Below are positions 1 to 64,000 of a stretch of DNA of 64,000 nucleotides, in pieces. The stretch spans positions 1 through 64,000 of the forward strand of contig JAFTIR010000013.1 in the NCBI GenBank assembly GCA_017456765.1, in the 5' to 3' direction. A model generated the notes under the pieces. The model was given only the letters and a program-made list of their open reading frames with translations. It was not told the DNA's origin and did not search any database. Position numbers and translations under genes: made by a program. This DNA is from Clostridia bacterium (lineage in GTDB: Bacteria; Bacillota; Clostridia; Oscillospirales; CAG-382). The first letter of the stretch is position 1; each line of letters begins with the position of its first letter.

Positions 1-254
1 CCGTAGGCTTACCCAAACCCGAGGTTTGCAGTCAATCAAAAAAATGATGGCTTGCAAGATTTTTAAGTACATACCGTAGGACAACAAAAATGGAGAGAGT
101 AAGCCGCCTGCGGCAAGAGGGAGAGTCAGCGGAAGTCGGGCACACCCGACTGAGCCACTCCCTCTTTTGAGTAGGAGCGTTTTTGCTTTCTTTTGTCGCG
201 GGACAAAAGAAAGTCGCCGTCCGCAGACGGCGAAACACTCCTAATTCCTAATTC
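1..254. repeat. Mosaic palindromic repeat block at the left edge
   Basis: This gene-free stretch is made of modules that recur elsewhere in the window. The first 90 bases match 42427-42515. The part around 100-170 matches, inverted, the block at 9915-9990. Hairpin-capable modules follow, including a CTTTTGTCGCGGGACAAAAG palindrome and CGCCGTCCGCAGACGGCG. I see no believable coding region here; the one small reading frame is composed of the repeats. Confidence 0.75.
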
Positions 255-278
255 CTAATTCCTAATTCCTAATTCCTC
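241..278. repeat. Tandem heptamer array (TTCCTAA/GGAATTA)
   Basis: About five head-to-tail copies of a seven-base unit run into the 3' end of the pyridoxal kinase gene. On the minus strand they encode its last residues (ELGIRN) and its TAG stop. The same unit abuts stop codons at 42141, 47376, 55501 and, degenerate, 58674. Confidence 0.85.
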
Positions 279-1094
279 ATTTAATTTGTACATCACCGGC
301 TCAAACCTTGCACCGTATTTGTGGTCGGGGTCGCTCTGGGAGCATTTAATTGCCTCAACCACAAAGTTTGCGGCAATTTTGGCGGCAGTGAAAGCGTCCT
401 TGCCGTTCATGAGAGCGCCTGTAAAGGTAGAGGCATAAATGTCGCCTGTTCCGTGACAGCCGCGTGCTATTTTTTCGTGGGCGTAGTCAAGAAAACAAAC
501 TCCGTCGTATAAAATGAAGCCTGTTTTACCCTCTGTAAAGCTCTCGCCCGTGAGAATCACATTCTTTGCACCCATTTCTTTGAGCTTGCGAAGAAGCATT
601 TCAAGAAACTCTCTGTCGTGCCTTTCCTCATAGGGTGTGCCTGTAAGGAAGCATGCCTCCGTGATGTTGGGAAGAAGGAAGTCGGCACGGGGGATAAGTG
701 TTCTCATGGCAGAAACAAACTCATCGTCAAAGCCGTAGTACAGTTTTCCGCCGTCAGCCATGGCAGGATCAACAATGTTTATGCTGTTTTCCTTGCCCAT
801 GCTGTCAAGAACATCCGCAACAAAAGCGACCTGCTTTGTCGAGCCGAGATACCCTGTGTAAATGGCATCAAAGTACAGTCCCTCTTTCTGCCAGTGTGCT
901 TTGATTGCAGGAATGTCGTCGGTAAGGTCGCGGAAGGTAAAGCCGGTGAAACCTCCTGTATGTGTGGAAAGAACGGCAGTGGGAAGCACGCTCGTTTCAA
1001 TTCCGCAGGCTGAAATTATGGGAAGAGCCACCGTCAGCGAGCATTGTCCGACACAAGATATGTCCTGTATTGTAAGTATTCTTTTGAAATCCAT
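255..1094 (-). CDS. pdxY: Pyridoxal/pyridoxamine kinase
   Basis: The product (279 aa) is a ribokinase-fold B6-vitamer kinase that should phosphorylate pyridoxal or pyridoxamine with ATP in the cytoplasm as part of PLP salvage. The N-terminus (QDISCVGQCSLTVALP) is typical of the PdxK/PdxY family. The conserved anion-hole and catalytic-base motif HGTGDIYAS lies near residue 215. The ATG follows an AGAGGAA ribosome binding site. It lies 15 bp downstream of a glycosidase-like gene and is probably cotranscribed with it. The last codons (GIRN-stop) come from the GGAATTA heptamer array, so the extreme C-terminus is repeat-derived. The family call is firm; the preferred vitamer cannot be read from sequence. 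Confidence 0.9.
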   Translation of the reverse strand: MDFKRILTIQDISCVGQCSLTVALPIISACGIETSVLPTAVLSTHTGGFTGFTFRDLTDDIPAIKAHWQKEGLYFDAIYTGYLGSTKQVAFVADVLDSMGKENSINIVDPAMADGGKLYYGFDDEFVSAMRTLIPRADFLLPNITEACFLTGTPYEERHDREFLEMLLRKLKEMGAKNVILTGESFTEGKTGFILYDGVCFLDYAHEKIARGCHGTGDIYASTFTGALMNGKDAFTAAKIAANFVVEAIKCSQSDPDHKYGARFEPVMYKLNEELGIRN

Positions 1095-1109
1095 TTTTGT
1101 TCCTCTTTT

Positions 1110-2393
1110 CTATTTGTCAAGCCTGTATTCTAATGTAAAAGCTTTCTCGCTCATTGGCTGAACACGGAAAAGACACGCATCGCCGGCTTCAAGATGCACC
1201 GAAAGAGCGGAGGCGTTTTCATTTGTCATCTTCTGTCTGCCATCTGTTCTGTCAACAAGATAAATACGGTTTTGTCCCTTTAGCGAAAGGGTAATATCAT
1301 TTGCTTTTTCATAGTCGCGGTTGAGAATAAAAAGATACTTATTCCCGTATTCGTCATGTAATTCGCCGATGCTTGTGCGAGACGCAAGAGTACCGTCCAA
1401 GATTGTGCTGTCGCTTATCCTGTCTTCCGAAAGCCCCTCTTTGTAGGTGTCGGGAGGATTTTGAAGAAGGTCGTCGGAATGGAAAATATATTTGTTGTCA
1501 AGCGCCATAAGGGTATTGCCGAGCTTTGCAAATTCTCCGTTTATCTCTTTGAACTCATAAAAATACTGTCCCTTGTTTCCCTCCATGTCTGTAATGGACG
1601 AGGGGGCGGTGAAATTCTGAAGTGCCTTTGCACCATAGAGACACGCCGCATACATCATCATTCTCGCCATGGGAAAGCTAAATCCGCTGCCGCGCTTGTG
1701 CAAATCGTAGGACTGGAAATAGAACCATAGCGGCACTTTTTTCTCGCGGCACACTTTTCTCATCATTTCAAGGTCAAGCCACATTTTTGAGTTGTCAAGC
1801 TGAGCGTCTTTTTCCCAACCCTCAATGCCAATCGGGTAGTAGTCAAGTGAAAGAACCGACGGCTCAATAACATCGGCAAATCGCCTGAGATAGGCGGGAA
1901 ATTCTCCGTTTTCCCAGGTGTAAATACCGTTGTATGAGGGAATTGCCACCGTAAAGCCGAGCCTTTCGGGGTCTTCCTTTTCAATTTCGTCAATCTGGCG
2001 GCGTGTTTCATAAAGCTGGTCGTCCTTGTAGGGTTCGTCCCATACATAGTAGCCGATTGTTCTTTTCCATGGCTTTAGCTTGTGTGCAATATCTTTTGCC
2101 ATGGTATCGCTTCTGACATCATCTCTGTGCCACTGTTGCATTCCGCCAAATTCCGAAAAGTCCTGGAATATAAGGTCAAGCCCAACCTCCTCGCAAAGAC
2201 GTACAACCTCCCAGGCTTCGTCGTGCTCTGCCCAGCCGAGCTCTACACAGTTAAGTCCCGATTCTTTCCAGTTTTCCACGGCATTCCGTTTGTTTTTGCC
2301 CTTGCCCTGAAAGGAGGAAAGAATAAAGTTGTCCTGCTTCCATACACGCTTTGAATTGCCCAAAGGAAATCTAAAAAAAATCTTGTGCTGCAT
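1110..2393 (-). CDS. Putative TIM-barrel glycoside hydrolase-like protein
   Basis: A 427-residue protein without a signal peptide. Residues about 25-300 look like a (beta/alpha)8 barrel. The motifs GLNCVELGWAEHDE near the start, YYVWDEP mid-barrel (a likely acid/base Glu, as in clan GH-A enzymes) and PLWFYFQSYDL later support this. The last 90 residues are beta-rich, resembling the C-terminal sandwich of retaining glycosidases. I cannot assign a GH family, and the second catalytic Glu is not clear. The start has an AAGGAG site seven bases upstream. It leads a two-gene unit with the pyridoxal kinase, with its own promoter in the short gap to the ABC operon. It could also be a non-catalytic barrel. 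Confidence 0.6.
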   Translation of the reverse strand: MQHKIFFRFPLGNSKRVWKQDNFILSSFQGKGKNKRNAVENWKESGLNCVELGWAEHDEAWEVVRLCEEVGLDLIFQDFSEFGGMQQWHRDDVRSDTMAKDIAHKLKPWKRTIGYYVWDEPYKDDQLYETRRQIDEIEKEDPERLGFTVAIPSYNGIYTWENGEFPAYLRRFADVIEPSVLSLDYYPIGIEGWEKDAQLDNSKMWLDLEMMRKVCREKKVPLWFYFQSYDLHKRGSGFSFPMARMMMYAACLYGAKALQNFTAPSSITDMEGNKGQYFYEFKEINGEFAKLGNTLMALDNKYIFHSDDLLQNPPDTYKEGLSEDRISDSTILDGTLASRTSIGELHDEYGNKYLFILNRDYEKANDITLSLKGQNRIYLVDRTDGRQKMTNENASALSVHLEAGDACLFRVQPMSEKAFTLEYRLDK

Positions 2394-2422
2394 CTAAACA
2401 TCTCCTTAAAACCTATAAAAAA

Positions 2423-2451
2423 ATATTATAACACTTTTGTCCTCTTGTCAA
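2423..2451 (-). promoter_or_regulatory. Promoter for the glycosidase-like/pdxY unit
   Basis: On the minus strand TTGACA (2446-2451) is followed by TATAAT (2425-2430, 15-bp spacer) or the overlapping TAATAT (2423-2428, 17-bp spacer). It lies between the ABC ATPase stop and the next start, so the downstream pair can be transcribed on its own. Confidence 0.6.
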
Positions 2452-2459
2452 TAAAGAAT

Positions 2460-3191
2460 CTACACCGCAAAGAAAATTTCATCATTTACAGCATATTTTT
2501 TTACACCGAAGTTTTTTTCAATTACATTTTTTTCGAGACATTCCTCTTTTCTTCCCGAAAAAACACATTTTCCGCCGTCAATTACAACAACATTGTCGGC
2601 GTACTTTATCGCTCTGCTAAGATTGTGAATTACACAAATAACCGTCTTTCCCTCGCAGCACATCCCTTTTGCCGCCGAGAGAAGAAGCGCCTCATGCTCT
2701 GCATCAAGATTTGAGGTAGGCTCGTCAAGAAGTAAGATGTGTGCGTCCTGACACAGATTCATGGCAAAGTAGCAGAGCTGTCTTTCTCCGCCCGAAACTT
2801 CACATGCCCGTCTTTGGGCAAGGTGGGAAATGCCCGCTTTCTCAAGTGCCCTGTCCACACGACTCTCGCGCTCAGCCTTCTCATCACGAAAGGCGCTTCG
2901 CCCGAAGGCACACATCTCACGCACCGTAAATGAGCTTTGCGTGGCATTCTGGTAAAGGCAGGATATTGTTTCTGCCCTCTCCTTGTCCGAAATGCTCTTT
3001 AAATCTCTGCCATCGCACACAATACTGCCCCCATACCCCTTTACACCCGATATGCAGTTTATGAGGGTAGATTTTCCCGAGCTGTTCTTTCCGATTACGG
3101 CATAGAATTTTCCTTCTTCAAATGAAAGGTTTATATTTTCAAGTACACATCTCTTTCCGTAATGGCAAAAGAGATTTTTTATTTCAAGCAT
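2460..3191 (-). CDS. FecE/FhuC-type ABC transporter ATPase
   Basis: This is the ATP-binding subunit (243 aa) of a metal-chelate importer, powering uptake through the FecCD-type permease encoded just upstream. Walker A is GKNSSGKST, the signature is VSGGERQLCYFAM, and Walker B is ILLLDEPTSNLD. The frame stays open to 3431, but that part lies inside the permease gene and reads as a shadow. The start chosen is the ATG at 3191 (MLEIKNLFCHYGKR), which overlaps the permease stop by 8 bp, as expected for translational coupling. It is the last gene of the reductase-transporter operon. The substrate (siderophore, heme or corrinoid) cannot be told from this subunit. Confidence 0.9.
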   Translation of the reverse strand: MLEIKNLFCHYGKRCVLENINLSFEEGKFYAVIGKNSSGKSTLINCISGVKGYGGSIVCDGRDLKSISDKERAETISCLYQNATQSSFTVREMCAFGRSAFRDEKAERESRVDRALEKAGISHLAQRRACEVSGGERQLCYFAMNLCQDAHILLLDEPTSNLDAEHEALLLSAAKGMCCEGKTVICVIHNLSRAIKYADNVVVIDGGKCVFSGRKEECLEKNVIEKNFGVKKYAVNDEIFFAV

Positions 3192-4185
3192 CTTTTCTCC
3201 CTCCCTTTGAAAGAAGTAAAAACAGGAAAAAGGGAGAACCTGAAAGTGCCATGAGAATACCTGCAGGTATTTCAGAGGGGGCTGCCATAATTCTTCCGAG
3301 AAAGTCCGACAGCACCACAAGAATAGAGCCGATAAGCGCAGAGGCGGGAATAAGAATTTTTGCATTCTCGGGTACAAATCTTCTTGCAATGTGGGGGGAC
3401 ATAAGTCCCGCAAAGCCCAAAAGTCCTGCAAAGCTTACGGCAGAGGAGGCAGAGGCAGAGGCTAAAAGCATTGCGAAAATCCTCACCCGAGGCACACAAA
3501 GCCCGAGGGAATGAGCCGTGTTGTCACCAAGCGAGAGAATGTCAAGCCTTTGTGAAAAAACGCATGACAGCACGAGTACAAACCCTACTGTAATTGCAGG
3601 AATCATCAGCTGTTCAAATTTTACTCCCGAAAGCGAGCCTACGGAAAATGCGTTATATGACACAAGCACATCCGTGTCAATAAGGGATATAAGGGAAATG
3701 CCCGCCGAAAGAATTGCACTCACGGCAAGACCTATAAGTATCACATTTGACTTTGAAACGCCAACCTTTCTTGAAAGCGCTGTAATAAAAGCAGTCGTGA
3801 GAAAAGCACCGCAAAAGGCAAAGAGCGGCACAAAAGCAAAGAGCGACGGAAACAGCCATATAGCAAGAATTACCGCAAAGCCCGCACCCGAATTTACACC
3901 CACAAGATTTGGGGATGCCATTCTGTTGCCCGTCACAATCTGAAGTATCGCGCCCGACATTCCAAGACCTGCCCCCGCAACAAGTGCCGACAGCAGCCTT
4001 GCAAGCCTTACGTTATAGATAATCACTCCGCCCACCGTTTCTCTTTTCACATCTGTAAGCGCAAAGAAAAATTCCCTTGTCGAAAGATGAGCCGAGCCGA
4101 AACGCAATGACAAAAGGCATAGCACAAAGAGTACTATGCCGCCTGACAAAAGAGAAATGATGTTTTTTGTCCTATTCTTTGCCAT
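3184..4185 (-). CDS. FecCD-family metal-chelate ABC permease
   Basis: A 333-residue, very hydrophobic protein with about ten membrane segments, the usual size and pattern of FecCD/BtuC permeases. Family landmarks are the GLGMSGAILQIVTGNRMASPNLVGVN stretch (residues about 72-98; given here only as the family's conserved N-terminal region) and the FAGLLGFAGLMSPHIARR coupling motif that contacts the ATPase. It overlaps the binding protein upstream by 14 bp and the ATPase downstream by 8 bp. It should form a homodimeric channel for an iron-siderophore, heme or cobalamin-like substrate. There is no paralogue beside it, consistent with a homodimer. Confidence 0.9.
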   Translation of the reverse strand: MAKNRTKNIISLLSGGIVLFVLCLLSLRFGSAHLSTREFFFALTDVKRETVGGVIIYNVRLARLLSALVAGAGLGMSGAILQIVTGNRMASPNLVGVNSGAGFAVILAIWLFPSLFAFVPLFAFCGAFLTTAFITALSRKVGVSKSNVILIGLAVSAILSAGISLISLIDTDVLVSYNAFSVGSLSGVKFEQLMIPAITVGFVLVLSCVFSQRLDILSLGDNTAHSLGLCVPRVRIFAMLLASASASSAVSFAGLLGFAGLMSPHIARRFVPENAKILIPASALIGSILVVLSDFLGRIMAAPSEIPAGILMALSGSPFFLFLLLSKGGRKDA

Positions 4186-5104
4186 ACAAAAGCTCCGCTA
4201 AAATTTTGTAAGCCTCGTCCCACCTGTCATTCGGCTTGTACTGAAACAGATTTTTGTCGAGGAATGTGTAGTTTTCGTTTTTTACGGCAGAGAGCATCTG
4301 CCATTCGTCCTGTTCGAGAAGCGACATCATATATTTCTTGGCCGCATCCTCATCTCCCATGGTGGAGAAGAAAATGTAGTCTGGGTTTTCGATAAGTATT
4401 TCTTCGGTAGAAAGCCCGTCAAGAAGAAGAGGCGCATTCTCTGCTATGTTGTAGGTGTTCATCTCGTAAAGCATACGGCAAACAAAACTGTTATCCTTTG
4501 TCTTTGCCTTTGTTGCCTTTGCACCCGAAGCACAGCGCACAAAAAGTATCTTTTTGGGCTCACCTTCCGGAATCTGTGACAAAACCTTTTCAATTCCGTT
4601 CTTTACCCTCACCACGTTTTGTCTATACCCTTCCTCATCCGAGAAAATGCCGCACAGTTCCCTCATTACCCTTTCGTAGTCCTCAAAGCTCTCAACCCTG
4701 AAAAGAGCCGCAGGTATGCCTGCCTCTGAAAGAAACCCTGCTGTTTTGTTATGCTCTGCAATGTCAACCGAGCCTATAACCAAATCGCACTGCTCGGCGA
4801 TAAGAAGCTCTGTGTTTATCTTCTTTCCTGCGCCCTCGTCGACAAGAAATGTACCCTCGTCCGCAAAGCCGCGCTCGATGCTTTCTCCCACCGTGACAGA
4901 AACGCTTCCTCCGGCAAGAAGAACCATTTGCGCATAGGACGAAAACAGCACCGCCACCTTTTTCGGCTTTTCACTCAGTGTTATTTCTTTTCCCGTATCG
5001 TCGGTAAAGGTGAAATATGTATCGTTGACTGCCTCTTGTTTTTTTGCACATGACGGAAAAATCAGGCACAGCAACACAAGAAACAAAAGAAATATTCTTT
5101 TCAT
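4172..5104 (-). CDS. Metal-chelate ABC substrate-binding lipoprotein
   Basis: A 310-residue extracytoplasmic lipoprotein. The signal peptide ends in a lipobox at FPSCAKK, so Cys is about residue 19. It is followed by a two-lobed type III (FepB/BtuF-like) binding fold with the typical opening TDDTGKEITLSEKPKKVAVL and a hinge helix. It should deliver a chelate to the FecCD permease. Its ATG overlaps the stop of the upstream reductase (ATGA at 5101-5104), so the four genes form one tightly coupled operon. The pairing with a siroheme-type enzyme suggests a tetrapyrrole or iron substrate, but that is inference. Confidence 0.88.
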   Translation of the reverse strand: MKRIFLLFLVLLCLIFPSCAKKQEAVNDTYFTFTDDTGKEITLSEKPKKVAVLFSSYAQMVLLAGGSVSVTVGESIERGFADEGTFLVDEGAGKKINTELLIAEQCDLVIGSVDIAEHNKTAGFLSEAGIPAALFRVESFEDYERVMRELCGIFSDEEGYRQNVVRVKNGIEKVLSQIPEGEPKKILFVRCASGAKATKAKTKDNSFVCRMLYEMNTYNIAENAPLLLDGLSTEEILIENPDYIFFSTMGDEDAAKKYMMSLLEQDEWQMLSAVKNENYTFLDKNLFQYKPNDRWDEAYKILAELLYGKE

Positions 5105-6015
5105 TTTGCAAGAATTTCGTCCTTTTTCTCTATCATTTCGCCCGAGGTGAGTATTCTTTCGGTTTCCTCAAAGCCAACTCTCTTTATGGTGTCGGCAAAG
5201 CGTTCTCCCGCCTCGCCGTAGAGCCTGAAGAACAGAATTGCGCTCTCGATGAGCTTCATTACCTCATCCTCCGATGCAAAAATCGTCTGCAAGGGTCTTC
5301 CCATTGCCGTCTTTTTGCCCCATCTTCCGCCAACATATACTCTGTAGCCTACATTGTACCCTTCGATAGCACCAAAGGGACATTTTCCGTCGCATCTGCC
5401 GCAACCGTTGCACTCAGGGCTTGTAATTTTGCCGTTTTCAACCCTTGCCGCCTTCACGGGACACGCCTTTTCCACCTGACAAACCTTGCATCCGCGGCAA
5501 ATTTCCGTGTTGAAAATCGGCTTTTTATGTCCGATAACGCCAAGGTCGTTAAGATCCGGCTTTACACAGTTGTTTGGACAGCCGCCAACGGCAATTTTGA
5601 ATTTGTGGGGCAGCTTTACCTCGTGGTAGCCCTTGTAGAATACATGATGTATCTTTTCTGAAAGTGAAAATGTATCTATAAGTCCGTACTGGCAGGTTGT
5701 ACCCTTGCAGGAAACAATGGGACGGACTTTCGGACCCGTACCGCCTATTTCAAGGTCGTGTTCACGAAGAAACTCTATAAGAGGTTCTATGTTTTCGTAG
5801 GGAATATGTTGAATTTCTATTGTCTGGCGCGTTGTAAGCCCTACTGCCGAGCCTGCATATTTTTTCGCCGCCTCTGCAATAACAGTGAGCTTGTCCGCAT
5901 CTATTCTGCCGTTAACGGTTAAAACTCTGCCGTTGAAGTGGCAATACGTTGTTTTGTCAATGAGAAATCCCATTCCTTTTACTTTTGCGATTTCTTCAGG
6001 GGTAGGCTTGTACAT
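5101..6015 (-). CDS. Siroheme/4Fe-4S sulfite (or nitrite) reductase-like protein
   Basis: The product (304 aa) resembles the AsrC-type and small sulfite reductases. Residues about 15-90 form the ferredoxin-like NiR/SiR half-domain, with a TTRQTIEIQ anion/heme-binding segment. C103, C108, C146 and C150 (SCKGTTC and GGCPNNC) are the expected siroheme-4Fe4S ligands. A two-cluster ferredoxin insert follows, with Cys at about 173, 176, 179, 185 and 202, 205, 208, 212. It should carry out multi-electron reduction of sulfite or a similar oxyanion in the cytoplasm. The start has a GAGGT site. No partner AsrA/AsrB is adjacent; instead it leads an operon with a metal-chelate ABC importer. Confidence 0.82.
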   Translation of the reverse strand: MYKPTPEEIAKVKGMGFLIDKTTYCHFNGRVLTVNGRIDADKLTVIAEAAKKYAGSAVGLTTRQTIEIQHIPYENIEPLIEFLREHDLEIGGTGPKVRPIVSCKGTTCQYGLIDTFSLSEKIHHVFYKGYHEVKLPHKFKIAVGGCPNNCVKPDLNDLGVIGHKKPIFNTEICRGCKVCQVEKACPVKAARVENGKITSPECNGCGRCDGKCPFGAIEGYNVGYRVYVGGRWGKKTAMGRPLQTIFASEDEVMKLIESAILFFRLYGEAGERFADTIKRVGFEETERILTSGEMIEKKDEILAK

Positions 6016-6039
6016 AGTGTAACCTCTTTCTTTTTTGAT

Positions 6040-6515
6040 TTTTTAGGGTTTCGCCGTCTGCGTACGGCGACCATATTTTGGCACGCCCCAAAAGCAGCGA
6101 GTCGCCGCTGACAACTCGTCATTTTGGCGGCATACGGAAAACCGCCAAAATGACAAATGTGCTGTCGGGCTTTCCCGACCGACACGAGCCGTGGCGGCTC
6201 TTTTTTATTTCTCTACGCAGGAATAAAGAAAACTTATATTTTTCTCTCACTACTCCACCTGTATTTGCCTGCCTTTGGCAGGCTATGGCCTCGCAAAGCG
6301 AGGCAAACCACTCTTATTAGTGACAAAGAAAACTCGGAGGCTTTGAAAAACATTTTGTTGAGGGCTAAAAAGAGCCGCCACGGCTCGAAAAAAATGCGAA
6401 GCGTAGCTGAGATTTTTTTCAGAGTGGTCGCTTTGGGTTACTTTTCGCGAGTGAAAAGTAACGGAAAACGCAGCTCGCAAGCTGCGGAACTCTTTTTTTA
6501 ATTATACCACACCCG
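6040..6515. repeat. Composite palindromic intergenic element
   Basis: The 510-bp gap between the reductase and the AraC gene is filled by the mosaic repeat. In order it shows CGCCGTCTGCGTACGGCG, GAGCCGTGGCGGCTC, the pair GCCTGCCTTTGGCAGGC and GCCTCGCAAAGCGAGGC (about 6268-6304), GAGCCGCCACGGCTC, GTTACTTTTCGCGAGTGAAA and an AGCTCGCAAGCTG palindrome. The same order recurs near 15240-15600, 17560-17860 (inverted), 50425-50780 (inverted), 58700-59050 and 63690-64000. It is probably non-coding. Confidence 0.8.
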
Positions 6516-6525
6516 TATCCCTTTG

Positions 6526-7407
6526 TCAATTTTCCGACATCAGATTCCCCTTATAAAAATTCTTAGGCGACACGCCGAACTCATCCTTGAACGCCTTGCT
6601 GAAGGCATAAACGGAATTGTAGCCGAGAAGGTTTGAAATTTCACCTATTTTGAGCTTGTTTTCCCTAATCATGAGCTTTGCACTTTCAAAACGCCTGTCC
6701 TTGTAGTAGTCCGAAAGAGTTGTGCCGGTAATCTTTTTGAAAAGAAAAGAAAGATAGCTGTAATTGTAACCGCACTTGTCAGCAAGCTCTGTAAGACTCT
6801 TTAAGGAAAACAGGTGGGTATCGATATAATTCTTGACCGACACACATAGCTTTTCGGGATTCTGATACCCCTCGTTGCTTACGAAAACAGTCGAACGCTT
6901 GACCTCAAAAATCTTCAAAAGCTCAAGAAGCACAAGGGAAAATGCAGAGTCGAGATAGTCTTTGCGGAACTTTGCACTTTGCGCGACCTCGTTTACACAG
7001 CTCTGAAGCATTTCCTTTACGATATAGCTCTTGAACACCCTCTTTTTGGCATCGGCATAGCTTGCCATGAGAATTTCAAGCTGTTCGTTGTAATGCTCGT
7101 CGTTTGAATAAAAGGCAAAGTGGTCAAAGGTAAGAGGGCTTTCGCGCGAGGAAACAATTTTGTGTATTTCGCAGGGGAAGGACAGGAATATTTCGCCTTT
7201 TTTTATGCTTACCCTCGTGTCACCGCCGTAAATATCTCCCTCTCCGTCAACTATGCTTGTAAGTTCAAACCAGTTGAGGTGAGTGTGGCTTTCAATGACA
7301 TGACCCGGCGAGCAGACGAGTCTGCCAAGCTGTCTGAGTCCTATTTTTCCGAATGTGTCGTATCTGTCGTCAAGACGGACAATGTCAACTATGTGATTAA
7401 CTGACAA
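6526..7407 (-). CDS. AraC-family transcriptional regulator
   Basis: About 293 residues. The N-terminal half is a cupin-like ligand pocket (HVIESHTHLNWFELTSIVDGEGDIYG). The last 100 residues carry two helix-turn-helix motifs of the AraC/XylS type (LTELADKCGYNYSYLSFLFKK and IGEISNLLGYNSVYAFSKAFK are within this region). I prefer a TTG start at 7407, eight bases after an AAGGGGG site. A GTG at 7416 is in frame but lies directly against that site. It is divergent from two Gfo/Idh/MocA-type genes and probably controls them in response to a sugar or sugar acid; the ligand is unknown. Confidence 0.85.
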   Translation of the reverse strand: MSVNHIVDIVRLDDRYDTFGKIGLRQLGRLVCSPGHVIESHTHLNWFELTSIVDGEGDIYGGDTRVSIKKGEIFLSFPCEIHKIVSSRESPLTFDHFAFYSNDEHYNEQLEILMASYADAKKRVFKSYIVKEMLQSCVNEVAQSAKFRKDYLDSAFSLVLLELLKIFEVKRSTVFVSNEGYQNPEKLCVSVKNYIDTHLFSLKSLTELADKCGYNYSYLSFLFKKITGTTLSDYYKDRRFESAKLMIRENKLKIGEISNLLGYNSVYAFSKAFKDEFGVSPKNFYKGNLMSEN

Positions 7408-7543
7408 TACGCCCACCCCCTTTGCATCTCATCATATCATATAAAAGAGAGCTTTTCAAGAAAAAAATTAAACATTTTTCAAAAAAACAGGCGTATTTTT
7501 GAGCTTTCACAAAAAAACATTAAAAATATACAAAAAAATGATA

Positions 7544-7572
7544 TTTACATTGTTACCGCTTGCAGTTATAAT
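7544..7572 (+). promoter_or_regulatory. Promoter of the oxidoreductase pair
   Basis: TTTACA (7544-7549), a 17-bp spacer and a perfect TATAAT (7567-7572) lie 46 bp before the first oxidoreductase start. The AraC gene diverges from the same 200-bp gap, so activator sites are expected just upstream. Confidence 0.75.
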
Positions 7573-7617
7573 AGAACTGTAAATATGGGCAGAAGCCCAA
7601 AAAACGGAGGTAAAAAC

Positions 7618-8673
7618 ATGAAAGTTATAGCAATTATCGGTTGCGGAAGAATCGCAAGAAATGCACATCTTCCGGCGTTGTCTCAGCTTGACGACGTAAG
7701 AATCAAATACGGCTGTGACATTATCGAAGAAAAGGCAAAGAAATTACAGGAAGATTTCCCCAAGATTGAAAACGTAATCACAGACTACAACGTAGCACTG
7801 GCTGACCCCGAAATTGATGCAGTGTGGGTACTCACACCCAACTTTGCGCACTATACCGTAACAATGGATGCACTGCGTGCGGGAAAGCACGTTCTTTGCG
7901 AAAAGCCCATCACAGTAAACTATGCTCTTTCCAAGGAAATGAAACAAATGGCTGACAAAATGGGCAAGATGCTCAATATCGGTGTCTGCAACAGACACCA
8001 CGCTTCCGTTGAAAAGCTCTATGAAATGAACAAAAACGGAGAATTCGGCAACATCTACCACATTTACTGCTCCTTCAGGTCATGCCGCAGCATTCCCGGT
8101 CTTGGCGGCGACTTTACAACAAAGGCTGTTTCCGGAGGCGGCGCTCTTATCGACTGGGGCGTACACTTCCTTGACCTTATTCTCTATGTTCTCGGCGGTG
8201 CAAAGCTAAAGACCGTAACATGCGATACATATTGCGAAATGGCAAAGGATATGGCTTCCTACAAGTACAAGGGTATGTGGGCTGAGGACACAAAGAATTT
8301 AAACGGCACAAATGACGTTGATGACTTTGTAACAGGTTATGTAAGAACGGACAAGGCCTCCATTTCCATCAACGGTGCATGGGCGCAGAATCTCGACAAG
8401 GGCGAAATGTTCGTTGATTTCCTCGGCGACAAGAAGGGTGCAAGACTCGCTTACCAGGGCAAGATTGAAGTGTTTGACGGCGAAACTCTCGAAACAACTG
8501 CTCCGGAATATGACATTCCCAACCAGTACCTCGAAGAAAACAAGGCATTCCTCGAAAGCATCGACACGGGCGTTAAAACACGCGGCAACATAGACAACGT
8601 TCTTGAGAGTGCTCTTCTTCTTGACCTTCTCTATCAGTCGGCGGATGCGCATAAGGAAATTGTGGTGGAATAG
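7618..8673 (+). CDS. Gfo/Idh/MocA-family NAD(P)-dependent oxidoreductase
   Basis: A 351-residue dehydrogenase with an N-terminal Rossmann fold (IAIIGCGRIARNAHLPAL) and the family's catalytic-lysine motif in CEKPITVNY. The C-terminal alpha/beta domain carries GGGALIDWGVHFLDL, with the usual substrate-binding Asp/His. It should oxidise or reduce a sugar or cyclitol at one carbon. The start chosen is the ATG at 7618, after a clear GGAGG; an in-frame ATG at 7585 precedes that site and is unlikely. The next gene follows after 17 bp. The substrate is unknown, and an AraC regulator diverges upstream. Confidence 0.88.
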   Translation: MKVIAIIGCGRIARNAHLPALSQLDDVRIKYGCDIIEEKAKKLQEDFPKIENVITDYNVALADPEIDAVWVLTPNFAHYTVTMDALRAGKHVLCEKPITVNYALSKEMKQMADKMGKMLNIGVCNRHHASVEKLYEMNKNGEFGNIYHIYCSFRSCRSIPGLGGDFTTKAVSGGGALIDWGVHFLDLILYVLGGAKLKTVTCDTYCEMAKDMASYKYKGMWAEDTKNLNGTNDVDDFVTGYVRTDKASISINGAWAQNLDKGEMFVDFLGDKKGARLAYQGKIEVFDGETLETTAPEYDIPNQYLEENKAFLESIDTGVKTRGNIDNVLESALLLDLLYQSADAHKEIVVE

Positions 8674-8690
8674 GAAGTGAAAACATCATC

Positions 8691-9542
8691 ATGAAAAAAA
8701 TCGGTTTTATCGACTATTATATCAGCGAATGGCACGCAAATAACTATCCCAAATGGATAGAAGAAGCAAATGCGACCCTTGGCACAGACTATAAGGTGGC
8801 ATATGCGTGGGCAGAGCAAGACACAAGTCCCCTTGACGGCGTAACCACTGCAGAATGGTGCGAAAAATACGGCGTCGAAAAGTGCGACACTATCGAAGAA
8901 CTCTGCGAAAAGAGCGACTTTATCATAATTCTCGCCCCCTCAAATCCCGAAACACACCTCGGGTATGCCGAAAAGGTGCTCACCTATGGTAAGAGAACCT
9001 ATATCGACAAAACTTTTGCACCAGACTTTGAAACAGCAAAGAGGATTTTTGAAATCGGCAAAAAGTATAACGCCCCCTTCTTCTCGACCTCGGCTTTAAG
9101 ATACGCAAGCGAACTCGATTTCTTTGCAAATCTTTCCGATGTCAGGGCGGCAGTTGTTACAGGCAACGGCAGAAACTTTCCTGAATACGTCATTCACCTT
9201 GTTGAAATGCTTGTAAAGATTTGCCCCAAGGATGCATCAAAGGTTAAGGTTGAAAGTAGCGGACTCGTTTCCGACTGTTCCGTTGTTTATAAGGACGGCA
9301 CAAAGGCGCGCATTGTGTTCTCACCCAAATATCCTTACTCGGTTTACGCAGATGACGGAGAAAACGGCGGCGGATATAAAGAAATCACCTCGGCATTCTT
9401 CCCCGCACTTCTCTGCGACATTATTAAGTTCTTCGAGTACGGAAAACTTTCCTTTGATTCAAAGCAGACACTTGACTGCATGAAGTTAAGAGAGGCTCTT
9501 ATAAAGGGCTACGAAAACGACGGAGAATGGATTGAACTGTAA
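8691..9542 (+). CDS. Oxidoreductase-like protein of the Gfo/Idh/MocA type
   Basis: The 283-residue product resembles a Gfo/Idh/MocA protein with an altered N-terminus. The first strand (KKIGFIDYYISEWHANNYP) lacks a clean GxGxxG, but DFIIILAPSNPETH and the TYIDKTFAPDFETAK stretch with its conserved Lys follow the family order. It may be a partner or a degenerate paralogue of the gene 17 bp upstream, with weaker cofactor binding. It has no signal peptide. It is cotranscribed and ends at a strong terminator. Its biochemical role is not known. Confidence 0.65.
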   Translation: MKKIGFIDYYISEWHANNYPKWIEEANATLGTDYKVAYAWAEQDTSPLDGVTTAEWCEKYGVEKCDTIEELCEKSDFIIILAPSNPETHLGYAEKVLTYGKRTYIDKTFAPDFETAKRIFEIGKKYNAPFFSTSALRYASELDFFANLSDVRAAVVTGNGRNFPEYVIHLVEMLVKICPKDASKVKVESSGLVSDCSVVYKDGTKARIVFSPKYPYSVYADDGENGGGYKEITSAFFPALLCDIIKFFEYGKLSFDSKQTLDCMKLREALIKGYENDGEWIEL

Positions 9543-9559
9543 TTTGTATCCCCAAAGCA

Positions 9560-9588
9560 AAAAAAGAACGCTTAAAGCGTTCTTTTTT
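9560..9588. terminator. Bidirectional intrinsic terminator
   Basis: AGAACGCTT (9565-9573) pairs perfectly with AAGCGTTCT (9575-9583). It has an A-run before and a T-run after, so it can end the oxidoreductase transcript on the plus strand and the tRNA transcript on the minus strand. Confidence 0.85.
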
Positions 9589-9589
9589 A

Positions 9590-9665
9590 TGGTGCTCCTG
9601 CGGAGAATCGAACTCCGGACACCTAGATTAAAAGTCTAGTGCTCTACCGGCTGAGCTACAGGGGC
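9590..9665 (-). tRNA. tRNA-Lys (anticodon TTT)
   Basis: The minus strand folds as a complete cloverleaf. The D-arm contains TAGCTCAGCCGGTAGAGC, the anticodon stem is CTAGA/TCTAG around CTTTTAA (anticodon TTT), and the T-arm contains GGAGTTCGATTCTCC. CCA is encoded. Six of seven acceptor pairs are canonical; position 3 is C opposite A at position 70. It stands alone beside a bidirectional terminator. It is an ordinary lysine tRNA, not an amber suppressor. Confidence 0.93.
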
Positions 9666-9829
9666 GTATTAAATTTGCCACGTGCGATTTGCACTCAAAT
9701 AATATAACACAAAGATTTGGGTTTGTCAAGAGATTTTTTACTTTTTTGTTTTTCTTTATTATTATGGGCAGATTTTGGGTATTTATCAGAAAAGATTTGG
9801 GAGGATTTCGCACGTTGCGACGTGCGGGT

Positions 9830-10330
9830 CTCGTACTTTTAGGGAGAAGTTTCGCCTCTGCAGAGGCGACCATATTTTGGCACGCCCCAAAATATGGAAA
9901 AAACGCTCCTGCTCAAAAGAGGGAGTGGCTCAGTCGGGTGCGCCCGACCTCCGCTGACTCTCCCTCTTGCCGCAGGCGGCTTACTCCCTCCATTTTGTGT
10001 TGGTGCGACGCAAAGGTTTGTTGCTTTTACAATCCCTCCGAGTTGCTTCGCAACCCACCTCCCTTTACACAAGGGAGGCTTTTTCGTGAATTGTCAGCGC
10101 GGACTCCGCGCCCATCCGCGAAGCGGAAAAATACACATTAAGTAGTGAGGTTTACATTAAAAAATTCTCTGTTGTTTTGTAGAGGACTAAAAAGGGCCGC
10201 CGCGGCCCGTGTCGGAATCTCTGGAAATTCCGACGCATGAGCGGAGAATTTTTGGTACTTTTGTTTCGGGACAAAAGTACCAAAGACCGCCGTCCGCAGA
10301 AGCGAAACCCTCCATTTGCCATCTTTTTCA
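9830..10330. repeat. Mosaic repeat block
   Basis: The 700-bp gap between tRNA-Lys and the membrane M23-like gene begins with AT-rich sequence (9666-9830). It then carries repeat modules: the 9915-9990 module shared (inverted) with 100-170, a GGGCCGCCGCGGCCC hairpin around 10192, and the GTACTTTTGTTTCGGGACAA palindrome around 10255. No convincing gene is present; the small frames are repeat translations. Confidence 0.75.
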
Positions 10331-10336
10331 AAGTAA

Positions 10337-10366
10337 AACCCCGACGCTTACGCATCGGGGCAAAAA
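10337..10366 (-). terminator. Terminator of the nrdR-M23 operon
   Basis: On the minus strand CCCCGATGC pairs with GCGTCGGGG (one G-U) over a GTAA loop, followed by TTTTA. It sits just after the M23-like gene. Confidence 0.75.
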
Positions 10367-10376
10367 ACATATTAAC

Positions 10377-12071
10377 CTAAGATAAACGAATACCGCTGTA
10401 GATACTCTTGGGGGCAATAAACTGACCGTTAAATGAAACCGCATAATGGCAAAGAACCGATGTCTTTGCACTTGCACCGGAAAGTACACACGCAAAGCCT
10501 GTCGAGCCTGCCTTGCCGAGAATCGTCTCGGATTTCACCACACTGTCGCCGACCTTTACCGAAATACTTGCGAGATTTCCGTAATAAGAAAGTATTCCAT
10601 AGCCGTGGTCAACAACCACCGTGTTGCCGAGAAGAACCGTTTCTTCCGCAAAAATAACCTTTCCGTTGTTTGCCGCCTTTATGCTCTGGTCCTTTACACA
10701 TTCCATGTCCTGACCAAAACTTGTGTACTTGATACCGTCGGAGTTCTTGCTGAGAACCTCTCTCTCCATACCGTATTTCGCACCGCCCGTAACGGTCTTT
10801 GTAGCACCTGTGGGATATGCAAAGGTTGTTCCCGTATATAGCTGTTCGTTTGCACTCTTTGCCGTAAGAGTGTCAACAAGCTCATAGAATTCGTCAAGAG
10901 AACTCTGGGTAAATGCCTCGTTGAGTCCCGGGTCGCTGCTTTCATCTATAATGAGCATCTGCGAGTCGTACTCTTTTTCCGTAACGTTTATTTTAACGGT
11001 TGAGGACTGTCCAAGCTCTGTTGTGAGCTTTATTGTGTATTCCTTTTCTTCAAGGTCGCTTGTAAGAGGAACGGGGATGAGCTTTATATCCTTGTAGTCG
11101 TAGGGGATGAGCTTTTCGGGTATATGAAGCTCGGTCTCAACAGTAACATATTCGCCGTCGTTGAAGTTCTCGATGTTGATGAAGGTAAACTCACCCGTAG
11201 GAAGTGTCTTGTTGACAATTCTGCTTTCGGGAGCTACATCATATAACAGGTCAAGATTGTACTCTGCCTTTCCGAACTGCTCCGCACCCTCTATTTCATA
11301 CCATTCCGCAACCGCCTTCATGGATAGCTTCTGGTCGTGGTCAAAGGTGAGGGTTGTCGCACCCGAGAGAGTTTCGTACTTGCCGGTGAAAAGTACATCG
11401 TCGCCGTTTTTGATTTCAAGCTCGAGAGAATCAGGCTGCTTGTCAAATACAAGCTGAATTTTACCCTCGTCGCTGCTGTCAAACTTGATAACGGGATTCT
11501 TTGCCTTTGTGCTGTCCTTGACCGTGGGCATTGTGCCGTCAAGCGCTGTGTATGTCCAGGTATAGGAGTCGGGCTGAACGGCTATGTCCTTGCCAAGTGC
11601 CGAGATAAATAGCTCAGGGTGAAGTCGCGCCGTATCAATAGATGCAAACTCATCTCTCTTTATAAGCTCCTCGGCAACACTTTTGGGTACAATATAATAA
11701 TTGCCGTCGGGAGATACGCAGACACAGTCTGCCGCCTCTGTCGAAACATATAGTTTGTACACAATGGGGTCTGAATTTTCTTCCTTAAAAGAGATGGTAT
11801 AAGGCTTTTCCTTGGAGAAATCGCGAAAGTCTGCTTCAACCTTCTTTCCTCCCTCCGTAACAGAGGAGTAAAGGTCGAGAATCGCCTCATCATCAAATGC
11901 AATTGTTTTGCCGCCGGGAGAAGTAACCTCCACTATTCTGAGAGTACCCACATTGACTGCATTGGGGTCAGTAATCAGTGCAAAAACAACTGCTATGATG
12001 AGCGGCAAAAAGAGAACAAGGCATAACGCAAGTCCCAAAGACATATTTTTCTTAAAAATACTCTGTTTCAT
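10377..12071 (-). CDS. Membrane-anchored, degenerate M23 (LytM-like) protein
   Basis: A 564-residue protein with one N-terminal membrane segment (about 12-35), a long extracytoplasmic beta-rich region, and a C-terminal M23/lysostaphin-type domain (about 420-560). The domain keeps the fold markers NTVVVDHGYGILSYYGNL and VGDSVVKSETILGKAGSTG. The zinc ligands are broken: the HxGxD motif reads SFGQD, and the HxH motif reads LCHYA. It is therefore probably a non-hydrolytic regulator or scaffold, like EnvC or NlpD, rather than an active endopeptidase. It follows nrdR by 21 bp. The function of the large middle region is unknown. Confidence 0.75.
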   Translation of the reverse strand: MKQSIFKKNMSLGLALCLVLFLPLIIAVVFALITDPNAVNVGTLRIVEVTSPGGKTIAFDDEAILDLYSSVTEGGKKVEADFRDFSKEKPYTISFKEENSDPIVYKLYVSTEAADCVCVSPDGNYYIVPKSVAEELIKRDEFASIDTARLHPELFISALGKDIAVQPDSYTWTYTALDGTMPTVKDSTKAKNPVIKFDSSDEGKIQLVFDKQPDSLELEIKNGDDVLFTGKYETLSGATTLTFDHDQKLSMKAVAEWYEIEGAEQFGKAEYNLDLLYDVAPESRIVNKTLPTGEFTFINIENFNDGEYVTVETELHIPEKLIPYDYKDIKLIPVPLTSDLEEKEYTIKLTTELGQSSTVKINVTEKEYDSQMLIIDESSDPGLNEAFTQSSLDEFYELVDTLTAKSANEQLYTGTTFAYPTGATKTVTGGAKYGMEREVLSKNSDGIKYTSFGQDMECVKDQSIKAANNGKVIFAEETVLLGNTVVVDHGYGILSYYGNLASISVKVGDSVVKSETILGKAGSTGFACVLSGASAKTSVLCHYAVSFNGQFIAPKSIYSGIRLS

Positions 12072-12092
12072 CTGTAAATGTTCCTTTCGCTC

Positions 12093-12551
12093 TTACTTTG
12101 CGCTGTCGAGAAGTTTGTTGAGCTCGTCCCTGAAGGTGGTAATATCCTTGAACTGTCTGTAAACCGAGGCAAAGCGTACATATGCTACCTCATCAAGGCT
12201 CTTGAGCTTGTCCATAACCATTTCTCCCACTTCAGTCGAGGGAATTTCACTTCTCATAGACGCAAGAAGCTGTTGCTCAATTTCCGAAACTGCCGTTTCA
12301 ATCTGCTCCATTGTAACAGGTCTTTTTTCACAGGCACGTACAATGCCTTTCTTGACCTTGCTTCTGTCAAAGAGTTCTCTTGTCTTGTCCTTTTTGACAA
12401 CCATAAAGGACATTATTTCGATTGTCTCAAATGTGGTAAATCTCTTCTGGCAGGCAAGACATTCTCTTCTTCGTCTGATGCTTGCGCCCTCGTTTGAGGG
12501 GCGAGAGTCAAGAACCTTGCTTTCAAGGTGTCCGCAGATGGGGCATTTCAT
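12093..12551 (-). CDS. nrdR: Transcriptional repressor NrdR
   Basis: A 152-residue repressor of ribonucleotide reductase genes. Residues 1-45 form the zinc ribbon (MKCPICG and [13 protein letters not shown]) with an arginine-rich DNA-binding stretch (IRRRREC). Residues about 49-139 form the ATP-cone that senses ATP/dATP. The start chosen is the ATG at 12551, ten bases after GAGGAG; a GTG at 12569 would put the ribosome binding site inside the gene. The length is the family norm. It heads a two-gene unit with the M23-like membrane protein and lies downstream of a phage-type cassette. No ribonucleotide reductase gene is in the window. Confidence 0.93.
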
Positions 12552-12649
12552 AATGGCAACACTCCTCACATTGTATTCTCAAGTATAGTATACCACAACA
12601 TTTTGTATATTTCAAGGCATTTTACAAGATTTGTTGACGAAAAAGCAAA

Positions 12650-13345
12650 TTAAGGCCTTTCGTAAATATCCTCGAAATCGAAATCAAATCCGGGTGGCAG
12701 AGGCTTCTTTTCGACAGCCTGCACCTTTTTTCTTTGCTCATACACCGCCGTAATCACCCATGACTTTATTGTAGCGTAGTGGTTTTCGTCTTTATAGCGG
12801 TTATCGCGGGCAATGCGTGTAGAGAGAAGATTTATTGCCTCGTCTGCCGTTTGCTTTCCGTATTCTGCGATAAGCAGTCGGTAATTCTCATCCGAAAGAA
12901 AAACATTCCCGAATTCACCTCTTGCCTCTTTTGTGAGTGTGGGAGAATTTTTAAGGGGCTTTGCCTCATTTTGTGTTTTACTCTCTGTCTCTGTTACAGT
13001 ATCAGTTTCTGTTTCTGTTTTAGTATCAGTTTCAGTATCTGCTTGATTTGCTTGCATTTGGTAGCATTTGCTTAATTTGCTTGATTTGCTTTGGGCAGAA
13101 GCAATGCCTCCTTTTTTACCCGCCTCACTTCTTTTTTTGCAGGTTTCGGCATATTTATCCCTGTTTTCATCCAGAGCATTCTTTATAAAAGAAAAAGCCA
13201 TAGAGGAACGGGGAGGAAGTTTTTGCACCTCACCCGTGGTTTCATATATAAATATTGCCTTTATAAGCCTTCCGCATTCGGCATCCGACAGAGAACAGAA
13301 CTGCTCGGCGTAATCAGCAAAAAGAATAAATCCTCTCTTTGCCAT
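12650..13345 (-). CDS. Phage-type DUF6291-like protein
   Basis: A 231-residue protein. The N-terminal 95 residues (FADYAEQFCSLSDAECGRL, then KYAETCKKRSEAGKKGG) match the pattern of DUF6291 proteins found in Firmicutes phages, often near replication genes. A low-complexity Thr/Glu/Asp segment (about 103-122, TETDTKTETETD) links it to a helical C-terminal half ending in Pro/Phe/Asp residues. It is 3 bp downstream of the endolysin and closes the lysis cassette. A role in replication initiation is possible, but here it has no helicase or primase partner. Confidence 0.6.
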   Translation of the reverse strand: MAKRGFILFADYAEQFCSLSDAECGRLIKAIFIYETTGEVQKLPPRSSMAFSFIKNALDENRDKYAETCKKRSEAGKKGGIASAQSKSSKLSKCYQMQANQADTETDTKTETETDTVTETESKTQNEAKPLKNSPTLTKEARGEFGNVFLSDENYRLLIAEYGKQTADEAINLLSTRIARDNRYKDENHYATIKSWVITAVYEQRKKVQAVEKKPLPPGFDFDFEDIYERP

Positions 13346-13348
13346 ATT

Positions 13349-13906
13349 CTACTCCATCGCCCTCCAGAGCTTTTTAAAAAGATCATCGGCGAATTTATAC
13401 CCCTTAAGGTATTCCATTGTCTTATCCTCAAAGCCGCATTTTCTCTGTATATTCTGCATTGCCTCGTCGGCGGTCAGCTCTTTTGCCTCATAAGTCCCGA
13501 CGGAGTTGGGTATACCTGTATACTCGCAAATGTCGAGGCTTTCCATGCTTGTGCCGGGGACTCTTATTTCAAGGTGTGTATGAGCGCCTGTACTTGAGCC
13601 GGTAGAACCCATAACGCCGAGCTTATCTCCTTTCTTGATTGTCTGACCCGCCTTTACGGCGATACTGCCCGCTTTCATGTGACCGTAATAGATACGTCTG
13701 CCGTCGGCAAGTTTCTGTCTTACGTAGTAGCCAAAGCCGTTTTTTTCATATGGTGTTGCATCCACCGTTCCGTCGGCTATGGCATAAATGTTTTTATCCT
13801 CAAGTGCCACAAGGTCAAGACCGCCATGGTACTGATTTGTACCGAAAAGGGTGCGGTAGCCGCGTGTACTTGTTACTTTGAATTTTCCTTTGAAGCATGA
13901 AATCAT
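13349..13906 (-). CDS. M23-family peptidoglycan endopeptidase (phage-type endolysin)
   Basis: A 185-residue zinc endopeptidase. The M23 ligands are intact: HGGLD for the HxxxD motif and HTHLE for the HxH motif, with GYYVRQKLADGRRIYYGHM between them. It should cut peptide cross-links in peptidoglycan. There is no signal peptide, as for holin-dependent phage lysins. The C-terminal 60 residues (ELTADEAMQNIQRKCGFEDK) look like a small helical module also seen on phage lysins. The holin-like gene lies 17 bp upstream. It contrasts with the degenerate M23 domain encoded at 10377-12071. Confidence 0.85.
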   Translation of the reverse strand: MISCFKGKFKVTSTRGYRTLFGTNQYHGGLDLVALEDKNIYAIADGTVDATPYEKNGFGYYVRQKLADGRRIYYGHMKAGSIAVKAGQTIKKGDKLGVMGSTGSSTGAHTHLEIRVPGTSMESLDICEYTGIPNSVGTYEAKELTADEAMQNIQRKCGFEDKTMEYLKGYKFADDLFKKLWRAME

Positions 13907-13923
13907 AGTTTGATGTTCCTTTC

Positions 13924-14133
13924 TTAATTATTTTGTTTAGGTTGTTCGTTGTTCTTAAATTCATTTCCCAGCTTCTTCCCGTCAACATACCCCTCTGCTA
14001 TACAATATGCAACAACCGCGGAAACGACTGTTGTCGCCCCCTCGGTGACGTCGCCTGCGATGATAAGGATTATGCCTGTAATAAGACCCGTAAGGGCGGT
14101 GAGAAATTTTCTTGATGTAAGTTTTTGTTTCAT
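13924..14133 (-). CDS. Holin-like small membrane protein
   Basis: A 69-residue protein with two hydrophobic segments (about 9-29 and 33-50) and a charged, Asn/Gln-rich tail (KNNEQPKQNN). The opening MKQKLTSRKFLTALTGLITG resembles phage holins of Gram-positive bacteria. With the neighbouring endolysin it would form a lysis pair, opening the membrane to release the lysin. It starts 4 bp after the upstream small gene. The family is inferred from size, topology and position. Confidence 0.75.
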   Translation of the reverse strand: MKQKLTSRKFLTALTGLITGIILIIAGDVTEGATTVVSAVVAYCIAEGYVDGKKLGNEFKNNEQPKQNN

Positions 14134-14137
14134 AATT

Positions 14138-14452
14138 CTAATCTCCTTTATGTGTGTGTGCTTTGTTGTTTATGTGCTTTTGCAGTTTTCCGTGAGCTTC
14201 GGCTACATTTCCGCCATAGCCCCTCTGCATGAGTGCGTCAAGGGACGCAAGTACCGCGTAGTTTACCACGCACAGCTCCTCCTGAACACTCCTTAGGTCC
14301 TCGTCGTGGTGCATTTTCAGTTCCTCAATGTCACTGCTCTGCTTTTCCTGACGCGTAAGCCACCTGACAAAGCCGATTATGACACCGAAAATAATTCCGA
14401 GAGCGCCCACAACCTTTGATACTTCAATAATCACTTCAATTGTTGCTTGCAT
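14138..14452 (-). CDS. Small membrane/coiled-coil phage-type protein
   Basis: A 104-residue protein, first gene of the lysis cassette. It has one membrane segment (about 13-32, VVGALGIIFGVIIGFVRWL) followed by a charged helical region (about 36-70) likely to form a coiled coil, and a His/Lys-rich tail. Such proteins often precede holins in Firmicutes prophages and may act as accessory holins or spanin-like factors; no precise family is recognised. It has a GAAAGGAG ribosome binding site and lies behind a leader carrying an intrinsic terminator. Confidence 0.55.
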   Translation of the reverse strand: MQATIEVIIEVSKVVGALGIIFGVIIGFVRWLTRQEKQSSDIEELKMHHDEDLRSVQEELCVVNYAVLASLDALMQRGYGGNVAEAHGKLQKHINNKAHTHKGD

Positions 14453-14472
14453 TTTTCTCCTTTCCTTCTCTT

Positions 14473-14516
14473 AAAAATAAAAAACGGTACACCGGTCTTG
14501 AGAAAACCGATGTACC
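14473..14516 (-). terminator. Attenuator in the leader of the lysis cassette
   Basis: On the minus strand GGTACATCGGT (14506-14516) pairs with ACCGGTGTACC (14486-14496) over a nine-base loop, followed by GTTTTTTATTTTT. It lies between the promoter at 14579-14607 and the first gene, so most transcripts would stop before the cassette unless antiterminated. Two smaller hairpins lie upstream in the leader. Confidence 0.75.
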
Positions 14517-14578
14517 ATCTGCAAAGATGTAAATCCAATATTTTTCCGCTACGCAGGGCGGACTTTTATTGTAGCTAT

Positions 14579-14607
14579 ATTATAGCACAAATGTTCGTTT
14601 TTGTCAA
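14579..14607 (-). promoter_or_regulatory. Promoter of the lysis cassette
   Basis: On the minus strand TTGACA (14602-14607), a 17-bp spacer and TATAAT (14579-14584) form a consensus vegetative promoter, about 120 bp before the first cassette gene. Confidence 0.8.
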
Positions 14608-14629
14608 GATGGAAGGTGTAAACTTTAGG

Positions 14630-15640
14630 AAAGGCGCAAAATGTGGGGTGTTTCGGAAAGTTTCGCCTCTGTGGACAGCGTTTTTCGTTACTTTGGGAGA
14701 GTTTCGCTTCTGCGGAAGCGAGTTTCTTTTGGCTCGCCCCAAAAGAAACCAAAAACGCTCCACTCATGTGTCGAATACTCCGCTTCGCTCCGTAACATTC
14801 GACACGAGCCGTGGCGGCTCTTTTTAGCCCTCAACGAAACAAAAGTATGAATTTAAACAAACTTTCACTACCTCATGTGTATTTGCCTGCCTTGCGGCAG
14901 GATGGTGTATATGTACTGCACAGCCATAATGCCGTCGACCGCTCAGCGAACTAAACTTCCGTGTCGCACGAACACAAAAATGTGAGAGGTAAGCCGCCAC
15001 GGCGAAGGAGAGAAGTCAGCGGAGGTTTGGCGGTTGTGCGTTTGAGAAAATGTGCGTGCAAATTTTGACTGCCGTGTAGAAAGAGTAGGATGCAGTTTAG
15101 CAGGTCAAAATTTGACGGTACAAAAAAGATTTCTCCAAACCGAGCCATCTCTCCTTTTGAGTGGAGAATTTTTGGTACTTTTGTTTCGGGACAAAAGTAC
15201 AAAAACAAAGGGATTCCGCAGTCTGCGAACTGCGTTTTCCGTTACTTTTCACTCGCGAAAAGTAACCCAAAGCGACCGCTCATGTTCGGGACTTTTTGAT
15301 GTCCCGAACGAGCCGCGGCGGCTCTTTTTAGCCCTCTACGCAAGTTATGAGAAAACTTATATCTTTTCTCACACTACTATATGCGGTTTGCCTGCCCATG
15401 GCAGGCTATGGCCTCGCAAAGCGAGGCAAATCATGTTTATTAGTGAGAAGAAAGCTGAGTTTTTATCAATATACCGTTGAGGATGAGCCTCCACGGCTCG
15501 CAAAAAATCTGAGCGTAGCGGTATTTTTTTGCAGAGTGGGCAGTTTTGGTTACTTTTGCTGAGTCAAAAGTGACGGAAAACGCAGCTGGCAAGCTGCGGA
15601 ATCTCTTAACACTGCACTTTGCATTTTCCTAATTTCTAAT
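14630..15640. repeat. Large mosaic repeat block
   Basis: About 1 kb between the lysis cassette and trigger factor consists of several repeat modules in series. These include a palindrome around 14766-14802 (two arms joined by TCCGCTTCGCTCCG), GAGCCGTGGCGGCTC, a module at about 14980-15030 shared with 100-130, a segment at 15124-15200 shared with 41047-41125, the GTACTTTTGTTTCGGGACAA palindrome, GTTACTTTTCACTCGCGAAA, the GCCTCGCAAAGCGAGGC pair and GTTACTTTTGCTGAGTCAAA. No gene is supported. Confidence 0.8.
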
Positions 15641-15738
15641 TCCCTTGTGTTTTTGCCCAAAAATCACCAAAAATCTTCATAAAAATCGAACAAACCGACT
15701 TTTTTGCAAAATAGCAGGAAAATTTTTCAAAAAAAGCC

Positions 15739-15771
15739 TTGACAATTCACAAATATCATATAGAATATAAT
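15739..15771 (+). promoter_or_regulatory. Probable promoter of tig
   Basis: TTGACA at 15739-15744 is followed by TAGAAT (15761-15766, 16-bp spacer). A TATAAT at 15766-15771 would need a 21-bp spacer. It lies about 65 bp before the start codon. Confidence 0.6.
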
Positions 15772-15834
15772 AGTATAAATTTTTAACTGTATTGCCCGTA
15801 TGCGTAACGTGTAGGGCAACATGGAGGAATCAAA

Positions 15835-17415
15835 ATGAGTTTAAAGAACTACAAGGAAATCGACACCAACAAGGTGGAAATGAACATCGTTATTGCAAAG
15901 GATGTTTTTGAAAACGCAGTAAACGCAGTTTTCAAGAGAAATGCAAAGCAGATCTCCATTCCCGGCTTCAGAAAGGGTAAGGCAACAAGAGGTCTTGTAG
16001 AAAAGTTCTACGGTAAGACAGTATTCTATGAAGATGCTATCAACGACCTTCTCCCCGCTGAAATTGATTCTGCAGCCAAGGAAACTCCCTATAGAATTGC
16101 AGGTATGCCCGAAGTTACAGACGTTGACTTTGAAGCAGAAGAAGGTATCACTTGCGTTGTTACATTCGTAAGATACCCCGACGTTAAGCTCTCTTCCTAC
16201 AAGGGACTCGAAGTTGAAAAGGTAACTGTTGAAACAACAGATGCTGAGGTTGATGCAGAGCTTGAAAGAGTAAGAGCAAGATATTCAAGAACAATTGCAG
16301 TAAATGACAGAGCAGCCAAGAATGGCGATACAGTTGACATCAACTACGAAGGCTTCGTTGACGGCAAGGCGTTTGACGGCGGCAAGGCTGATAATCACAA
16401 GTTAAAGCTCGGCAGCGGTGCATTCATTCCCGGCTTCGAGGATCAGATTGTCGGCAAGGAAACAGGCTCTGAATTCGACGTTGTTGTTACATTCCCCGAA
16501 GATTACGGCGCAGAAGAGCTCGCAGGCAAGGAAGCTACATTCAAATGTAAGCTCAACGGTATCGAATTTGAGGAGCTTCCCGCACTTGATGACGAATTTG
16601 CTAAAGACGCTTCCGAATTTGACACTCTCAGTGAATACAAGGCTGACATTAAGGCAAACATAGAAAAGAGACATGCAGCTGAAGCTGACGTAAGACTTGC
16701 AGAAGAGCTTACAAAGGCACTTATCGCAAACGTTGAAGCTGACGTTCCCGAGGTTCTCATTGACAAGGAACAGGATTTGCTTGTTCGTGAATACGACTAC
16801 AACTTAAGAGCTCAGGGTCTCAGCCTTGAAATGCTCACAAAGTACACAGGCATGAAGATTTCCGACATCAAGGAAAGATACAAGGAGCAGGCTGAAGTTA
16901 ATGTTAAGAAGCAGCTTGCAATCGACGAAATCGTAAAGGCTGAAAAGGTTGAAGCAACTGAAGAAGACATCGAAAAGAAGTACGAAGAAATGGCTACTCA
17001 GTTCGGTATGAAGGTTGAGGACGTTAAGGCAAGAATCACAGCAGAAGACCTCGCACTCGACGTTAAGTCCATCAAGGCATTTGAGCTTGTAAAGGAAGCT
17101 GCAAAGGTTACTGAAAAGACAGTTACTGCAGAAGAGCTTGCAAAGATGAACGCTCCCGAAGAAGCAGAAAAGCCTGCTAAGAAGACAGCCGCTAAGAAGT
17201 CTGCAACAACAAAGAAGACTACAACTAAGAAGGCTGACGCTGAGGGCGCAGATGCAGCTGCTGAAAAGAAGAGCGCCGCAAAGAAGGCTACTACAACAAA
17301 GAAGACTACAACCAAGAAGGCAGACGCTGAAGGTGCTGAAAAGACCGAAAAGAAGCCTGCTGCAAAGAAGACAACAACTGCAAAGAAGACTACAACTAAG
17401 AAGGACGCTGAATAA
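15835..17415 (+). CDS. tig: Trigger factor with a Lys/Ala/Thr-rich C-terminal tail
   Basis: Ribosome-bound chaperone and peptidyl-prolyl isomerase (526 aa). Residues 1-145 form the ribosome-binding domain, with the signature GFRKGKATRGLVEKFYG. Residues about 150-250 form the FKBP-type domain (VDINYEGFVDGKAFDGG). The helical chaperone domain runs to about 430. Beyond that, about 90 residues of KK-AA-TTKKTTTKKADAE type repeats form a strongly basic tail absent from standard trigger factors (about 430 aa) and resembling bacterial histone-H1-like tails. The ATG follows GGAGGA. The tail may bind rRNA or DNA, by inference. clpP and clpX follow, the usual arrangement, but with a repeat block in between. 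Confidence 0.95.
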   Translation: MSLKNYKEIDTNKVEMNIVIAKDVFENAVNAVFKRNAKQISIPGFRKGKATRGLVEKFYGKTVFYEDAINDLLPAEIDSAAKETPYRIAGMPEVTDVDFEAEEGITCVVTFVRYPDVKLSSYKGLEVEKVTVETTDAEVDAELERVRARYSRTIAVNDRAAKNGDTVDINYEGFVDGKAFDGGKADNHKLKLGSGAFIPGFEDQIVGKETGSEFDVVVTFPEDYGAEELAGKEATFKCKLNGIEFEELPALDDEFAKDASEFDTLSEYKADIKANIEKRHAAEADVRLAEELTKALIANVEADVPEVLIDKEQDLLVREYDYNLRAQGLSLEMLTKYTGMKISDIKERYKEQAEVNVKKQLAIDEIVKAEKVEATEEDIEKKYEEMATQFGMKVEDVKARITAEDLALDVKSIKAFELVKEAAKVTEKTVTAEELAKMNAPEEAEKPAKKTAAKKSATTKKTTTKKADAEGADAAAEKKSAAKKATTTKKTTTKKADAEGAEKTEKKPAAKKTTTAKKTTTKKDAE

Positions 17416-17544
17416 TCCTTTTGTCTTTGGCAAAGTCTTAAATATGTAAAAAGATTTGTGCGTGCAGGTGTCCTGTGCGCACATTCTGCTTAAATGGAGA
17501 TTTGCGGAATTTGCAGTTTTTGGGGAAATTTTCGCATGAAGTGT

Positions 17545-17860
17545 TACTTTTTGAATGTAACCAAAGAGTTTTCGCCATCTGCGGATGGCGGGGTGTCACT
17601 TTTGACTCAGCAAAAGTAACCAAAACTGCCCACTCTGCAAAAAATTACCGCTACGCTTAGATTTTTTGCGAGCCGTGGAGGCTCATTCTCTACGGTATAT
17701 TGGCAAAAAACTTAGTTTTCTTCTCACTAATAAACGTGGTTTGCCTCGCAAAGCGAGGCTATAGCCTGCCAAGGGCAGGCAAACCACATATAGCAGTGGG
17801 AGAAAAGATATAAGTTTTCTCATAGCTTGCGTAGAGAGCTAAAAAGAGCCGCCACGAAAC
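17545..17860. repeat. Composite palindromic element between tig and clpP
   Basis: An inverted copy of the composite element. It contains CGCCATCTGCGGATGGCG, the TTACTTTTGCTGAGTC-type palindrome in reverse, GAGCCGTGGAGGCTC, GCCTCGCAAAGCGAGGC and GCCTGCCAAGGGCAGGC. It separates trigger factor from clpP and may affect their cotranscription. The remainder of the 17416-17923 gap shows no gene. Confidence 0.8.
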
Positions 17861-17923
17861 TCTCCCAAAGAAAAATACAAACTATACCAAAATAAGAACT
17901 AAACTAAGAAAGGAAGAATCACT

Positions 17924-18508
17924 ATGGCACTTGTACCAATGGTCGTTGAATAGACAGGACACGGAGAACGCTCCTTTGACATCTACTCAAGACTCTTAAA
18001 CGACAGAATCATTTTCCTCGCAGACGAGGTTAACGACACAACAGCTTCCCTCGTCGTTGCCCAGCTTCTCTATCTTGAAGCACAGGACCCCGACAAGGAT
18101 ATTGACCTTTACATCAACTCCCCCGGCGGCTCAATTTCCGCAGGCATGGCAATCTATGATACAATGAACTTCATCAAGTGCGATGTTTCCACAATCTGTA
18201 TAGGTATGGCGGCAAGCATGGGGGCATTCCTTCTCTCGGCAGGCGCCAAGGGCAAGAGAATTGCACTTCCCAACAGTGAAATCATGATTCACCAACCCTT
18301 AGGCGGCATGCAGGGTCAGGCAAGCGACATCAAAATTCACGCTGACCACATCATCCGCATCAAAGAAAAGATGAACAGAATTCTCGCCGAAAACACAGGC
18401 AAGTCCTACGAACAGGTTTGCCTTGATACCGACAGAGATAATTACCTGACAGCACAGCAGGCACTCGAATACGGTATTATCGACAAGGTTATCGACAAGA
18501 GAATCTAA
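17924..18508 (+). CDS. clpP: ATP-dependent Clp protease proteolytic subunit, with in-frame amber codon 10
   Basis: Read through TAG, this is a full-length ClpP (194 codons). It starts MALVPMVVE, then TAG at 17951-17953, then [19 protein letters not shown]. Every close ClpP has Gln at this position (VEQT), so one C-to-T change of CAG gives the stop. The catalytic Ser (GMAASMGAF) and His (IMIHQPLGG) are intact downstream. The ribosome binding site is AAGGAAG. No usable restart codon lies between codon 10 and the ATG at 18146, which would remove the N-terminal 74 residues. Either amber readthrough restores ClpP, or this copy is broken or a sequencing variant. clpX follows by 24 bp. Confidence 0.85.
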
Positions 18509-18532
18509 TCTAACGGAAGGAAATCCACTTAA

Positions 18533-19795
18533 ATGCCAACAGACACAAACAGCAAGGTCTGCTCATTCTGCGGCAAACGAGAAATCGACGCAGGCAGGCT
18601 AATCTACGGCCCGGGCGGTGTCAACATCTGCGATAGATGCGTATATCTTTGCGAAGAGCTTCTTGAGGGCATGGAATACGACGATGAAGCGGCGGCAGCG
18701 TCAGCAAAAGAGGACAAAAACAACTCTCTTTCAGAGCTTTCCCTCGACACGCTTCCCCGTCCCCGCGACATAAAGGCAGAGCTTGACAAGTATGTAATCG
18801 GTCAGGACAATGCAAAAAAGACACTTTCGGTTGCCGTTTACAACCACTACAAACGACTCTTGCATGAAAAGAGCAAGGGACAGGATGACATTGAAATCGG
18901 GAAGAGCAATGTTTTGCTTCTCGGACCTACGGGTGTAGGTAAAACACTTCTTGCTCAGACGCTCGCAAAGTTCCTGAAAGTCCCCTTTGCCATTGCCGAC
19001 GCAACAACACTTACAGAAGCAGGTTACGTAGGCGAGGACGTTGAAAATATTCTTCTCCGTCTTATTCAGGCGGCGGATTTTGATGTAAAAAAGGCGGAAT
19101 GCGGCATTATCTACATTGACGAAATCGACAAGATAAGCCGCAAGAGCGAAAACCGTTCAATAACCCGTGACGTTTCGGGCGAGGGCGTTCAGCAAGCACT
19201 TCTCAAAATCGTTGAGGGTACAACTGCAAACGTTCCACCCCAGGGCGGCAGAAAGCATCCCAATCAGGAATTTATCCAGATTAACACAAGGAACATTCTC
19301 TTTATCTGCGGCGGTGCTTTTGACGGCATTGAAGCGGTTATCGAAAAGAGAGTAAAGGAAAAGACCACCCTCGGCTTTGGTGCAGAAGTTAAGACAAAGG
19401 CAGAAAAGGAAAAGACGGATTTGCTGGGCCTTGCAGAGCCGGAGGACCTTGTAAAATACGGTCTTATCCCCGAGCTTGTGGGAAGAATCCCCCTTGTGGT
19501 AGCTCTCGAGCATTTAGACCGCGATGCACTTATCAAAATTCTGACAGAGCCTAAGAATGCTCTTACAAAGCAGTACGAAACCCTCTTCAAAATGGACGGC
19601 GTTTCCCTTTCCTTTGACAAAAAGGCATTGGAATTCATCGCCGAAAAGGCACAGGAAAGAAAGACGGGAGCGAGGGGACTTCGTTCCATTATCGAGCCTG
19701 TTATGACAGACCTTATGTACGAGCTTGACAAGGATACCTCAGAATGTAAAATCACAAAATCTCTTCTTGAAAAAAAGACGGCAAAAAAGAAATAA
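18533..19795 (+). CDS. clpX: ATP-dependent Clp protease ATP-binding subunit ClpX
   Basis: A 420-residue AAA+ unfoldase that feeds substrates, including tmRNA-tagged proteins, to ClpP. The N-terminal zinc-binding domain shows CSFCGK and [11 protein letters not shown]. Walker A is [10 protein letters not shown], Walker B is [10 protein letters not shown], and the C-terminal part carries the sensor-2 region ([14 protein letters not shown]). Length and domain order are normal. It has a GGAAGG site and lies 24 bp after clpP, with an intrinsic terminator after it. The gene is intact, unlike clpP upstream. Confidence 0.96.
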
Positions 19796-19799
19796 TTTA

Positions 19800-19826
19800 A
19801 GGGAGTGAATTTCACTCCCTTTTTTG
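19800..19826 (+). terminator. Terminator after clpX
   Basis: GGGAGTGAA pairs with TTCACTCCC (19801-19819), followed by a T-run. Confidence 0.8.
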
Positions 19827-19832
19827 TGCATA

Positions 19833-19866
19833 TGAAAAAGCCGAGGCGTTATGCCCCGGCTTTAAA
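19833..19866 (-). terminator. Terminator of the zinc-ribbon membrane protein gene
   Basis: AAAGCCGAGGC (19837-19847) pairs with GCCCCGGCTTT (19853-19863) with one mismatch. On the minus strand it is followed by T-rich sequence, ten bases after the stop codon. Confidence 0.7.
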
Positions 19867-19875
19867 ATTATTCAA

Positions 19876-21789
19876 TTACCATTCGCTGTTTCTTCCAACC
19901 GAAGACACGCTGAACCAATCAGCTTCTGCATCTTCTTCAACTACAACGTAGCTCATAGGATGAACAAGACTCTTTACATCTTCGTCAACAACAGTATCCT
20001 TGCCGGACTTACCTGTGTTGAGAACAAGCTCGTCATCTTCGTTGATGTAGTAGATAATGCTGTCGTTGACGATTACTGCACGCTTAACGTCTTCAGCAAT
20101 TGTTACAACCTTCTTGCCGTCAAACTTTGCAAGAGAATATACATCGTCCTCAGAGTTATAATCAGCTCCGAAATAGAACTTGCCGTTCTTGTTTGCCCAG
20201 ATGAAGTTGTAAACCTCTGCATCAATTTCGGTAGCTTCCTTGCCGCCTGTGTATACAGAGTATTCGTCGCTGTCATGCTTGATGAATACTGTTTCCTTGT
20301 TGAATGCTTCAGCATAATCTGTATAAACACTCATTACATCTTCAGCAATTGTTGTTCCCTTGCTAAAGTCGATGCCCTTCTTTGTAATTGCGTACTTGAT
20401 AAGCTCGCCCTTACCTTCGTCATCAACCTCTTCGATTGTATAGAAGCTGTCTTCTGTGTAATCGTATGTTACAAGCTCATCGTCTTCTTCGGGAATTTCG
20501 ATTTCAACAAACTTATCGTAGTCTGCACGAACATAGCTTGTGTACTTAACCTTATCATCGTCATATTCGGATGTAACAATGACCTTTTCGCCACTGTAGT
20601 AGGAATCACCGAAATCTTCAACGAGAAGCTTTGCCTTCTTGCCGTCTACATAGTAGAGGTTATATTCGTAATCGGAATAATAGCTGTCTTCGTCTTCCTT
20701 GATTTCCTTCTGTGTAACTGCGTAGAAGTGTCTGTTTTCCTTTTCGTCTTCTATCCAGTTTATATATACAACATCGTTATCAAGACCGCTTACTTCAACT
20801 TCCTCGCCTGTACCCTTCTGGTAGTAAAGATTGTCCTTCTTTACGTAGTAGAGAGCACTGTAGTTGCTGTCTACCCAGGAGTAATCATCAGCACCCGACA
20901 CGAGATCTTCTGCCTTGTCGTTCTTGCCTGTTCCGCAAAGGCTGATTGTATACTGTGTATCGTATGTTTCTTCGTCCTGCTTTGTTTCAACAAGTCTTAT
21001 CTTCTTGCCGTTTTCGCTGAAGCCATAGTAGAATTCGCCCTTCTTGGCGATTTCATTGTGGATTTTATCAACGCCGGTTGAATAGATAACTTCACCGTCA
21101 TCGTTCTTGTAAACAACAGCCTTGTAGTCGCTTGAAACTGTGTACTCAACTACGTCCTTACCCATCTTCATTTCATTATTGCCGTTTCTGCCACACTTGT
21201 AAAGTGTACCGTTCTTTAAATAGAAGACTGTCTTTCCGTCGGGAGTAATCTGATATTCGGAAACACCCTTTGCAATCTGTGTGTTGGCTTCGGGATTCTT
21301 CTTGGATACTGCTCTGTAATAGAGGTCAAATTCGCCGCCGTCGGGATCCATACCGAAGAATATGTACTTACCGTCAGCTGTAATCTGAATTGAACCGCCA
21401 AGATCTTCTATGTCTGCTACAACAATGCCTTCCTTCTTGCCGGGCATAAGGAACTTTCCTTCATCGTCTGTTGAATAAACTAAAGGAAGAGCCTTAGGGT
21501 TAATTGTCTTTCCGCCGAAGCAGGACTTAAGACCGGATATTGCAAGAATTGCAACAACCACAATCAAAGCAATAACAATGATCTTCTTCAAGAGACCCTT
21601 ATCAGCCTTCTTTACTGCTGCTGCCGCCTGAGCAACTGCTTCGCTTCCTGCTGTAGCTACAGACTGAACCACGTTTTCCTTTGCAGGTTCTTCTGCCGCA
21701 GGAGCAGCCTGTTCTTCAACCTTTGCGCCACATACGTTGCAGAACTTTGCGTCATCTGCGAGCTCGTTCTGACAATTTAAACATTTCAT
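19876..21789 (-). CDS. Zinc-ribbon membrane protein with beta-propeller-like extracellular region
   Basis: A 637-residue protein. Residues 1-25 form a double-Cys zinc ribbon (CLNCQNELADDAKFCNVCG). A low-complexity Ala-rich linker and one membrane segment (about 68-88, KIIVIALIVVVAILAISGL) follow. The remaining 540 residues are acidic and Tyr-rich, with repeated blade-like units such as ITADGKYIFFG, ITPDGKTVFYL and YYVKKDNLYYQ, suggesting a TolB/DUF5050-like beta-propeller. The start chosen is the ATG at 21789, eight bases after GGAG. Its role is unknown; it could sense or scaffold at the cell surface. Confidence 0.75.
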   Translation of the reverse strand: MKCLNCQNELADDAKFCNVCGAKVEEQAAPAAEEPAKENVVQSVATAGSEAVAQAAAAVKKADKGLLKKIIVIALIVVVAILAISGLKSCFGGKTINPKALPLVYSTDDEGKFLMPGKKEGIVVADIEDLGGSIQITADGKYIFFGMDPDGGEFDLYYRAVSKKNPEANTQIAKGVSEYQITPDGKTVFYLKNGTLYKCGRNGNNEMKMGKDVVEYTVSSDYKAVVYKNDDGEVIYSTGVDKIHNEIAKKGEFYYGFSENGKKIRLVETKQDEETYDTQYTISLCGTGKNDKAEDLVSGADDYSWVDSNYSALYYVKKDNLYYQKGTGEEVEVSGLDNDVVYINWIEDEKENRHFYAVTQKEIKEDEDSYYSDYEYNLYYVDGKKAKLLVEDFGDSYYSGEKVIVTSEYDDDKVKYTSYVRADYDKFVEIEIPEEDDELVTYDYTEDSFYTIEEVDDEGKGELIKYAITKKGIDFSKGTTIAEDVMSVYTDYAEAFNKETVFIKHDSDEYSVYTGGKEATEIDAEVYNFIWANKNGKFYFGADYNSEDDVYSLAKFDGKKVVTIAEDVKRAVIVNDSIIYYINEDDELVLNTGKSGKDTVVDEDVKSLVHPMSYVVVEEDAEADWFSVSSVGRNSEW

Positions 21790-21829
21790 AAAACACACTC
21801 CGTTTCTTATTATTTTAAATGTTTAGTTA

Positions 21830-21858
21830 ATTATAAAACATTTTACTACTTTTGTCAA
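21830..21858 (-). promoter_or_regulatory. Promoter of the zinc-ribbon membrane protein gene
   Basis: On the minus strand TTGACA (21853-21858), a 17-bp spacer and TATAAT (21830-21835). Confidence 0.75.
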
Positions 21859-21887
21859 CATTTATTCACAAAATAAAAGCCTGTTTT

Positions 21888-22244
21888 TCATTTTTTTCCA
21901 AAAAAAGTGCCGTCAAGACAGTTTTCGAGGGTTATTCCCGAAAGGGGTTCAAAAACGTACTCGCATAGTGCAGGAAACCTGCTTGTGACAGAGTCGGGAT
22001 TTGAAATCAGCTTTATTTTTTCAGCGCGTTTCAGTCTTTTTATGGCGTATTCCAGCTTTGCCGCCACCTTGTAGTGTTCAGTCCTCCAAACAGTCACAAT
22101 CTCTATCGGCTTATGGCTTCGCATATATTTTGCATGGGAGGTTCCGCTTCCGTCAAGGTGATTTTTCATGCGTTTTTCAAGGTCGTTTGTAATACCGGTA
22201 TAGAGAGAGCCGTCATCACACCGTACGATATATACATATGCCAT
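21888..22244 (-). CDS. GIY-YIG nuclease family protein
   Basis: A 118-residue protein. Its first 80 residues are a GIY-YIG domain of the small UPF0213/YhbQ type: YVYIVRCDDGSLYTGITND holds the two motifs, followed by HKPIEIVTVWRTEHYK and the KLEYAIKRLKRAEK helix with its Glu. Such proteins may act in DNA repair or structure-specific cleavage. The extra 30 C-terminal residues (VFEPLSGITLENCLDGTFF) are not part of the minimal domain. It stands alone just upstream of ssrA, on the opposite strand. Confidence 0.82.
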   Translation of the reverse strand: MAYVYIVRCDDGSLYTGITNDLEKRMKNHLDGSGTSHAKYMRSHKPIEIVTVWRTEHYKVAAKLEYAIKRLKRAEKIKLISNPDSVTSRFPALCEYVFEPLSGITLENCLDGTFFGKK

Positions 22245-22369
22245 AAACTCACCGCCTAAAACTCAGAAAAAATACAATCTTTTGTCAAGCAGGATTATAC
22301 CACACCCAAAGGCAAAAAGCAACAAAAATGTTCTTTAAGGCTTACGACACATAGCGACGTCTTTTTTTC

Positions 22370-22401
22370 TTGACTTTTGGCTATAATAATGATATTATAA
22401 T
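22370..22401 (+). promoter_or_regulatory. Promoter of ssrA
   Basis: TTGACT (22370-22375), a 17-bp spacer and TATTAT (22393-22398), overlapping TATAAT (22396-22401). The mature tmRNA begins about 20 bp downstream. Confidence 0.75.
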
Positions 22402-22419
22402 AGAGTACAAAAAATTCAT

Positions 22420-22771
22420 GGGGGCGTAAAGGTTTCGACGGGGATTTTGAAGTACGCTAAGCGAGCAGGAATGCAGGCGGCCTTTATAGGACTGCACATT
22501 AAATATAAACGCTAACAATAATAGATTAGCTTACGCTGCCTAAGTGCGCGTCATCGACCCGGGGAGTACCGCGGCCCCGGCTTCGGTGTCACATCAGCGG
22601 TGAACGTGAACATTTCTAAGCTTTGCGATTTGTCATGACCTTATGAAGCTACTCGTTTTCACAGTTTGTTTGTTGTCAGTGATTAAGGGGAATTTTAACA
22701 GCAAACTACGCTCGTAGAAAGGTGTATGAATGGGTTTTCGGACGCGAGTTCGACTCTCGCCGCCTCCACCA
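22420..22771 (+). ncRNA. ssrA: Transfer-messenger RNA (tmRNA)
   Basis: The 5' end GGGGGCGTAAAGGTTTCGAC and the 3' end GTTCGACTCTCGCCGCCTCC plus ACCA pair as the tRNA-like acceptor, with a T-arm and encoded CCA. The mRNA-like part begins at GCTAACAATAAT and encodes ANNNRLAYAA-stop, so with the resume alanine the tag ends in a typical ClpXP degron. It rescues stalled ribosomes and tags nascent chains for ClpXP. Its 3' end also serves as an attachment-site-like sequence, copied at 31.90 and 34.45 kb. Confidence 0.97.
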
Positions 22772-22940
22772 AAAATCCCGAACGGTCTGCGTTTGGGATT
22801 TTTACCTTTTACCTCTTACTTCTTCCCTCTTACCTCGGGATTTTTGGGAAGTAAGAAGTAATAGGTAAGAAGTAATAAGTATAAGTTAATCCCACATAGA
22901 AAAGCTTTGTTTCTATGTGGGACTTTGCTTTTTGTGGGGG
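22758..22940 (+). repeat. ssrA 3'-end repeat, copy 1 (attachment-site-like)
   Basis: It begins with the CGCCGCCTCCACCA end of tmRNA. It includes the ssrA terminator (22767-22804), a T/C-rich then A/G-rich inverted pair around CGGGATTTTTGGG, and a hairpin with CCCACATAGAAA. About 180 bp recur nearly unchanged at 31903 and 34448. Copy 1 is the functional tmRNA end. Confidence 0.9.
22767..22804 (+). terminator. ssrA terminator
   Basis: AAAAATCCCGAACG pairs with CGTTTGGGATTTTT around a short loop. It directly follows the encoded CCA and is duplicated with each att-like copy. Confidence 0.8.
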
Positions 22941-23054
22941 TGGATGGACTTTGCAAAACAAGTTTGCAAAAACAGGTAAAATTAAGGGGGATACGTATTT
23001 GCACGGTGTCCGTTACGATAATAAAAAGTTTTTATGTTTTATTGTTATACGGTA

Positions 23055-23083
23055 TTTACTTTTAAAGTACTTGGTGCTATAAT
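23055..23083 (+). promoter_or_regulatory. Promoter of the riboswitch-controlled corrinoid operon
   Basis: TTTACT (23055-23060), a 17-bp spacer and TATAAT (23078-23083). Transcription would begin near 23090, just before the riboswitch. Confidence 0.7.
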
Positions 23084-23111
23084 ACCCATATAATTTAATA
23101 TCCACACAAAG

Positions 23112-23292
23112 TGTCGTCCGTACCGCAGAGAAAAAGGTACGGTCGGTGAAAAGGGAACGCGGTGAGAATCCGCGACGATACCAGTCGCTGTATGCATTCA
23201 AGAAATAAACAACGGCGAAAGCCGGTCATTGGGAAACTGAGAAGGCTTGTTTATTTCGCTTGAGAATGTAAGTCAGAAGACCTGCTTTGATA
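23112..23292 (+). promoter_or_regulatory. Cobalamin riboswitch
   Basis: The conserved blocks of the cobalamin aptamer appear in order: CGGTGAAAAGGGAA, CGCGGTGAGAATCCGCG, ACGATACCAGTCGCTGTATG, GCCGGTCATTGGGAAACTGA and the B12-box-like AAGTCAGAAGACCTGC near 23270-23285. A terminator follows at 23430-23463, so control is probably transcriptional, with expression when cobalamin is scarce. It precedes the surface protein and ECF genes. Confidence 0.9.
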
Positions 23293-23427
23293 CTTTTTCC
23301 GTACGTGATTTTTCATAGGAAGAGGTTTTCTGTTCGGCGCTGAACTTTGCTGGTAAAAAAACGAAGTTCTCAGGGCTTTCTTTGTTATTGTCTTTTTGCC
23401 AAAACGGAATGTGGTGTACGGGAAAAC

Positions 23428-23466
23428 TGCCGTAGTAACTTGATTGTTACTGCGGTTTTTTGTTTT
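23428..23466 (+). terminator. Riboswitch expression-platform terminator
   Basis: CCGTAGTAAC (23430-23439) pairs with GTTACTGCGG (23446-23455), followed by TTTTTTG. It sits after the aptamer and before the first gene. Confidence 0.8.
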
Positions 23467-23492
23467 GTCCCGATTTTTGGAGGTGATCGCCT

Positions 23493-23531
23493 ATGTCCCG
23501 GTATTGGCATAGAAATAAAAACAAAAATTAG
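23493..23531 (+). CDS. Possible 12-codon leader peptide
   Basis: A very strong GGAGGTGATC site (23479-23488) precedes ATG and a short frame encoding MSRYWHRNKNKN, ending in TAG 15 bp before the first surface-protein gene. It lies after the riboswitch terminator and has its own ribosome binding site. It might couple translation to the next gene, or be fortuitous. Confidence 0.35.
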   Translation: MSRYWHRNKNKN

Positions 23532-23546
23532 AAAGGAAAATTAAAA

Positions 23547-26354
23547 ATGAATCGCACAAAATTTTTATCACTGTTTCTTTGTTTGATTATGCTGTTTGGC
23601 ATATTTCCGATTTCATCGGCGCCGATACCTGTAATGGTTAATGATTCAGCTTTTGACTTTGAGGTTGGTGCTTTGTTGGCCGATGAAGAGGGCGATGTTG
23701 AACAAAATGATGTTTCAGATGTTTTTAGCATAATCAGTGAAGGCATAGGACTTTCTGCAGCATATCTTGGTGATGAGCTTGAAGAATTTCATCGTAATGG
23801 TTCAGTTGCCTATGGCCTTGAGTGGCATGTTATTTCTCTGCTCAGAGCCGGAAAGACAATTGATGATGAAATACTTCTTGAATACTACAATTCATTGGTT
23901 GAAACTGTTAAAGGGTGGACTGTTGAAACAACTCCCACAAATATTGAAAGATGCGCTCTTGCAATATCGGCTATGGATAAAGACATCACAGATGTAGACG
24001 GCGTAAATTTAGCAGAGCTCATTTACAACAACACTGCGCTTGAAACGGGATCCAATAAACTGGTTTTTGCACTTCTTGCCCTTGACGCAGCAGGTGTAGA
24101 AATACCTGAAAATGCGCTTTGGAGCAGAGATGCAATTATTACCGAGCTTTTAAAGTACCAAACATCAGACGGAGCCTTTGGCCTTGCTTTAGATAACCTT
24201 GTTTCTGATGTTGATATGACTGCTATGTGTATTCAGTCGTTAGCACCCTATACAGGATTTGAAAACGTAAATGATGCTGTAAATGATGCGGTTGAATACC
24301 TTAAAAGAACTGCTTCCGAAGAATTTGATTACTTAAATAATGCATACTCAACAGCCCAGGTTTTGTTGGCACTTTCGTGTCTTGGAATCGATGTTACAGA
24401 TTCTGACAGTGGTTTTGGAAACGGGGAGGATGAAAACATTGTTACTGCTCTTGGAAAATACAAGAGTGAAAACACAAACGGATATATCAGTGAAAACGGT
24501 GTTCTTTCTTCATCTGCAACATATCAGGTTATGCAGGCGTATGATGCATACAGAAAAGCATTCAAGGAGAACCTTTCCTACTGGGACTTTTCCGTAAAAG
24601 GACAGATATATGATGATGGCGGAGAAAACGAAGGAGAAGCTGATAACGATGAACAAGAAGCAGCTTCGGCAAACGTTTATGTTACTTTGGTTTCTGATGC
24701 AAGTGTTGTTACAGACAAAAACGGAGAATATGTAGCTGCAGCCAAAGTTACAGTTGCAGACCTTGACAAAAACGGCATACATACAGTTGATGAGGTACTG
24801 TATGCTGCACACGAAGCCTACTACGATGGTGGTGCGCAAGAAGGATATGCTTCGCAAAATACAGCACATGGCTTGTCAGTTGCAAAGCTTTGGGGCAAGG
24901 GTAGCCTTGAAGCACCTACATCGTGCGGATACTACCTTAATAACAATAGCTGTTGGAGTCTTGCCGATGAAGTAAAAGAAGGCGATTATATTGTTGCTTT
25001 TAATTACTATGATACAATCGGATGGAGCGATTCTTATGCTTATTTTGATGTAAATACTACAGAGGTTAATAAAGGCAAGACAGTTACTTTGACCTTGAAC
25101 TGCCTTGGATATGATGCCTCATGGAATATTGTTTCATCACCCTGTAAGGGAGCAAATGTGGAAATTCTTGGAAGCAACAACAGTGCACAGAAGGTATTAA
25201 CTACAAATAAAAACGGAAAGGTAAAGATTAACTTTCCGAAATCAGCGAAAGCCGGAGATTATTATGTGGTTGCATGCAAAGATGATAACAGCATTGTTCC
25301 GTGCGTTTGCAGAATAACCGTTAAGGATACAAATAATACTGTAGGTTCAGGCACTGCCAAGGACATTAAGGTTTATATCAAGATTTCAGATCCCGAGGGT
25401 GAAACATACCTGAAAAAAGTGTCGTATTCGGTTAAAAAAGGAACGACAGCTTTCGAACTTCTCGAAAAAACCGGGCTTGATATTGATGTTTCTCGCAGCG
25501 TATACGGAATGTATGTTTCGGGAATTGAAGATCTAGCGGAATTTGATGAGGGAGAAGGAAGCGGATGGATGTATCGTGTAAACAGAAAGTTTCCGAGCAT
25601 TTCTTCGTCTATGTATGCTCTTTCCAAAGGAGATTATGTTGAATGGCTTTATACAAGGGACTTTGGTGAAGACTTGGGACAATCAAAATCTTCAGGTGTT
25701 TCTTCGTCAAAATCAGATAAAGAAGACGTCGAGGAAGAAATAACAGATGTTCCGCAAAATACCGACAAAACACAGGAAGAAGCGCAGAAGAATGTTTTCG
25801 GTGATACAACATTTGCAGATGTGAAATCAGATAATTGGTACTACGATTCGGTAAAATATGTGTATGAAAATAATCTCATGCAAGGCACGGATAACGGATT
25901 TGAGCCGGACAGCAATATGTCAAGAGCAATGCTTGTAACGGTTCTCTACAGAATGGATAATGGTACCAAGAGCGAATACACACATCTTTTCAGTGATGTT
26001 TCCAAAGAAAAGTGGTATGCTGATGCTGTATCATGGGCAGTTTCAAATGGTATTATAAAGGGTGTTACCGAAACTGAATTTGCGCCTGACAGTGATGTGT
26101 CAAGGGAACAGATGGCTCTTATTATGTATCGTTTTGCCAAAATGAAGGGCTATGATGTAAACGGCACGGAAGATGTTTCGGCATTTTCCGACGTTGATAA
26201 CGTAAGCGAGTGGGCAATCGATGCCGTAAAGTGGGCAAAAAATCATGAACTTATAAATGGTACCGATAAATTCTCTTTGTCCCCCAAAGCTTCAGCAACA
26301 AGAGCACAGATAGCAACAATTATTATGCGTTTTTGCGAAAACCTGGCAAAATAA
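23547..26354 (+). CDS. S-layer-anchored intrinsic-factor/transcobalamin-like surface protein
   Basis: A 935-residue secreted protein. A signal peptide covers residues 1-25. An alpha/alpha-toroid (prenyltransferase/squalene-cyclase-like repeats such as YQTSDGAFGLALDNLVSDVD) spans about 60-341, a beta domain about 375-505, and an Ig-like region about 510-590. A DUF4430 domain spans about 605-711 (GSGWMYRVNRKFPSISSSMY, then GDYVEWLYTRDFGEDLG). Three SLH repeats occupy 755-935. Animal intrinsic factor and transcobalamin combine the same toroid with a C-terminal domain of the DUF4430 type. With a cobalamin riboswitch upstream and an ECF importer downstream, it should capture corrinoids at the cell surface. 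Direct binding is not shown. Confidence 0.85.
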   Translation: MNRTKFLSLFLCLIMLFGIFPISSAPIPVMVNDSAFDFEVGALLADEEGDVEQNDVSDVFSIISEGIGLSAAYLGDELEEFHRNGSVAYGLEWHVISLLRAGKTIDDEILLEYYNSLVETVKGWTVETTPTNIERCALAISAMDKDITDVDGVNLAELIYNNTALETGSNKLVFALLALDAAGVEIPENALWSRDAIITELLKYQTSDGAFGLALDNLVSDVDMTAMCIQSLAPYTGFENVNDAVNDAVEYLKRTASEEFDYLNNAYSTAQVLLALSCLGIDVTDSDSGFGNGEDENIVTALGKYKSENTNGYISENGVLSSSATYQVMQAYDAYRKAFKENLSYWDFSVKGQIYDDGGENEGEADNDEQEAASANVYVTLVSDASVVTDKNGEYVAAAKVTVADLDKNGIHTVDEVLYAAHEAYYDGGAQEGYASQNTAHGLSVAKLWGKGSLEAPTSCGYYLNNNSCWSLADEVKEGDYIVAFNYYDTIGWSDSYAYFDVNTTEVNKGKTVTLTLNCLGYDASWNIVSSPCKGANVEILGSNNSAQKVLTTNKNGKVKINFPKSAKAGDYYVVACKDDNSIVPCVCRITVKDTNNTVGSGTAKDIKVYIKISDPEGETYLKKVSYSVKKGTTAFELLEKTGLDIDVSRSVYGMYVSGIEDLAEFDEGEGSGWMYRVNRKFPSISSSMYALSKGDYVEWLYTRDFGEDLGQSKSSGVSSSKSDKEDVEEEITDVPQNTDKTQEEAQKNVFGDTTFADVKSDNWYYDSVKYVYENNLMQGTDNGFEPDSNMSRAMLVTVLYRMDNGTKSEYTHLFSDVSKEKWYADAVSWAVSNGIIKGVTETEFAPDSDVSREQMALIMYRFAKMKGYDVNGTEDVSAFSDVDNVSEWAIDAVKWAKNHELINGTDKFSLSPKASATRAQIATIIMRFCENLAK

Positions 26355-26374
26355 ATCTTATTTTAATGGCATAG

Positions 26375-26400
26375 GACAGCAGAAGCAATCTTCTGCTGTC
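26375..26400 (+). other. Intercistronic hairpin
   Basis: GACAGCAGAAG and CTTCTGCTGTC form a perfect 11-bp stem with a CAAT loop but no T-run. It is more likely an mRNA-stabilising or processing element than a terminator. Confidence 0.5.
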
Positions 26401-26426
26401 TGTATTCGATATAAATCGGGAGCGTA

Positions 26427-27983
26427 ATGATGAAAAGAATAATAAGCGTATTTTTGTCTTTGATAGTGGTTTTTGGGATATCGGCAGAGGCTGTTGAAAA
26501 TTATTCGCAAAAAGTTGACAATCTTACATTGACGGTTGGTAGTTTTTTATTTGAAACGGTAAAAGAAGCGGTGCCAAACTCAATCGGCGGCGAGTGGTCG
26601 GTTGTCGGACTTTCAAGAAGCGATGTTGATATACCCGAAAAATATTTTGAAACCTACTATAAAACAGCAGAAAAATATGTAAAAGATAAAAATGGTGTGC
26701 TCAGTAAAAACAAGTACACCGAGTATTCGAGGGTTGTAATTGCCCTTTGTTCCATCGGCAAAAATCCCGAAAACGTTTCGGGTTACAATCTCATTGCTCC
26801 GCTTCTTGATTATGACAAGGTTATAAAGCAGGGGCTTAACGGACCAGTATGGGCGCTTATTGCACTTGATGCGGCAGAGTATAACGATGACGAAATAAGA
26901 ACGAAATACATAGACCTTATTCTTTCCCGACAGCTTCCCTCGGGAGGCTGGGCACTTAACAGTTCGGTGCAAGAAGCAGATGTTGATATCACCGCAATGG
27001 TGCTGACGGCACTTTCCTCATATATGGATAAAGTAAAAGTAAAAACTGCCGTAGATAAGGGACTTTCGTATCTTTCTGGCATTCAAAACATTGACGGAAG
27101 CTTTGGCGAATACTCCGAAAGCACATCTCAGGTAATTGTTGCTCTTTCAAGTCTTGGTATATCCCAAAAAGACTCAAGGTTTTTCAAGAACGGAAAGACT
27201 GCCGTTGATGCGCTTATGAATTTTCACATAAAAGGAAAAGGCTTCAAGCACGCAAAATCCGACAAAGAATCCAACCTTATGTCAACAGAGCAAGGTTTTT
27301 ATGCCCTTGTAAGTCTGAAACGTTTTGAAGATGGAAAGAGTAAGCTTTTCGATATGAGCGACGGTATTTCTATATCAGGTAATAATGCGGGCGGTAACAG
27401 AATCGGGATAAAGTACCCGAATAAAACCTTCAGCGATATTAAGAATCACAAGTATAAGTCTGAAATTGAGGCACTCTGTCAAAGAGGCATAATAAACGGA
27501 ATGACTGAAAATACCTTCTCGCCTGATTTCACCATGACAAGAGCAGAGTTTGCCACAATTACCGTAAGAGTCCTCGGACTTGAAGCAAAAGGAATAGATG
27601 TCTTTTCTGATGTGAAAAAAACTGACTGGTACTACGGTTTTGTGGGTACTGCTTATGATTACAGTATAATCAAGGGTGTGTCTGAAAACCGATTCAACCC
27701 AAACGGCACAATTACCCGTGAAGAAGCGGCGGTCATGGTAAAGAGAAGTGCAAAAATCTGCGGTATTGATAAAACTTATAACGAAAGTGCCGTAAGAAAT
27801 GTGCTGTCGCAGTTTACCGACTACAAGACCGTTTCCACTTGGGCAAAGGAAGGACTTGCTTTTTGTTATGACAAAGGAATTCTTGACGATTCGGAAATTG
27901 AAATAAATCCTAAAGAAGCGGTAAAACGAGGAGAAATTGCGTATATGCTCTATAACTTATTGAAAGAGGCAAATCGTACATGA
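26427..27983 (+). CDS. S-layer-anchored alpha/alpha-toroid surface protein
   Basis: A 518-residue secreted protein. A signal peptide is followed by a toroid of repeated helical pairs (about 45-300), including ILSRQLPSGGWALNSSVQEA and YLSGIQNIDGSFGEYSESTS. Three SLH repeats (about 335-518) bind cell-wall polymer. It has no DUF4430 domain of its own, but one is encoded as a separate lipoprotein directly downstream, overlapping by 4 bp. Toroid and beta domain may therefore act as two chains, like the two domains of intrinsic factor. There are two adjacent ATGs (26427 and 26430). The corrinoid-binding role is inferred from context and architecture. Confidence 0.8.
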   Translation: MMKRIISVFLSLIVVFGISAEAVENYSQKVDNLTLTVGSFLFETVKEAVPNSIGGEWSVVGLSRSDVDIPEKYFETYYKTAEKYVKDKNGVLSKNKYTEYSRVVIALCSIGKNPENVSGYNLIAPLLDYDKVIKQGLNGPVWALIALDAAEYNDDEIRTKYIDLILSRQLPSGGWALNSSVQEADVDITAMVLTALSSYMDKVKVKTAVDKGLSYLSGIQNIDGSFGEYSESTSQVIVALSSLGISQKDSRFFKNGKTAVDALMNFHIKGKGFKHAKSDKESNLMSTEQGFYALVSLKRFEDGKSKLFDMSDGISISGNNAGGNRIGIKYPNKTFSDIKNHKYKSEIEALCQRGIINGMTENTFSPDFTMTRAEFATITVRVLGLEAKGIDVFSDVKKTDWYYGFVGTAYDYSIIKGVSENRFNPNGTITREEAAVMVKRSAKICGIDKTYNESAVRNVLSQFTDYKTVSTWAKEGLAFCYDKGILDDSEIEINPKEAVKRGEIAYMLYNLLKEANRT

Positions 27984-28555
27984 AAAGAATAACAGTTTTA
28001 TTTTTAACTTTACTTGTAATATTTACTTTAACATCCTGTAATGACAATACAGAGCCTGTACCTGTAGAAGTTCCCGCGGGTAAACCCGAGCCTGTCAATG
28101 CAGAGGAGACAGTAATAACAGATAAAGAGCTTACCTGTACTCTCTCGGTAAGATGCGATACAATCCTTGATAATATGTCCGATTTTGACAAAGACAAGAC
28201 AGACATTGTACCTTTTGACGGTGTAATCCTTGGTGAAACAGAGGTTGTATTCTACGAGGGAGAAACAGTGTTCAACCTTCTTCGCCGTGAAATGAAGAAA
28301 AACGGTATACATATGGAGTTCAACGAAGTACCGATGTACGAAAGCGCCTACATTGAGGGTATTGCAAACATCTATGAATTTGACTGCGGTGAGCTGTCTG
28401 GTTGGATGTACAAGGTCAATGATTGGTTTCCCAACTACGGCTGTTCACGTTACAAGCTGAAGGAACACGACAAGGTAGAATGGATTTACACCTGCGACCT
28501 TGGCAGAGACATCGGCACAGACTACTCACAAAGAAACGGAAAAGACAATGAATGA
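27980..28555 (+). CDS. DUF4430 (transcobalamin C-terminal-like) lipoprotein
   Basis: A 191-residue lipoprotein with a lipobox ending at LTSC (Cys about 20). After a short linker, the DUF4430 domain (about 50-180) carries the hallmark GELSGWMYKVNDWFPNYGCS and KVEWIYTCDLGRDIG. It would sit on the outer face of the membrane. There it could pass corrinoid from the S-layer toroid protein to the ECF transporter encoded next. The overlap with both neighbours (ATGA upstream, 8 bp downstream) indicates coupled translation. Confidence 0.82.
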   Translation: MKRITVLFLTLLVIFTLTSCNDNTEPVPVEVPAGKPEPVNAEETVITDKELTCTLSVRCDTILDNMSDFDKDKTDIVPFDGVILGETEVVFYEGETVFNLLRREMKKNGIHMEFNEVPMYESAYIEGIANIYEFDCGELSGWMYKVNDWFPNYGCSRYKLKEHDKVEWIYTCDLGRDIGTDYSQRNGKDNE

Positions 28556-29423
28556 ATTTAAGATGTATCACCCATTGGTGAATTTTTCATACTTTGCGTA
28601 TGTCTTAGGTCTTGCCTGTACAGGGATGCATCCGCTGATGCTTGCTTCATCGCTGTTTTGCTCTTTTTTATATATGTGTATTATAAACGGCAAAAAGGCA
28701 CTTCACAGCCTTGCGTTTCTGCTTCCCGCAATTATTCTGACTTCTCTTATCAATCCTCTTTTCAACCACGAGGGAATGACAATACTCGGGTATCTGCCTG
28801 ACGGAAATCCGCTAACCTCGGAAAGCATAATCTACGGACTTTGTGCCGCCGCAAGTCTTGTGTCGGTGCTGTGCTTTTTCTCCTGTTTCAGCTCTGTTAT
28901 GACAAGCGATAAATTTATGTACCTGTTTGGCAAAATAATACCGTCGCTGTCACTTATTCTTTCCATGACACTCCGATTTGTTCCACTGTTTTCTGAAAGA
29001 CTGAAAAAGACAGCGGAAGTTCAGAAGTGCATCGGTAAGGGACTTGACGAGAAGGGTGTTTTCAGGAAAATCAAAAACGCCCTGCGAATACTTTCGATAA
29101 CCGTAACGTGGGCACTTGAAAATGCAATTGATACAGCCGACAGTATGAAAGCAAGGGGCTACGGAACGGGAAAAAGAACATCCTTTTCCAACTACCGCCT
29201 TGAAAAGCGTGACATAGCAATGCTTCTGTACATACTGTTTCTCGGCACATATGTAATTATTGGAAATGTTTCGGGACAGATGGATTTTTCCTTTTATCCT
29301 GTGATAAAGTCCACGCCGATTACGAGGTATTCAATCAGCGTTTTTATCAGCTACTTTTTACTATGTATGACACCTGTAATAATTGAACTATGGGAGGTGA
29401 GAAGATGGAAATATTTAAGGTAG
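28548..29423 (+). CDS. ECF transporter T component (EcfT)
   Basis: A 291-residue membrane protein of the EcfT/CbiQ family, which couples the ATPases to the substrate-binding S component. It has five to six membrane segments and the coupling-helix Ala-Arg-Gly motif, seen as DSMKARGYGTGKRTSF near residue 205. The start chosen is the ATG at 28548; the longer frame from 28500 lies inside the lipoprotein gene. It is followed by the fused ATPase-S gene, overlapping its start by 19 bp. Confidence 0.88.
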   Translation: MNEFKMYHPLVNFSYFAYVLGLACTGMHPLMLASSLFCSFLYMCIINGKKALHSLAFLLPAIILTSLINPLFNHEGMTILGYLPDGNPLTSESIIYGLCAAASLVSVLCFFSCFSSVMTSDKFMYLFGKIIPSLSLILSMTLRFVPLFSERLKKTAEVQKCIGKGLDEKGVFRKIKNALRILSITVTWALENAIDTADSMKARGYGTGKRTSFSNYRLEKRDIAMLLYILFLGTYVIIGNVSGQMDFSFYPVIKSTPITRYSISVFISYFLLCMTPVIIELWEVRRWKYLR

Positions 29424-31789
29424 AGAATCTGAGCTTTGCTTATCCCGAAAGTGAAAAAAACGCTGTTGACAGTGTAAGTTTCACCATAAACGACGGCGAG
29501 TTAATAACCCTTTGCGGAAAATCGGGATGCGGTAAAACAACTCTTCTCCGTCTTCTCAAAAGCTCTCTTTCACCTGAAGGCAAAATAAGCGGAAATATTA
29601 CATATCTCGGCAGAAATCTCCGTGAGCCTTCACCGAGAGAGGACGCACAAAACATAGGCTTTGTTTTCCAGAATCCCGAGTTTCAGCTGTGCTGTGATAA
29701 GGTGTGGCACGAGCTTGCCTTCGGTCTTGAAAGCCTCGGATTTTCTGAAGATGAAATACGTCTTCGTGTTTCCGAAACATCCTCCTTTTTCGGCATTTCT
29801 GACCTGTTTCACAAAAAAGTAAGCGAGCTGTCTGGCGGACAGAAACAGCTTGTATGTCTTGCATCTGTTATGGTAATGAAACCGAAAGTGTTAATCCTTG
29901 ACGAGCCGACCTCAAGCCTTGACCCGATATCAGCAAAGCACTTTATTGAAGCCGTAAAACGTGTAAACGACGAGATGGGTGTTACCGTCATAATGTCGGA
30001 GCAACGGTTAAATGAAGTACTTCCCATATCCGACAGAGTTATTGTTATGAATGACGGCAGAATATTTGCTGACGGAAGTGTAAGAGATATTGCAAATACA
30101 CTTTTTGAAGAAAGGCACGAAATGTTTTCGGCGTTCCCGCCGCAGATGAGAATATATGCAAGTATTGAGAATGGCAGTGACTATCCCATATCAGTTAAAG
30201 ACGGTAAGACGTGGCTTACAGAGTTTTCACAAAATCACACCCTTTATCCCGAAAGAATAAAAGCCGACACACAGCCCGACACCACAAAAAAAGCAGTTAA
30301 TCTTTGCGAAGTCCATTTCAGATACGAAAAGAATTCAGGGGGCGTGCTGAAAGGCATAAGTCTTACCGCATACAAAGGCGAAATACTTTCAATCCTCGGC
30401 TCGAACGGTGTGGGAAAATCGACGCTGCTTTCGGTAATTTCAGGTGTCCGCAAAGGATATTGCGGAAAGGTAAAAACTGACGGCATAATATCTTATATGC
30501 CGCAGGATGTGACAAGCCTGTTTGTCAAAGATACTGTAAGAACTGACCTTTTTGAAATCACAAGGAACGAAAACGCCGTTATGAAAACAGCCGAGCTTTG
30601 TGACATTCTGAACCTTCTTGATAAGCACCCCTATGACCTGTCGGGCGGTGAAAAGCAACGTGCGGCACTTTGCAAGGTACTGCTTACAAATCCCGAAATT
30701 CTCCTTCTTGACGAACCGACAAAGGGTATGGATGCTCATTTCAAAGAAAACTTCGGAAAGCTCCTACACAGGCTTAAAAATGACGGCATAACAATTATAA
30801 ATGTGTCCCACGACATAGAGTTTTGCGCTTCCTTTTCCGACAGGTGCGCTCTTATGTTTGACGGTAAAATTTCATCTGTCGTAACGTCGAAAAGCTTTTT
30901 TACAAAGATGAACTATTACACCACAGACACCGTACGAATGGCAAATAATATTCTTCCCACGGCAGTAACGGTAAATGATGCAATTTCTGCTTTGGGCGGT
31001 AAGAATTTTGAGTCTGAAAAGAATGACAACGATGAGTCAAACGGCAATAATTTACCGCCGATAACCAAAAGAGAAAAGGGCTCAAAGGGGTTCACCTTAA
31101 AGTCCTTATTACCGCTTATTTTTGTATTGCTTGCCGTTCCGTTTACTGTTTATTTCGGCATAAAGCACCTTTCTGACAGGCAGTATTATCTTGTAAGCGG
31201 TATTGTAATTGCAGAAATACTTTTACCGTTTTTACTTATGTTTGAAAGACGAAAGCCAAAGGCAAGAGAAATTGTAACGCTCTCAGTTCTCTCTGCAATA
31301 TGCGTTGCAGGAAGAAGCATATTCTTTATGGTACCCCAGTTCAAGCCTATGGCGGCAATCATCATAATTTCCGGTGCTTGTCTTGGGTATGAATCGGGAA
31401 TGATTGTGGGTGCAGTATCTGCATTCGTTTCAAACCTTTTCTTCGGGCAAGGTCCGTGGACTGTGTGGCAGATGACGGCATTCGCACTTATCGGTCTTGT
31501 TTCGGGACTTGTATTCGATTCTTGTAAGGTAAAAAAATCAAAGACGGCCTTATGTATCTTCGGCTTCTTTGCAACATTCCTCATTTACGGCGGAATACTG
31601 AATCCCGCATCGGTGATTATGATGAACCCCGAGCCTTCGGCAAAGCTTTTGCTTTCTTCGTTTGTCGCAGGTTTTCCCTTTGACCTTATACATTCGCTGT
31701 CAACATTTGTATTTCTGCTTGTAATGGCAGAGGCGTTTGTCGGGAAAATTGAGAGGGTAAAGATCAAGTATGGGCTTATGACTGATTAG
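29405..31789 (+). CDS. Fused ECF transporter: two ATPase domains plus S component in one chain
   Basis: A 794-residue protein combining three ECF subunits. The first ABC domain (about 1-225) has GKSGCGKTTLLR, LSGGQKQLVCLAS and LILDEPTSSLD. The second (about 295-500) has GSNGVGKSTLLS, LSGGEKQRAALCK and LLLDEPTKGMD. The last 230 residues form a six-helix S component with the motif AGFPFDLIHSLSTFVF. A separate EcfT completes the transporter. The riboswitch and transcobalamin-like neighbours point to cobalamin or another corrinoid. The start chosen is the second ATG (29405), just after GGAGGTGAGAAG. A similar S motif occurs in the gene at 58155. Confidence 0.88.
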   Translation: MEIFKVENLSFAYPESEKNAVDSVSFTINDGELITLCGKSGCGKTTLLRLLKSSLSPEGKISGNITYLGRNLREPSPREDAQNIGFVFQNPEFQLCCDKVWHELAFGLESLGFSEDEIRLRVSETSSFFGISDLFHKKVSELSGGQKQLVCLASVMVMKPKVLILDEPTSSLDPISAKHFIEAVKRVNDEMGVTVIMSEQRLNEVLPISDRVIVMNDGRIFADGSVRDIANTLFEERHEMFSAFPPQMRIYASIENGSDYPISVKDGKTWLTEFSQNHTLYPERIKADTQPDTTKKAVNLCEVHFRYEKNSGGVLKGISLTAYKGEILSILGSNGVGKSTLLSVISGVRKGYCGKVKTDGIISYMPQDVTSLFVKDTVRTDLFEITRNENAVMKTAELCDILNLLDKHPYDLSGGEKQRAALCKVLLTNPEILLLDEPTKGMDAHFKENFGKLLHRLKNDGITIINVSHDIEFCASFSDRCALMFDGKISSVVTSKSFFTKMNYYTTDTVRMANNILPTAVTVNDAISALGGKNFESEKNDNDESNGNNLPPITKREKGSKGFTLKSLLPLIFVLLAVPFTVYFGIKHLSDRQYYLVSGIVIAEILLPFLLMFERRKPKAREIVTLSVLSAICVAGRSIFFMVPQFKPMAAIIIISGACLGYESGMIVGAVSAFVSNLFFGQGPWTVWQMTAFALIGLVSGLVFDSCKVKKSKTALCIFGFFATFLIYGGILNPASVIMMNPEPSAKLLLSSFVAGFPFDLIHSLSTFVFLLVMAEAFVGKIERVKIKYGLMTD

Positions 31790-31883
31790 TACCGCACATG
31801 TTCATTATCGCGTCCGCTTATGGATATCAAAGCCGTCACGGGTGCGTCATCCGTCCTGTCCAGTACCGTCATATGATTTTTCC

Positions 31884-32087
31884 GTGAAAATGAGCAGTTA
31901 CGCGCCGCCTCCACCAAAAATCCCGAACGGTCTGCGTTTGGGATTTTTACCTTTTACCTCTTACTTCTTCCCTCTTACCTCGGGATTTTTGGGAAGTAAG
32001 AAGTAATAGGTAAGAAGTAATAAGTATAAGTTAATCCCACACAGAAATGCTTTGTTTCTATGTGGGACTTTGCTTTTTGCGGGGGTG
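31884..32087 (+). repeat. ssrA 3'-end repeat, copy 2, with island end
   Basis: Nineteen bases ending in GAGCAGTTACGC are shared with copy 3. The ssrA-identical core CGCCGCCTCCACCA (31903-31916) and about 170 bp nearly identical to the sequence after ssrA follow. It marks the right end of the corrinoid module. No tRNA-like structure precedes it, so it is an attachment-site-like duplication. The flanks 31790-31883 and 32088-32183 show no gene. Confidence 0.88.
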
Positions 32088-32183
32088 AAACGACGGGATG
32101 CAGTAATTTGGGGGTGATTTTGGTAAGGATGGAGTCGGTATATGAGGGATAGGGGGATTTTAGTAAGTAAAGGCATAAAATTA

Positions 32184-32218
32184 AAGGAAACAAGTTTTGG
32201 GCTTGTTTCCTTATGTTA
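32184..32218 (+). terminator. Terminator-like hairpin
   Basis: AAGGAAACAAG pairs perfectly with CTTGTTTCCTT, followed by a moderately T-rich sequence. The interval 32219-32305 shows no gene. Confidence 0.5.
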
Positions 32219-32305
32219 TTCTACCTCCTGGAGTTCTTGAAATAGACATTTCATTACACCAATAGATTTTGCAGGCATACAACAATAAATACTTTGAAAT
32301 TTTTG

Positions 32306-32344
32306 GCAAAAAAAGAAAGGTAGGCAAAAAATCGCCTAACCTTT
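32306..32344 (-). terminator. Terminator of the small lipoprotein gene
   Basis: GAAAGGTAGGC (32314-32324) pairs with GCCTAACCTTTC (32333-32344) with one bulge. On the minus strand it is followed by a T-run. Confidence 0.7.
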
Positions 32345-32352
32345 CTATCGAA

Positions 32353-32673
32353 TTAATCCACATAACAATAGTCTACGATATATGTATCTTCACCTGTCAT
32401 TGTGAATTTAACGGTATACTCACTTCTGATAGTTGCACCGAAACCGTTTTGAGCATCTACCCATCCTTCAACACGCCATTCATTACCATCGTTTGTAATT
32501 CTAGTTTGGCTATAAGAAGAGAACTTTGCTGTAGATGGTGATTTTAATATTTCTTTCACTTCTGACTCGGCTACTACTTGTGCATCGAATTCATCAAATT
32601 CATCACTACCGCACCCTGTAATACAAAACATCAACGAAAACACACAAAGAACACATGCTAAAGATTTTTTCAT
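32353..32673 (-). CDS. Small secreted lipoprotein of unknown function
   Basis: A 106-residue lipoprotein when started at 32673 (GGGGGTG site): a lipid signal (MKKSLACVLCVFSLMFCITG, Cys next), an acidic linker and a small domain with SPSTAKFSSYSQTRI and EYTVKFTMTGEDTYIVDYCYVD. A domain of this type occurs in short bacterial lipoproteins without known function. An in-frame ATG at 32721 has an excellent AGGAGG site but adds 16 residues before the signal. It is preceded by a large structured leader RNA and terminator-like hairpin. It lies alone on the minus strand of the second ssrA-linked module. Confidence 0.65.
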   Translation of the reverse strand: MKKSLACVLCVFSLMFCITGCGSDEFDEFDAQVVAESEVKEILKSPSTAKFSSYSQTRITNDGNEWRVEGWVDAQNGFGATIRSEYTVKFTMTGEDTYIVDYCYVD

Positions 32674-32732
32674 ACATGTCACCCCCTTACTCAAACAAAT
32701 GATGGATAATGTTTTTTTCATAAAAAACCTCC

Positions 32733-32768
32733 TAAAAATAAAAAGTGCACCAACCGAAGCCAGTGCAC
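32733..32768 (-). terminator. Terminator-like hairpin at the end of the structured leader
   Basis: On the minus strand GTGCAC (32763-32768) and GTGCAC (32745-32750) flank a TTCG-containing loop and are followed by TTTTTATTTTT. It lies between the folded leader and the AGGAGG of the lipoprotein gene, as in transcriptional riboswitches. Confidence 0.55.
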
Positions 32769-32791
32769 AAAAAACACAAACTCCGATTGCT

Positions 32792-32941
32792 GCGAAACAA
32801 TTATTAATAGAATGGTACTAAAATCAATCTACCAAGTGGAATTTGCGTTTTTATCAAATTCTAAAGGTAGATTAAAAAGGGCACAAAACACCCTTGGTAT
32901 ATAAACTAGTACCCTTCCATCGTACAATATAATTGTTTCGC
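32792..32941 (-). ncRNA. Candidate structured RNA (orphan riboswitch-like or 6S-like)
   Basis: Nested inverted repeats predict one compact fold. P1 is GCGAAACAATTAT (32792-32804) with ATAATTGTTTCGC (32929-32941), 13 bp and perfect. P2 is GGTACTA (32814-32820) with TAGTACC (32907-32913). P3 is AATCTACC (32826-32833) with GGTAGATT (32866-32873), continued by GAATTTG (32839-32845) with CAAATTC (32855-32861). P4 is AAGGG (32877-32881) with CCCTT (32891-32895). The predicted minus-strand transcription start coincides with the first base of P1. No Rfam family is recognised by eye. Confidence 0.65.
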
Positions 32942-32947
32942 ATAGTT

Positions 32948-32976
32948 ATTATATCATCAAAACACAAAAAATGCAA
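32948..32976 (-). promoter_or_regulatory. Promoter of the structured leader
   Basis: On the minus strand TTGCAT (32971-32976), a 17-bp spacer and TATAAT (32948-32953). Transcription would start near 32941, exactly at the outer stem of the folded RNA. Confidence 0.65.
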
Positions 32977-33009
32977 TAGCTAAAAAGAAAAAAGTGCGAT
33001 ACAAAACCT

Positions 33010-33141
33010 TCCGCCTACCTCCACCACCATCACCTATACCATTCCCATCCCCACCATCCAAAACCCACACCTCAACCTTTCCTTCCCATTCCCACGCCGC
33101 CCATAACAATCAAGGCAATCACAGTTCCCACACCCATCCCT
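33010..33141. other. Strand-asymmetric C-rich (G-poor) stretch
   Basis: About half of these 130 bases are C and only six are G. The complement therefore has many GGG runs with G-quadruplex potential. The minus strand has a 21-codon frame starting MGVGTVIALIVMGG without an evident ribosome binding site. It lies between two divergent promoters. Confidence 0.5.
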
Positions 33142-33260
33142 GGGCAAGTTTTTAGCGCAACGCAGATTATTACAATTATTTCACTCAAAATGTGGTATAA
33201 TAATCGTCACGGTTACTTCTTTGTTTCAACAGTTAAAACAATAGTTTGTTTTTTTTAAAA

Positions 33261-33307
33261 TTCCAAATAAAAAATTCTATTTGGAAAATATGTCGATTTA
33301 TTTGGAA
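33261..33307 (+). promoter_or_regulatory. Three-half-site operator upstream of the HTH-ATPase gene
   Basis: TTCCAAATA (33261-33269) and TATTTGGAA (33278-33286) form a perfect inverted repeat. A third TATTTGGAA (33299-33307) repeats the second exactly 21 bp (two helical turns) on, ending seven bases before the -35 box. It probably binds the helix-turn-helix protein encoded downstream or another regulator. Confidence 0.65.
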
Positions 33308-33313
33308 TTTATA

Positions 33314-33342
33314 TTGACATATTTTTGAGAACGTGATATTAT
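33314..33342 (+). promoter_or_regulatory. Promoter of the HTH-HATPase-STAS-like gene
   Basis: TTGACA (33314-33319), a 17-bp spacer and TATTAT (33337-33342). Confidence 0.75.
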
Positions 33343-33377
33343 ATAAGTGCAAAATCACATTTTGTGGGGTGAAATAC

Positions 33378-34412
33378 ATGAAAGTTGTTAATCAAAAAAA
33401 GGTAAAAAACTATATACTTGGTTTAATAAAAAGCGGAAGAAAAGATTATGTTAATGCCGCAATCGAATGCTTTAATATAAGCAAATCCAGCGTATACAAT
33501 TATGTGAAGCAGATGGAAAACGACGGTTTGATTGAAAAAAAGGGGAAAACATATATTCTTCGTACTAATGTGTATTACTACAATTTGAAAAATGATGGTA
33601 CTTTAGGCGAAGACCGTGTGTACAACGAATTCATATCACAGCACATACAATTCCCTAAAAATGTAAATTCCATATGGGCGTATGCATTTACCGAAATGAT
33701 GAACAATGCCATTGAACACTCTGAAGCAAAAAACATTGATATTGCTGTTTATCAAAACTGTCTCGACACTCAGATACTTATTAAAGACGACGGCGTTGGA
33801 ATCTTCAAAAAAATTCAGGATTTCATGAAAGAAAGCCGAAACGAAAGCATTTCACTCAGGGAATGTGTATCGCTTCTGTTTGCCGGAAAATTTACGACCG
33901 CACATCAATATCATACGGGCGAAGGAATCTTCTTTACTTCGCATATAATGGATGAATTTATTATTTATTCCGATGACAATTTTTTCACCAGAAACAATTT
34001 TGAATCTGCACAGATAGAAGACAGCAATCTGCATGATTTTTTGAAGATGGAAAATGGCACGGTTGTCAGAATGACATTGAACAACAATTCAAAAAAAGTG
34101 TTGTCCGAGGTATTTGACACTTTCGCTCCGGTTAATGAAGGATTTATAAAAACCACTATACCGATTGCGCATATGTTTTCCGGAGGCAATCCTGTGTCGC
34201 GTTCAGAAGCAAGGCGTCTATTGGGTTCTGTTACTTTGTTCAACGATATTGTCCTCGATTTTTCAGGTGTAGAAGAAATAGGACAAGGTTTTGCTCATGA
34301 ATTATTCGTTCTCGGAAAACAAAAATTTCCAAATATAAATCTTAAAACTATCAACACTTGCAAAATGGTAGAAAACATGATAACGCGTGTTATCAGCACT
34401 TCAAACCTTTAA
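33378..34412 (+). CDS. Regulator with HTH, histidine-kinase-like ATPase and STAS-like DUF4325 domains
   Basis: A 344-residue cytoplasmic protein. A winged helix covers about 5-65 (FNISKSSVYNYVKQMENDG). A GHKL-type ATPase domain covers about 95-225, with N-box FTEMMNNAIEHS, G1 IKDDGVGIF and G2 HTGEGIFFTS. The C-terminal STAS-like DUF4325 (about 255-340) has LGSVTLFNDIVLDFSGVEEI and a GQGFAHELF helix. The H-box for autophosphorylation is absent, so this is not a classic sensor kinase. It suggests an RsbW-like ATPase and its antagonist-like domain fused to a DNA-binding module. The start chosen is the ATG at 33378 after GGGGTG. Codon use is clearly more AT-rich than its neighbours, fitting acquired DNA. 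Confidence 0.75.
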   Translation: MKVVNQKKVKNYILGLIKSGRKDYVNAAIECFNISKSSVYNYVKQMENDGLIEKKGKTYILRTNVYYYNLKNDGTLGEDRVYNEFISQHIQFPKNVNSIWAYAFTEMMNNAIEHSEAKNIDIAVYQNCLDTQILIKDDGVGIFKKIQDFMKESRNESISLRECVSLLFAGKFTTAHQYHTGEGIFFTSHIMDEFIIYSDDNFFTRNNFESAQIEDSNLHDFLKMENGTVVRMTLNNNSKKVLSEVFDTFAPVNEGFIKTTIPIAHMFSGGNPVSRSEARRLLGSVTLFNDIVLDFSGVEEIGQGFAHELFVLGKQKFPNINLKTINTCKMVENMITRVISTSNL

Positions 34413-34428
34413 ATTGTCATTTTGTATG

Positions 34429-34623
34429 GTGAAAATGAGCAGTTACGCGCCGCCTCCACCAAAAATCCCGAATGTGCAGCGTTTGGGATTTTTCCCTTTT
34501 ACCTATTACTTCTTCCCTCTTACCTCGGGATTTTTGGGAAGTAAGAAGTAATAGGTAAGAAGTAATAAGTATAAGTTAATCCCACACAGAAATGCTTTGT
34601 TTCTATGTGGGACTTGTCTTTTT
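34429..34623 (+). repeat. ssrA 3'-end repeat, copy 3, with island end
   Basis: It carries the same 19-bp lead-in ending GAGCAGTTACGC as copy 2, the core CGCCGCCTCCACCA (34448-34461), the terminator-like inverted repeat with an altered loop, and the downstream hairpins. It marks the right end of the second module. The rest of the gap to the next gene holds a promoter only. Confidence 0.88.
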
Positions 34624-34648
34624 ATAGAGCCAAACATTCCAAAAGCAC

Positions 34649-34677
34649 TTGACCGTAATTATAGTTTATGGTATAAT
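34649..34677 (+). promoter_or_regulatory. Promoter of the MFS gene
   Basis: TTGACC (34649-34654), a 17-bp spacer and TATAAT (34672-34677). Confidence 0.75.
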
Positions 34678-34735
34678 GTGTGGCAATGCGTGGTGCGAGC
34701 AAAGCAGCCTTTATCACGCGTCGGGAGGATTCATT

Positions 34736-35923
34736 ATGACAGCGCAGAAGAACTACAAAAAAACACTTACAGCCTGTTATCTCGGTTTTGTAACACAGGC
34801 AATATCGGCGAACTTCACCCCATTATTATTTTTGACATTTGCAAGCACCTACGGAATAACACTTGAAAAAATCGCCATGATTCCGATGGTATTCTATCTG
34901 ACACAGCTGCTCGTTGACCTTGCGGCTACAAAATTTGCCGACAAAATCGGGTACCGCGCCTGCGTTGTGGTATCTCAGGTCGTGTCATCGGTAGGCCTAA
35001 TACTCATGGCGTTCCTGCCCTCTCTTTTGCCGGTTCCCTTTATGGGAATTCTGATTTCGGTAGTGCTTTACGCCATAGGCAGCGGTCTTATAGAGGTACT
35101 TCTCAGTCCCATTGTCGAAGCCTGTCCCTTTGAAAACAAGGACGGGGTAATGAGTACCCTCCACTCCTTCTACTGTTGGGGTGCAATGGGTGTGATTCTG
35201 GGTTCTACTCTCTTTTTTACCGTATTCGGCGTAGAAAACTGGAAGATTTTAACTGTACTCTGGGCGCTGATTCCGTTATACAACACTTTTAACTTTATAA
35301 ACTGCCCGATTGAACGTCTGAACGGGGACGGCGAGAGCATGGGCATAAGAAATCTCTTGAAAACCCCCATATTCTGGCTGATGATAATACTTATGATATG
35401 CTCGGGTGCATCCGAGGCAACCATGGCTCAGTGGGCATCTGCATTTACCGAGTCTGCAATAGGCGTTTCCAAAACCATCGGTGACCTTGCAGGGCCGTGC
35501 CTTTTTGCCTTTTTTATGGGTATTACACGAATGATGTACGGAAAATTCAGCGAAAAACTTAATCTCGGCAAGGTTATGCTTATCTGTGGCATAATGGCGG
35601 CTGGCTGTTATCTGCTGGCGTCCCTTTCCACAATTCCGATTCTCGGTCTTGCAGGCTGTGCGCTCTGCGGTCTTGCCGTCGGCATCATGTGGCCGGGTTC
35701 TATCAGTGTTTCGTCAAAGGCTTGTCCGAGAGGCGGCACTGCCATGTTTGCATTCTTAGCCCTGGCGGGAGATTTAGGTGCTACGGTAAGTCCCACAATG
35801 GTAGGCAGCCTTTCTGAAATGGCAGGCGGTAATCTTAAAGCGGGACTTCTTGCCGCAACCGTTTTTCCCGTAATACTGGTTATTTGCCTGATTGTCCTTG
35901 GGAGAATGAAAAATCACAATTAA
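34736..35923 (+). CDS. Major facilitator superfamily transporter (FucP-like)
   Basis: A 395-residue protein with twelve predicted membrane segments. The segment YGITLEKIAMIPMVFYLTQL and the loop FADKIGYRACVVVSQ between helices 2 and 3 are typical of MFS sugar permeases of the FucP/YfkF kind. It probably moves a sugar or small metabolite, but the substrate is not readable. The start chosen is the ATG at 34736 after GGGAGGA; the longer frame from 34649 overlaps the promoter. It stands alone after the third ssrA-derived repeat and ends at a clear terminator. Confidence 0.82.
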   Translation: MTAQKNYKKTLTACYLGFVTQAISANFTPLLFLTFASTYGITLEKIAMIPMVFYLTQLLVDLAATKFADKIGYRACVVVSQVVSSVGLILMAFLPSLLPVPFMGILISVVLYAIGSGLIEVLLSPIVEACPFENKDGVMSTLHSFYCWGAMGVILGSTLFFTVFGVENWKILTVLWALIPLYNTFNFINCPIERLNGDGESMGIRNLLKTPIFWLMIILMICSGASEATMAQWASAFTESAIGVSKTIGDLAGPCLFAFFMGITRMMYGKFSEKLNLGKVMLICGIMAAGCYLLASLSTIPILGLAGCALCGLAVGIMWPGSISVSSKACPRGGTAMFAFLALAGDLGATVSPTMVGSLSEMAGGNLKAGLLAATVFPVILVICLIVLGRMKNHN

Positions 35924-35930
35924 AACCAGC

Positions 35931-35970
35931 TACCTGCATCACCTATCCGGTGGTGCAGGCTTCTTTTTGG
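35931..35970 (+). terminator. Terminator after the MFS gene
   Basis: CCTGCATCACC pairs with GGTGGTGCAGG (one G-U) around TATCC, followed by CTTCTTTTT. Confidence 0.75.
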
Positions 35971-36006
35971 CAAAAAATTTGTTTTATATTGCCCCGAAGG
36001 CGTTTT

Positions 36007-39000
36007 TTAAAATTCAGGTGAAGGCACGCCAACTTCCGAGTCTGTGTCGCCATTTACATAATTATCGTAGTCATCAACGATTTTCTGAAGTGCGGCATCA
36101 TCGGGAATTGTTTCAAGAACGTTCTTTGCCGTATCATAAATGTTGCCTGTAACAGGCTCGCCGTAGATTATAAACTGACTTGTGCCTACTGTGATTTTTG
36201 TATATGTTCTGCACACAACATCTGTCTTATAATTCTTTACCGGAACATTTACGAGAACGCCCGCAAACACAATGTGGTCATCATTATCCGAATTAAAGAT
36301 AAGGTCAATATTATCTTCTCTGCTAAATGCCACGCCCTGCACGAAATTCGGGGAGTTCACGGTAAGCTCTGTCGCATTTTCAAGGTTGTATGCCGCCGCA
36401 ACGATGAAGCCGTATTCGTCAATTACAAAATTTTCTTCTTCGTTCTTTGCTCTTGCCATTATGTTTGCCATAAAGCGCATACCCATATTGCCCGTTGTTC
36501 TTACCTGCGTTTCATCGTACATGGAGGCGTAGTTGTCAATACCAAGTTTTGTAACCTGTCTTGTTTCGGCATCAACAAAGAAATACTGAGTCTTTGCCAC
36601 CTCTACCGCGTCATACGATGCCTTTTCAACAATCTCAATAAGCGTATCCTCTTGTACATCAAGATATATAATAGTGCCCTCTTCGGGTATTGCATAGCTG
36701 TCACGCACGCCGTTTATAACTTTATATCTGAAATTAGTATCATTTACTCTCGCGCCTACATCAATAGCAACAGGGGGAGCACCTGCAACGGTGTAATTGA
36801 TACTCTCTTTAATGGTATCTGTTGTTTCTCCGTCGGGGTCTACAAAATAGCAGCCGTCGGGAAGATTGTATACATAGGCGGGCAAAGCATCGCCTGTCTG
36901 ATTCTGAATAATGATACCTGCGGGATTGGGATGCTGCGAAAGGTCAACTGTACCTGTCATATGCAGGATTATGCCCCTTGTTTCGCCGCCGTTTATAATT
37001 ACAGAATCTCCATGTGCTTTAATGGCTACACTGGATTCGTCGTCGGATATTACTTTACCGCCGTTGATTTTAACAACTGCCTGTGTTGCAACACCGGATG
37101 TATCCATGACTATTGCCCTGTGTGGACCATAAACAGTACCGCTTTGAAGGGTAAGCATTGTGTAATCATGAAGACATATGGCGGCACAATCTGAGGCTGT
37201 TGTTTCAATTCTGCCTGTCTTCTCCTTCGAGGAGTCGCAGACGGTAAGTAAAGTTTCGTTTCTAACAACCAAGGTGTAATCAGAGGAGGTTATCTTAAAG
37301 CCGTTAAGGTCAAAAGTGAAGTCTCCTATCTCTATATCAAGACCATTTTCGCCAAGGTCTACATCTCTATAAAGTGTAAGGGTTGACTCGTTATTTTCTA
37401 CTGCAAACAAAACTGCCTCTTGGAAATTCTCAAAGAAATGCGTTTTCTCCTCTGTTTTTACCGTGTAAAATCTCTTTACCGAGCAAAGCGAGCAGACATT
37501 ATCTTCAAACTCGTGGGTACATTCTGTTTTACAAACTGTACAGTAGCCGTCCTCGTAGCTGTGGGGATTGTCTGTTGTTCCGCACTCGAAGGAGCAGATG
37601 TCGCATATATGGTCGTCACCAAAGGAATGTGCAAAATCCTTGCCACATTCAAAGGAGCAGTTTTTGCAGATAAAAGAGCCGTTTTCAAACTCATGTCCCG
37701 TACACAGAGGCTCGATTGCAAGGAAGGTCTGGGAGGTATTACCAAAGCTGTCTTCGCAGTTATAGGTTTTGTATTTAAGCTCCTCGTTTACAAAAATCGC
37801 AAAAGCACATTCACTGTCGTAGGCACCCGAAACCCAATTGAATTTATATGCGCTTGTCATATCGTAGTCAAGCTCAAATGTTTCCTGCTTAATTTCGTGA
37901 TCTGCTATCTCGATTGTTCCGACAAGCTCCTCTGTTTCTCCCTCTACCTTATATACCTCGATTTTTGCTTCGTTCCAGCTATCGGCGGGAGAATCAAATG
38001 CTGAAATATATAACCCGATCTTCGGATTTACAGCGTTGTTCTTTGAAACAATGTATCCAAAGCCACCTTCTTCAATTTCCTGAATTTCTAAATGCAATGC
38101 ATCGCATATCACATAGTCCGCAGGTAAAGTAATGTCCGAGAAATCCATTGCCTCAGCATTACCATTACTAAGTGTTATATTTTCAATGCCTTCAAAGTCT
38201 TCAAAGACAAGGCTTCCTCCGTAAATTGCCACATAGCAGCTATCCGTAATGCCGCTGAAGGTAACTATGCCATCATAAATGGAGATACCATAAGAGCTAA
38301 ACATACCGCCTTCAACAGTAAGTGTGCTGCCTGTACCCTGAACATACACATTATTCTTAAAAGTACCGTCTTTTACAGTCACCTTTGATGAACCTTGGAT
38401 AATCAGACACGCTGACGATCCCGTAGCATTGAGCGTGCCCTGACCGTCAATTATAAGCTCGGCTGTTCCGTTGACACATATTGCACTTTCTGCATTCAGA
38501 GTGTAGTCGCCAAAGTAAAAAGTGAATTTTCCGGCAGATATGTATAACATACCATTATTATAATCAATATTTTTGTTTAAGAAAAGCGTGCTGTTCTCGC
38601 TCTTTGCCGCCTCTTCAAGAGCTTCATCTAATGTAAGATAGTAGGTTGTAGAACCGTCGTGTGTAACAACATAAGCCTCTTTTCTGAAACCGCAAACCGT
38701 ACACTCGCCATCCGCAAAGGAATGAGTACATTCTGCCTTACAGATTGCACATACGCCGTCCTTGTTTTCCCAGTTGTGAGGAGCACCCTGCGTGCCGCAG
38801 GCAGTTTTACAAATGGTGCAGATGTTGTTTTCGTCAAATTTGTGAGCAAAATCACTTCCGCAGGTAAGAGAGCAAACAGAGCATACCAGAGTGCCTTCGG
38901 CAATAGAGTGCTCACAGCTTGATTCAAGGGTGAAAATCACATCGCCGTCCTGTACACTGCTCAGTGCTTCGCTCTCTGTGGCAAAAACACTCTCGCCGCC

Positions 39001-39384
39001 AATCAAGATTTCAAAACTGCATTCTTGGTCATAGGTTCCCTTTGTCCAGACAAAAGAGTAGGAGTACAAATCATTGTAATCCTCAAGTGTGATGGCTTTT
39101 TCGGGCACGCTGTCCTCGATGGTGAATGTCTCAACCAGAAAAGTGCCCTTATAAACCGAAAGCGATGCACCGTTCCAGCCGTCACCGTAGGAGTCGTAAA
39201 GCTTTATTTCAAGGGTTTTTATTGCCGAAAGAGTCGCAGTTTCATGTGCTTCGTTGGTGTGCAGATGCTCATGCGCAGAGTCCGAGACCGTTACGGCACT
39301 CGGCAGAGCAACTACGGATGTCGGGAGCAGTGAAACAATCATTAAAACAGAAAGAATCAATGCTGTAAACCTTTTTGTTTTCAT
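36007..39384 (-). CDS. Large modular secreted surface protein with Cys-rich and beta-helix repeats
   Basis: A 1125-residue secreted protein (signal peptide about 1-27, ending SVVALPS). It contains a duplicated architecture. Each half has a beta module with SYGDGWNGASLSVYKG or SPADSWNEAKIEVYK, then knuckle-like Cys repeats (CTICKTACG, CAICKAECTHSF, CTVCGF), then right-handed beta-helix-like repeats (GTFKNNVYVQG, GGMFSSYGISIYDG). The last 250 residues form a separate domain. No sortase motif or SLH repeat is seen, so attachment is unclear. It is 43 bp downstream of a TetR gene on the same strand and probably in its regulon. The knuckles may bind zinc. The function is unknown; adhesion or host interaction is possible. 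Confidence 0.7.
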   Translation of the reverse strand: MKTKRFTALILSVLMIVSLLPTSVVALPSAVTVSDSAHEHLHTNEAHETATLSAIKTLEIKLYDSYGDGWNGASLSVYKGTFLVETFTIEDSVPEKAITLEDYNDLYSYSFVWTKGTYDQECSFEILIGGESVFATESEALSSVQDGDVIFTLESSCEHSIAEGTLVCSVCSLTCGSDFAHKFDENNICTICKTACGTQGAPHNWENKDGVCAICKAECTHSFADGECTVCGFRKEAYVVTHDGSTTYYLTLDEALEEAAKSENSTLFLNKNIDYNNGMLYISAGKFTFYFGDYTLNAESAICVNGTAELIIDGQGTLNATGSSACLIIQGSSKVTVKDGTFKNNVYVQGTGSTLTVEGGMFSSYGISIYDGIVTFSGITDSCYVAIYGGSLVFEDFEGIENITLSNGNAEAMDFSDITLPADYVICDALHLEIQEIEEGGFGYIVSKNNAVNPKIGLYISAFDSPADSWNEAKIEVYKVEGETEELVGTIEIADHEIKQETFELDYDMTSAYKFNWVSGAYDSECAFAIFVNEELKYKTYNCEDSFGNTSQTFLAIEPLCTGHEFENGSFICKNCSFECGKDFAHSFGDDHICDICSFECGTTDNPHSYEDGYCTVCKTECTHEFEDNVCSLCSVKRFYTVKTEEKTHFFENFQEAVLFAVENNESTLTLYRDVDLGENGLDIEIGDFTFDLNGFKITSSDYTLVVRNETLLTVCDSSKEKTGRIETTASDCAAICLHDYTMLTLQSGTVYGPHRAIVMDTSGVATQAVVKINGGKVISDDESSVAIKAHGDSVIINGGETRGIILHMTGTVDLSQHPNPAGIIIQNQTGDALPAYVYNLPDGCYFVDPDGETTDTIKESINYTVAGAPPVAIDVGARVNDTNFRYKVINGVRDSYAIPEEGTIIYLDVQEDTLIEIVEKASYDAVEVAKTQYFFVDAETRQVTKLGIDNYASMYDETQVRTTGNMGMRFMANIMARAKNEEENFVIDEYGFIVAAAYNLENATELTVNSPNFVQGVAFSREDNIDLIFNSDNDDHIVFAGVLVNVPVKNYKTDVVCRTYTKITVGTSQFIIYGEPVTGNIYDTAKNVLETIPDDAALQKIVDDYDNYVNGDTDSEVGVPSPEF

Positions 39385-39427
39385 AATGAGTCTCCTTTGA
39401 TGTATGTTGGTTTTCTTTTTTTAGGTG

Positions 39428-40111
39428 TTACTTAAGGCGAGAAACAAAATCGTCAAAAACTTTATTTCCCAGTGCCACAAGGTCATTTGACAGCACCTTT
39501 TCTATGATGATTTTTCTCTCCTCTTCCTCAATCTCATAGATTTTCATGATTGAGTCGAGGGTGAGGGTGATTTTATCTTCGAGTGTATAGTATCTGTCAC
39601 ATCGCGTTGTAAGTGCCGACAGCTCAATACTCGTGCAGACGTTTTCGAGTTTTCTGAAGTCTTCCTCCGAAAGTGATGGAAGTCTGTCACCGAGCATGTG
39701 GTAATTTTTCTTTGCCGTCCAGTCCTTTATCATTTCAAGTGTATGCGGATGGATGTATGCAGAATGATACAAATCCCAGGCTTTTTCATTATTTTCACAA
39801 AGTGCTATCTGAAGTGCCACCTCCATTGCGCAGGCGAGCATTGAGTCGTTTGTCTTTTCGTGGGTTTCTTCGATAACATTCAGGTGAAAATCCATAATTT
39901 CCTGTATGAGAATGAGTAGCATATCCTCCTTAGCCCTGAAGTAGTAGGTAATATTGCCGAGCTTTACTCCCGTTTCCTCCTGAATCATTTTAAAGGTAGT
40001 GTTTGAATAGCCATTTTCAAGAAACAGCTTTACTGCGCCTTTTATGATTCTTATTTCGGTCTCCGAAAGCGGGGAAAGCCTTTTGTTTCGTTCAATAATA
40101 CTTTTTAGCAT
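39428..40111 (-). CDS. TetR-family transcriptional regulator
   Basis: A 227-residue regulator. The N-terminal helix-turn-helix (about 20-65) reads IKGAVKLFLENGYSNTTFKM and VKLGNITYYFRAKEDMLL, as in TetR proteins; the remaining helices form a ligand-binding and dimer domain. The promoter contains an operator-like inverted repeat next to the -10 box, indicating autoregulation. The gene for the large secreted protein follows after 43 bp and may share the control. The ligand is unknown. Confidence 0.85.
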   Translation of the reverse strand: MLKSIIERNKRLSPLSETEIRIIKGAVKLFLENGYSNTTFKMIQEETGVKLGNITYYFRAKEDMLLILIQEIMDFHLNVIEETHEKTNDSMLACAMEVALQIALCENNEKAWDLYHSAYIHPHTLEMIKDWTAKKNYHMLGDRLPSLSEEDFRKLENVCTSIELSALTTRCDRYYTLEDKITLTLDSIMKIYEIEEEERKIIIEKVLSNDLVALGNKVFDDFVSRLK

Positions 40112-40133
40112 GCCCTTATCCTCTCATTCATAT

Positions 40134-40177
40134 TTAGTACGTATACTAATTGTATCACAATATCATCCTAATGTCAA
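40134..40177 (-). promoter_or_regulatory. TetR promoter with overlapping operator
   Basis: On the minus strand TTGACA (40172-40177), a 17-bp spacer and TACAAT (40149-40154). The inverted repeat TTAGTA/TACTAA (40134-40149) lies immediately after the -10 box, placed to block transcription when bound. Confidence 0.7.
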
Positions 40178-40194
40178 TACTTTTTTTGCACGTC

Positions 40195-40223
40195 TTGACG
40201 ATTTTTTCCATATCTGTTAAAAT
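40195..40223 (+). promoter_or_regulatory. Promoter of the rRNA methyltransferase gene
   Basis: TTGACG (40195-40200), a 17-bp spacer and TAAAAT (40218-40223), 20 bp before the start codon and divergent from the TetR promoter. Confidence 0.65.
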
Positions 40224-40242
40224 AATGTACAGGTGATAAATT

Positions 40243-41124
40243 ATGAAAGAAATTTTCTCATGCCCCGTTTGCAATGGCGCACTTTCACGGCTTGACAGAA
40301 CCTACAAGTGTCAGAGCGGACACAGCTTTGACATTTCAAAAGAGGGGTATGTAAACCTTCTGTTGTCAAACAAGAACTCCGACACCTCGGGCGACGACAA
40401 GGAAATGGTAAGAGCAAGAACGGCGTTTCTCGACGGGGGATATTATTCCCCATTAAGGGAAAGAATGTATAAGCTAATAAAAGAACTCTGCCCCGACAGT
40501 CCCGTGATTCTCGACGCAGGCTGCGGAGAGGGGTACTACACTTCGCTTTACAGCACTCTTTCAGACAGCACCTTCGGCATCGACATTTCAAAATCAGCGG
40601 TAAAGCACGCCGCAAAACGATGCAAGAATGCTTCCTTTGCCATCAGCTCTGTGTATCATATGCCCGTCACAGACGAAAGCTGTGACATTATTATAAACTG
40701 TTTTTCCCCAAATGCCCCCGATGAATTCAGCCGGGTTTTGAAAAACGGCGGTTACCTTTTATATGTCGTGCCTGCACCGAGGCACTTATGGGAGCTTAAG
40801 AGCGTGCTTTACGATACGCCTTACGAAAACGAGGAAAAGGAAGAGATGTACGACGGTTTTGAGCTTTTGAAAATTGAAAAAGTCACGACGTGTTTTACAC
40901 TTGATACAAACGAAAAGATTCTCTCGCTCTTTCACATGACGCCCTACACATGGAATACGCCAAAGGAGAGCGCCGAAAGGTTATCGGGGCTTGACAGGCT
41001 TTGCGTTACGGCGGATTTCAGGATTCATGTTTTTAAGAAGGTGAAAAAAAGATTTCTCCAAACCGAGCCATCTCTCCTTTTGAGTGGAGAATTTTTGCCT
41101 ACTTTTGCTTCGGGGCAAAAGTAG
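40243..41124 (+). CDS. rlmA: RlmA-type 23S rRNA (guanine) methyltransferase with repeat-encoded tail
   Basis: A SAM-dependent methyltransferase (293 aa). The N-terminal zinc site (FSCPVCNGALSRLDRTYKC then SGH) and the FDISKEGYVNLLLS segment are characteristic of RlmA(I/II), which methylates G745 or G748 of 23S rRNA and can modulate tylosin-type macrolide sensitivity. The SAM motif is ILDAGCGEGYYT near residue 87. The last 27 or so codons, after VFKKVKK, come from the mosaic repeat that also occurs at 15124-15200, which also supplies the TAG stop. The natural end was probably shorter. The catalytic core looks intact. Confidence 0.85.
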   Translation: MKEIFSCPVCNGALSRLDRTYKCQSGHSFDISKEGYVNLLLSNKNSDTSGDDKEMVRARTAFLDGGYYSPLRERMYKLIKELCPDSPVILDAGCGEGYYTSLYSTLSDSTFGIDISKSAVKHAAKRCKNASFAISSVYHMPVTDESCDIIINCFSPNAPDEFSRVLKNGGYLLYVVPAPRHLWELKSVLYDTPYENEEKEEMYDGFELLKIEKVTTCFTLDTNEKILSLFHMTPYTWNTPKESAERLSGLDRLCVTADFRIHVFKKVKKRFLQTEPSLLLSGEFLPTFASGQK

Positions 41125-41150
41125 GTCGGCACCGCAGTGCCGAAACACTC
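41040..41150. repeat. Mosaic repeat overlapping the 3' end of rlmA
   Basis: The segment from AGATTTCTCCAAACCGAGCC to CTTCGGGGCAAAAGTAG nearly matches 15130-15200, including the TTTTGnTTCGGGnCAAAA palindrome. It contributes coding sequence and the stop codon to rlmA. Confidence 0.85.
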
Positions 41151-41171
41151 CCCCTGAAAGGACAATAAATT

Positions 41172-42143
41172 ATGAAAACACCAATATCCTCCGGCGTAAT
41201 AACCAACTACAACTGCACGGCTTCCTGCCGTCACTGCATGTTTGCCTCATCCCCCGAGTGTAAAAAGGACTACATGACACGCGACATGGCAGAAAATGTA
41301 GCTTCTCTTTTAGAGAGGGCAGGCACAATTTCCGTACACATAGGCGGCGGTGAGCCGTTTATGGACTTCGACGGACTCTGCACCCTCATACAGGCACTAA
41401 ACCGTCACGGCATCGGCATTGACTACATAGAAACAAACGGCTACTGGGCAAATGACGAAGAGTTTGCAAAAAGACGTCTTGAGGTACTTAAACGCCTTGG
41501 CGTTTACACAATCATGGTGTCGGTCGACCCGTTTCACATTGAATATGTGCCGCTTGAGAGGGCGCTTAAGCTCGTTTCTCTTCTTCAGAAACACGGATTT
41601 GACTACTTTATTTGGCAACAGAGATTTTTGAAACGTCTTATGGCGCTCGACACAACCAAAACTCACACAAAAGAAGAGCTTATGAGTGTTCTCGGCGACG
41701 ACTACATAACAGAAACCGCAAGGGAGTACGGACTTGGCATTAACGGCAGAGCGCTTCACTTTGCGCCCTCGTTATACGGAAAGAAACAAGCCGATGTTTT
41801 CGCAACAGACGACGAGTGTCCCTCACTCACCCGTCCCCACCACTGCCACATCGACCTCTACGGAAACGCCATTCCGTCAAGGTGTACAGGTATACAAGCC
41901 GAGGCAGAGGATTATCTTTGCGGCAACATTGCTAGGGACAAATATCCTGTACTTGCACGTCTCATTTCGGGCGGCACAAAAGAGCTTTTTGAGTACGCAA
42001 AGGAGTGCGGATTTGTTCCCGACAAGGATGGCTACGCCACAAGGTGCGCTTTCTGTTTTGCCATGAGGGAGTTTTTGGAGAAGAATTGTCCCTCGCAGGA
42101 TTTGGGCCCGGCGGATTTTTACAGACAGATGAGGGAAAAATAG
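41172..42143 (+). CDS. Radical SAM protein
   Basis: A 323-residue protein. The radical SAM cluster motif is CTASCRHCMF (CxxxCxxC, residues about 12-19), followed by a SAM-binding GGGEPFMDF. A C-terminal cysteine set (HHCHIDLYGNAIPSRCTG, then RCAFCFAMREFL) could bind an auxiliary cluster, as in SPASM or Twitch-type enzymes. The reaction and substrate are not recognisable; peptide or cofactor modification is possible. It begins 47 bp after the methyltransferase. Its stop is the first TAG of a GGAATTA-type repeat. Confidence 0.8.
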   Translation: MKTPISSGVITNYNCTASCRHCMFASSPECKKDYMTRDMAENVASLLERAGTISVHIGGGEPFMDFDGLCTLIQALNRHGIGIDYIETNGYWANDEEFAKRRLEVLKRLGVYTIMVSVDPFHIEYVPLERALKLVSLLQKHGFDYFIWQQRFLKRLMALDTTKTHTKEELMSVLGDDYITETAREYGLGINGRALHFAPSLYGKKQADVFATDDECPSLTRPHHCHIDLYGNAIPSRCTGIQAEAEDYLCGNIARDKYPVLARLISGGTKELFEYAKECGFVPDKDGYATRCAFCFAMREFLEKNCPSQDLGPADFYRQMREK

Positions 42144-42640
42144 GAATTAGGAATTGGGGGATTCGCCGTCTGCGGACGGCGGTCTTTGGTACTTTTATCC
42201 CGAAACAAAAGTACCAAAAATTCTCCGCTCATGTGTCGGAATTTTCAGAGATTCCGACACGGGCCGCGGCGGCCCTTTTTAGCCCTCTACGAAACATAAG
42301 TGAATTTTTAAATGAACTTCCACTACCTCATGTGTATTTGCTTGCCGTTCGGCAAAATGGTGTGCAGGAAGTACACAGCCGCAAAGTTTTCGACAAGAAA
42401 AACAAATTATGGCTTTAGCGAACATTTCGTAGGCTCACCAAAAATGCAGGTTTGCAGTCAATCAAAAAAATGATGGCTAACGAGATTTTCGAGTGCATAC
42501 CGTAGAACAACAAAAAAGAGCCGCCACGGCTCGTGTCGAATGTTACGGAGCGAAGCGAAGTTTTCGACACATGAGTGGAGAATTTTTGCCCACTTTTGCT
42601 TTGTGGCAAAAGAAACTCGTCCTCCGCAGAGGACGAAATC
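42141..42640. repeat. Heptamer plus mosaic repeat block
   Basis: The 577-bp gap before trkA starts with a GGAATTA run. It continues with CGCCGTCTGCGGACGGCG, a TACTTTTATCCCGAAACAAA palindrome, GGGCCGCGGCGGCCC, the 42427-42515 module shared with 1-90, GAGCCGCCACGGCTC and a palindrome with GTTACGGAGCGAAGCGAAG. No gene is supported. Confidence 0.8.
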
Positions 42641-42648
42641 CCTCCCTC

Positions 42649-42677
42649 TTGCAAAATCCCCACCAATATGTTATAAT
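42649..42677 (+). promoter_or_regulatory. Promoter of trkA-trkH
   Basis: TTGCAA (42649-42654), a 17-bp spacer and TATAAT (42672-42677), 43 bp before trkA. Confidence 0.7.
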
Positions 42678-42720
42678 AGTAATTCAAAACAAACCATTCC
42701 CAAAAAAAGAAGGAAAAAAC

Positions 42721-44082
42721 ATGAAAATAATTATTTTCGGTTGCGGAAAAATAGGTACAACCATAATACAAAGCCTTTCGGGCGAAGGTCATGATATAGT
42801 TGCAATGGACAAAGAACCGTCTGTCGTCGAAGAGGTAACAAATCTTTACGATGTCATGGGTCTTTGCTCCTTGGGCGTTGACTCCGAATCAATGACTGAG
42901 GCAGGCATAGAGGATGCCGAGCTTTTTGTTGCGGTTACAGGCAGTGATGAACTCAACATGCTCGCATGCTTCCTTGCAAAGAAGATGGGCGCAAAGCACA
43001 CCATTGCAAGAATAAGAACCCCCGAATACAACGACCAGAGTCTCGGTTTAATGAAGCAGCATCTGGACATCGACCTTGCGCTGAATCCCGATTTGCTTGC
43101 TTCTCATGAAATTTTCAACATTCTTTCGTTCCCTCTCGCTTCAAAGGTTGAAACCTTTTCGGGCAGAAATCTTGAAATAGTCGAGCTTGTTTTGGGTGAA
43201 AACTTCCCCTTTGTCGGTATGAAGCTCGTGGATTTGAGAAAAAACTACAACGGAGCATTTCTTGTGTGCGTTGTGGTAAGAGACGGCAAGGTGTTTATTC
43301 CCGACGGTAATTTTGAGCTGAGAGCCGGCGACAGAATCGGTGTTACAGCCTCCCACGCAGATATGCAGAAGCTCATGAAGAATGTCGGACTTCCACAAAA
43401 GAAGCCGTCGAGCGTTATGATTCTGGGCGCAAGCCGTATGTGCTACTACCTTGCGAAAAAGCTCATTTCCATAGGCACAAAGGTCAAGGTTGTAGACGCC
43501 GACAAAGGTATGTGCGAGGCATTTTCAAAGAAGGTTCCCTCGGCAACCATGATTGTGGGCGACGGTATGCAGCCTGAGGTTCTTATTGAAGAGGGAATTT
43601 CTGACGTTGACGCTTTTGTTGCCCTTACAGGCTCGGATGAAGTAAATGTACTGAGTTCCTTCTTTGCCAAGGGACAGAATGTTCCGACGGTCATTTCAAA
43701 GGTCAACAGAGCCGAGCTTGCGCAGACTGCGGAAAAGCTGGGGCTTGGCAGTATGGTATCACCGCAGAAATCCGTATCAAATGTTCTTTCAAGATACGCA
43801 AGAGCTCTCCACAACTCAATCGGAAGCAACGTCGAAACCCTCTACAAAATGTTTGACGGCAAGGCGGAGGTGCTTGAATTCAACGTGCGCTCCGACTTCA
43901 AATACTGCGGCATACCCCTACGTGAAATCACCCTTAAATCAAACACCCTCGTTGCAGGCATAATACGCGGCAGAAAGCCGATAATCCCGTCAGGTAATGA
44001 TGAGATTCTTGAGGGTGACAAGGTAATTGTTATGACAGCAGGCCATGTTCTTCTTGACCTTTCGGACATAATCGCTCAGTGA
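42721..44082 (+). CDS. trkA: Trk potassium uptake regulatory NAD-binding protein TrkA
   Basis: A 453-residue peripheral membrane protein gating TrkH. It is a duplicated RCK unit. Rossmann folds start at IIIFGCGKIGTTIIQSL and at VMILGASRMCYYLAKKL, and each is followed by a TrkA-C domain (about 140-220 and 370-450). The start chosen is the ATG at 42721 after AAGGAAAA; the long frame from 42493 is a repeat translation. trkH follows by 13 bp. Length and domain order are normal. Confidence 0.93.
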   Translation: MKIIIFGCGKIGTTIIQSLSGEGHDIVAMDKEPSVVEEVTNLYDVMGLCSLGVDSESMTEAGIEDAELFVAVTGSDELNMLACFLAKKMGAKHTIARIRTPEYNDQSLGLMKQHLDIDLALNPDLLASHEIFNILSFPLASKVETFSGRNLEIVELVLGENFPFVGMKLVDLRKNYNGAFLVCVVVRDGKVFIPDGNFELRAGDRIGVTASHADMQKLMKNVGLPQKKPSSVMILGASRMCYYLAKKLISIGTKVKVVDADKGMCEAFSKKVPSATMIVGDGMQPEVLIEEGISDVDAFVALTGSDEVNVLSSFFAKGQNVPTVISKVNRAELAQTAEKLGLGSMVSPQKSVSNVLSRYARALHNSIGSNVETLYKMFDGKAEVLEFNVRSDFKYCGIPLREITLKSNTLVAGIIRGRKPIIPSGNDEILEGDKVIVMTAGHVLLDLSDIIAQ

Positions 44083-44095
44083 GGTTTACAAAACA

Positions 44096-45544
44096 ATGAA
44101 CCGTAAAATAGTATTCAATATCACGGGAAAATTGCTTGAGGCACTTGCCTTTATTCTGCTTCTTCCCATGGTCGTTTCAATTATATATAGAGAGGGAGAG
44201 TTTTTATCCTTTCTCATAGCCGCCGCAGTTTCCTTTATCATAGGCTTTGTGCTTGTGATGTTTACAAAAAACTGCAAAAAAGACCTGTATGCAAGAGAAG
44301 GCTTTCTGATTGTTTCCCTTGCCTGGATTTCCGCATCGCTCATAGGCTCTCTTCCCTTTGTGCTCAGCGGAGAAATCCCAAGCTTTTTTGATGCGTTTTT
44401 TGAAACGGTCAGTGGCTTTACCACAACAGGCGCCTCGGTCGTCACAGACCTTTCTTCTCTCAGTCACGGAACACTGTTCTGGCGTTCCTTTACCCACTGG
44501 ATAGGCGGTATGGGTGTACTTGTATTTGCCGTTGCTTTTATCGGAAATCTTTCCGACAAGGCAATTCACATTCTTCGAGCCGAAATGCCGGGGCCGGTTG
44601 TGGGAAAAATCGTACCCCGTGCCAAAGATACATCAAAGGTTCTCTATTTTATGTATTTTTTTATAACGCTTGTGCAGGTAATTCTTTTGTGGTTAGGAGA
44701 TATGAACTTATTTGAAGCACTTATCCACACCTTCGGCACAGCAGGTACGGGCGGTTTCGGTATTAAAGGAGACAGCATTGCCTCATATTCTGCGTATTCA
44801 CAGTGGATAATCACAGCATTTATGCTGATTTTCGGTATAAATTTTAACCTATACTATCTTGTCTTAATAAAAAGGTTCAAAGCCATTCTTAAAAGCACCG
44901 AGCTTCGCACATATCTCGGCATTGCAATAGTATCAGTGGTAATAATAACGCTTAACATCAACTCTGCCTTTCCCTCTTTTTCCGATGCCATAAGAGCGGC
45001 AGCCTTTCAAGTTTCGTCGATAATGACCACAACAGGCTTTGCAACAAGCGATTTCAACCTATGGCCAAATCTGTCAAAAACAGTGCTTTTGATACTCATG
45101 TTTGTGGGTGCCTGCGCAGGTTCGACGGCAGGCGGACTTAAGGTATCAAGAGTTGTTATCCTTTTCAAAATGGGGCTTCGTGAAATAAAGCGAATGATTC
45201 ACCCTCGCTCTGTTGGCAGTGTGAAATTTGAGGGCAAAGAGGTTGACGAGCATACAAAAAGCAGCATCACGACCTATTTCGCTGTTTACATGATGTGCTT
45301 TTTCGCAATACTCTTTCTTCTATCCTTTGAAAAAGCTCCCTTTGACTTTGAAACAAACTTTTCTGCCGTTGCCGCCTGCTTCAACAATATAGGTCCGGGC
45401 TTTGGGCTTGTAGGTCCTATGGGGTCGTATGCACAGTACAGTGAATTTTCAAAGATACTTCTGTCTTTTGCCATGCTCTTCGGACGTCTTGAGATTTTCC
45501 CGCTTCTCATAGCACTCATTCCGTCTACCTGGAGAAGAAAGTAA
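44096..45544 (+). CDS. trkH: Trk/Ktr potassium channel-transporter subunit TrkH
   Basis: A 482-residue integral membrane protein, the K+-conducting subunit. Four pore-loop (MPM) repeats can be seen through conserved glycines such as TVSGFTTTGASV, TFGTAGTGGFG, IMTTTGFAT and FNNIGPGFG. It couples to cytoplasmic TrkA encoded 13 bp upstream. Length is normal for TrkH/TrkG. The operon ends in a terminator after the gene. Confidence 0.93.
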   Translation: MNRKIVFNITGKLLEALAFILLLPMVVSIIYREGEFLSFLIAAAVSFIIGFVLVMFTKNCKKDLYAREGFLIVSLAWISASLIGSLPFVLSGEIPSFFDAFFETVSGFTTTGASVVTDLSSLSHGTLFWRSFTHWIGGMGVLVFAVAFIGNLSDKAIHILRAEMPGPVVGKIVPRAKDTSKVLYFMYFFITLVQVILLWLGDMNLFEALIHTFGTAGTGGFGIKGDSIASYSAYSQWIITAFMLIFGINFNLYYLVLIKRFKAILKSTELRTYLGIAIVSVVIITLNINSAFPSFSDAIRAAAFQVSSIMTTTGFATSDFNLWPNLSKTVLLILMFVGACAGSTAGGLKVSRVVILFKMGLREIKRMIHPRSVGSVKFEGKEVDEHTKSSITTYFAVYMMCFFAILFLLSFEKAPFDFETNFSAVAACFNNIGPGFGLVGPMGSYAQYSEFSKILLSFAMLFGRLEIFPLLIALIPSTWRRK

Positions 45545-45547
45545 AAA

Positions 45548-45582
45548 GATACAAAAAGCCTTGCAACAAGGCTTTTTGTGTG
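45548..45582 (+). terminator. Terminator of trkA-trkH
   Basis: AAAAAGCCTTG (45553-45563) pairs with CAAGGCTTTTT (45567-45577) around CAA. Confidence 0.85.
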
Positions 45583-45613
45583 TTATAATGGTTGGCGTCT
45601 GGAGTGAATAAAC

Positions 45614-46123
45614 ATGTACGAAATTATTGCATAGGGCATCGGAATTATCGGTGCTGTGCTTATTATAGGCTCATATCAGTGCAAAAAGAATAAATCCTTA
45701 GTTTTTACGCAGTTTCTGGGCTCTTCCTGCTTTGTGATAAACTACCTTATGCTGTCGGCATATACAGGCTGTTTCATGAACGCAACGGGCTCTCTTCGAA
45801 ACCTCATTTTCCTCTCAGGACGAAAGGCGAGAAAAATATGGATTCTCGTACTTATATGCCTTCTTCTTATTTCGGGAACGATTATCACATGGGGCGGATT
45901 TCTCTCGCTTCTTCCGTTCTTAGGAATGTTCTCGGTAACAATAGCCATGTATTCTGACAACGGCAAATACATCCGCATGGCACAGCTTTTCATAAGCTCG
46001 CCCTGCTGGCTTATATACAATTTTGTAAGCGGAACTATCGGCGGAGTAATATGCGAGGTTTTCGTAATTGCTTCAACGGTCATTTCAATTATCCGCTACG
46101 GCTTTGACGGCTTTGAAAAGTAA
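45614..46123 (+). CDS. YgjV-family inner-membrane protein, with in-frame amber codon 7
   Basis: Read through TAG, this is a 169-codon membrane protein with about four to six membrane segments of the Imp-YgjV type. It starts MYEIIA, then TAG at 45632-45634, then GIGIIGAVLIIGSYQCKKNK. Homologues usually have Gln at this site (IAQ), so a CAG-to-TAG change is the likeliest origin. The GGAG site at 45601 fits the ATG at 45614 and not the later internal ATG at 45656-region codons, which would lose the first membrane segment. The function is unknown. The MFS gene follows after 16 bp. It is the second such amber in this window. Confidence 0.75.
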
Positions 46124-46139
46124 AAGGAGATTTTTAACC

Positions 46140-47375
46140 ATGGCAACTAACAGAAAACTGACAAACAAAAAATACATTTTCGCACTTGTATTCTTATGTT
46201 CGATAGTATACTTTGTCAGCTATCTCACAAGAATAAACTACTCGGCGGTACTCGTCGAGATAATGAAGAGCGAAGGTTACACAAAAACGGCGGCATCAGT
46301 ACCCCTTACGGGACTGTTTATCGTCTATGGTGTAGGACAGCTCATAAGTGGAGTCTTGGGCGATAAGTTCAGCCCCGAAAAGATTATTCTGTTCGGACTT
46401 TTGCTTACAAGCGCCATGAACATTGCCCTTCCCTTTGCACATTCGACGAGTCTAATGACTGTAATCTGGAGCATCAACGGCTTTGCTCAGGCTCTCATGT
46501 GGCCGCCTCTTGTCAAAATCCTTGCAAAACATCTTCGACTTGAGGACTATTCCAAAAACATTGTTTATGTCATCATGGGTGCAAATCTCGGTACGATATT
46601 TGTATATGCCGTAAGCCCCGTTGTAATAGCTGTATCGAACTGGAAATTTGTATTTTTCGGTGCGGCGGCGATTGCACTCATATCGGCGGCAATATGGATT
46701 CTGACTGTTTTCAGAATTGAAGGATGTGCTGTTGAAACTGAGGCTGACTTTGTCCCTGTCGCAAAAAAGGCAGACAGCAAGATTCCCTTCACAAAGTCGG
46801 CAATAATTCTTCTCTCCCTTATCATGTTTGCCAACATTTTCCAGGGACTTCTGCGTGACGGTATCACAACCTGGATGCCCACATATATGTCAGACGCCTT
46901 CGGCTTTGGTTCGGGCAGTGCCATTCTTACGGGTATTGCACTTCCGATTGCGGCTATCACAATGTCCTTCTTTACCGCAAACATATACCGCAAAATCCTA
47001 AAAAATGAGGCAAAGTGTACAACCCTGTTTTTCTCGATATGCACCGTTGCTTGTTTCGTTCTCGTTTTTGCCGGAACATCAAATCCCGTTCTTTCTACGG
47101 CAATGCTCATGGTAGCAAGCGCCACAACTCAGGCTGTAAACTTTATGTACACCTCCATTGCCGTTGCAAAGTTTGAGAGATTCGGCAAAACAAGCTTTAT
47201 TACGGGTGCCATGAACTCCTCTGTTTACATAGGCTCTGCAATCTCCACCTACGGAATTGCGGCAATTACCACCCATTTCGGTTGGTCGGGTACAATGGTC
47301 ACATGGTTTGCCTGCGCACTAATCGGTCTTATTGTGTGCATATTTTCAATTAAACCGTTTAAGGCGAAGATATGA
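46140..47375 (+). CDS. MFS transporter of the organophosphate:phosphate antiporter type
   Basis: A 411-residue protein with twelve membrane segments. The opening FVSYLTRINYSAVLVEIMKS and the SGVLGDKFSPEKIILFGLL loop match the GlpT/UhpT-related branch of MFS. It may exchange sugar phosphates or related anions for phosphate. The start chosen is the ATG at 46140 after AAGGAGA; the longer frame from 46068 lies in the preceding gene. The 3' end is followed directly by GGAATTA repeats and a terminator. The substrate is not readable. Confidence 0.82.
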   Translation: MATNRKLTNKKYIFALVFLCSIVYFVSYLTRINYSAVLVEIMKSEGYTKTAASVPLTGLFIVYGVGQLISGVLGDKFSPEKIILFGLLLTSAMNIALPFAHSTSLMTVIWSINGFAQALMWPPLVKILAKHLRLEDYSKNIVYVIMGANLGTIFVYAVSPVVIAVSNWKFVFFGAAAIALISAAIWILTVFRIEGCAVETEADFVPVAKKADSKIPFTKSAIILLSLIMFANIFQGLLRDGITTWMPTYMSDAFGFGSGSAILTGIALPIAAITMSFFTANIYRKILKNEAKCTTLFFSICTVACFVLVFAGTSNPVLSTAMLMVASATTQAVNFMYTSIAVAKFERFGKTSFITGAMNSSVYIGSAISTYGIAAITTHFGWSGTMVTWFACALIGLIVCIFSIKPFKAKI

Positions 47376-47402
47376 GAATTAGGAATTAGGAATTAGGAAT
47401 TT
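47376..47402. repeat. GGAATTA-type heptamer run
   Basis: Three to four head-to-tail copies start at the stop codon of the MFS gene, as at the ends of several other genes here. Confidence 0.8.
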
Positions 47403-47419
47403 GAGTATTTAAATATGAA

Positions 47420-47452
47420 GTTGCCCTGTGCCTTTCGGCACAGGGCATTTTA
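47420..47452 (+). terminator. Terminator after the MFS gene
   Basis: GCCCTGTGCC (47423-47432) pairs with GGCACAGGGC (47437-47446) around TTTC, followed by ATTTTATT. Confidence 0.8.
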
Positions 47453-47469
47453 TTGTATTCTTTGTTAAG

Positions 47470-49485
47470 TTATTCAAGTATCTTTTTAATATCCACATCT
47501 GCAAGGAAGGGAGCAACTGCACTCATTGTGAGGTGGCAGAGGGATGTATTCCACTTTGTGTCCTTACCCCAGCCTTCAAACGTCATTGTACCGCCCTCGG
47601 CAACTATTCTTCTCCATGCACCCTCGTCAAGCAAACAGTCCTTAAGGTCATCCCACTTATCACGTCGAACCAATCCCATAAGTGTCGGGAAGTATGTAAA
47701 GAGGGCAACAGAGCTTATTTTTCTTTCCCTTAACATATTAAGGATGTTTTCTTCGCTTTCTTCATCGGGACAAAGACCAAAGCCAAAGGTGTAGAGGTTA
47801 CCGATAATACTTACATGGTCGGAATTTAATGAGTCGGTAAACACATGCTTTTCCTTGTCGTAGAAAGCGTCAAGAAACGCATTGTAAAGGTCAGTAGTAT
47901 CTCTGTAAGGAGCTTCTCCAAGAGCTTCTGCAATCTTGTTTACACTCTTAATTGCCTCAAGATAGTGACCGCACATTACAACGTGAGGTTCTTTACAGCC
48001 CTTGTTGTCATCGTTCATCACCTTTACATAGCCGTCATGGTAGTTTGCAGGCCATTCAACGAGGTTCCACTTATCCGTAACATTGATAAGGTTGTCGTCT
48101 CTTTCATAATCTCTTCTGTAAACCTCAAGAAGCTTTACGCACTTTGGATAGTTCTGTCTGAGATATTCCTTATCTCCCGTCACTCTGTAATGCCAGAGAA
48201 CGAGGTGAACAACCATAAGCGAGAATTCTGCAATTTCCTGCATGAGTGAGCCGTCAAGACAGGTCATGAGGCTCTCAGAAATGAAGGATGAGTAGAAAGC
48301 ATCATCAATGAGCTTTCTTACTATGCTGTCGTCACCGCTCATTATAAGGTGAGTAAGTGCTGTGTAACAGCCGTCGCCGACATAGAAGCCTTTTTCTCTT
48401 TCGCAACAGTCCTGAATAACCTCCTGAACTGCGTAGTGCATTGTGTCCTCGCACAACTTCCAGATAGCTTCCAGATGCTCGTTGCCTCGGTATTCGGGCT
48501 TGAGCTGACTTGCCGCCTTGAAGGGATAATGGCGGATGTTGAAGTAAATATCATAAACCTCTACTCCCTCAGGGATGTCAACTGTGGCATATCTGAATGC
48601 CTTGAAGTCAAACCATTCGAGGCTATCCTCGTTTCCTGACAGAATCCACGGCTCTATATACTTGCAGTTTGCACGAAGCTCGTAGCGTACCGAGCCGTCA
48701 TCATTAAGTTCCTGGGCGCACTTAATGATAAGCTCATCGCCCATCTTGCCCTTTGCCTTCATGCAAAGATAACCTGCATAAACCTTACCAAAGTCAAGAT
48801 AGAGAGTGTTTCCTCTCATTTCAGTTTCGACAGGCTCTACCTTTTCAAATACAAGCATCTTGGACTTCTGCTCGACAAGTGTATGGTCTGCGCAGTTGTT
48901 CTTTTTAGCTGTTTTCCAGTCAGAATCATCAAAGTCCCAGCCCTCGAAGCCGAACATCTTTGAATTTGAATCCTGCTTTTCCATGAACTGTGTATGATAG
49001 CCTATTTCATGTGTTTCGGAAAAAGCATCATGGGGCTTTGTGAGAAATGTTTCATCGGTGCAGAGAACGCACTTTCCGTCAACCTCAAGGTCGAAGATTA
49101 GGCCGTGTCTGTTATCACCGCTCTGCCAAACTCTGTTTATAAGTCCATGGTAGAGAGTATGTACCGCGATAAGGTTTTCGCCTTTGTTAAGATATTCTGT
49201 CACGTCAACAACATTATAATTGTAGTTTGAGTGATAGCTGGGAGCAGGCCCCTGAGTCACAAATTTTCCGTTGATGTAGAGCTTATAATAGTCATCACCC
49301 GAAATGAACATTGTACTTTTGCCCGTTTCTTCGAGAGTAAACTTCTTTCTGAAAAGGATATGTCTGTTTCTGTGCTGTGAGCAGTCAATATCCATTTTAT
49401 CCTTTTCTCTGTGGAAGATGTTTCTGGGCTCAAGGTTTGCAAACTCGTCGTCTGTAATCCATACGCCCTTGAAATTATGATTCAT
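47470..49485 (-). CDS. GH78-like (alpha-L-rhamnosidase-type) protein, paralogue A
   Basis: A 671-residue protein without a signal peptide. Residues about 1-330 are beta-rich (carbohydrate-binding-like jelly rolls, including FRKKFTLEETGKSTMFISGD). From about 340 a six-hairpin (alpha/alpha) barrel follows, with EVIQDCCEREKGFYVGDGC holding acidic residues at the place of the GH78 catalytic region. It should act on a sugar residue in the cytoplasm, but rhamnose specificity is not certain. A close paralogue lies at 51701-53710 in opposite orientation. The start chosen is the ATG at 49485 after a GGGGG site. Confidence 0.75.
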   Translation of the reverse strand: MNHNFKGVWITDDEFANLEPRNIFHREKDKMDIDCSQHRNRHILFRKKFTLEETGKSTMFISGDDYYKLYINGKFVTQGPAPSYHSNYNYNVVDVTEYLNKGENLIAVHTLYHGLINRVWQSGDNRHGLIFDLEVDGKCVLCTDETFLTKPHDAFSETHEIGYHTQFMEKQDSNSKMFGFEGWDFDDSDWKTAKKNNCADHTLVEQKSKMLVFEKVEPVETEMRGNTLYLDFGKVYAGYLCMKAKGKMGDELIIKCAQELNDDGSVRYELRANCKYIEPWILSGNEDSLEWFDFKAFRYATVDIPEGVEVYDIYFNIRHYPFKAASQLKPEYRGNEHLEAIWKLCEDTMHYAVQEVIQDCCEREKGFYVGDGCYTALTHLIMSGDDSIVRKLIDDAFYSSFISESLMTCLDGSLMQEIAEFSLMVVHLVLWHYRVTGDKEYLRQNYPKCVKLLEVYRRDYERDDNLINVTDKWNLVEWPANYHDGYVKVMNDDNKGCKEPHVVMCGHYLEAIKSVNKIAEALGEAPYRDTTDLYNAFLDAFYDKEKHVFTDSLNSDHVSIIGNLYTFGFGLCPDEESEENILNMLRERKISSVALFTYFPTLMGLVRRDKWDDLKDCLLDEGAWRRIVAEGGTMTFEGWGKDTKWNTSLCHLTMSAVAPFLADVDIKKILE

Positions 49486-49520
49486 GGTAAATACCCCCTG
49501 AAAACTTATTTTGTAACACA

Positions 49521-49549
49521 ATTCTATCATTTAAATTGCAGTTTGTAAA
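49521..49549 (-). promoter_or_regulatory. Promoter of paralogue A
   Basis: On the minus strand TTTACA (49544-49549), a 17-bp spacer and TAGAAT (49521-49526). Confidence 0.65.
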
Positions 49550-49731
49550 GACAAACAGGCAAAAATCTTTGAATATTTTTCACATAAACAGGGGGATTTT
49601 TAAAATAAAAAAAGTAATTTTTGTAAAACTTCAATTTTTTTCAAAAAAAATATGTACAAGTGAAAAAAATTGTGGTAGAATTTATTTGTGGTAAATTTTT
49701 AACTTTTTTTACTTCAGAAGGAGTGCTATTT

Positions 49732-50418
49732 ATGAAAAAGATTTACGAAGGTAAGACAAAAGATGTTTACTCACTTGACAACGGCAATGTAATGCTCAAG
49801 TTCAAGGATGACTGCACAGGCAAAGACGGGAAGTTTGACCCCGGTGAAAACAGTGTAGGTCTCACAATCGAGGGCATCGGCAAAGCAAACCTTGAAACCT
49901 CTATCCACTATTTTGAGCTTCTTAAAAAAGCAGGTATCAAGACTCACTATGTTTCCGCTAACATTGAAGACGCCACAATGGAGGTTCTCCCCGGCAAAGT
50001 GTTCGGACACGGTCTTGAGGTAATTTGCAGACTCGTTGCAACAGGCTCGTTTATCAGAAGATACGGCGAATATATTGAAGACGGCACACCCTTAGAGGGC
50101 GGCTATGTTGAATGTACCTTTAAGAACGACGCTAAGGGTGACCCCCTTGTAACAGGCGAAGGTCTTGCGGCACTCGGAGTTATGAGCCCTGCAATGTTTG
50201 AAAGCATGAAGGAGCAGACACTCAAGATTACAAAGATTGTTGCTGACGACTTAAAGAGAATCGGACTTGACCTTTGGGACATCAAGTTTGAATTTGGTTA
50301 CAACAACGACGAAGTTATTCTTATTGACGAAATCGCTTCGGGCAATATGAGAGTTTATAAGGACGGCGTAATTGTTGACCCCGTTGAGCTTACAAAGATA
50401 ATTCTTGCTAACAGATAG
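49732..50418 (+). CDS. purC: Phosphoribosylaminoimidazole-succinocarboxamide synthase
   Basis: A 228-residue SAICAR synthetase, a step of de novo purine synthesis that joins CAIR and aspartate using ATP. Markers are [13 protein letters not shown] at the N-terminus, the [17 protein letters not shown] segment and the [19 protein letters not shown] region near the end. The start is the ATG at 49732 after GAAGGAG; the frame from 49660 runs through upstream AT-rich DNA. It stands alone, away from other pur genes, between the two GH78-like paralogues, and is followed by a repeat block. Confidence 0.95.
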
Positions 50419-50424
50419 TTTGAT

Positions 50425-50790
50425 TTTCCGTTACTTTTCACTCGCGAAAAGTAACCCAAAGCGACCACTCTGCAAAAAATTACCGCTTCGCTCAGATTTT
50501 TTGCGTAGCCGTGGAGGCTTTTGCTCAACATAGCATTTGAAAAAAACTTCTGTTTTCTTCTCGCTCTTATGGTGTGGTTTGCCTCGCTTTGCGAGGCATA
50601 GCCTGCCGGAGGCAGGCAAATCACATGGAGTAGTGAGAGAAACGATATGAGTTTTATTTAACTCTGAGTGGAGTATAAAAAAAGAGCCGCCGCGGCTCGG
50701 TCGAATGTTACGGAGCGAAGCGAAGTTTTCGACCATGAGCGGAGAAATTTTGGTACTTTTGTTTCGGGACAAAAGTACAGAAGATTACAG
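50425..50790. repeat. Composite palindromic element (inverted copy)
   Basis: It carries GTTACTTTTCACTCGCGAAA (50431), GCCGTGGAGGC, GCCTCGCTTTGCGAGGC (50581) and GCCTGCCGGAGGCAGGC, GAGCCGCCGCGGCTC and a palindrome with GTTACGGAGCGAAGCGAAG. The GTACTTTTGTTTCGGGACAA palindrome (50753) closes it. The order is the reverse of the copy at 15240-15600. Confidence 0.8.
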
Positions 50791-50837
50791 TTTTAAGCTG
50801 TGCAATCCCTTGAAAATCAACATGATAAAATAAAAAT

Positions 50838-50876
50838 TCAACCGGAACGGGCGGTTCGTGAACCGCCCCTACGAAA
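50838..50876. repeat. GGGCGGTT palindrome
   Basis: GGGCGGTTCGTGAACCGCCC with flanks CGGAAC and CTACGA is a short dispersed palindrome of the kind common in gut Firmicutes genomes. It lies about 40 bp before the rpiB-like gene. Confidence 0.6.
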
Positions 50877-50914
50877 TGAAGAAACACAAAATATAATAAA
50901 AGGAGAATGGCAAA

Positions 50915-51487
50915 ATGAAACTTATCAAAGACAAAGAAATTGTTGTAGGTGCAGATTTTGCAGGTTTCCCGCTAAAAGAAGCAGTTTGCGAACATTTAAG
51001 AGCTAAAGGCTGGAAAATACTCGATATGGGTGTTAAGGTTGATTCCGACCCCAATGACACAGACCTCATGTTCCACAGAGTAGGTCTCAGAGTAGGTGCT
51101 ATGATTTCCGAAGGAGAATACGAAAGAGCACTTCTCTTCTGCGGCACAGGTATGGGTATACATATTGCGGCAAGCAAGTGTCCTCATGTTCATGCAGGTG
51201 TTGTTGAAAGCGTTCCTGCGGCACTTCGTGCAATCACAGGTAACGGCGTAAATGTTCTCGCCATGGGTGCTTTCTATGTTGCCCCCGCTATGGCTTGCGA
51301 CATTGTTGATGCTTACCTTAATGCAGAACTCGGCTCAGGTTACGAGTGGTGGAAGAACTTCTATGAATTCCACAAGCTTGCTATTGATGAGCTTGAAGAA
51401 TTCAACTACGAAGAATACAAGAAGAACGGATTTAAGGTTAACAAGCTCGGCGACTTCCCCTTAAAGCTTGAAAAGAAACCCGAATAA
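50915..51487 (+). CDS. RpiB/LacA/LacB-family sugar-phosphate isomerase
   Basis: A 190-residue isomerase. The nucleotide-like fold starts VVGADFAGFPLKEAVCEHL, and the catalytic Cys lies in LLFCGTGMGIHIAASK. The HVHAGVVESVPAALRA and GNGVNVLAMGAF stretches are typical of RpiB. The family usually has about 150 residues; this one carries a 40-residue C-terminal extension (EFHKLAIDELEEFNYEEYKK). It may interconvert ribose/ribulose 5-phosphate or another aldose/ketose phosphate. It lies between GH78-like genes, suggesting a rare-sugar pathway. Confidence 0.85.
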   Translation: MKLIKDKEIVVGADFAGFPLKEAVCEHLRAKGWKILDMGVKVDSDPNDTDLMFHRVGLRVGAMISEGEYERALLFCGTGMGIHIAASKCPHVHAGVVESVPAALRAITGNGVNVLAMGAFYVAPAMACDIVDAYLNAELGSGYEWWKNFYEFHKLAIDELEEFNYEEYKKNGFKVNKLGDFPLKLEKKPE

Positions 51488-51511
51488 GAGATTAAATAAG
51501 ATTGTATGACT

Positions 51512-51552
51512 AAGAAGAACTGCACTGAAAGTGCGGTTCTTCTTTTTTTGAA
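51512..51552 (+). terminator. Terminator after the rpiB-like gene
   Basis: AAGAAGAACTGCACT pairs with AGTGCGGTTCTTCTT (one G-U) around GAA, followed by a T-run. Confidence 0.85.
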
Positions 51553-51643
51553 AAGTGAAGTTACTTTTCATTCGCAAAAAGTAACCAAAAGCGCCCTCCC
51601 ACAAACATGAGCGAAAAGTAACATTATATGAGCGAAAAGTACA

Positions 51644-51672
51644 TTGAAAACTTGCGTATTTTGACTTATAAT
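51644..51672 (+). promoter_or_regulatory. Promoter of paralogue B
   Basis: TTGAAA (51644-51649), a 17-bp spacer and TATAAT (51667-51672). A fragment of the mosaic repeat lies just upstream (51555-51640). Confidence 0.7.
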
Positions 51673-51700
51673 ATATTTGGAAAAGTTCGGAGGTGTTTTT

Positions 51701-53710
51701 ATGAGCCACTCTTTTAAGGGAATATGGATTACAGACGACGAATTTGCAAATCTTGCCCCGAGAGATGTTTTGTTTCTGGGACTCGGATACAAGAAGATGG
51801 ACTGTTCTGAACACAGGGACAGACATATCCTTTTCAGAAAAAAATTCAATCTTGAAAAAAACGGGAAAAGCAGGATGTTCATCACCGCCGATGACTATTA
51901 CAAACTCTACATCAACGGCGAGTTTGTTACACAGGGTCCCGCCCCTTGCTACCACAACAACTATAACTACAACATTGTTGATGTTACAGACTATCTTCGC
52001 GAAGGAGAAAATCTCATAGCCGTACACACTCTTTACCAAGGACTTTACAACAAGCTCTGGCAAAGCGGCGACAACAGACACGGTCTTATCTTTGACCTTG
52101 AGGTTGACGGAGAGTGCGTTCTCTGTACCGACGAAACCTTCCTCACAAAGCCCCACGACGGCTTTACCGAAACACACACTGTGGGCTACGACACGCAGTT
52201 TATGGAAAAGCAGGATTCTCGTGCAAAATGCTTTGGCTTTGAGTACCCCGATTTTGACGATTCCGACTGGACGACAGCCAAAAAGAACAATGTGACCGAC
52301 CACATCCTTGTAGAACAGAAATCAAAGAGTCTTGTTTTTGAAAAGGTAGAGCCTATTATATCCGAATTGAGAGGAAATACCCTCTATCTCGATTTCGGCA
52401 AGGTTTATGTGGGTTATCTTTGCATGAAGGCAACCGGCAAGGACGGCGACGAAATAACAATCAAATGTGCGCAGGAATTAAATGCCGACGGCTCGGTACG
52501 CTATGACCTGAGAGCCTTTTGCAAATATATTGAGCCTTGGGTGCTTTCAGGCGGCGAGGACACCTTGGAATGGTACGATTACAAGGCGTTCAGATATGTC
52601 GAGCTTGACCTTCCTGAAGGTGTAAAAGTTTCGGACATTTACTTCAACGTACGCCACTATCCCTTTACCCCCGTCTGCGGATTAAAGAAGGAATTTCGTG
52701 GAAACAAAGATATTGAAGCAATCTGGGACGTATGCTTTCACACAATGAAGTATGCAGTTCAGGAGGTAATTCAGGACTGCTGTGAAAGAGAAAAGGCATT
52801 TTATGTCGGCGACGGCTGTTACACGGCACTTACACATCACATTCTGTGCGGTGACGACAGCATGGTAAGAAAGCTCATTGACGATGCGTTTTTTTCGTCC
52901 TTCATTACAGAAACCCTTGTAATCTGTCCCGACTGCTCGCGCGTATTTGAAATTGCGGAATACTCCATAATGCTGACATATCTCGTTCTGTGGCATTACA
53001 GGCTAACAGGGGATATGGAATACCTTAAAGAAAACTACCCCAAGTGCGTAGAGCTTCTTGAGGTTTACAGAAACAAATATGAAAAGGACGGACTTATCAA
53101 CGTTGACGACAAGTGGAACGTTGTTGAGTGGCCGGCAAATTACCGCGACGGCTACGATGTTGACCTTGACCCCGCAAAGCCTTGTCCCACCCCTCACGTT
53201 GTCATGAACGCACACTACCATGAGGCTATAAACTGTGTAAACAAAATGTCGAAAATTCTCGGCAAAGAGCCTTACAGAGACACAACCGACCTATACAAAG
53301 CATTCTTAGATGCTTTCTATGACAAGGAAAGACACGTATTCACGGATTCTGTGGTATCTGATCACGTAAGCCTTGTGGGCAACTTCTACTGCTACGGCTT
53401 TGAACTCTGTCCTGACAAGGAATGCGAAGAAAACATTCTCTCCATGCTTCGCGAGAGGAAGATAAGCTCGGTTGCGCTCTTTACATATTTTCCTACCCTT
53501 ATGGGACTTGTAAGACGGGAAAAGTGGGACGATTTAAAGGATTGTCTTCTCGACCCGGGCGCATGGATACGAATGGTTTCCGAAGATGCTACCATGTCCT
53601 TTGAGGGCTGGGGCAAGGACACAAAATATAATACCTCTCTGTGTCATCTGACAACGGCGGCGGTATTGCCCTTCCTTGCAGACATTGATATTAAAAAGAT
53701 ACTTGAATAG
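51701..53710 (+). CDS. GH78-like (alpha-L-rhamnosidase-type) protein, paralogue B
   Basis: A 669-residue cytoplasmic protein, very similar to paralogue A along its whole length. Shared stretches include QSGDNRHGLIFDLEVDG, YLDFGKVY-GYLCMKA and AVQEVIQDCCEREK. The beta-rich N-terminal half and (alpha/alpha) barrel are as in A. The start chosen is the ATG at 51701 after GGAGGTG; the ATG at 51677 precedes the ribosome binding site. A and B are in opposite orientation about 2.2 kb apart, flanking purC and the rpiB-like gene. The substrate is unproven. Confidence 0.75.
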   Translation: MSHSFKGIWITDDEFANLAPRDVLFLGLGYKKMDCSEHRDRHILFRKKFNLEKNGKSRMFITADDYYKLYINGEFVTQGPAPCYHNNYNYNIVDVTDYLREGENLIAVHTLYQGLYNKLWQSGDNRHGLIFDLEVDGECVLCTDETFLTKPHDGFTETHTVGYDTQFMEKQDSRAKCFGFEYPDFDDSDWTTAKKNNVTDHILVEQKSKSLVFEKVEPIISELRGNTLYLDFGKVYVGYLCMKATGKDGDEITIKCAQELNADGSVRYDLRAFCKYIEPWVLSGGEDTLEWYDYKAFRYVELDLPEGVKVSDIYFNVRHYPFTPVCGLKKEFRGNKDIEAIWDVCFHTMKYAVQEVIQDCCEREKAFYVGDGCYTALTHHILCGDDSMVRKLIDDAFFSSFITETLVICPDCSRVFEIAEYSIMLTYLVLWHYRLTGDMEYLKENYPKCVELLEVYRNKYEKDGLINVDDKWNVVEWPANYRDGYDVDLDPAKPCPTPHVVMNAHYHEAINCVNKMSKILGKEPYRDTTDLYKAFLDAFYDKERHVFTDSVVSDHVSLVGNFYCYGFELCPDKECEENILSMLRERKISSVALFTYFPTLMGLVRREKWDDLKDCLLDPGAWIRMVSEDATMSFEGWGKDTKYNTSLCHLTTAAVLPFLADIDIKKILE

Positions 53711-53799
53711 ATTGAGTGCCGCCATATCGGAACTCTCTGCGGATTATTTTTCCACAAAACACCCCGCCGCGCCCCAAAACATTTTGTTCATTTTTTAAG

Positions 53800-53828
53800 T
53801 TGACATTCTTTTTTCAAAGGTATATAAT
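53800..53828 (+). promoter_or_regulatory. Promoter of the SulP gene
   Basis: TTGACA (53800-53805), a 17-bp spacer and TATAAT (53823-53828). Confidence 0.8.
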
Positions 53829-53868
53829 ACCATAGGCAAACAAAAAATATTTTTAAGGGGAAAAAACA

Positions 53869-55503
53869 ATGAAAATCTTTAATCCCATGCTTTTCACCTG
53901 CCTTAAGGATTACAAGAAGAGTCAACTTGTAAAAGACATTATCGCAGGTATAATCGTTGCAATTATCGCACTTCCGCTTTCAATCGCACTTGCAATTGCT
54001 TCGGGCGTAGGCCCCGAAATGGGTCTTTATACCGCAATCGTCGCAGGCTTTCTTATTTCATTTTTCGGCGGAAGCCCTGTGCAGATTGCAGGTCCTACTG
54101 CTGCCTTTGCAACCATAGTTGCGGGAATTGTTGCAGCAAACGGTATCGGAGGTCTTGCTCTTGCCACAGTAATGGCAGGCATAATTCTTGTAATTATGGG
54201 CTTGTGTCGCTTTGGTGCGCTTATAAAGTACATACCCTACACCATCACAACAGGCTTTACTGCGGGTATTGCGGTGACAATCCTTGTAGGACAGCTCAAA
54301 GATTTCTTTGGCGTTAAATATATGCACGGAGAAGCCCCTATTGAAACACTTGAAAAGGTTGAGGCTCTCATTCACAATTTCGGTACGGCAAACGTGTGGT
54401 CTGTCGTTATCGGCATAGTATGCCTTCTCATTCTCTTCCTTTTCCCGAAAATCACCGACAAAATTCCCGCTTCACTCGTTGCAGTACTCGTAGGTGTTGT
54501 CGCATTCTTCATTCTCGGCGACAAGGTTGTAACAATCGGCGACCTTTATCCTAACATCTCGGGCGGACTTCCGAAGTTCACCTCTCCCGACTTTTCACTT
54601 TCAAGTGTTAAGGCTCTTCTTCCCGACGCCTTTACAATAGCAATTCTCGCGGCAATTGAATCACTTCTTGCCTGCGTTGTTGCTGACGGAATGGTTGGTT
54701 CGAAGCACCGCTCGAATACAGAGCTTATGGCTCAAGGTATCGGTAACATAGGCTCGGCACTCTTTGGCGGTATTCCCGCAACGGGTGCTATCGCAAGAAC
54801 GGCGGCTAACATCAAAAACGGCGGAAGAACGCCCATTGCCGGCATGGTTCATGCAGTTGTGCTTCTTCTTGTAATGATAGTCCTCATGCCCTATGCAAAA
54901 ATGATTCCCATGGCGACAATCGCGGCAATTCTTATTCATGTTGCTTACAACATGTCCCAGTGGAAGCCGTTTTTCAGACTTGTAAAAACTGCTCCCAAGA
55001 GCGACATTCTTGTGCTTGTAATAACATTTGTTCTGACGGTCGTGTTTGACCTTGTTGTTGCGATTGAGTTCGGTCTTATCGTGACAGCGGCGCTCTTCTT
55101 AAAGAGAATGGGCGACGAAACAACAGTCGAAAAGTGGACAGAAGCAAAGAGCGACAGAGAAAAGGTAATTCCTGAGGGCGTCAGCGTATATGAGCTTTCG
55201 GGTGCGCTCTTCTTTGCGGCAACCGACAGAATCAAAAACATTGTCACAGACGAGGACACAAAGTGTATAGTTCTCAGAATGCGGGGTGTTTCGGCACTCG
55301 ATGCAACGGCTGTACAGACACTTGAAGAGCTTGTTATAAACTGCAACAAAAAGGGTATTGCCATTGTGCTTTCGCATGTTGCAAAACAACCCTTGACCAT
55401 TCTTTCAAAGTCGGGACTTGACAATCTTATAGGCAAGGACAATATATGTGCCAACATCGACGAGGCTCTTGAGAGGGCTTCGAAGATAGCAGGAGTAAAT
55501 TAG
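53869..55503 (+). CDS. SulP-family anion transporter with STAS domain
   Basis: A 544-residue membrane protein. The first 430 residues have the SLC26/SulP pattern, including IIAGIIVAIIALPLSIALAI, AGPTAAFATIVAGIV and GFTAGIAVTILVGQL. The C-terminal STAS domain (about 440-540) has YELSGALFFAATDRIKN and LRMRGVSALDATAVQTLEEL. It probably carries sulfate, bicarbonate or another anion with H+ or Na+. The TAG stop is followed at once by GGAATTA repeats. Its link to the sulfite-reductase-like gene far upstream is only thematic. Confidence 0.9.
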   Translation: MKIFNPMLFTCLKDYKKSQLVKDIIAGIIVAIIALPLSIALAIASGVGPEMGLYTAIVAGFLISFFGGSPVQIAGPTAAFATIVAGIVAANGIGGLALATVMAGIILVIMGLCRFGALIKYIPYTITTGFTAGIAVTILVGQLKDFFGVKYMHGEAPIETLEKVEALIHNFGTANVWSVVIGIVCLLILFLFPKITDKIPASLVAVLVGVVAFFILGDKVVTIGDLYPNISGGLPKFTSPDFSLSSVKALLPDAFTIAILAAIESLLACVVADGMVGSKHRSNTELMAQGIGNIGSALFGGIPATGAIARTAANIKNGGRTPIAGMVHAVVLLLVMIVLMPYAKMIPMATIAAILIHVAYNMSQWKPFFRLVKTAPKSDILVLVITFVLTVVFDLVVAIEFGLIVTAALFLKRMGDETTVEKWTEAKSDREKVIPEGVSVYELSGALFFAATDRIKNIVTDEDTKCIVLRMRGVSALDATAVQTLEELVINCNKKGIAIVLSHVAKQPLTILSKSGLDNLIGKDNICANIDEALERASKIAGVN

Positions 55504-55640
55504 GAATTAGGAATTTGGAATTTGGAATTAAAAATTAGGAATTTTCGCCCTCTTCGGAGGGCGTTTTTGGTTACTTTTCGCGAGTGAAAAGTGACACTCA
55601 TGCTCTGCGCAGAAGCGAAGCTCTCTTTTTTTAGAGTTTT
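55501..55640. repeat. Heptamer run and mosaic repeat fragment
   Basis: It begins with GGAATTA-type repeats at the SulP stop, followed by CGCCCTCTTCGGAGGGCG and the GTTACTTTTCGCGAGTGAAA palindrome. No gene is present. Confidence 0.75.
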
Positions 55641-55661
55641 TGAAAAAAATCTCCAAACCCC

Positions 55662-55710
55662 TTGACAAATTCCTGTTTTGTTGTTATAATAACTTTGTAA
55701 TCAATACAAA
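55662..55710 (+). promoter_or_regulatory. Promoter and operator of the Fur-family gene
   Basis: TTGACA (55662-55667), a 17-bp spacer and TATAAT (55685-55690). A perfect inverted repeat, TTTGTA (55694-55699) and TACAAA (55705-55710), lies right after the -10 box, placed for autorepression. Confidence 0.75.
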
Positions 55711-55733
55711 ATTTAGGAATCGAGGTGTTTCAG

Positions 55734-56123
55734 ATGACTTCGGCGCAGATTCTGCAACAGCACGGAATACGTCCGTCACTTACAAGAGTCATGATATATG
55801 ACTATTTAAGAGAGCACAGAACCCATCCCACTGCGGATGAGATTTATTCTGCTCTCTCACCAAACGCCCCCACACTTTCAAAAACAACCGTATACAACAC
55901 AATGAAGCTGCTATCCTCCGAGGGTGTTATAAAGACAATAACAATCGAGGAACAGCAGGCAAGATTTGATGCCTGCACAGATGTGCACGGTCATTTTCTT
56001 TGCCGCGACTGCGGCGGTATCTTCGACTTTGACACAGAGCTCCCGTCAATGAAGATACCCGAAGGCTTTGCTCCCTCGGTGACAGAAATTTATTGTATCG
56101 GCAGATGTAAAGGCTGTAATTGA
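55734..56123 (+). CDS. Fur-family metal-dependent regulator (PerR/Fur type)
   Basis: A 129-residue repressor. The winged-helix domain (about 1-80) has RPSLTRVMIYDYLREHRTHP and TLSKTTVYNTMKLL. Metal-site residues include DVHGHFLCRDCGGIFDF and the second Cys pair CKGC at the C-terminus (structural zinc). A perfect inverted repeat overlaps its own promoter. The GTG at 55725 is part of the ribosome binding site GAGGTG, so the ATG at 55734 is the start. Whether it senses iron, peroxide or zinc cannot be told; length and pattern fit PerR-like proteins. Confidence 0.88.
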   Translation: MTSAQILQQHGIRPSLTRVMIYDYLREHRTHPTADEIYSALSPNAPTLSKTTVYNTMKLLSSEGVIKTITIEEQQARFDACTDVHGHFLCRDCGGIFDFDTELPSMKIPEGFAPSVTEIYCIGRCKGCN

Positions 56124-56151
56124 CAAAAAACTCCCGAAAGGGAGTTTTTTG
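56124..56151 (+). terminator. Terminator after the Fur-family gene
   Basis: AAAAAACTCCC pairs with GGGAGTTTTTT around a GAAA tetraloop. Confidence 0.85.
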
Positions 56152-56162
56152 TGTCTTATATA

Positions 56163-56191
56163 TTGAAAAACGAAAGAATTCGGAGTATAAT
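56163..56191 (+). promoter_or_regulatory. Promoter of the C39-like/nadE operon
   Basis: TTGAAA (56163-56168), a 17-bp spacer and TATAAT (56186-56191). Confidence 0.75.
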
Positions 56192-56226
56192 TGTAGAGTG
56201 AAAAAGTAAAGTAAGGAGAAATTACC

Positions 56227-56895
56227 ATGATTCCCGAATATACTTTGACAGCAAACGAACTGACTCCTGCAATTGTCAGCCTCGGAAAATACTCAACACC
56301 CGTCTGGATTCAGCAGAACTGGCAGGAAGGTGAGTATGCCGTCTATATAAGAAACAACGGCTGCGGACATTGTTGCACAGCTATGGCGCTTAATCTTTGC
56401 GGGATAGAAACAACTCCTTACGAAGAATATCTTCTTTGTCGTGAAAAATTCGGTGTGCCAAAGCAGCACGGCATAGAAACAGAGGAAAATTTTCACAGTG
56501 TAAGCGGCATAGTGAAAATAATGGCACATTATGGCATAAAGGCAGAATGCTTCGGTGTTCCGCAGGGCGAAAGCAAAAAGGCGTCAGAGCATATTGAAGC
56601 TGCCCTTAAAAACGGAAGTCTTGTTATTTTCTGGTCACATCCGGGCTACAAGCTACCCGACAACCCTTTTTCACCCGGCGAGCATTATGTTCTTGCTGTG
56701 GGAATTGATGAGGGTGGCAGAATTTTAATTGCCAACAGTTCAGAACGTTCAAGTGCAAAAGACGGAATTCAATTTACAAACATCGAAACAATCGGCAAAG
56801 CATTATTCGAAGGCTGCGAACCACAGGATTTTACGTGGGGACGGCATGACCTTTTGCACTCGGGCGGATATGTTGTTGTAGAAAGGAAAATTTAA
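56227..56895 (+). CDS. Peptidase C39-like protein
   Basis: A 222-residue protein with a papain-like C39 pattern. A catalytic-type Cys lies in NNGCGHCCTAMALNLCG (about residues 42-58), His in GEHYVLAVGID and a following Asn/Asp in ILIANSSERS. There is no signal peptide or transport domain, so it is a stand-alone cytoplasmic C39-like protein, either a peptidase, transglutaminase-like or inactive. It precedes nadE by 2 bp, indicating coupled expression, but no functional link is known. Confidence 0.7.
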   Translation: MIPEYTLTANELTPAIVSLGKYSTPVWIQQNWQEGEYAVYIRNNGCGHCCTAMALNLCGIETTPYEEYLLCREKFGVPKQHGIETEENFHSVSGIVKIMAHYGIKAECFGVPQGESKKASEHIEAALKNGSLVIFWSHPGYKLPDNPFSPGEHYVLAVGIDEGGRILIANSSERSSAKDGIQFTNIETIGKALFEGCEPQDFTWGRHDLLHSGGYVVVERKI

Positions 56896-56897
56896 AA

Positions 56898-57626
56898 ATG
56901 TTTGATGCAGTAAGAGTAAAAAATGAATGTGTAGAGTGGATAAGAGAGTTTTTTGAGCAAAACGGCAAGGGCTGCAACGCCGTACTGGGTATTTCGGGCG
57001 GCAAGGACAGCTCGGTGGCGGCAGCTCTTTGTGTCGAGGCTCTGGGTCGTGACAGGGTAATCGGTGTTCTTATGCCCAAGGGAGAACAGCACGACATAGA
57101 TATGGCAAGACTTTTAGTGTCGCACCTTGGTATAAAAAGCTACGAGATAAATATAAAAGATGCCTTTGACGGTCTTGTATCGGCTTTTCCCGATGAGCTT
57201 CCCCTTTCGACACAGGCTGTAACAAATCTTCCTCCAAGACTTCGTATGGCAACCGTTTACGCCGTATCACAGTGTGTCAACGGCAGAGTTGTAAACACCT
57301 GCAATCTCTCGGAGGACTGGGTGGGATATTCCACACGCTACGGCGATGCGGCAGGCGACTTTTCGCCCATGGCAAACTTATGTGTGCGCGAAGTCAAGGA
57401 AATAGGCAGAGTCCTCGGACTTCCCGATGTGCTCGTTGACAAGGTACCGATTGACGGACTTTGCGGCAAAACAGACGAGGACAACCTCGGCTTTACCTAC
57501 GAAACCCTTGACAAGTACATCCGTGACGGCATCCAGCCTGATGCGGCTACAAAGGAAAGAATTGACAGGCTTCACAGAATGAATCAGTTCAAATTGCAGC
57601 TTATGCCGACTTTTAAGTGGGAATAA
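56898..57626 (+). CDS. nadE: NAD+ synthase (ammonia-dependent)
   Basis: A 242-residue enzyme making NAD+ from nicotinate adenine dinucleotide and ammonia using ATP. The PP-loop is VLGISGGKDSSVAAALC (about 31-47). NTCNLSEDWVGYSTRYGDAAGD, seen from residue about 134, is the substrate-binding region (named here by its core residues), and PIDGLCGKTDED follows. No glutaminase domain is present. It is cotranscribed with the C39-like gene. Length is normal. Confidence 0.95.
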   Translation: MFDAVRVKNECVEWIREFFEQNGKGCNAVLGISGGKDSSVAAALCVEALGRDRVIGVLMPKGEQHDIDMARLLVSHLGIKSYEINIKDAFDGLVSAFPDELPLSTQAVTNLPPRLRMATVYAVSQCVNGRVVNTCNLSEDWVGYSTRYGDAAGDFSPMANLCVREVKEIGRVLGLPDVLVDKVPIDGLCGKTDEDNLGFTYETLDKYIRDGIQPDAATKERIDRLHRMNQFKLQLMPTFKWE

Positions 57627-57629
57627 CTT

Positions 57630-57715
57630 GGAGAGTTTCGGCTCTGCGGAGACGAGTTACTTTTGCTGAGTCAAAAGTAACGGAAAACGCAGCTCGCAAG
57701 CTGCGGAATTTCTCC
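57630..57715. repeat. Mosaic repeat fragment
   Basis: It has GTTACTTTTGCTGAGTCAAA followed by a palindrome with CAGCTCGCAAGCTG, between nadE and the DUF4430 gene. Confidence 0.75.
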
Positions 57716-57738
57716 AAACAATAGAAAGGAAAACTATC

Positions 57739-58158
57739 ATGAAAAAGAAAATTTTAGGCATTGCCGCCATTGTTATTGTCATCGCGGCACTTCTCGGCGT
57801 TTATTACGCCTTCAGAGAACAGCCAAAAAACCCAAATCTCGGTCCGTCCTCTGACGGTGATGTATCCATAAAGGGCAAAAATGTCACCATTGAGGTAATT
57901 GACGACGAGAACAACTCTGTAACATATTCACTTACAACCCACGCCGAATATCTTGAGGGTGCCATGAATGAAGCAGAGGGACTTACATATGAGGCAAAGG
58001 ACGGCATGGTAATGACGGTAAACGGCAAGCGTGCCGACTATAATCTTGACGGTGCTTTCTGGGGATTTTATGTTAATGGAAAATTCTGCAACTACGGATT
58101 TGCCGAACAGCCTGTAAACGACGGGGACGAGTTCCGCATTGAATACACAAAGGCATGA
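57739..58158 (+). CDS. Membrane-anchored DUF4430 (transcobalamin C-terminal-like) protein
   Basis: A 139-residue protein with one N-terminal membrane anchor (about 4-24) and an extracellular DUF4430 domain (about 45-139), marked by AFWGFYVNGKFCNYGFAEQP and GDEFRIEYTKA. It overlaps the following ECF S gene by 4 bp. Its surface position and coupling to an S component suggest it presents a small ligand to that S component, like the larger DUF4430 proteins near 24-28 kb. No riboswitch was seen upstream, so the ligand may be a corrinoid or another cofactor. Confidence 0.78.
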   Translation: MKKKILGIAAIVIVIAALLGVYYAFREQPKNPNLGPSSDGDVSIKGKNVTIEVIDDENNSVTYSLTTHAEYLEGAMNEAEGLTYEAKDGMVMTVNGKRADYNLDGAFWGFYVNGKFCNYGFAEQPVNDGDEFRIEYTKA

Positions 58159-58682
58159 CGAATAATAAATCAAAAGCCGCAGACGTTGCAAGGGTCGGAC
58201 TCATGATTGCCGTAATTGAGGCGTCGAAATTGGCATTGGCACAGATACCCAATGTCGAGCTTGTAAGCTTTTTTATAATTATGTTTACGCTATATTTCGG
58301 CAAGAAAGTCTTTTTAGTAATCCCTGCGTTTATACTTATTGAAATCATGATTTTTGGCTTCGACATCATGTGGGTAATTTCCTACTGCTATATCTGGCCA
58401 CTTCTATGTATTCTGACTCTTTTTTTCAGAAACAAACCGAAAAGCTCATTCGCTCCGGCTCTTCTCTCGGGCTTTTTCGGTCTTTTCTTCGGATTTCTTT
58501 GCTCATTTCCCTATCTTTTTATTTCAACGGGAACAAATCCAAACGCCTCTCTTGCCTCGGCAATTGCCTGGTGGATTGCAGGCATACCCTTTGATGTAAT
58601 CCACGGAATATCGAATTTTGTAATTATGCTTGTTCTGTATCTGCCGGTGTCGAGAGTTATGGAGAATGGGATTAGAAATTAG
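58155..58682 (+). CDS. ECF transporter S component
   Basis: A 175-residue protein with six membrane segments, the size of stand-alone ECF S components. Its C-terminal motif AGIPFDVIHGISNFVIMLV closely parallels AGFPFDLIHSLSTFVF of the fused ECF protein at 29405-31789, so the two S units are probably related. It lacks its own ATPase and EcfT genes here and would share an EcfAAT module. It overlaps the DUF4430 gene by 4 bp. The last residues (GIRN) and TAG stop derive from a degenerate GGAATTA unit. The substrate is unknown. Confidence 0.82.
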   Translation: MTNNKSKAADVARVGLMIAVIEASKLALAQIPNVELVSFFIIMFTLYFGKKVFLVIPAFILIEIMIFGFDIMWVISYCYIWPLLCILTLFFRNKPKSSFAPALLSGFFGLFFGFLCSFPYLFISTGTNPNASLASAIAWWIAGIPFDVIHGISNFVIMLVLYLPVSRVMENGIRN

Positions 58683-58689
58683 GAAAATG

Positions 58690-59055
58690 CAACATGTAAA
58701 GTGAAAAAATTCCGCACTTTGCGGAATCTCTTGACCGTTTATAATATTTCGCCTCTGCGGAGGCGACTTTCTTTTGTCCCGCGACAAAAGAAAGCAAAAA
58801 CGCTCCACTCATGGTCGAATACTCCGCCTTGCTCCGTAGCATTCGACCGAGCCGTGGTGGCTCTTTTTTTATACTCTACACAAAGTTAAATGAAACTTAT
58901 AATTTTTCTTCCACTACTATATGTGGTTTGCCTGCCTGCGGCAGGCTATAGCCTCGCAAAGCGAGGCAAAGCTGAGATTTTTTCAGAGCGGGCAGTTTTG
59001 GTTACTTTTGCTGAGTTAAAAGTAACGTAAAACGCCGTCTTACGACGGCGCCTCT
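58690..59055. repeat. Composite palindromic element
   Basis: It contains GCCTCTGCGGAGGCG, CTTTTGTCCCGCGACAAAAG, GAGCCGTGGTGGCTC, GCCTGCCTGCGGCAGGC and GCCTCGCAAAGCGAGGC, and GTTACTTTTGCTGAGTTAAA. It fills the gap to the convergent amino acid ABC genes, and no gene is supported. Confidence 0.8.
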
Positions 59056-59064
59056 TTTATATTC

Positions 59065-59796
59065 TTATAATATACTCTGTAAAAACTGTTTGGTTCTGGG
59101 GTTTTGAGGGTTTGTGAAAATTTCTTCGGGAGTACCGCTCTCTGCGATTTTTCCGTCGCACATAAAGAGTACCCTTGTTCCAACTTCCCTTGCAAATCCC
59201 ATTTCATGGGTAACACAGACCATCGTCATGCCGTCGTTTGCGAGCTTTTTCATTACATTAAGCACCTCGCCTACAAGCTCGGGGTCGAGGGCACTCGTCG
59301 GCTCGTCAAAGAGCATAACGTCAGGCTTCATGGCAAGAGCACGCGCTATTGCGACTCTCTGCTTCTGTCCTCCGGAAAGCTGTGACGGATACGCATCAGC
59401 TCTGTCCGCAAGTCCAACCATTCCGAGAAGCTCTGCCGCCTCTTTTTCAGCCTCTTCCTTTGACATACCGAGGAGTTTGATTGGAGCAAGTGTTATATTC
59501 TCCATAACGCTCTTATGAGGGAAAAGATTGAAATGCTGGAAAACCATGCCCATTTTCATTCTCAGTTTATTTATATTACATTTCTTGTCGGTAATACACT
59601 CATCGCCAAACCATATTTCACCGCTTGTGGGCTCTTCAAGTCTGTTGAGGCAACGAAGAAAGGTTGATTTTCCTCCACCGGAGGGTCCGATAATTACTAC
59701 CTTTTCGCCTTTTTCGATGTGTTCGTCAATACCGAGAAGCACTTTGATTTCATCGTTTTCGCCGAAATTCTTATATAAATTCTTAACGGTTATCAC
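59065..59796 (-). CDS. Polar amino acid ABC transporter ATPase
   Basis: A 243-residue ATPase of the GlnQ/HisP kind. Walker A is [13 protein letters not shown], the signature [15 protein letters not shown], and Walker B is [17 protein letters not shown]. The start is probably the GTG at 59796, ten bases after AGGAGG; the frame also opens at a TTG at 59817. It overlaps the upstream permease by 14 bp. It is last in a binding protein-permease-ATPase operon. Confidence 0.9.
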
Positions 59797-61213
59797 CCTT
59801 ACGCAACCTCCTTTCAAGAAGTTCTACCAGCTTTGAAAGTCCAAGCACAAGTATAAGATATACAATTGCTATTGCAACAAGGGGCATGAAGCTCGAATAG
59901 GTTATTGAACGTATTTTAAGACCTCCAAGGGTAAGGTCGGCAACCCCGATGTAGAATGCAACCGAAGTTTCCTTGAGAAGTGTGATAAATTCATTTGCAA
60001 GTGACGGAAGCACCGCCTTGAATGCCTGTGGAAGCACAATGTGATACATGGTCTGGATATATGTAAAGCCAAGGCTTCTTCCCGCTTCCATCTGTCCCTT
60101 ATCAACGGACATAATACCGCCTCTTACAATTTCGGATACATATGCACCCGAATTGAGACCAAAGCAAACAATCGCAGAAGGAATACTTCCGACGCCGGCA
60201 GGAAGCAATATAACAAAGTATATAATAAGAAGCTGAATCATAAGAGGTGTACCTCTCATAATTGAAAGGTATATCTTACATATCCACGCACCGAAATCCA
60301 GCGCCCCTGTTGTTTCGTTTGTAACTCTTATTACCGCCACGATAAACCCTATTACAATACCGATAAGAAGAGCGGCAAGAGTTACAAGAATTGTATTCTT
60401 AAGACCATCGACAATATACATATATCTTGGTCTGCCATCATCCCGATCAAGGAAATTTCTTACAAACTCATTCTTAACAGAATTGAGCCACTTAACCTCA
60501 GGTATGCTTGTGTCAGGCTTTTTACTGTCATAGTTGTTAAGTGTAAAACACTCAATAATGCCTGTTTTATAGGGAATATTGTTCTTGATTGTAACTTCCT
60601 CACCGTCTACCGTACAGGTTTCGGAATTGTTCACGAGTGCTATTGTCTTTTTATAGTTACCATAAAGCGAATCAATCACTTCATCACTGAGGTAAAGTGA
60701 GAATTCATTGTCGGCTATCTCGTAGATTCTGAGCTTGATATTCTTTTCGAGTCTTTTTGCTGCTTCAAAATCCTTGTTCACCTCTGCCTTGATGTTCAAT
60801 CTTACAACAGTAGAGTTTGCCTTTGGCAATCCCTTTTCAATTCTTTCATGGTCCAACTTATATGCAAGTGAAAGATATTTGTCAAGGTTTTCTTCCACAA
60901 CATCGTAAATATCATATGTAACCACATCGCAGTCAAGAACAAGGCTTTTGTCTTCCCCGGGTTCAACGCTCTTTACATCAACACTCATATTCTGCGTCAT
61001 AAACACCGCAATGTCCGCCTGTGCTTTCGGCAGAGTCGCTATTCTTTCGTCAACAATTTTCTGAGCCTCTTCTACCGTCAGCTCTCTTGAAACCCTTGAT
61101 GCAAGACTCTGTGAAATCGCTACATACAAAGCAAAAATCACAACTCCAAGAACAAGTGCCGAGAGAACTACTCTTTTTGTAGTTATTAACTTCTTTTTCT
61201 TCTTGTTATTCAC
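59783..61213 (-). CDS. Polar amino acid ABC permease with long N-terminal extension
   Basis: A 476-residue protein. The last 220 residues are a normal HisM/GlnP-type permease ([53 protein letters not shown]). The first 250 residues are unusual. One membrane segment (about 17-36) is followed by an extracytoplasmic region that seems duplicated or mixed alpha/beta ([39 protein letters not shown]). The start is probably the GTG at 61213 after GGAG; the frame opens at 61267. It sits between its binding protein and ATPase. The extension may sense ligand or contact the binding protein. Confidence 0.85.
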
Positions 61214-61294
61214 AGTAAATCTCCATATATATCGCAAACGGGAATGAAATTCACCATTCCCGTTCACAATATCAATTTAATTATAATGCTAAAA

Positions 61295-62143
61295 TTACTT
61301 GATATACTTTGCAATAATTGTATCAACAGTACCATCAGCAATGAGTTCTTCAATTGCTGCGTTGAGGCTTGCAAGAAGTTCTTCGTTTTCCTTTGCTACG
61401 CAGATTGCATATTCTTCGTCAGCGTAGGATGTTTCAAGAATAACAAGACCTTCGTTTGCTTCAACAAGTGCCTTTGCAGGCTGGTTGTCAATGATTACAC
61501 AGTCAACAGCGCCGCCGTTGAGTGCCATAACTGCTTCGTTACCGTTTGCAAACTGGGATACTCTGTCTTCGCCTAAATCGCCGGAAGCATAGATGTCTCC
61601 CGTTGTGCCGAGCTGTACGCCTGCTTTGTATGTTGCACCGTCAGCAAAAAGGTCATCAACTGTTGTGATGGAGCTACCTTCCTTAACGATAACAGACTGA
61701 ACACCCGTTGCATAGCTGGATGTGAAATTAACGCTTTCAAGTCTTTCTTCTGTAACAGTCATACCTGCCATACCAAAGTCAACAGAGCCTGTCTGAACAG
61801 CTGTAAGGATAGAGTCGAACTGCATATCCTCAATAACGAGCTCATAACCGAGCTTTTCAGCGATAGCTGCAGCGATTTCAGCATCGATACCTACAATCTT
61901 GTCACCTTCGTAGTATTCGTAGGGCTTGAAGTACGCGTTTGTAGCCATCTTCAAAACCTTAGCTTCCGGAACTTCTGCTTCGTTGTTTTCAGCAGCATCC
62001 TTGTTTTCAACAACATCTTTGTTTTCGTCAAGATTTGCACCGCTTGCATTTTCGTCTGCGGGATTTTCAACAGTACATGCCGCAAAGCACATAACAGCAA
62101 GAAGAGCTACCATAACGAGTGATAAAATCTTTGTAAATTTCAT
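61295..62143 (-). CDS. Polar amino acid ABC substrate-binding lipoprotein
   Basis: A 282-residue lipoprotein (lipobox MCFAAC, Cys about 22) with a Glu/Asn/Ala-rich linker and a type II periplasmic-binding fold. VLKMATNAYFKPYEYYEGDKI, then GIDAEIAAAIAEKLG and FGMAGMTVTEERLESVNFT, are family 3 markers. It binds a polar or charged amino acid for the permease downstream. The promoter lies at 62180-62208. Length is normal. Confidence 0.9.
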   Translation of the reverse strand: MKFTKILSLVMVALLAVMCFAACTVENPADENASGANLDENKDVVENKDAAENNEAEVPEAKVLKMATNAYFKPYEYYEGDKIVGIDAEIAAAIAEKLGYELVIEDMQFDSILTAVQTGSVDFGMAGMTVTEERLESVNFTSSYATGVQSVIVKEGSSITTVDDLFADGATYKAGVQLGTTGDIYASGDLGEDRVSQFANGNEAVMALNGGAVDCVIIDNQPAKALVEANEGLVILETSYADEEYAICVAKENEELLASLNAAIEELIADGTVDTIIAKYIK

Positions 62144-62179
62144 AAGTAAAATCTCCTTTATAAAAATATTTACGTCTAA

Positions 62180-62208
62180 ATTATATTCCCACCTCTCGAA
62201 AAAGTCAA
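62180..62208 (-). promoter_or_regulatory. Promoter of the amino acid ABC operon
   Basis: On the minus strand TTGACT (62203-62208), a 17-bp spacer and TATAAT (62180-62185). Confidence 0.75.
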
Positions 62209-62263
62209 TAGTTTTGTGATATTTTTGGCAATTTCACTGTATAAAACGCGTTTATGCACACAT

Positions 62264-63640
62264 TTATGCACTTTTTGTATCATTTTTCAAGGATTTAAGA
62301 AAACAAACAAGCAAAAACAGTGACACGAATATTGAGAGAATTTCGGCTGTAGGTGTTGCAATTACGATACCCGTTTCATCAAGGTATTTCTTAAACAGGA
62401 ACATTAGAGGAATATCAAATATGCCCTTACGCATAATTGATGTGAGAAGTGAGTAGAATTTTCTTCCCGTCGCCTGAAATACGGTGTTCATAAGATATGT
62501 CATTGCGCAAAAAACAACGGCAATTGCAAGGGTGGGAAGAAGTTTTACACCCTTGACAATCGTTTCGGGTTCATCAATGAAAAATTTTATAATGGGTTCG
62601 GGGAAGGTTCTGTAGACAAAGGTACAGAGAAGCGAAAATGCAATCGTTATGCCAAAGGTAAATACAACCGTCTTTTTCATGCGGTCAAAGTTTTTTGCGG
62701 CAAAGTTGTAGCCGATAAGGGGAAGCACGCCCTGCGTAAGTCCCATATTTATGTTAAAAGCAAGAGTATTCGACTTTTTTGCAATACCGAGACCTGCAAC
62801 TGCGGCAGTACCGTAGTCGCTCATGAGCTTATTTGCCGCAATGTTTGAAACCATGGCAAGGCAGGTCGAAAGGCAGGCAGGAGCGCCCGTTGCAAGCACT
62901 TCAAGGGCAACGCCGCCCCTCAACGAGAATTGCTTGGGGTTTAATGTAAAAACCTCCTCATCGGATTTCAGCATATAGATAATGAAAATAACAGTCGACA
63001 CGGAGTTAGACAGCATTGTAGCTATTGCCGCGCCTGCAACCTCGTGTCCTTTGGGAAGTATTACGAACATAAAAAGTGGATCGAGGATAGTATTGAGAAT
63101 AGCACCGAAGGACATGACAATTCCCGAAACCTTCGCCTTACCGACGGAGCGCACAAGGTGTCCGAAGAGACTGGAGAGCATTGTAGGAACACCGCCTACG
63201 ACAATCGTCCAGAAAAGGTATTCCATTATATACTTTTCGCTATTTTTATCTCCGCCGATTAAATACACGAGATTTTTGCCGAAGAAATATATCAGCACCG
63301 AATAAGCAATTGCCGCCGCAATTCCTCCCCACAGAGCAAAGGAAAAAGCCCTTTTTGCATCGTCCGGTTTCTTTGCACCGAGCGAGCGCGAAATCATACT
63401 TGAGCCGCCAATGCCAAAGAGGTTTGAAAGTCCCGTCATGACGATGAACAGGGGCATGGCAACCGATACCGCCGCAACTGCTGCTTCATCTCCCGTTCTA
63501 CCGACAAACCAGGTGTCGGCAAAGTTATATATAATTGTCAGAATCTGGGATATTACCGTTGGCACGACAAGCGTGAGGACTGCCGTGGGAATGGGGGCTT
63601 TCTCAAAAAGGTAGGTACGCCTGTCTTGGTTTTTTGTCAT
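62264..63640 (-). CDS. MATE-family efflux transporter
   Basis: A 458-residue protein with twelve membrane segments in two halves. TVISQILTIIYNFADTWFVG at the start and GGSSMISRSLGAKKPDDAKR match the DinF/NorM type of MATE exporters, which expel cationic drugs or metabolites using Na+ or H+. The ATG has an AGAAGG site upstream. It stands alone between repeat-filled DNA on its 5' side and the amino acid operon. The substrate is unknown. Confidence 0.9.
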   Translation of the reverse strand: MTKNQDRRTYLFEKAPIPTAVLTLVVPTVISQILTIIYNFADTWFVGRTGDEAAVAAVSVAMPLFIVMTGLSNLFGIGGSSMISRSLGAKKPDDAKRAFSFALWGGIAAAIAYSVLIYFFGKNLVYLIGGDKNSEKYIMEYLFWTIVVGGVPTMLSSLFGHLVRSVGKAKVSGIVMSFGAILNTILDPLFMFVILPKGHEVAGAAIATMLSNSVSTVIFIIYMLKSDEEVFTLNPKQFSLRGGVALEVLATGAPACLSTCLAMVSNIAANKLMSDYGTAAVAGLGIAKKSNTLAFNINMGLTQGVLPLIGYNFAAKNFDRMKKTVVFTFGITIAFSLLCTFVYRTFPEPIIKFFIDEPETIVKGVKLLPTLAIAVVFCAMTYLMNTVFQATGRKFYSLLTSIMRKGIFDIPLMFLFKKYLDETGIVIATPTAEILSIFVSLFLLVCFLKSLKNDTKSA

Positions 63641-63689
63641 GTTTTTACCTTCTTTTGTTTTCTATATATTGTTCTATATTGGGAAAGTT

Positions 63690-64000
63690 ATGGGGATTGC
63701 GCAGCTTGCGAGCTGCGGTTTCTCGTACTTTTGTCCCGATACAAAAGTACCAAAAATTCTCCACTCATGTGTCGGAATTTTTCGAGATTCCGACACAAGC
63801 CGTGGCGGCTCTTTTTTATTCTCTACGCAGGAATAAAGAAAACTTGTGTTTTCTCTCACTACTTAAGCTGTATTTGCCTGCCTTTGGCAGGCTATAGCCT
63901 CGCAAAGCGAGGCAAATCACACATATTAGTGGGAAGAAAATTAAGTCTTTTGCAAACACTTTGTTGAGTCGAGCCTCCACGGGTCGGGAAAGCCCGACAG
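63690..64000. repeat. Composite palindromic element, running off the right edge
   Basis: It carries GCAGCTTGCGAGCTGC, GTACTTTTGTCCCGATACAA, GCCGTGGCGGC, GCCTGCCTTTGGCAGGC and GCCTCGCAAAGCGAGGC in the same order as at 15220-15430. It is truncated by the window end. Confidence 0.8.

Follow-up and report, generated by a model that had tools for sequence, protein, structure and literature searches.

Vitamin B12 is contested both among gut microbes and between microbes and their host, and in Bacteroides proteins of the BtuG/BtuH type bind it at the cell surface, in conjunction with the outer-membrane TonB/BtuB route. How B12 might be concentrated at the surface of a Gram-positive cell, where there is no outer membrane, is to our knowledge largely unknown. 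In animals the carriers intrinsic factor (IF), transcobalamin (TC) and haptocorrin (HC) each consist of an alpha/alpha toroid with a beta domain after it; DUF4430 has been reported as the C-terminal domain of animal TCs (PMC4350170), while a bacterial protein having the same beta-domain fold, RUMGNA_00854 of Ruminococcus gnavus (PDB 3u7z), was deposited as a putative metal-binding protein. On the import side, the closest precedent is ECF-CbrT of Lactobacillus delbrueckii (6FNP, PMC5997447), in which CbrT, a proven cobalamin/cobinamide S-component, is combined with EcfT and two EcfA. A link between a lipoprotein and cobalamin ECF transporters is also already known from SEED-derived annotation: in Lacticaseibacillus rhamnosus a small protein is labelled “additional lipoprotein component of putative cobalamin ECF transporter” (PMC9963975), in a paper that also mentions a DUF4430 gene adjoining rtpR, though this is annotation only and no toroid or S-layer proteins are described with it.

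The operon considered here lies in a window of 64,000 nucleotides from a Clostridia bacterium (contig JAFTIR010000013.1, positions 1 to 64,000), and probably serves to scavenge vitamin B12 (cobamide/corrinoid) through capture at the surface, hand-over and ECF import. Searches of the open-access literature combining S-layer with transcobalamin, or ECF with B12, returned no account of such a system, which is a weak indication of novelty. The features are collected in Table 1.

Table 1 Features of the operon and of a second DUF4430-CbrT locus, in positions of the window.
Feature	Position	Strand	Evidence
Promoter-like site TTTACT-17-TATAAT, extended -10	23055..23083	+	Consensus scan, 10/12; such matches are about as many as chance predicts in the region
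Cobalamin riboswitch aptamer RF00174	23092..23303	+	cmscan, 76.2 bits (gathering score 31.5 bits), E 5.5e-17
Intrinsic terminator	23429..23462	+	11-pair stem then TTTTTT at 23429-23456; fold -20.2 kcal/mol, z -3.2
935-aa secreted S-layer protein (signal peptide, toroid, beta domain 1, Ig-like, DUF4430, 3 SLH)	23547..26354	+	Pfam, AF2, Foldseek
Its alpha/alpha toroid	23727..24581	+	Homology to 518-aa toroid; AF2 model residues 1-282
Its middle domain, transcobalamin-beta-like in structure only	24666..25013	+	VIA to TC
Its DUF4430 domain	25440..25655	+	PF14478 5.1e-13 (7e-14 in another search)
Its three SLH repeats	25782..26351	+	PF00395 1e-32
518-aa secreted S-layer protein (signal peptide, toroid, 3 SLH)	26427..27983	+	Prenyltrans 5.1e-6; SLH 1.4e-32
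191-aa DUF4430 lipoprotein	27980..28555	+	PF14478 3.2e-18; signal peptide, lipobox LTSC
EcfT transmembrane coupling protein	28545..29423	+	PF02361 CbiQ 1.4e-8
Fused EcfA-EcfA-S protein	29390..31789	+	ABC_tran twice and ECF S-component; S domain from about 31175
Second DUF4430 protein, 139 aa, membrane-anchored	57739..58158	+	PF14478 4.4e-9
Second, solitary CbrT-like S-component, 175 aa	58155..58682	+	PDB 6fnp_A 2.1e-9

An earlier, sequence-only reading of this DNA had placed a cobalamin aptamer and a terminator ahead of five genes, and had proposed an Rfam covariance search as a check. Run with cmscan, such a search does call the riboswitch: the match spans the full model (1-189), scores well over the gathering threshold, and is unique in the whole 1.8-Mb assembly. 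The terminator, which stands out by its z value, is the probable expression platform. Downstream of both lie five tightly packed genes (23547-31789), all on the same strand, with a gap of 72 bp between the first two and overlaps of 4, 11 and 34 bp among genes 2 to 5.

That two of these genes encode secreted toroid proteins with SLH anchors, one of them with a DUF4430 domain, is borne out by Pfam and phmmer, by the signal peptides and by the presence in the genome of CsaB, which is required for SLH anchoring; the SLH repeats of the 935-aa protein also match the S-layer protein Sap in the PDB (3.7e-13). Its toroid receives no Pfam call, and is recognised by its homology to that of the 518-aa protein (phmmer 2e-17 to 2e-18) and by its model (residues 1-282), which has the fold of TC/IF and of terpene cyclases (AF2, Foldseek, VIA). 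The proposed layout, with toroid and DUF4430 together in one chain, thus holds for the 935-aa protein, except that the same chain carries in addition a beta-like middle domain and an Ig-like domain.

The final two genes were correctly read as EcfT and a fused EcfA-EcfA-S protein. The two EcfA domains match ECF ATPase models at 4e-92, yet fall slightly below the NCBIfam cut-offs, while for the S domain CbrT (6fnp_A, E 4.9e-9) is the sole PDB match below 0.05. Judged by the sequences of its components (a CbrT-like S, EcfT and two EcfA), the importer would belong with the CbrT (cobalamin) kind of ECF transporter, like that of L. delbrueckii, from which it differs in having EcfA, EcfA and S in one chain and in forming a dedicated module with a riboswitch and surface capture proteins. 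One might suppose instead that the operon imports cobalt, heme or some other metal or tetrapyrrole and that B12 merely regulates it, given that this EcfT belongs to the CbiQ cobalt-transport family, that cobalamin riboswitches often control cobalt importers (PMC3766115), and that ECF systems scavenging heme exist (PMC7299338). We regard this as very unlikely, however, in view of the S domain's closest PDB relative, of the transcobalamin-like folds described below, and of the wider genome: no CbiD was found in the assembly, and cobalt for corrin synthesis is therefore not expected to be needed. The source, a gut bacterium, is probably unable to make its own vitamin B12. The assembly is 89% complete, so that absent genes are weak evidence. 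A single protein with a B12-binding domain is encoded in the genome, and this is MetH-like.

The sequence-only reading had further likened the surface proteins to intrinsic factor, and a structural comparison with that protein was among its suggested checks. For both of the proteins modelled, TC, IF and HC prove to be the best matches in the PDB. In the case of the 191-aa lipoprotein the AF2 model has a core pLDDT above 90, the first 14 Foldseek matches, running from 1.4e-6 (5no0) to 2.4e-5, are without exception beta domains of TC, IF or HC, and its VIA Z is 11-13 to these proteins as against 7.5 for the next fold; as modelled, then, it has the transcobalamin beta-domain fold. Of all PDB entries reached by the DUF4430 profile at E up to 10, transcobalamin-2 is the only one (E 0.93). 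For the 935-aa protein, Foldseek ranks 1-15 are all TC/HC/IF (down to 5.5e-10) and the VIA alignment to TC covers model residues 1-429, so that the predicted chain shows a toroid and then a beta domain, as in the animal carriers. As regards relative domain placement, the model of the multidomain chain has a pTM of 0.50 and an rmsd of 22 Å over both domains, and is without a confident toroid-beta interface. A relationship between the middle domain and DUF4430 at the level of sequence was considered and dropped; HHalign gives it a probability of 0.6%, and for this reason structural resemblance alone is claimed for that domain.

Overall, the resemblance to the animal carriers is partial. The operon proteins are bacterial, are anchored to the S-layer or the membrane, have added Ig and SLH domains, and have their domains duplicated or spread over several chains. 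In addition, PF01122 (Eukaryotic cobalamin-binding protein) does not match the operon toroids at E up to 1 or up to 10, and a toroid profile run against the PDB matched cyclases and not TC, leaving the sequence link to animal TC unfound by these searches. The description of these proteins as transcobalamin-like consequently stands for the fold, where TC/IF/HC rank first, but not for the sequence of the toroid, which is clearly nearer to squalene cyclases. Common descent of the toroids and the animal proteins, going further than likeness of fold, is put forward only as a possibility.

The cyclase relationship might be taken to mean that the operon has picked up, in its toroid proteins, extracellular enzymes of terpene or prenyl type, since the toroid profile matches squalene-hopene cyclase at 2.5e-19 and the 935-aa toroid model has a VIA Z of 22 to terpene cyclases, to which it is at least as similar in structure as to TC/IF. 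This seems to us scarcely credible: the catalytic DXDD is replaced by DXD followed by I, V, L or M in nearly all of 101 toroids, aspartate occupying the fourth position in just one, and the proteins are secreted and S-layer-bound. A terpene-cyclase function was rejected because of this loss of the motif.

A survey of relatives used DUF4430 alone as the query, and the neighbouring genes therefore count as independent evidence. A toroid gene lies upstream of DUF4430 in 64 of 67 testable loci (in 62 of them together with SLH), EcfT, EcfAA and CbrT follow downstream in 48 of 60, and in 36 of 55 a cobalamin riboswitch lies no more than 1.3 kb from where the operon starts; in the other 19 the profile found none within that distance, and some of these have one farther off. 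The order toroid-SLH, DUF4430, ECF-CbrT is kept across many gut Clostridia and Paenibacillus. In several relatives toroid, TM hairpin and DUF4430 even form a single membrane-protein chain beside EcfT-EcfAA-CbrT. Anchoring is a point on which the earlier reading needs qualification, as the 191-aa protein has the LTSC lipobox, whereas nearly all of the 24 DUF4430-protein N-termini that were read have a membrane helix; a lipobox as a general feature of these proteins was rejected, a simple pattern finding it in 6 of 79.

It is against this background that one must weigh the possibility that, in what is still a B12 ECF importer, dealing with corrinoid falls to the DUF4430 lipoprotein and CbrT alone, while the toroid-SLH proteins have some other surface role (cell-wall scaffolding, or freeing corrinoid from host or bacterial binders, are roles that can be named). 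The toroid is after all a common fold, with squalene cyclases as its nearest sequence relatives; the operon DUF4430 is far more conserved than the toroids; and a widespread second arrangement pairs DUF4430 with CbrT in the absence of a toroid. Such a division of labour nevertheless strikes us as unlikely, when set against the single-chain fusions beside the same ECF genes, the persistence of toroid-SLH proteins across the surveyed loci, and the top structural ranking of TC/IF for the toroid plus its following domain.

The favoured mechanism of capture, hand-over and import would run as follows. When B12 is scarce the riboswitch would let transcription pass the terminator, and the two SLH-held proteins would catch corrinoid at the cell surface by means of their toroids and, in one chain, of the transcobalamin-beta-like domains as well. 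The membrane-anchored DUF4430 protein would then take the corrinoid over, perhaps as one half of a two-domain clamp whose other half is a toroid, and pass it to the CbrT-like S domain, import being driven by the EcfT/EcfA-EcfA motor and the product mainly supplying MetH. That the surface proteins bind corrinoid, that they do so in a clamp (sandwich), and that hand-over runs from S-layer to lipoprotein to CbrT is what we infer. The functional parallel with the BtuG/BtuH type would be that surface capture precedes a B12 importer in gut bacteria, but the folds are different and the Bacteroides route is an outer-membrane one.

The operon thus offers a concrete, widespread and riboswitch-controlled candidate for concentrating B12 at a Gram-positive surface, and makes the origin of the IF/TC architecture testable. 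A bolder version, to which we lean slightly less than to its contrary, is that the S-layer of Clostridia and Paenibacillus carries true IF/TC homologues that clamp corrinoids between toroid and beta domain, with a relay from S-layer protein to membrane-anchored beta domain to CbrT. If so, the animal carriers would descend from, or share ancestry with, this system for capture in bacteria, and in their competition with the host gut bacteria would be using B12 binders of the same kind as the host's.

The FecCD-type ABC importer encoded at 2460-5104 could be an alternative B12 route. At the other end of the window lies the second DUF4430-CbrT pair, for which no riboswitch was found at E up to 1, and which looks like the arrangement in the SEED-type annotation, with its small lipoprotein tied to a cobalamin ECF transporter. 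A short DUF4430 protein is paired with a CbrT-like S-component, in an arrangement without a toroid, at 14 of 20 further loci. The operon occurs in culturable species such as Flavonifractor plautii, Sporobacter termitidis and Paenibacillus.

Across the whole PDB, only one sequence convincingly matches the S domain of the last protein of the operon (residues 595–799), namely CbrT of Lactobacillus delbrueckii (6fnp_A, E 4.9e-9), for which binding and transport of both cobalamin and cobinamide have been demonstrated (PMC5997447), and on the basis of this match the importer is predicted to be a CbrT-type cobalamin ECF system in which EcfA, EcfA and S are fused. The sequence-only reading had placed a riboswitch, a terminator and five genes here, and these positions were borne out using Rfam, Pfam, a terminator-stem scan and a fold calculation. 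The 1.8-Mb assembly has no cobalamin riboswitch other than this RF00174 match. The five genes run in one direction and are tightly packed, genes 1 and 2 being separated by 72 bp and genes 2 to 5 overlapping by 4, 11 and 34 bp. Pfam finds SLH triplets in the 935-aa and 518-aa proteins, and DUF4430 in the 935-aa and 191-aa proteins; it calls EcfT as CbiQ and the 518-aa alpha/alpha toroid as Prenyltrans, and the last protein contains two matches to ATPase domains and one to an S-component. The 935-aa toroid falls under the Pfam cut-off, yet sequence comparison makes it a clear homologue of the 518-aa one.

Given 61 natural sequences, AlphaFold2 models the 191-aa lipoprotein with a core pLDDT above 90, and in a Foldseek search of 350,542 PDB chains ranks 1–14 were all transcobalamin, intrinsic factor or haptocorrin chains. 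On re-alignment Z was 11–13 for this group and 7.5 for the beta-grasp fold that came next; apart from these carriers, the top group contains only bacterial RUMGNA_00854 (3u7z; function unassigned). For a model of residues 61–720 of the 935-aa protein (pLDDT 84, pTM 0.50), ranks 1–15 were again all chains of these three carriers (E down to 5.5e-10), with the alignment spanning the toroid and the next domain, in the same toroid-to-beta-domain order as in the animal proteins. The rmsd across both domains is 22 A, so that their modelled placement is not a closed sandwich and is not confidently predicted; it is by structure only that this middle domain looks transcobalamin-beta-like. For the DUF4430 sequence profile, transcobalamin-2 is the only PDB match up to E 10 (E 0.93). 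The link is already published, DUF4430 having been reported at the C-terminal end of animal transcobalamins (PMC4350170). As to the toroid, its profile matches squalene-hopene cyclases at 2.5e-19, transcobalamin not being among its matches in PDB sequences; the cyclase DXDD motif is lost, with a hydrophobic fourth position in nearly all of 101 toroids.

With only the DUF4430 domain as query, a scan of 84,980 species genomes of bacteria and archaea gave at least 575 relatives. The best 80 loci, analysed here, come from Paenibacillus (class Bacilli) and from several families of Clostridia, cultured species among them. Where there was room upstream, a toroid gene was present in 64 of 67 loci and a toroid-SLH gene in 62; EcfT, EcfAA and CbrT followed in 48 of the 60 with room downstream. 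Using our own nucleotide profile, a cobalamin riboswitch was found no further than 1.3 kb from the start of the operon in 36 of 55 testable loci (reversed-sequence controls gave no matches), and Rfam independently calls such riboswitches in a sample of these loci. Close relatives without SLH versions give the strongest indication that the toroid functions jointly with DUF4430: there, a single protein of roughly 530–600 aa has a secreted toroid joined through a membrane hairpin of two helices to a C-terminal DUF4430, its gene lying immediately 5' of EcfT-EcfAA-CbrT.

Under the proposed mechanism, low B12 would lead to antitermination and expression of the operon; the toroid/beta proteins would capture B12 at the S-layer and transfer it to the membrane-anchored beta-domain protein, which would deliver it to CbrT for import driven by EcfT and EcfA-EcfA. 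For regulation and import the basis is membership of established families; capture and relay we infer from how the proteins fold, from the fusion and from the order of the genes. SEED-type annotation already includes a lipoprotein component for cobalamin ECF transporters (PMC9963975); in the open-access literature, neither toroid-SLH capture proteins nor the operon as a system were found described. It is the breadth of the operon, together with its structural tie to host B12 carriers, that makes it of high interest.

The gene content of the assembly (89% complete) fits a B12 scavenger: it gave no match for CbiD or CobA/BtuR, its sole protein with a B12-binding domain is MetH-like (791 aa), and CsaB, which modifies the wall polymer to which SLH domains bind, is present. 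A FecCD-type importer in the same window, not under a cobalamin riboswitch, could carry iron or be a second B12 route.

Coordinates of features in the window and, in their own coordinates, at relatives' loci
Feature	Location	Remarks
FecCD-type importer	window 2460-5104	
FecCD permease, ABC ATPase, periplasmic-binding protein, sulphite-reductase-like Fe-S protein	window 2460-6015	consecutive genes
tmRNA gene	window 22420-22771	164.8 bits; immediately 5' of operon
RF00174 match	window 23092-23303	76.2 bits (Rfam)
Short ORF MSRYWHRNKNKN	window 23493-23531	strong ribosome-binding site; between riboswitch terminator and 935-aa gene
Middle domain of 935-aa protein	window 24666-25013	
Second DUF4430 gene and solitary CbrT-like S-component gene	window 57739-58682	4-bp overlap
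Stand-alone middle-domain gene (example)	G012:C8:151701-152309	
Riboswitch, Paenibacillus plantarum	L102 7481-7677 (+)	
Riboswitch, Paenibacillus plantarum	L102 20124-20322 (-)	
Multi-DUF4430, multi-toroid chain	L041 7672-9348	
Multi-DUF4430, multi-toroid chain	L120 2459-9436	three DUF4430, three toroids

There is also a second arrangement, in which a short DUF4430 gene abuts or overlaps a solitary CbrT-like gene. Of 20 relatives' loci examined, 14 have it, and so does the window, where the pair has neither a riboswitch nor its own ECF module. The short ORF is possibly a leader peptide. In other operons of the family the middle domain is a stand-alone protein of about 260–280 aa, encoded 5' of toroid-DUF4430 genes. 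The single chains with several DUF4430 domains and toroids suggest multivalent capture. Paenibacillus plantarum carries a cobalamin riboswitch on each strand, one 5' of a 547-aa toroid-SLH gene and the other 5' of a 2061-aa multi-DUF4430 toroid-SLH gene.
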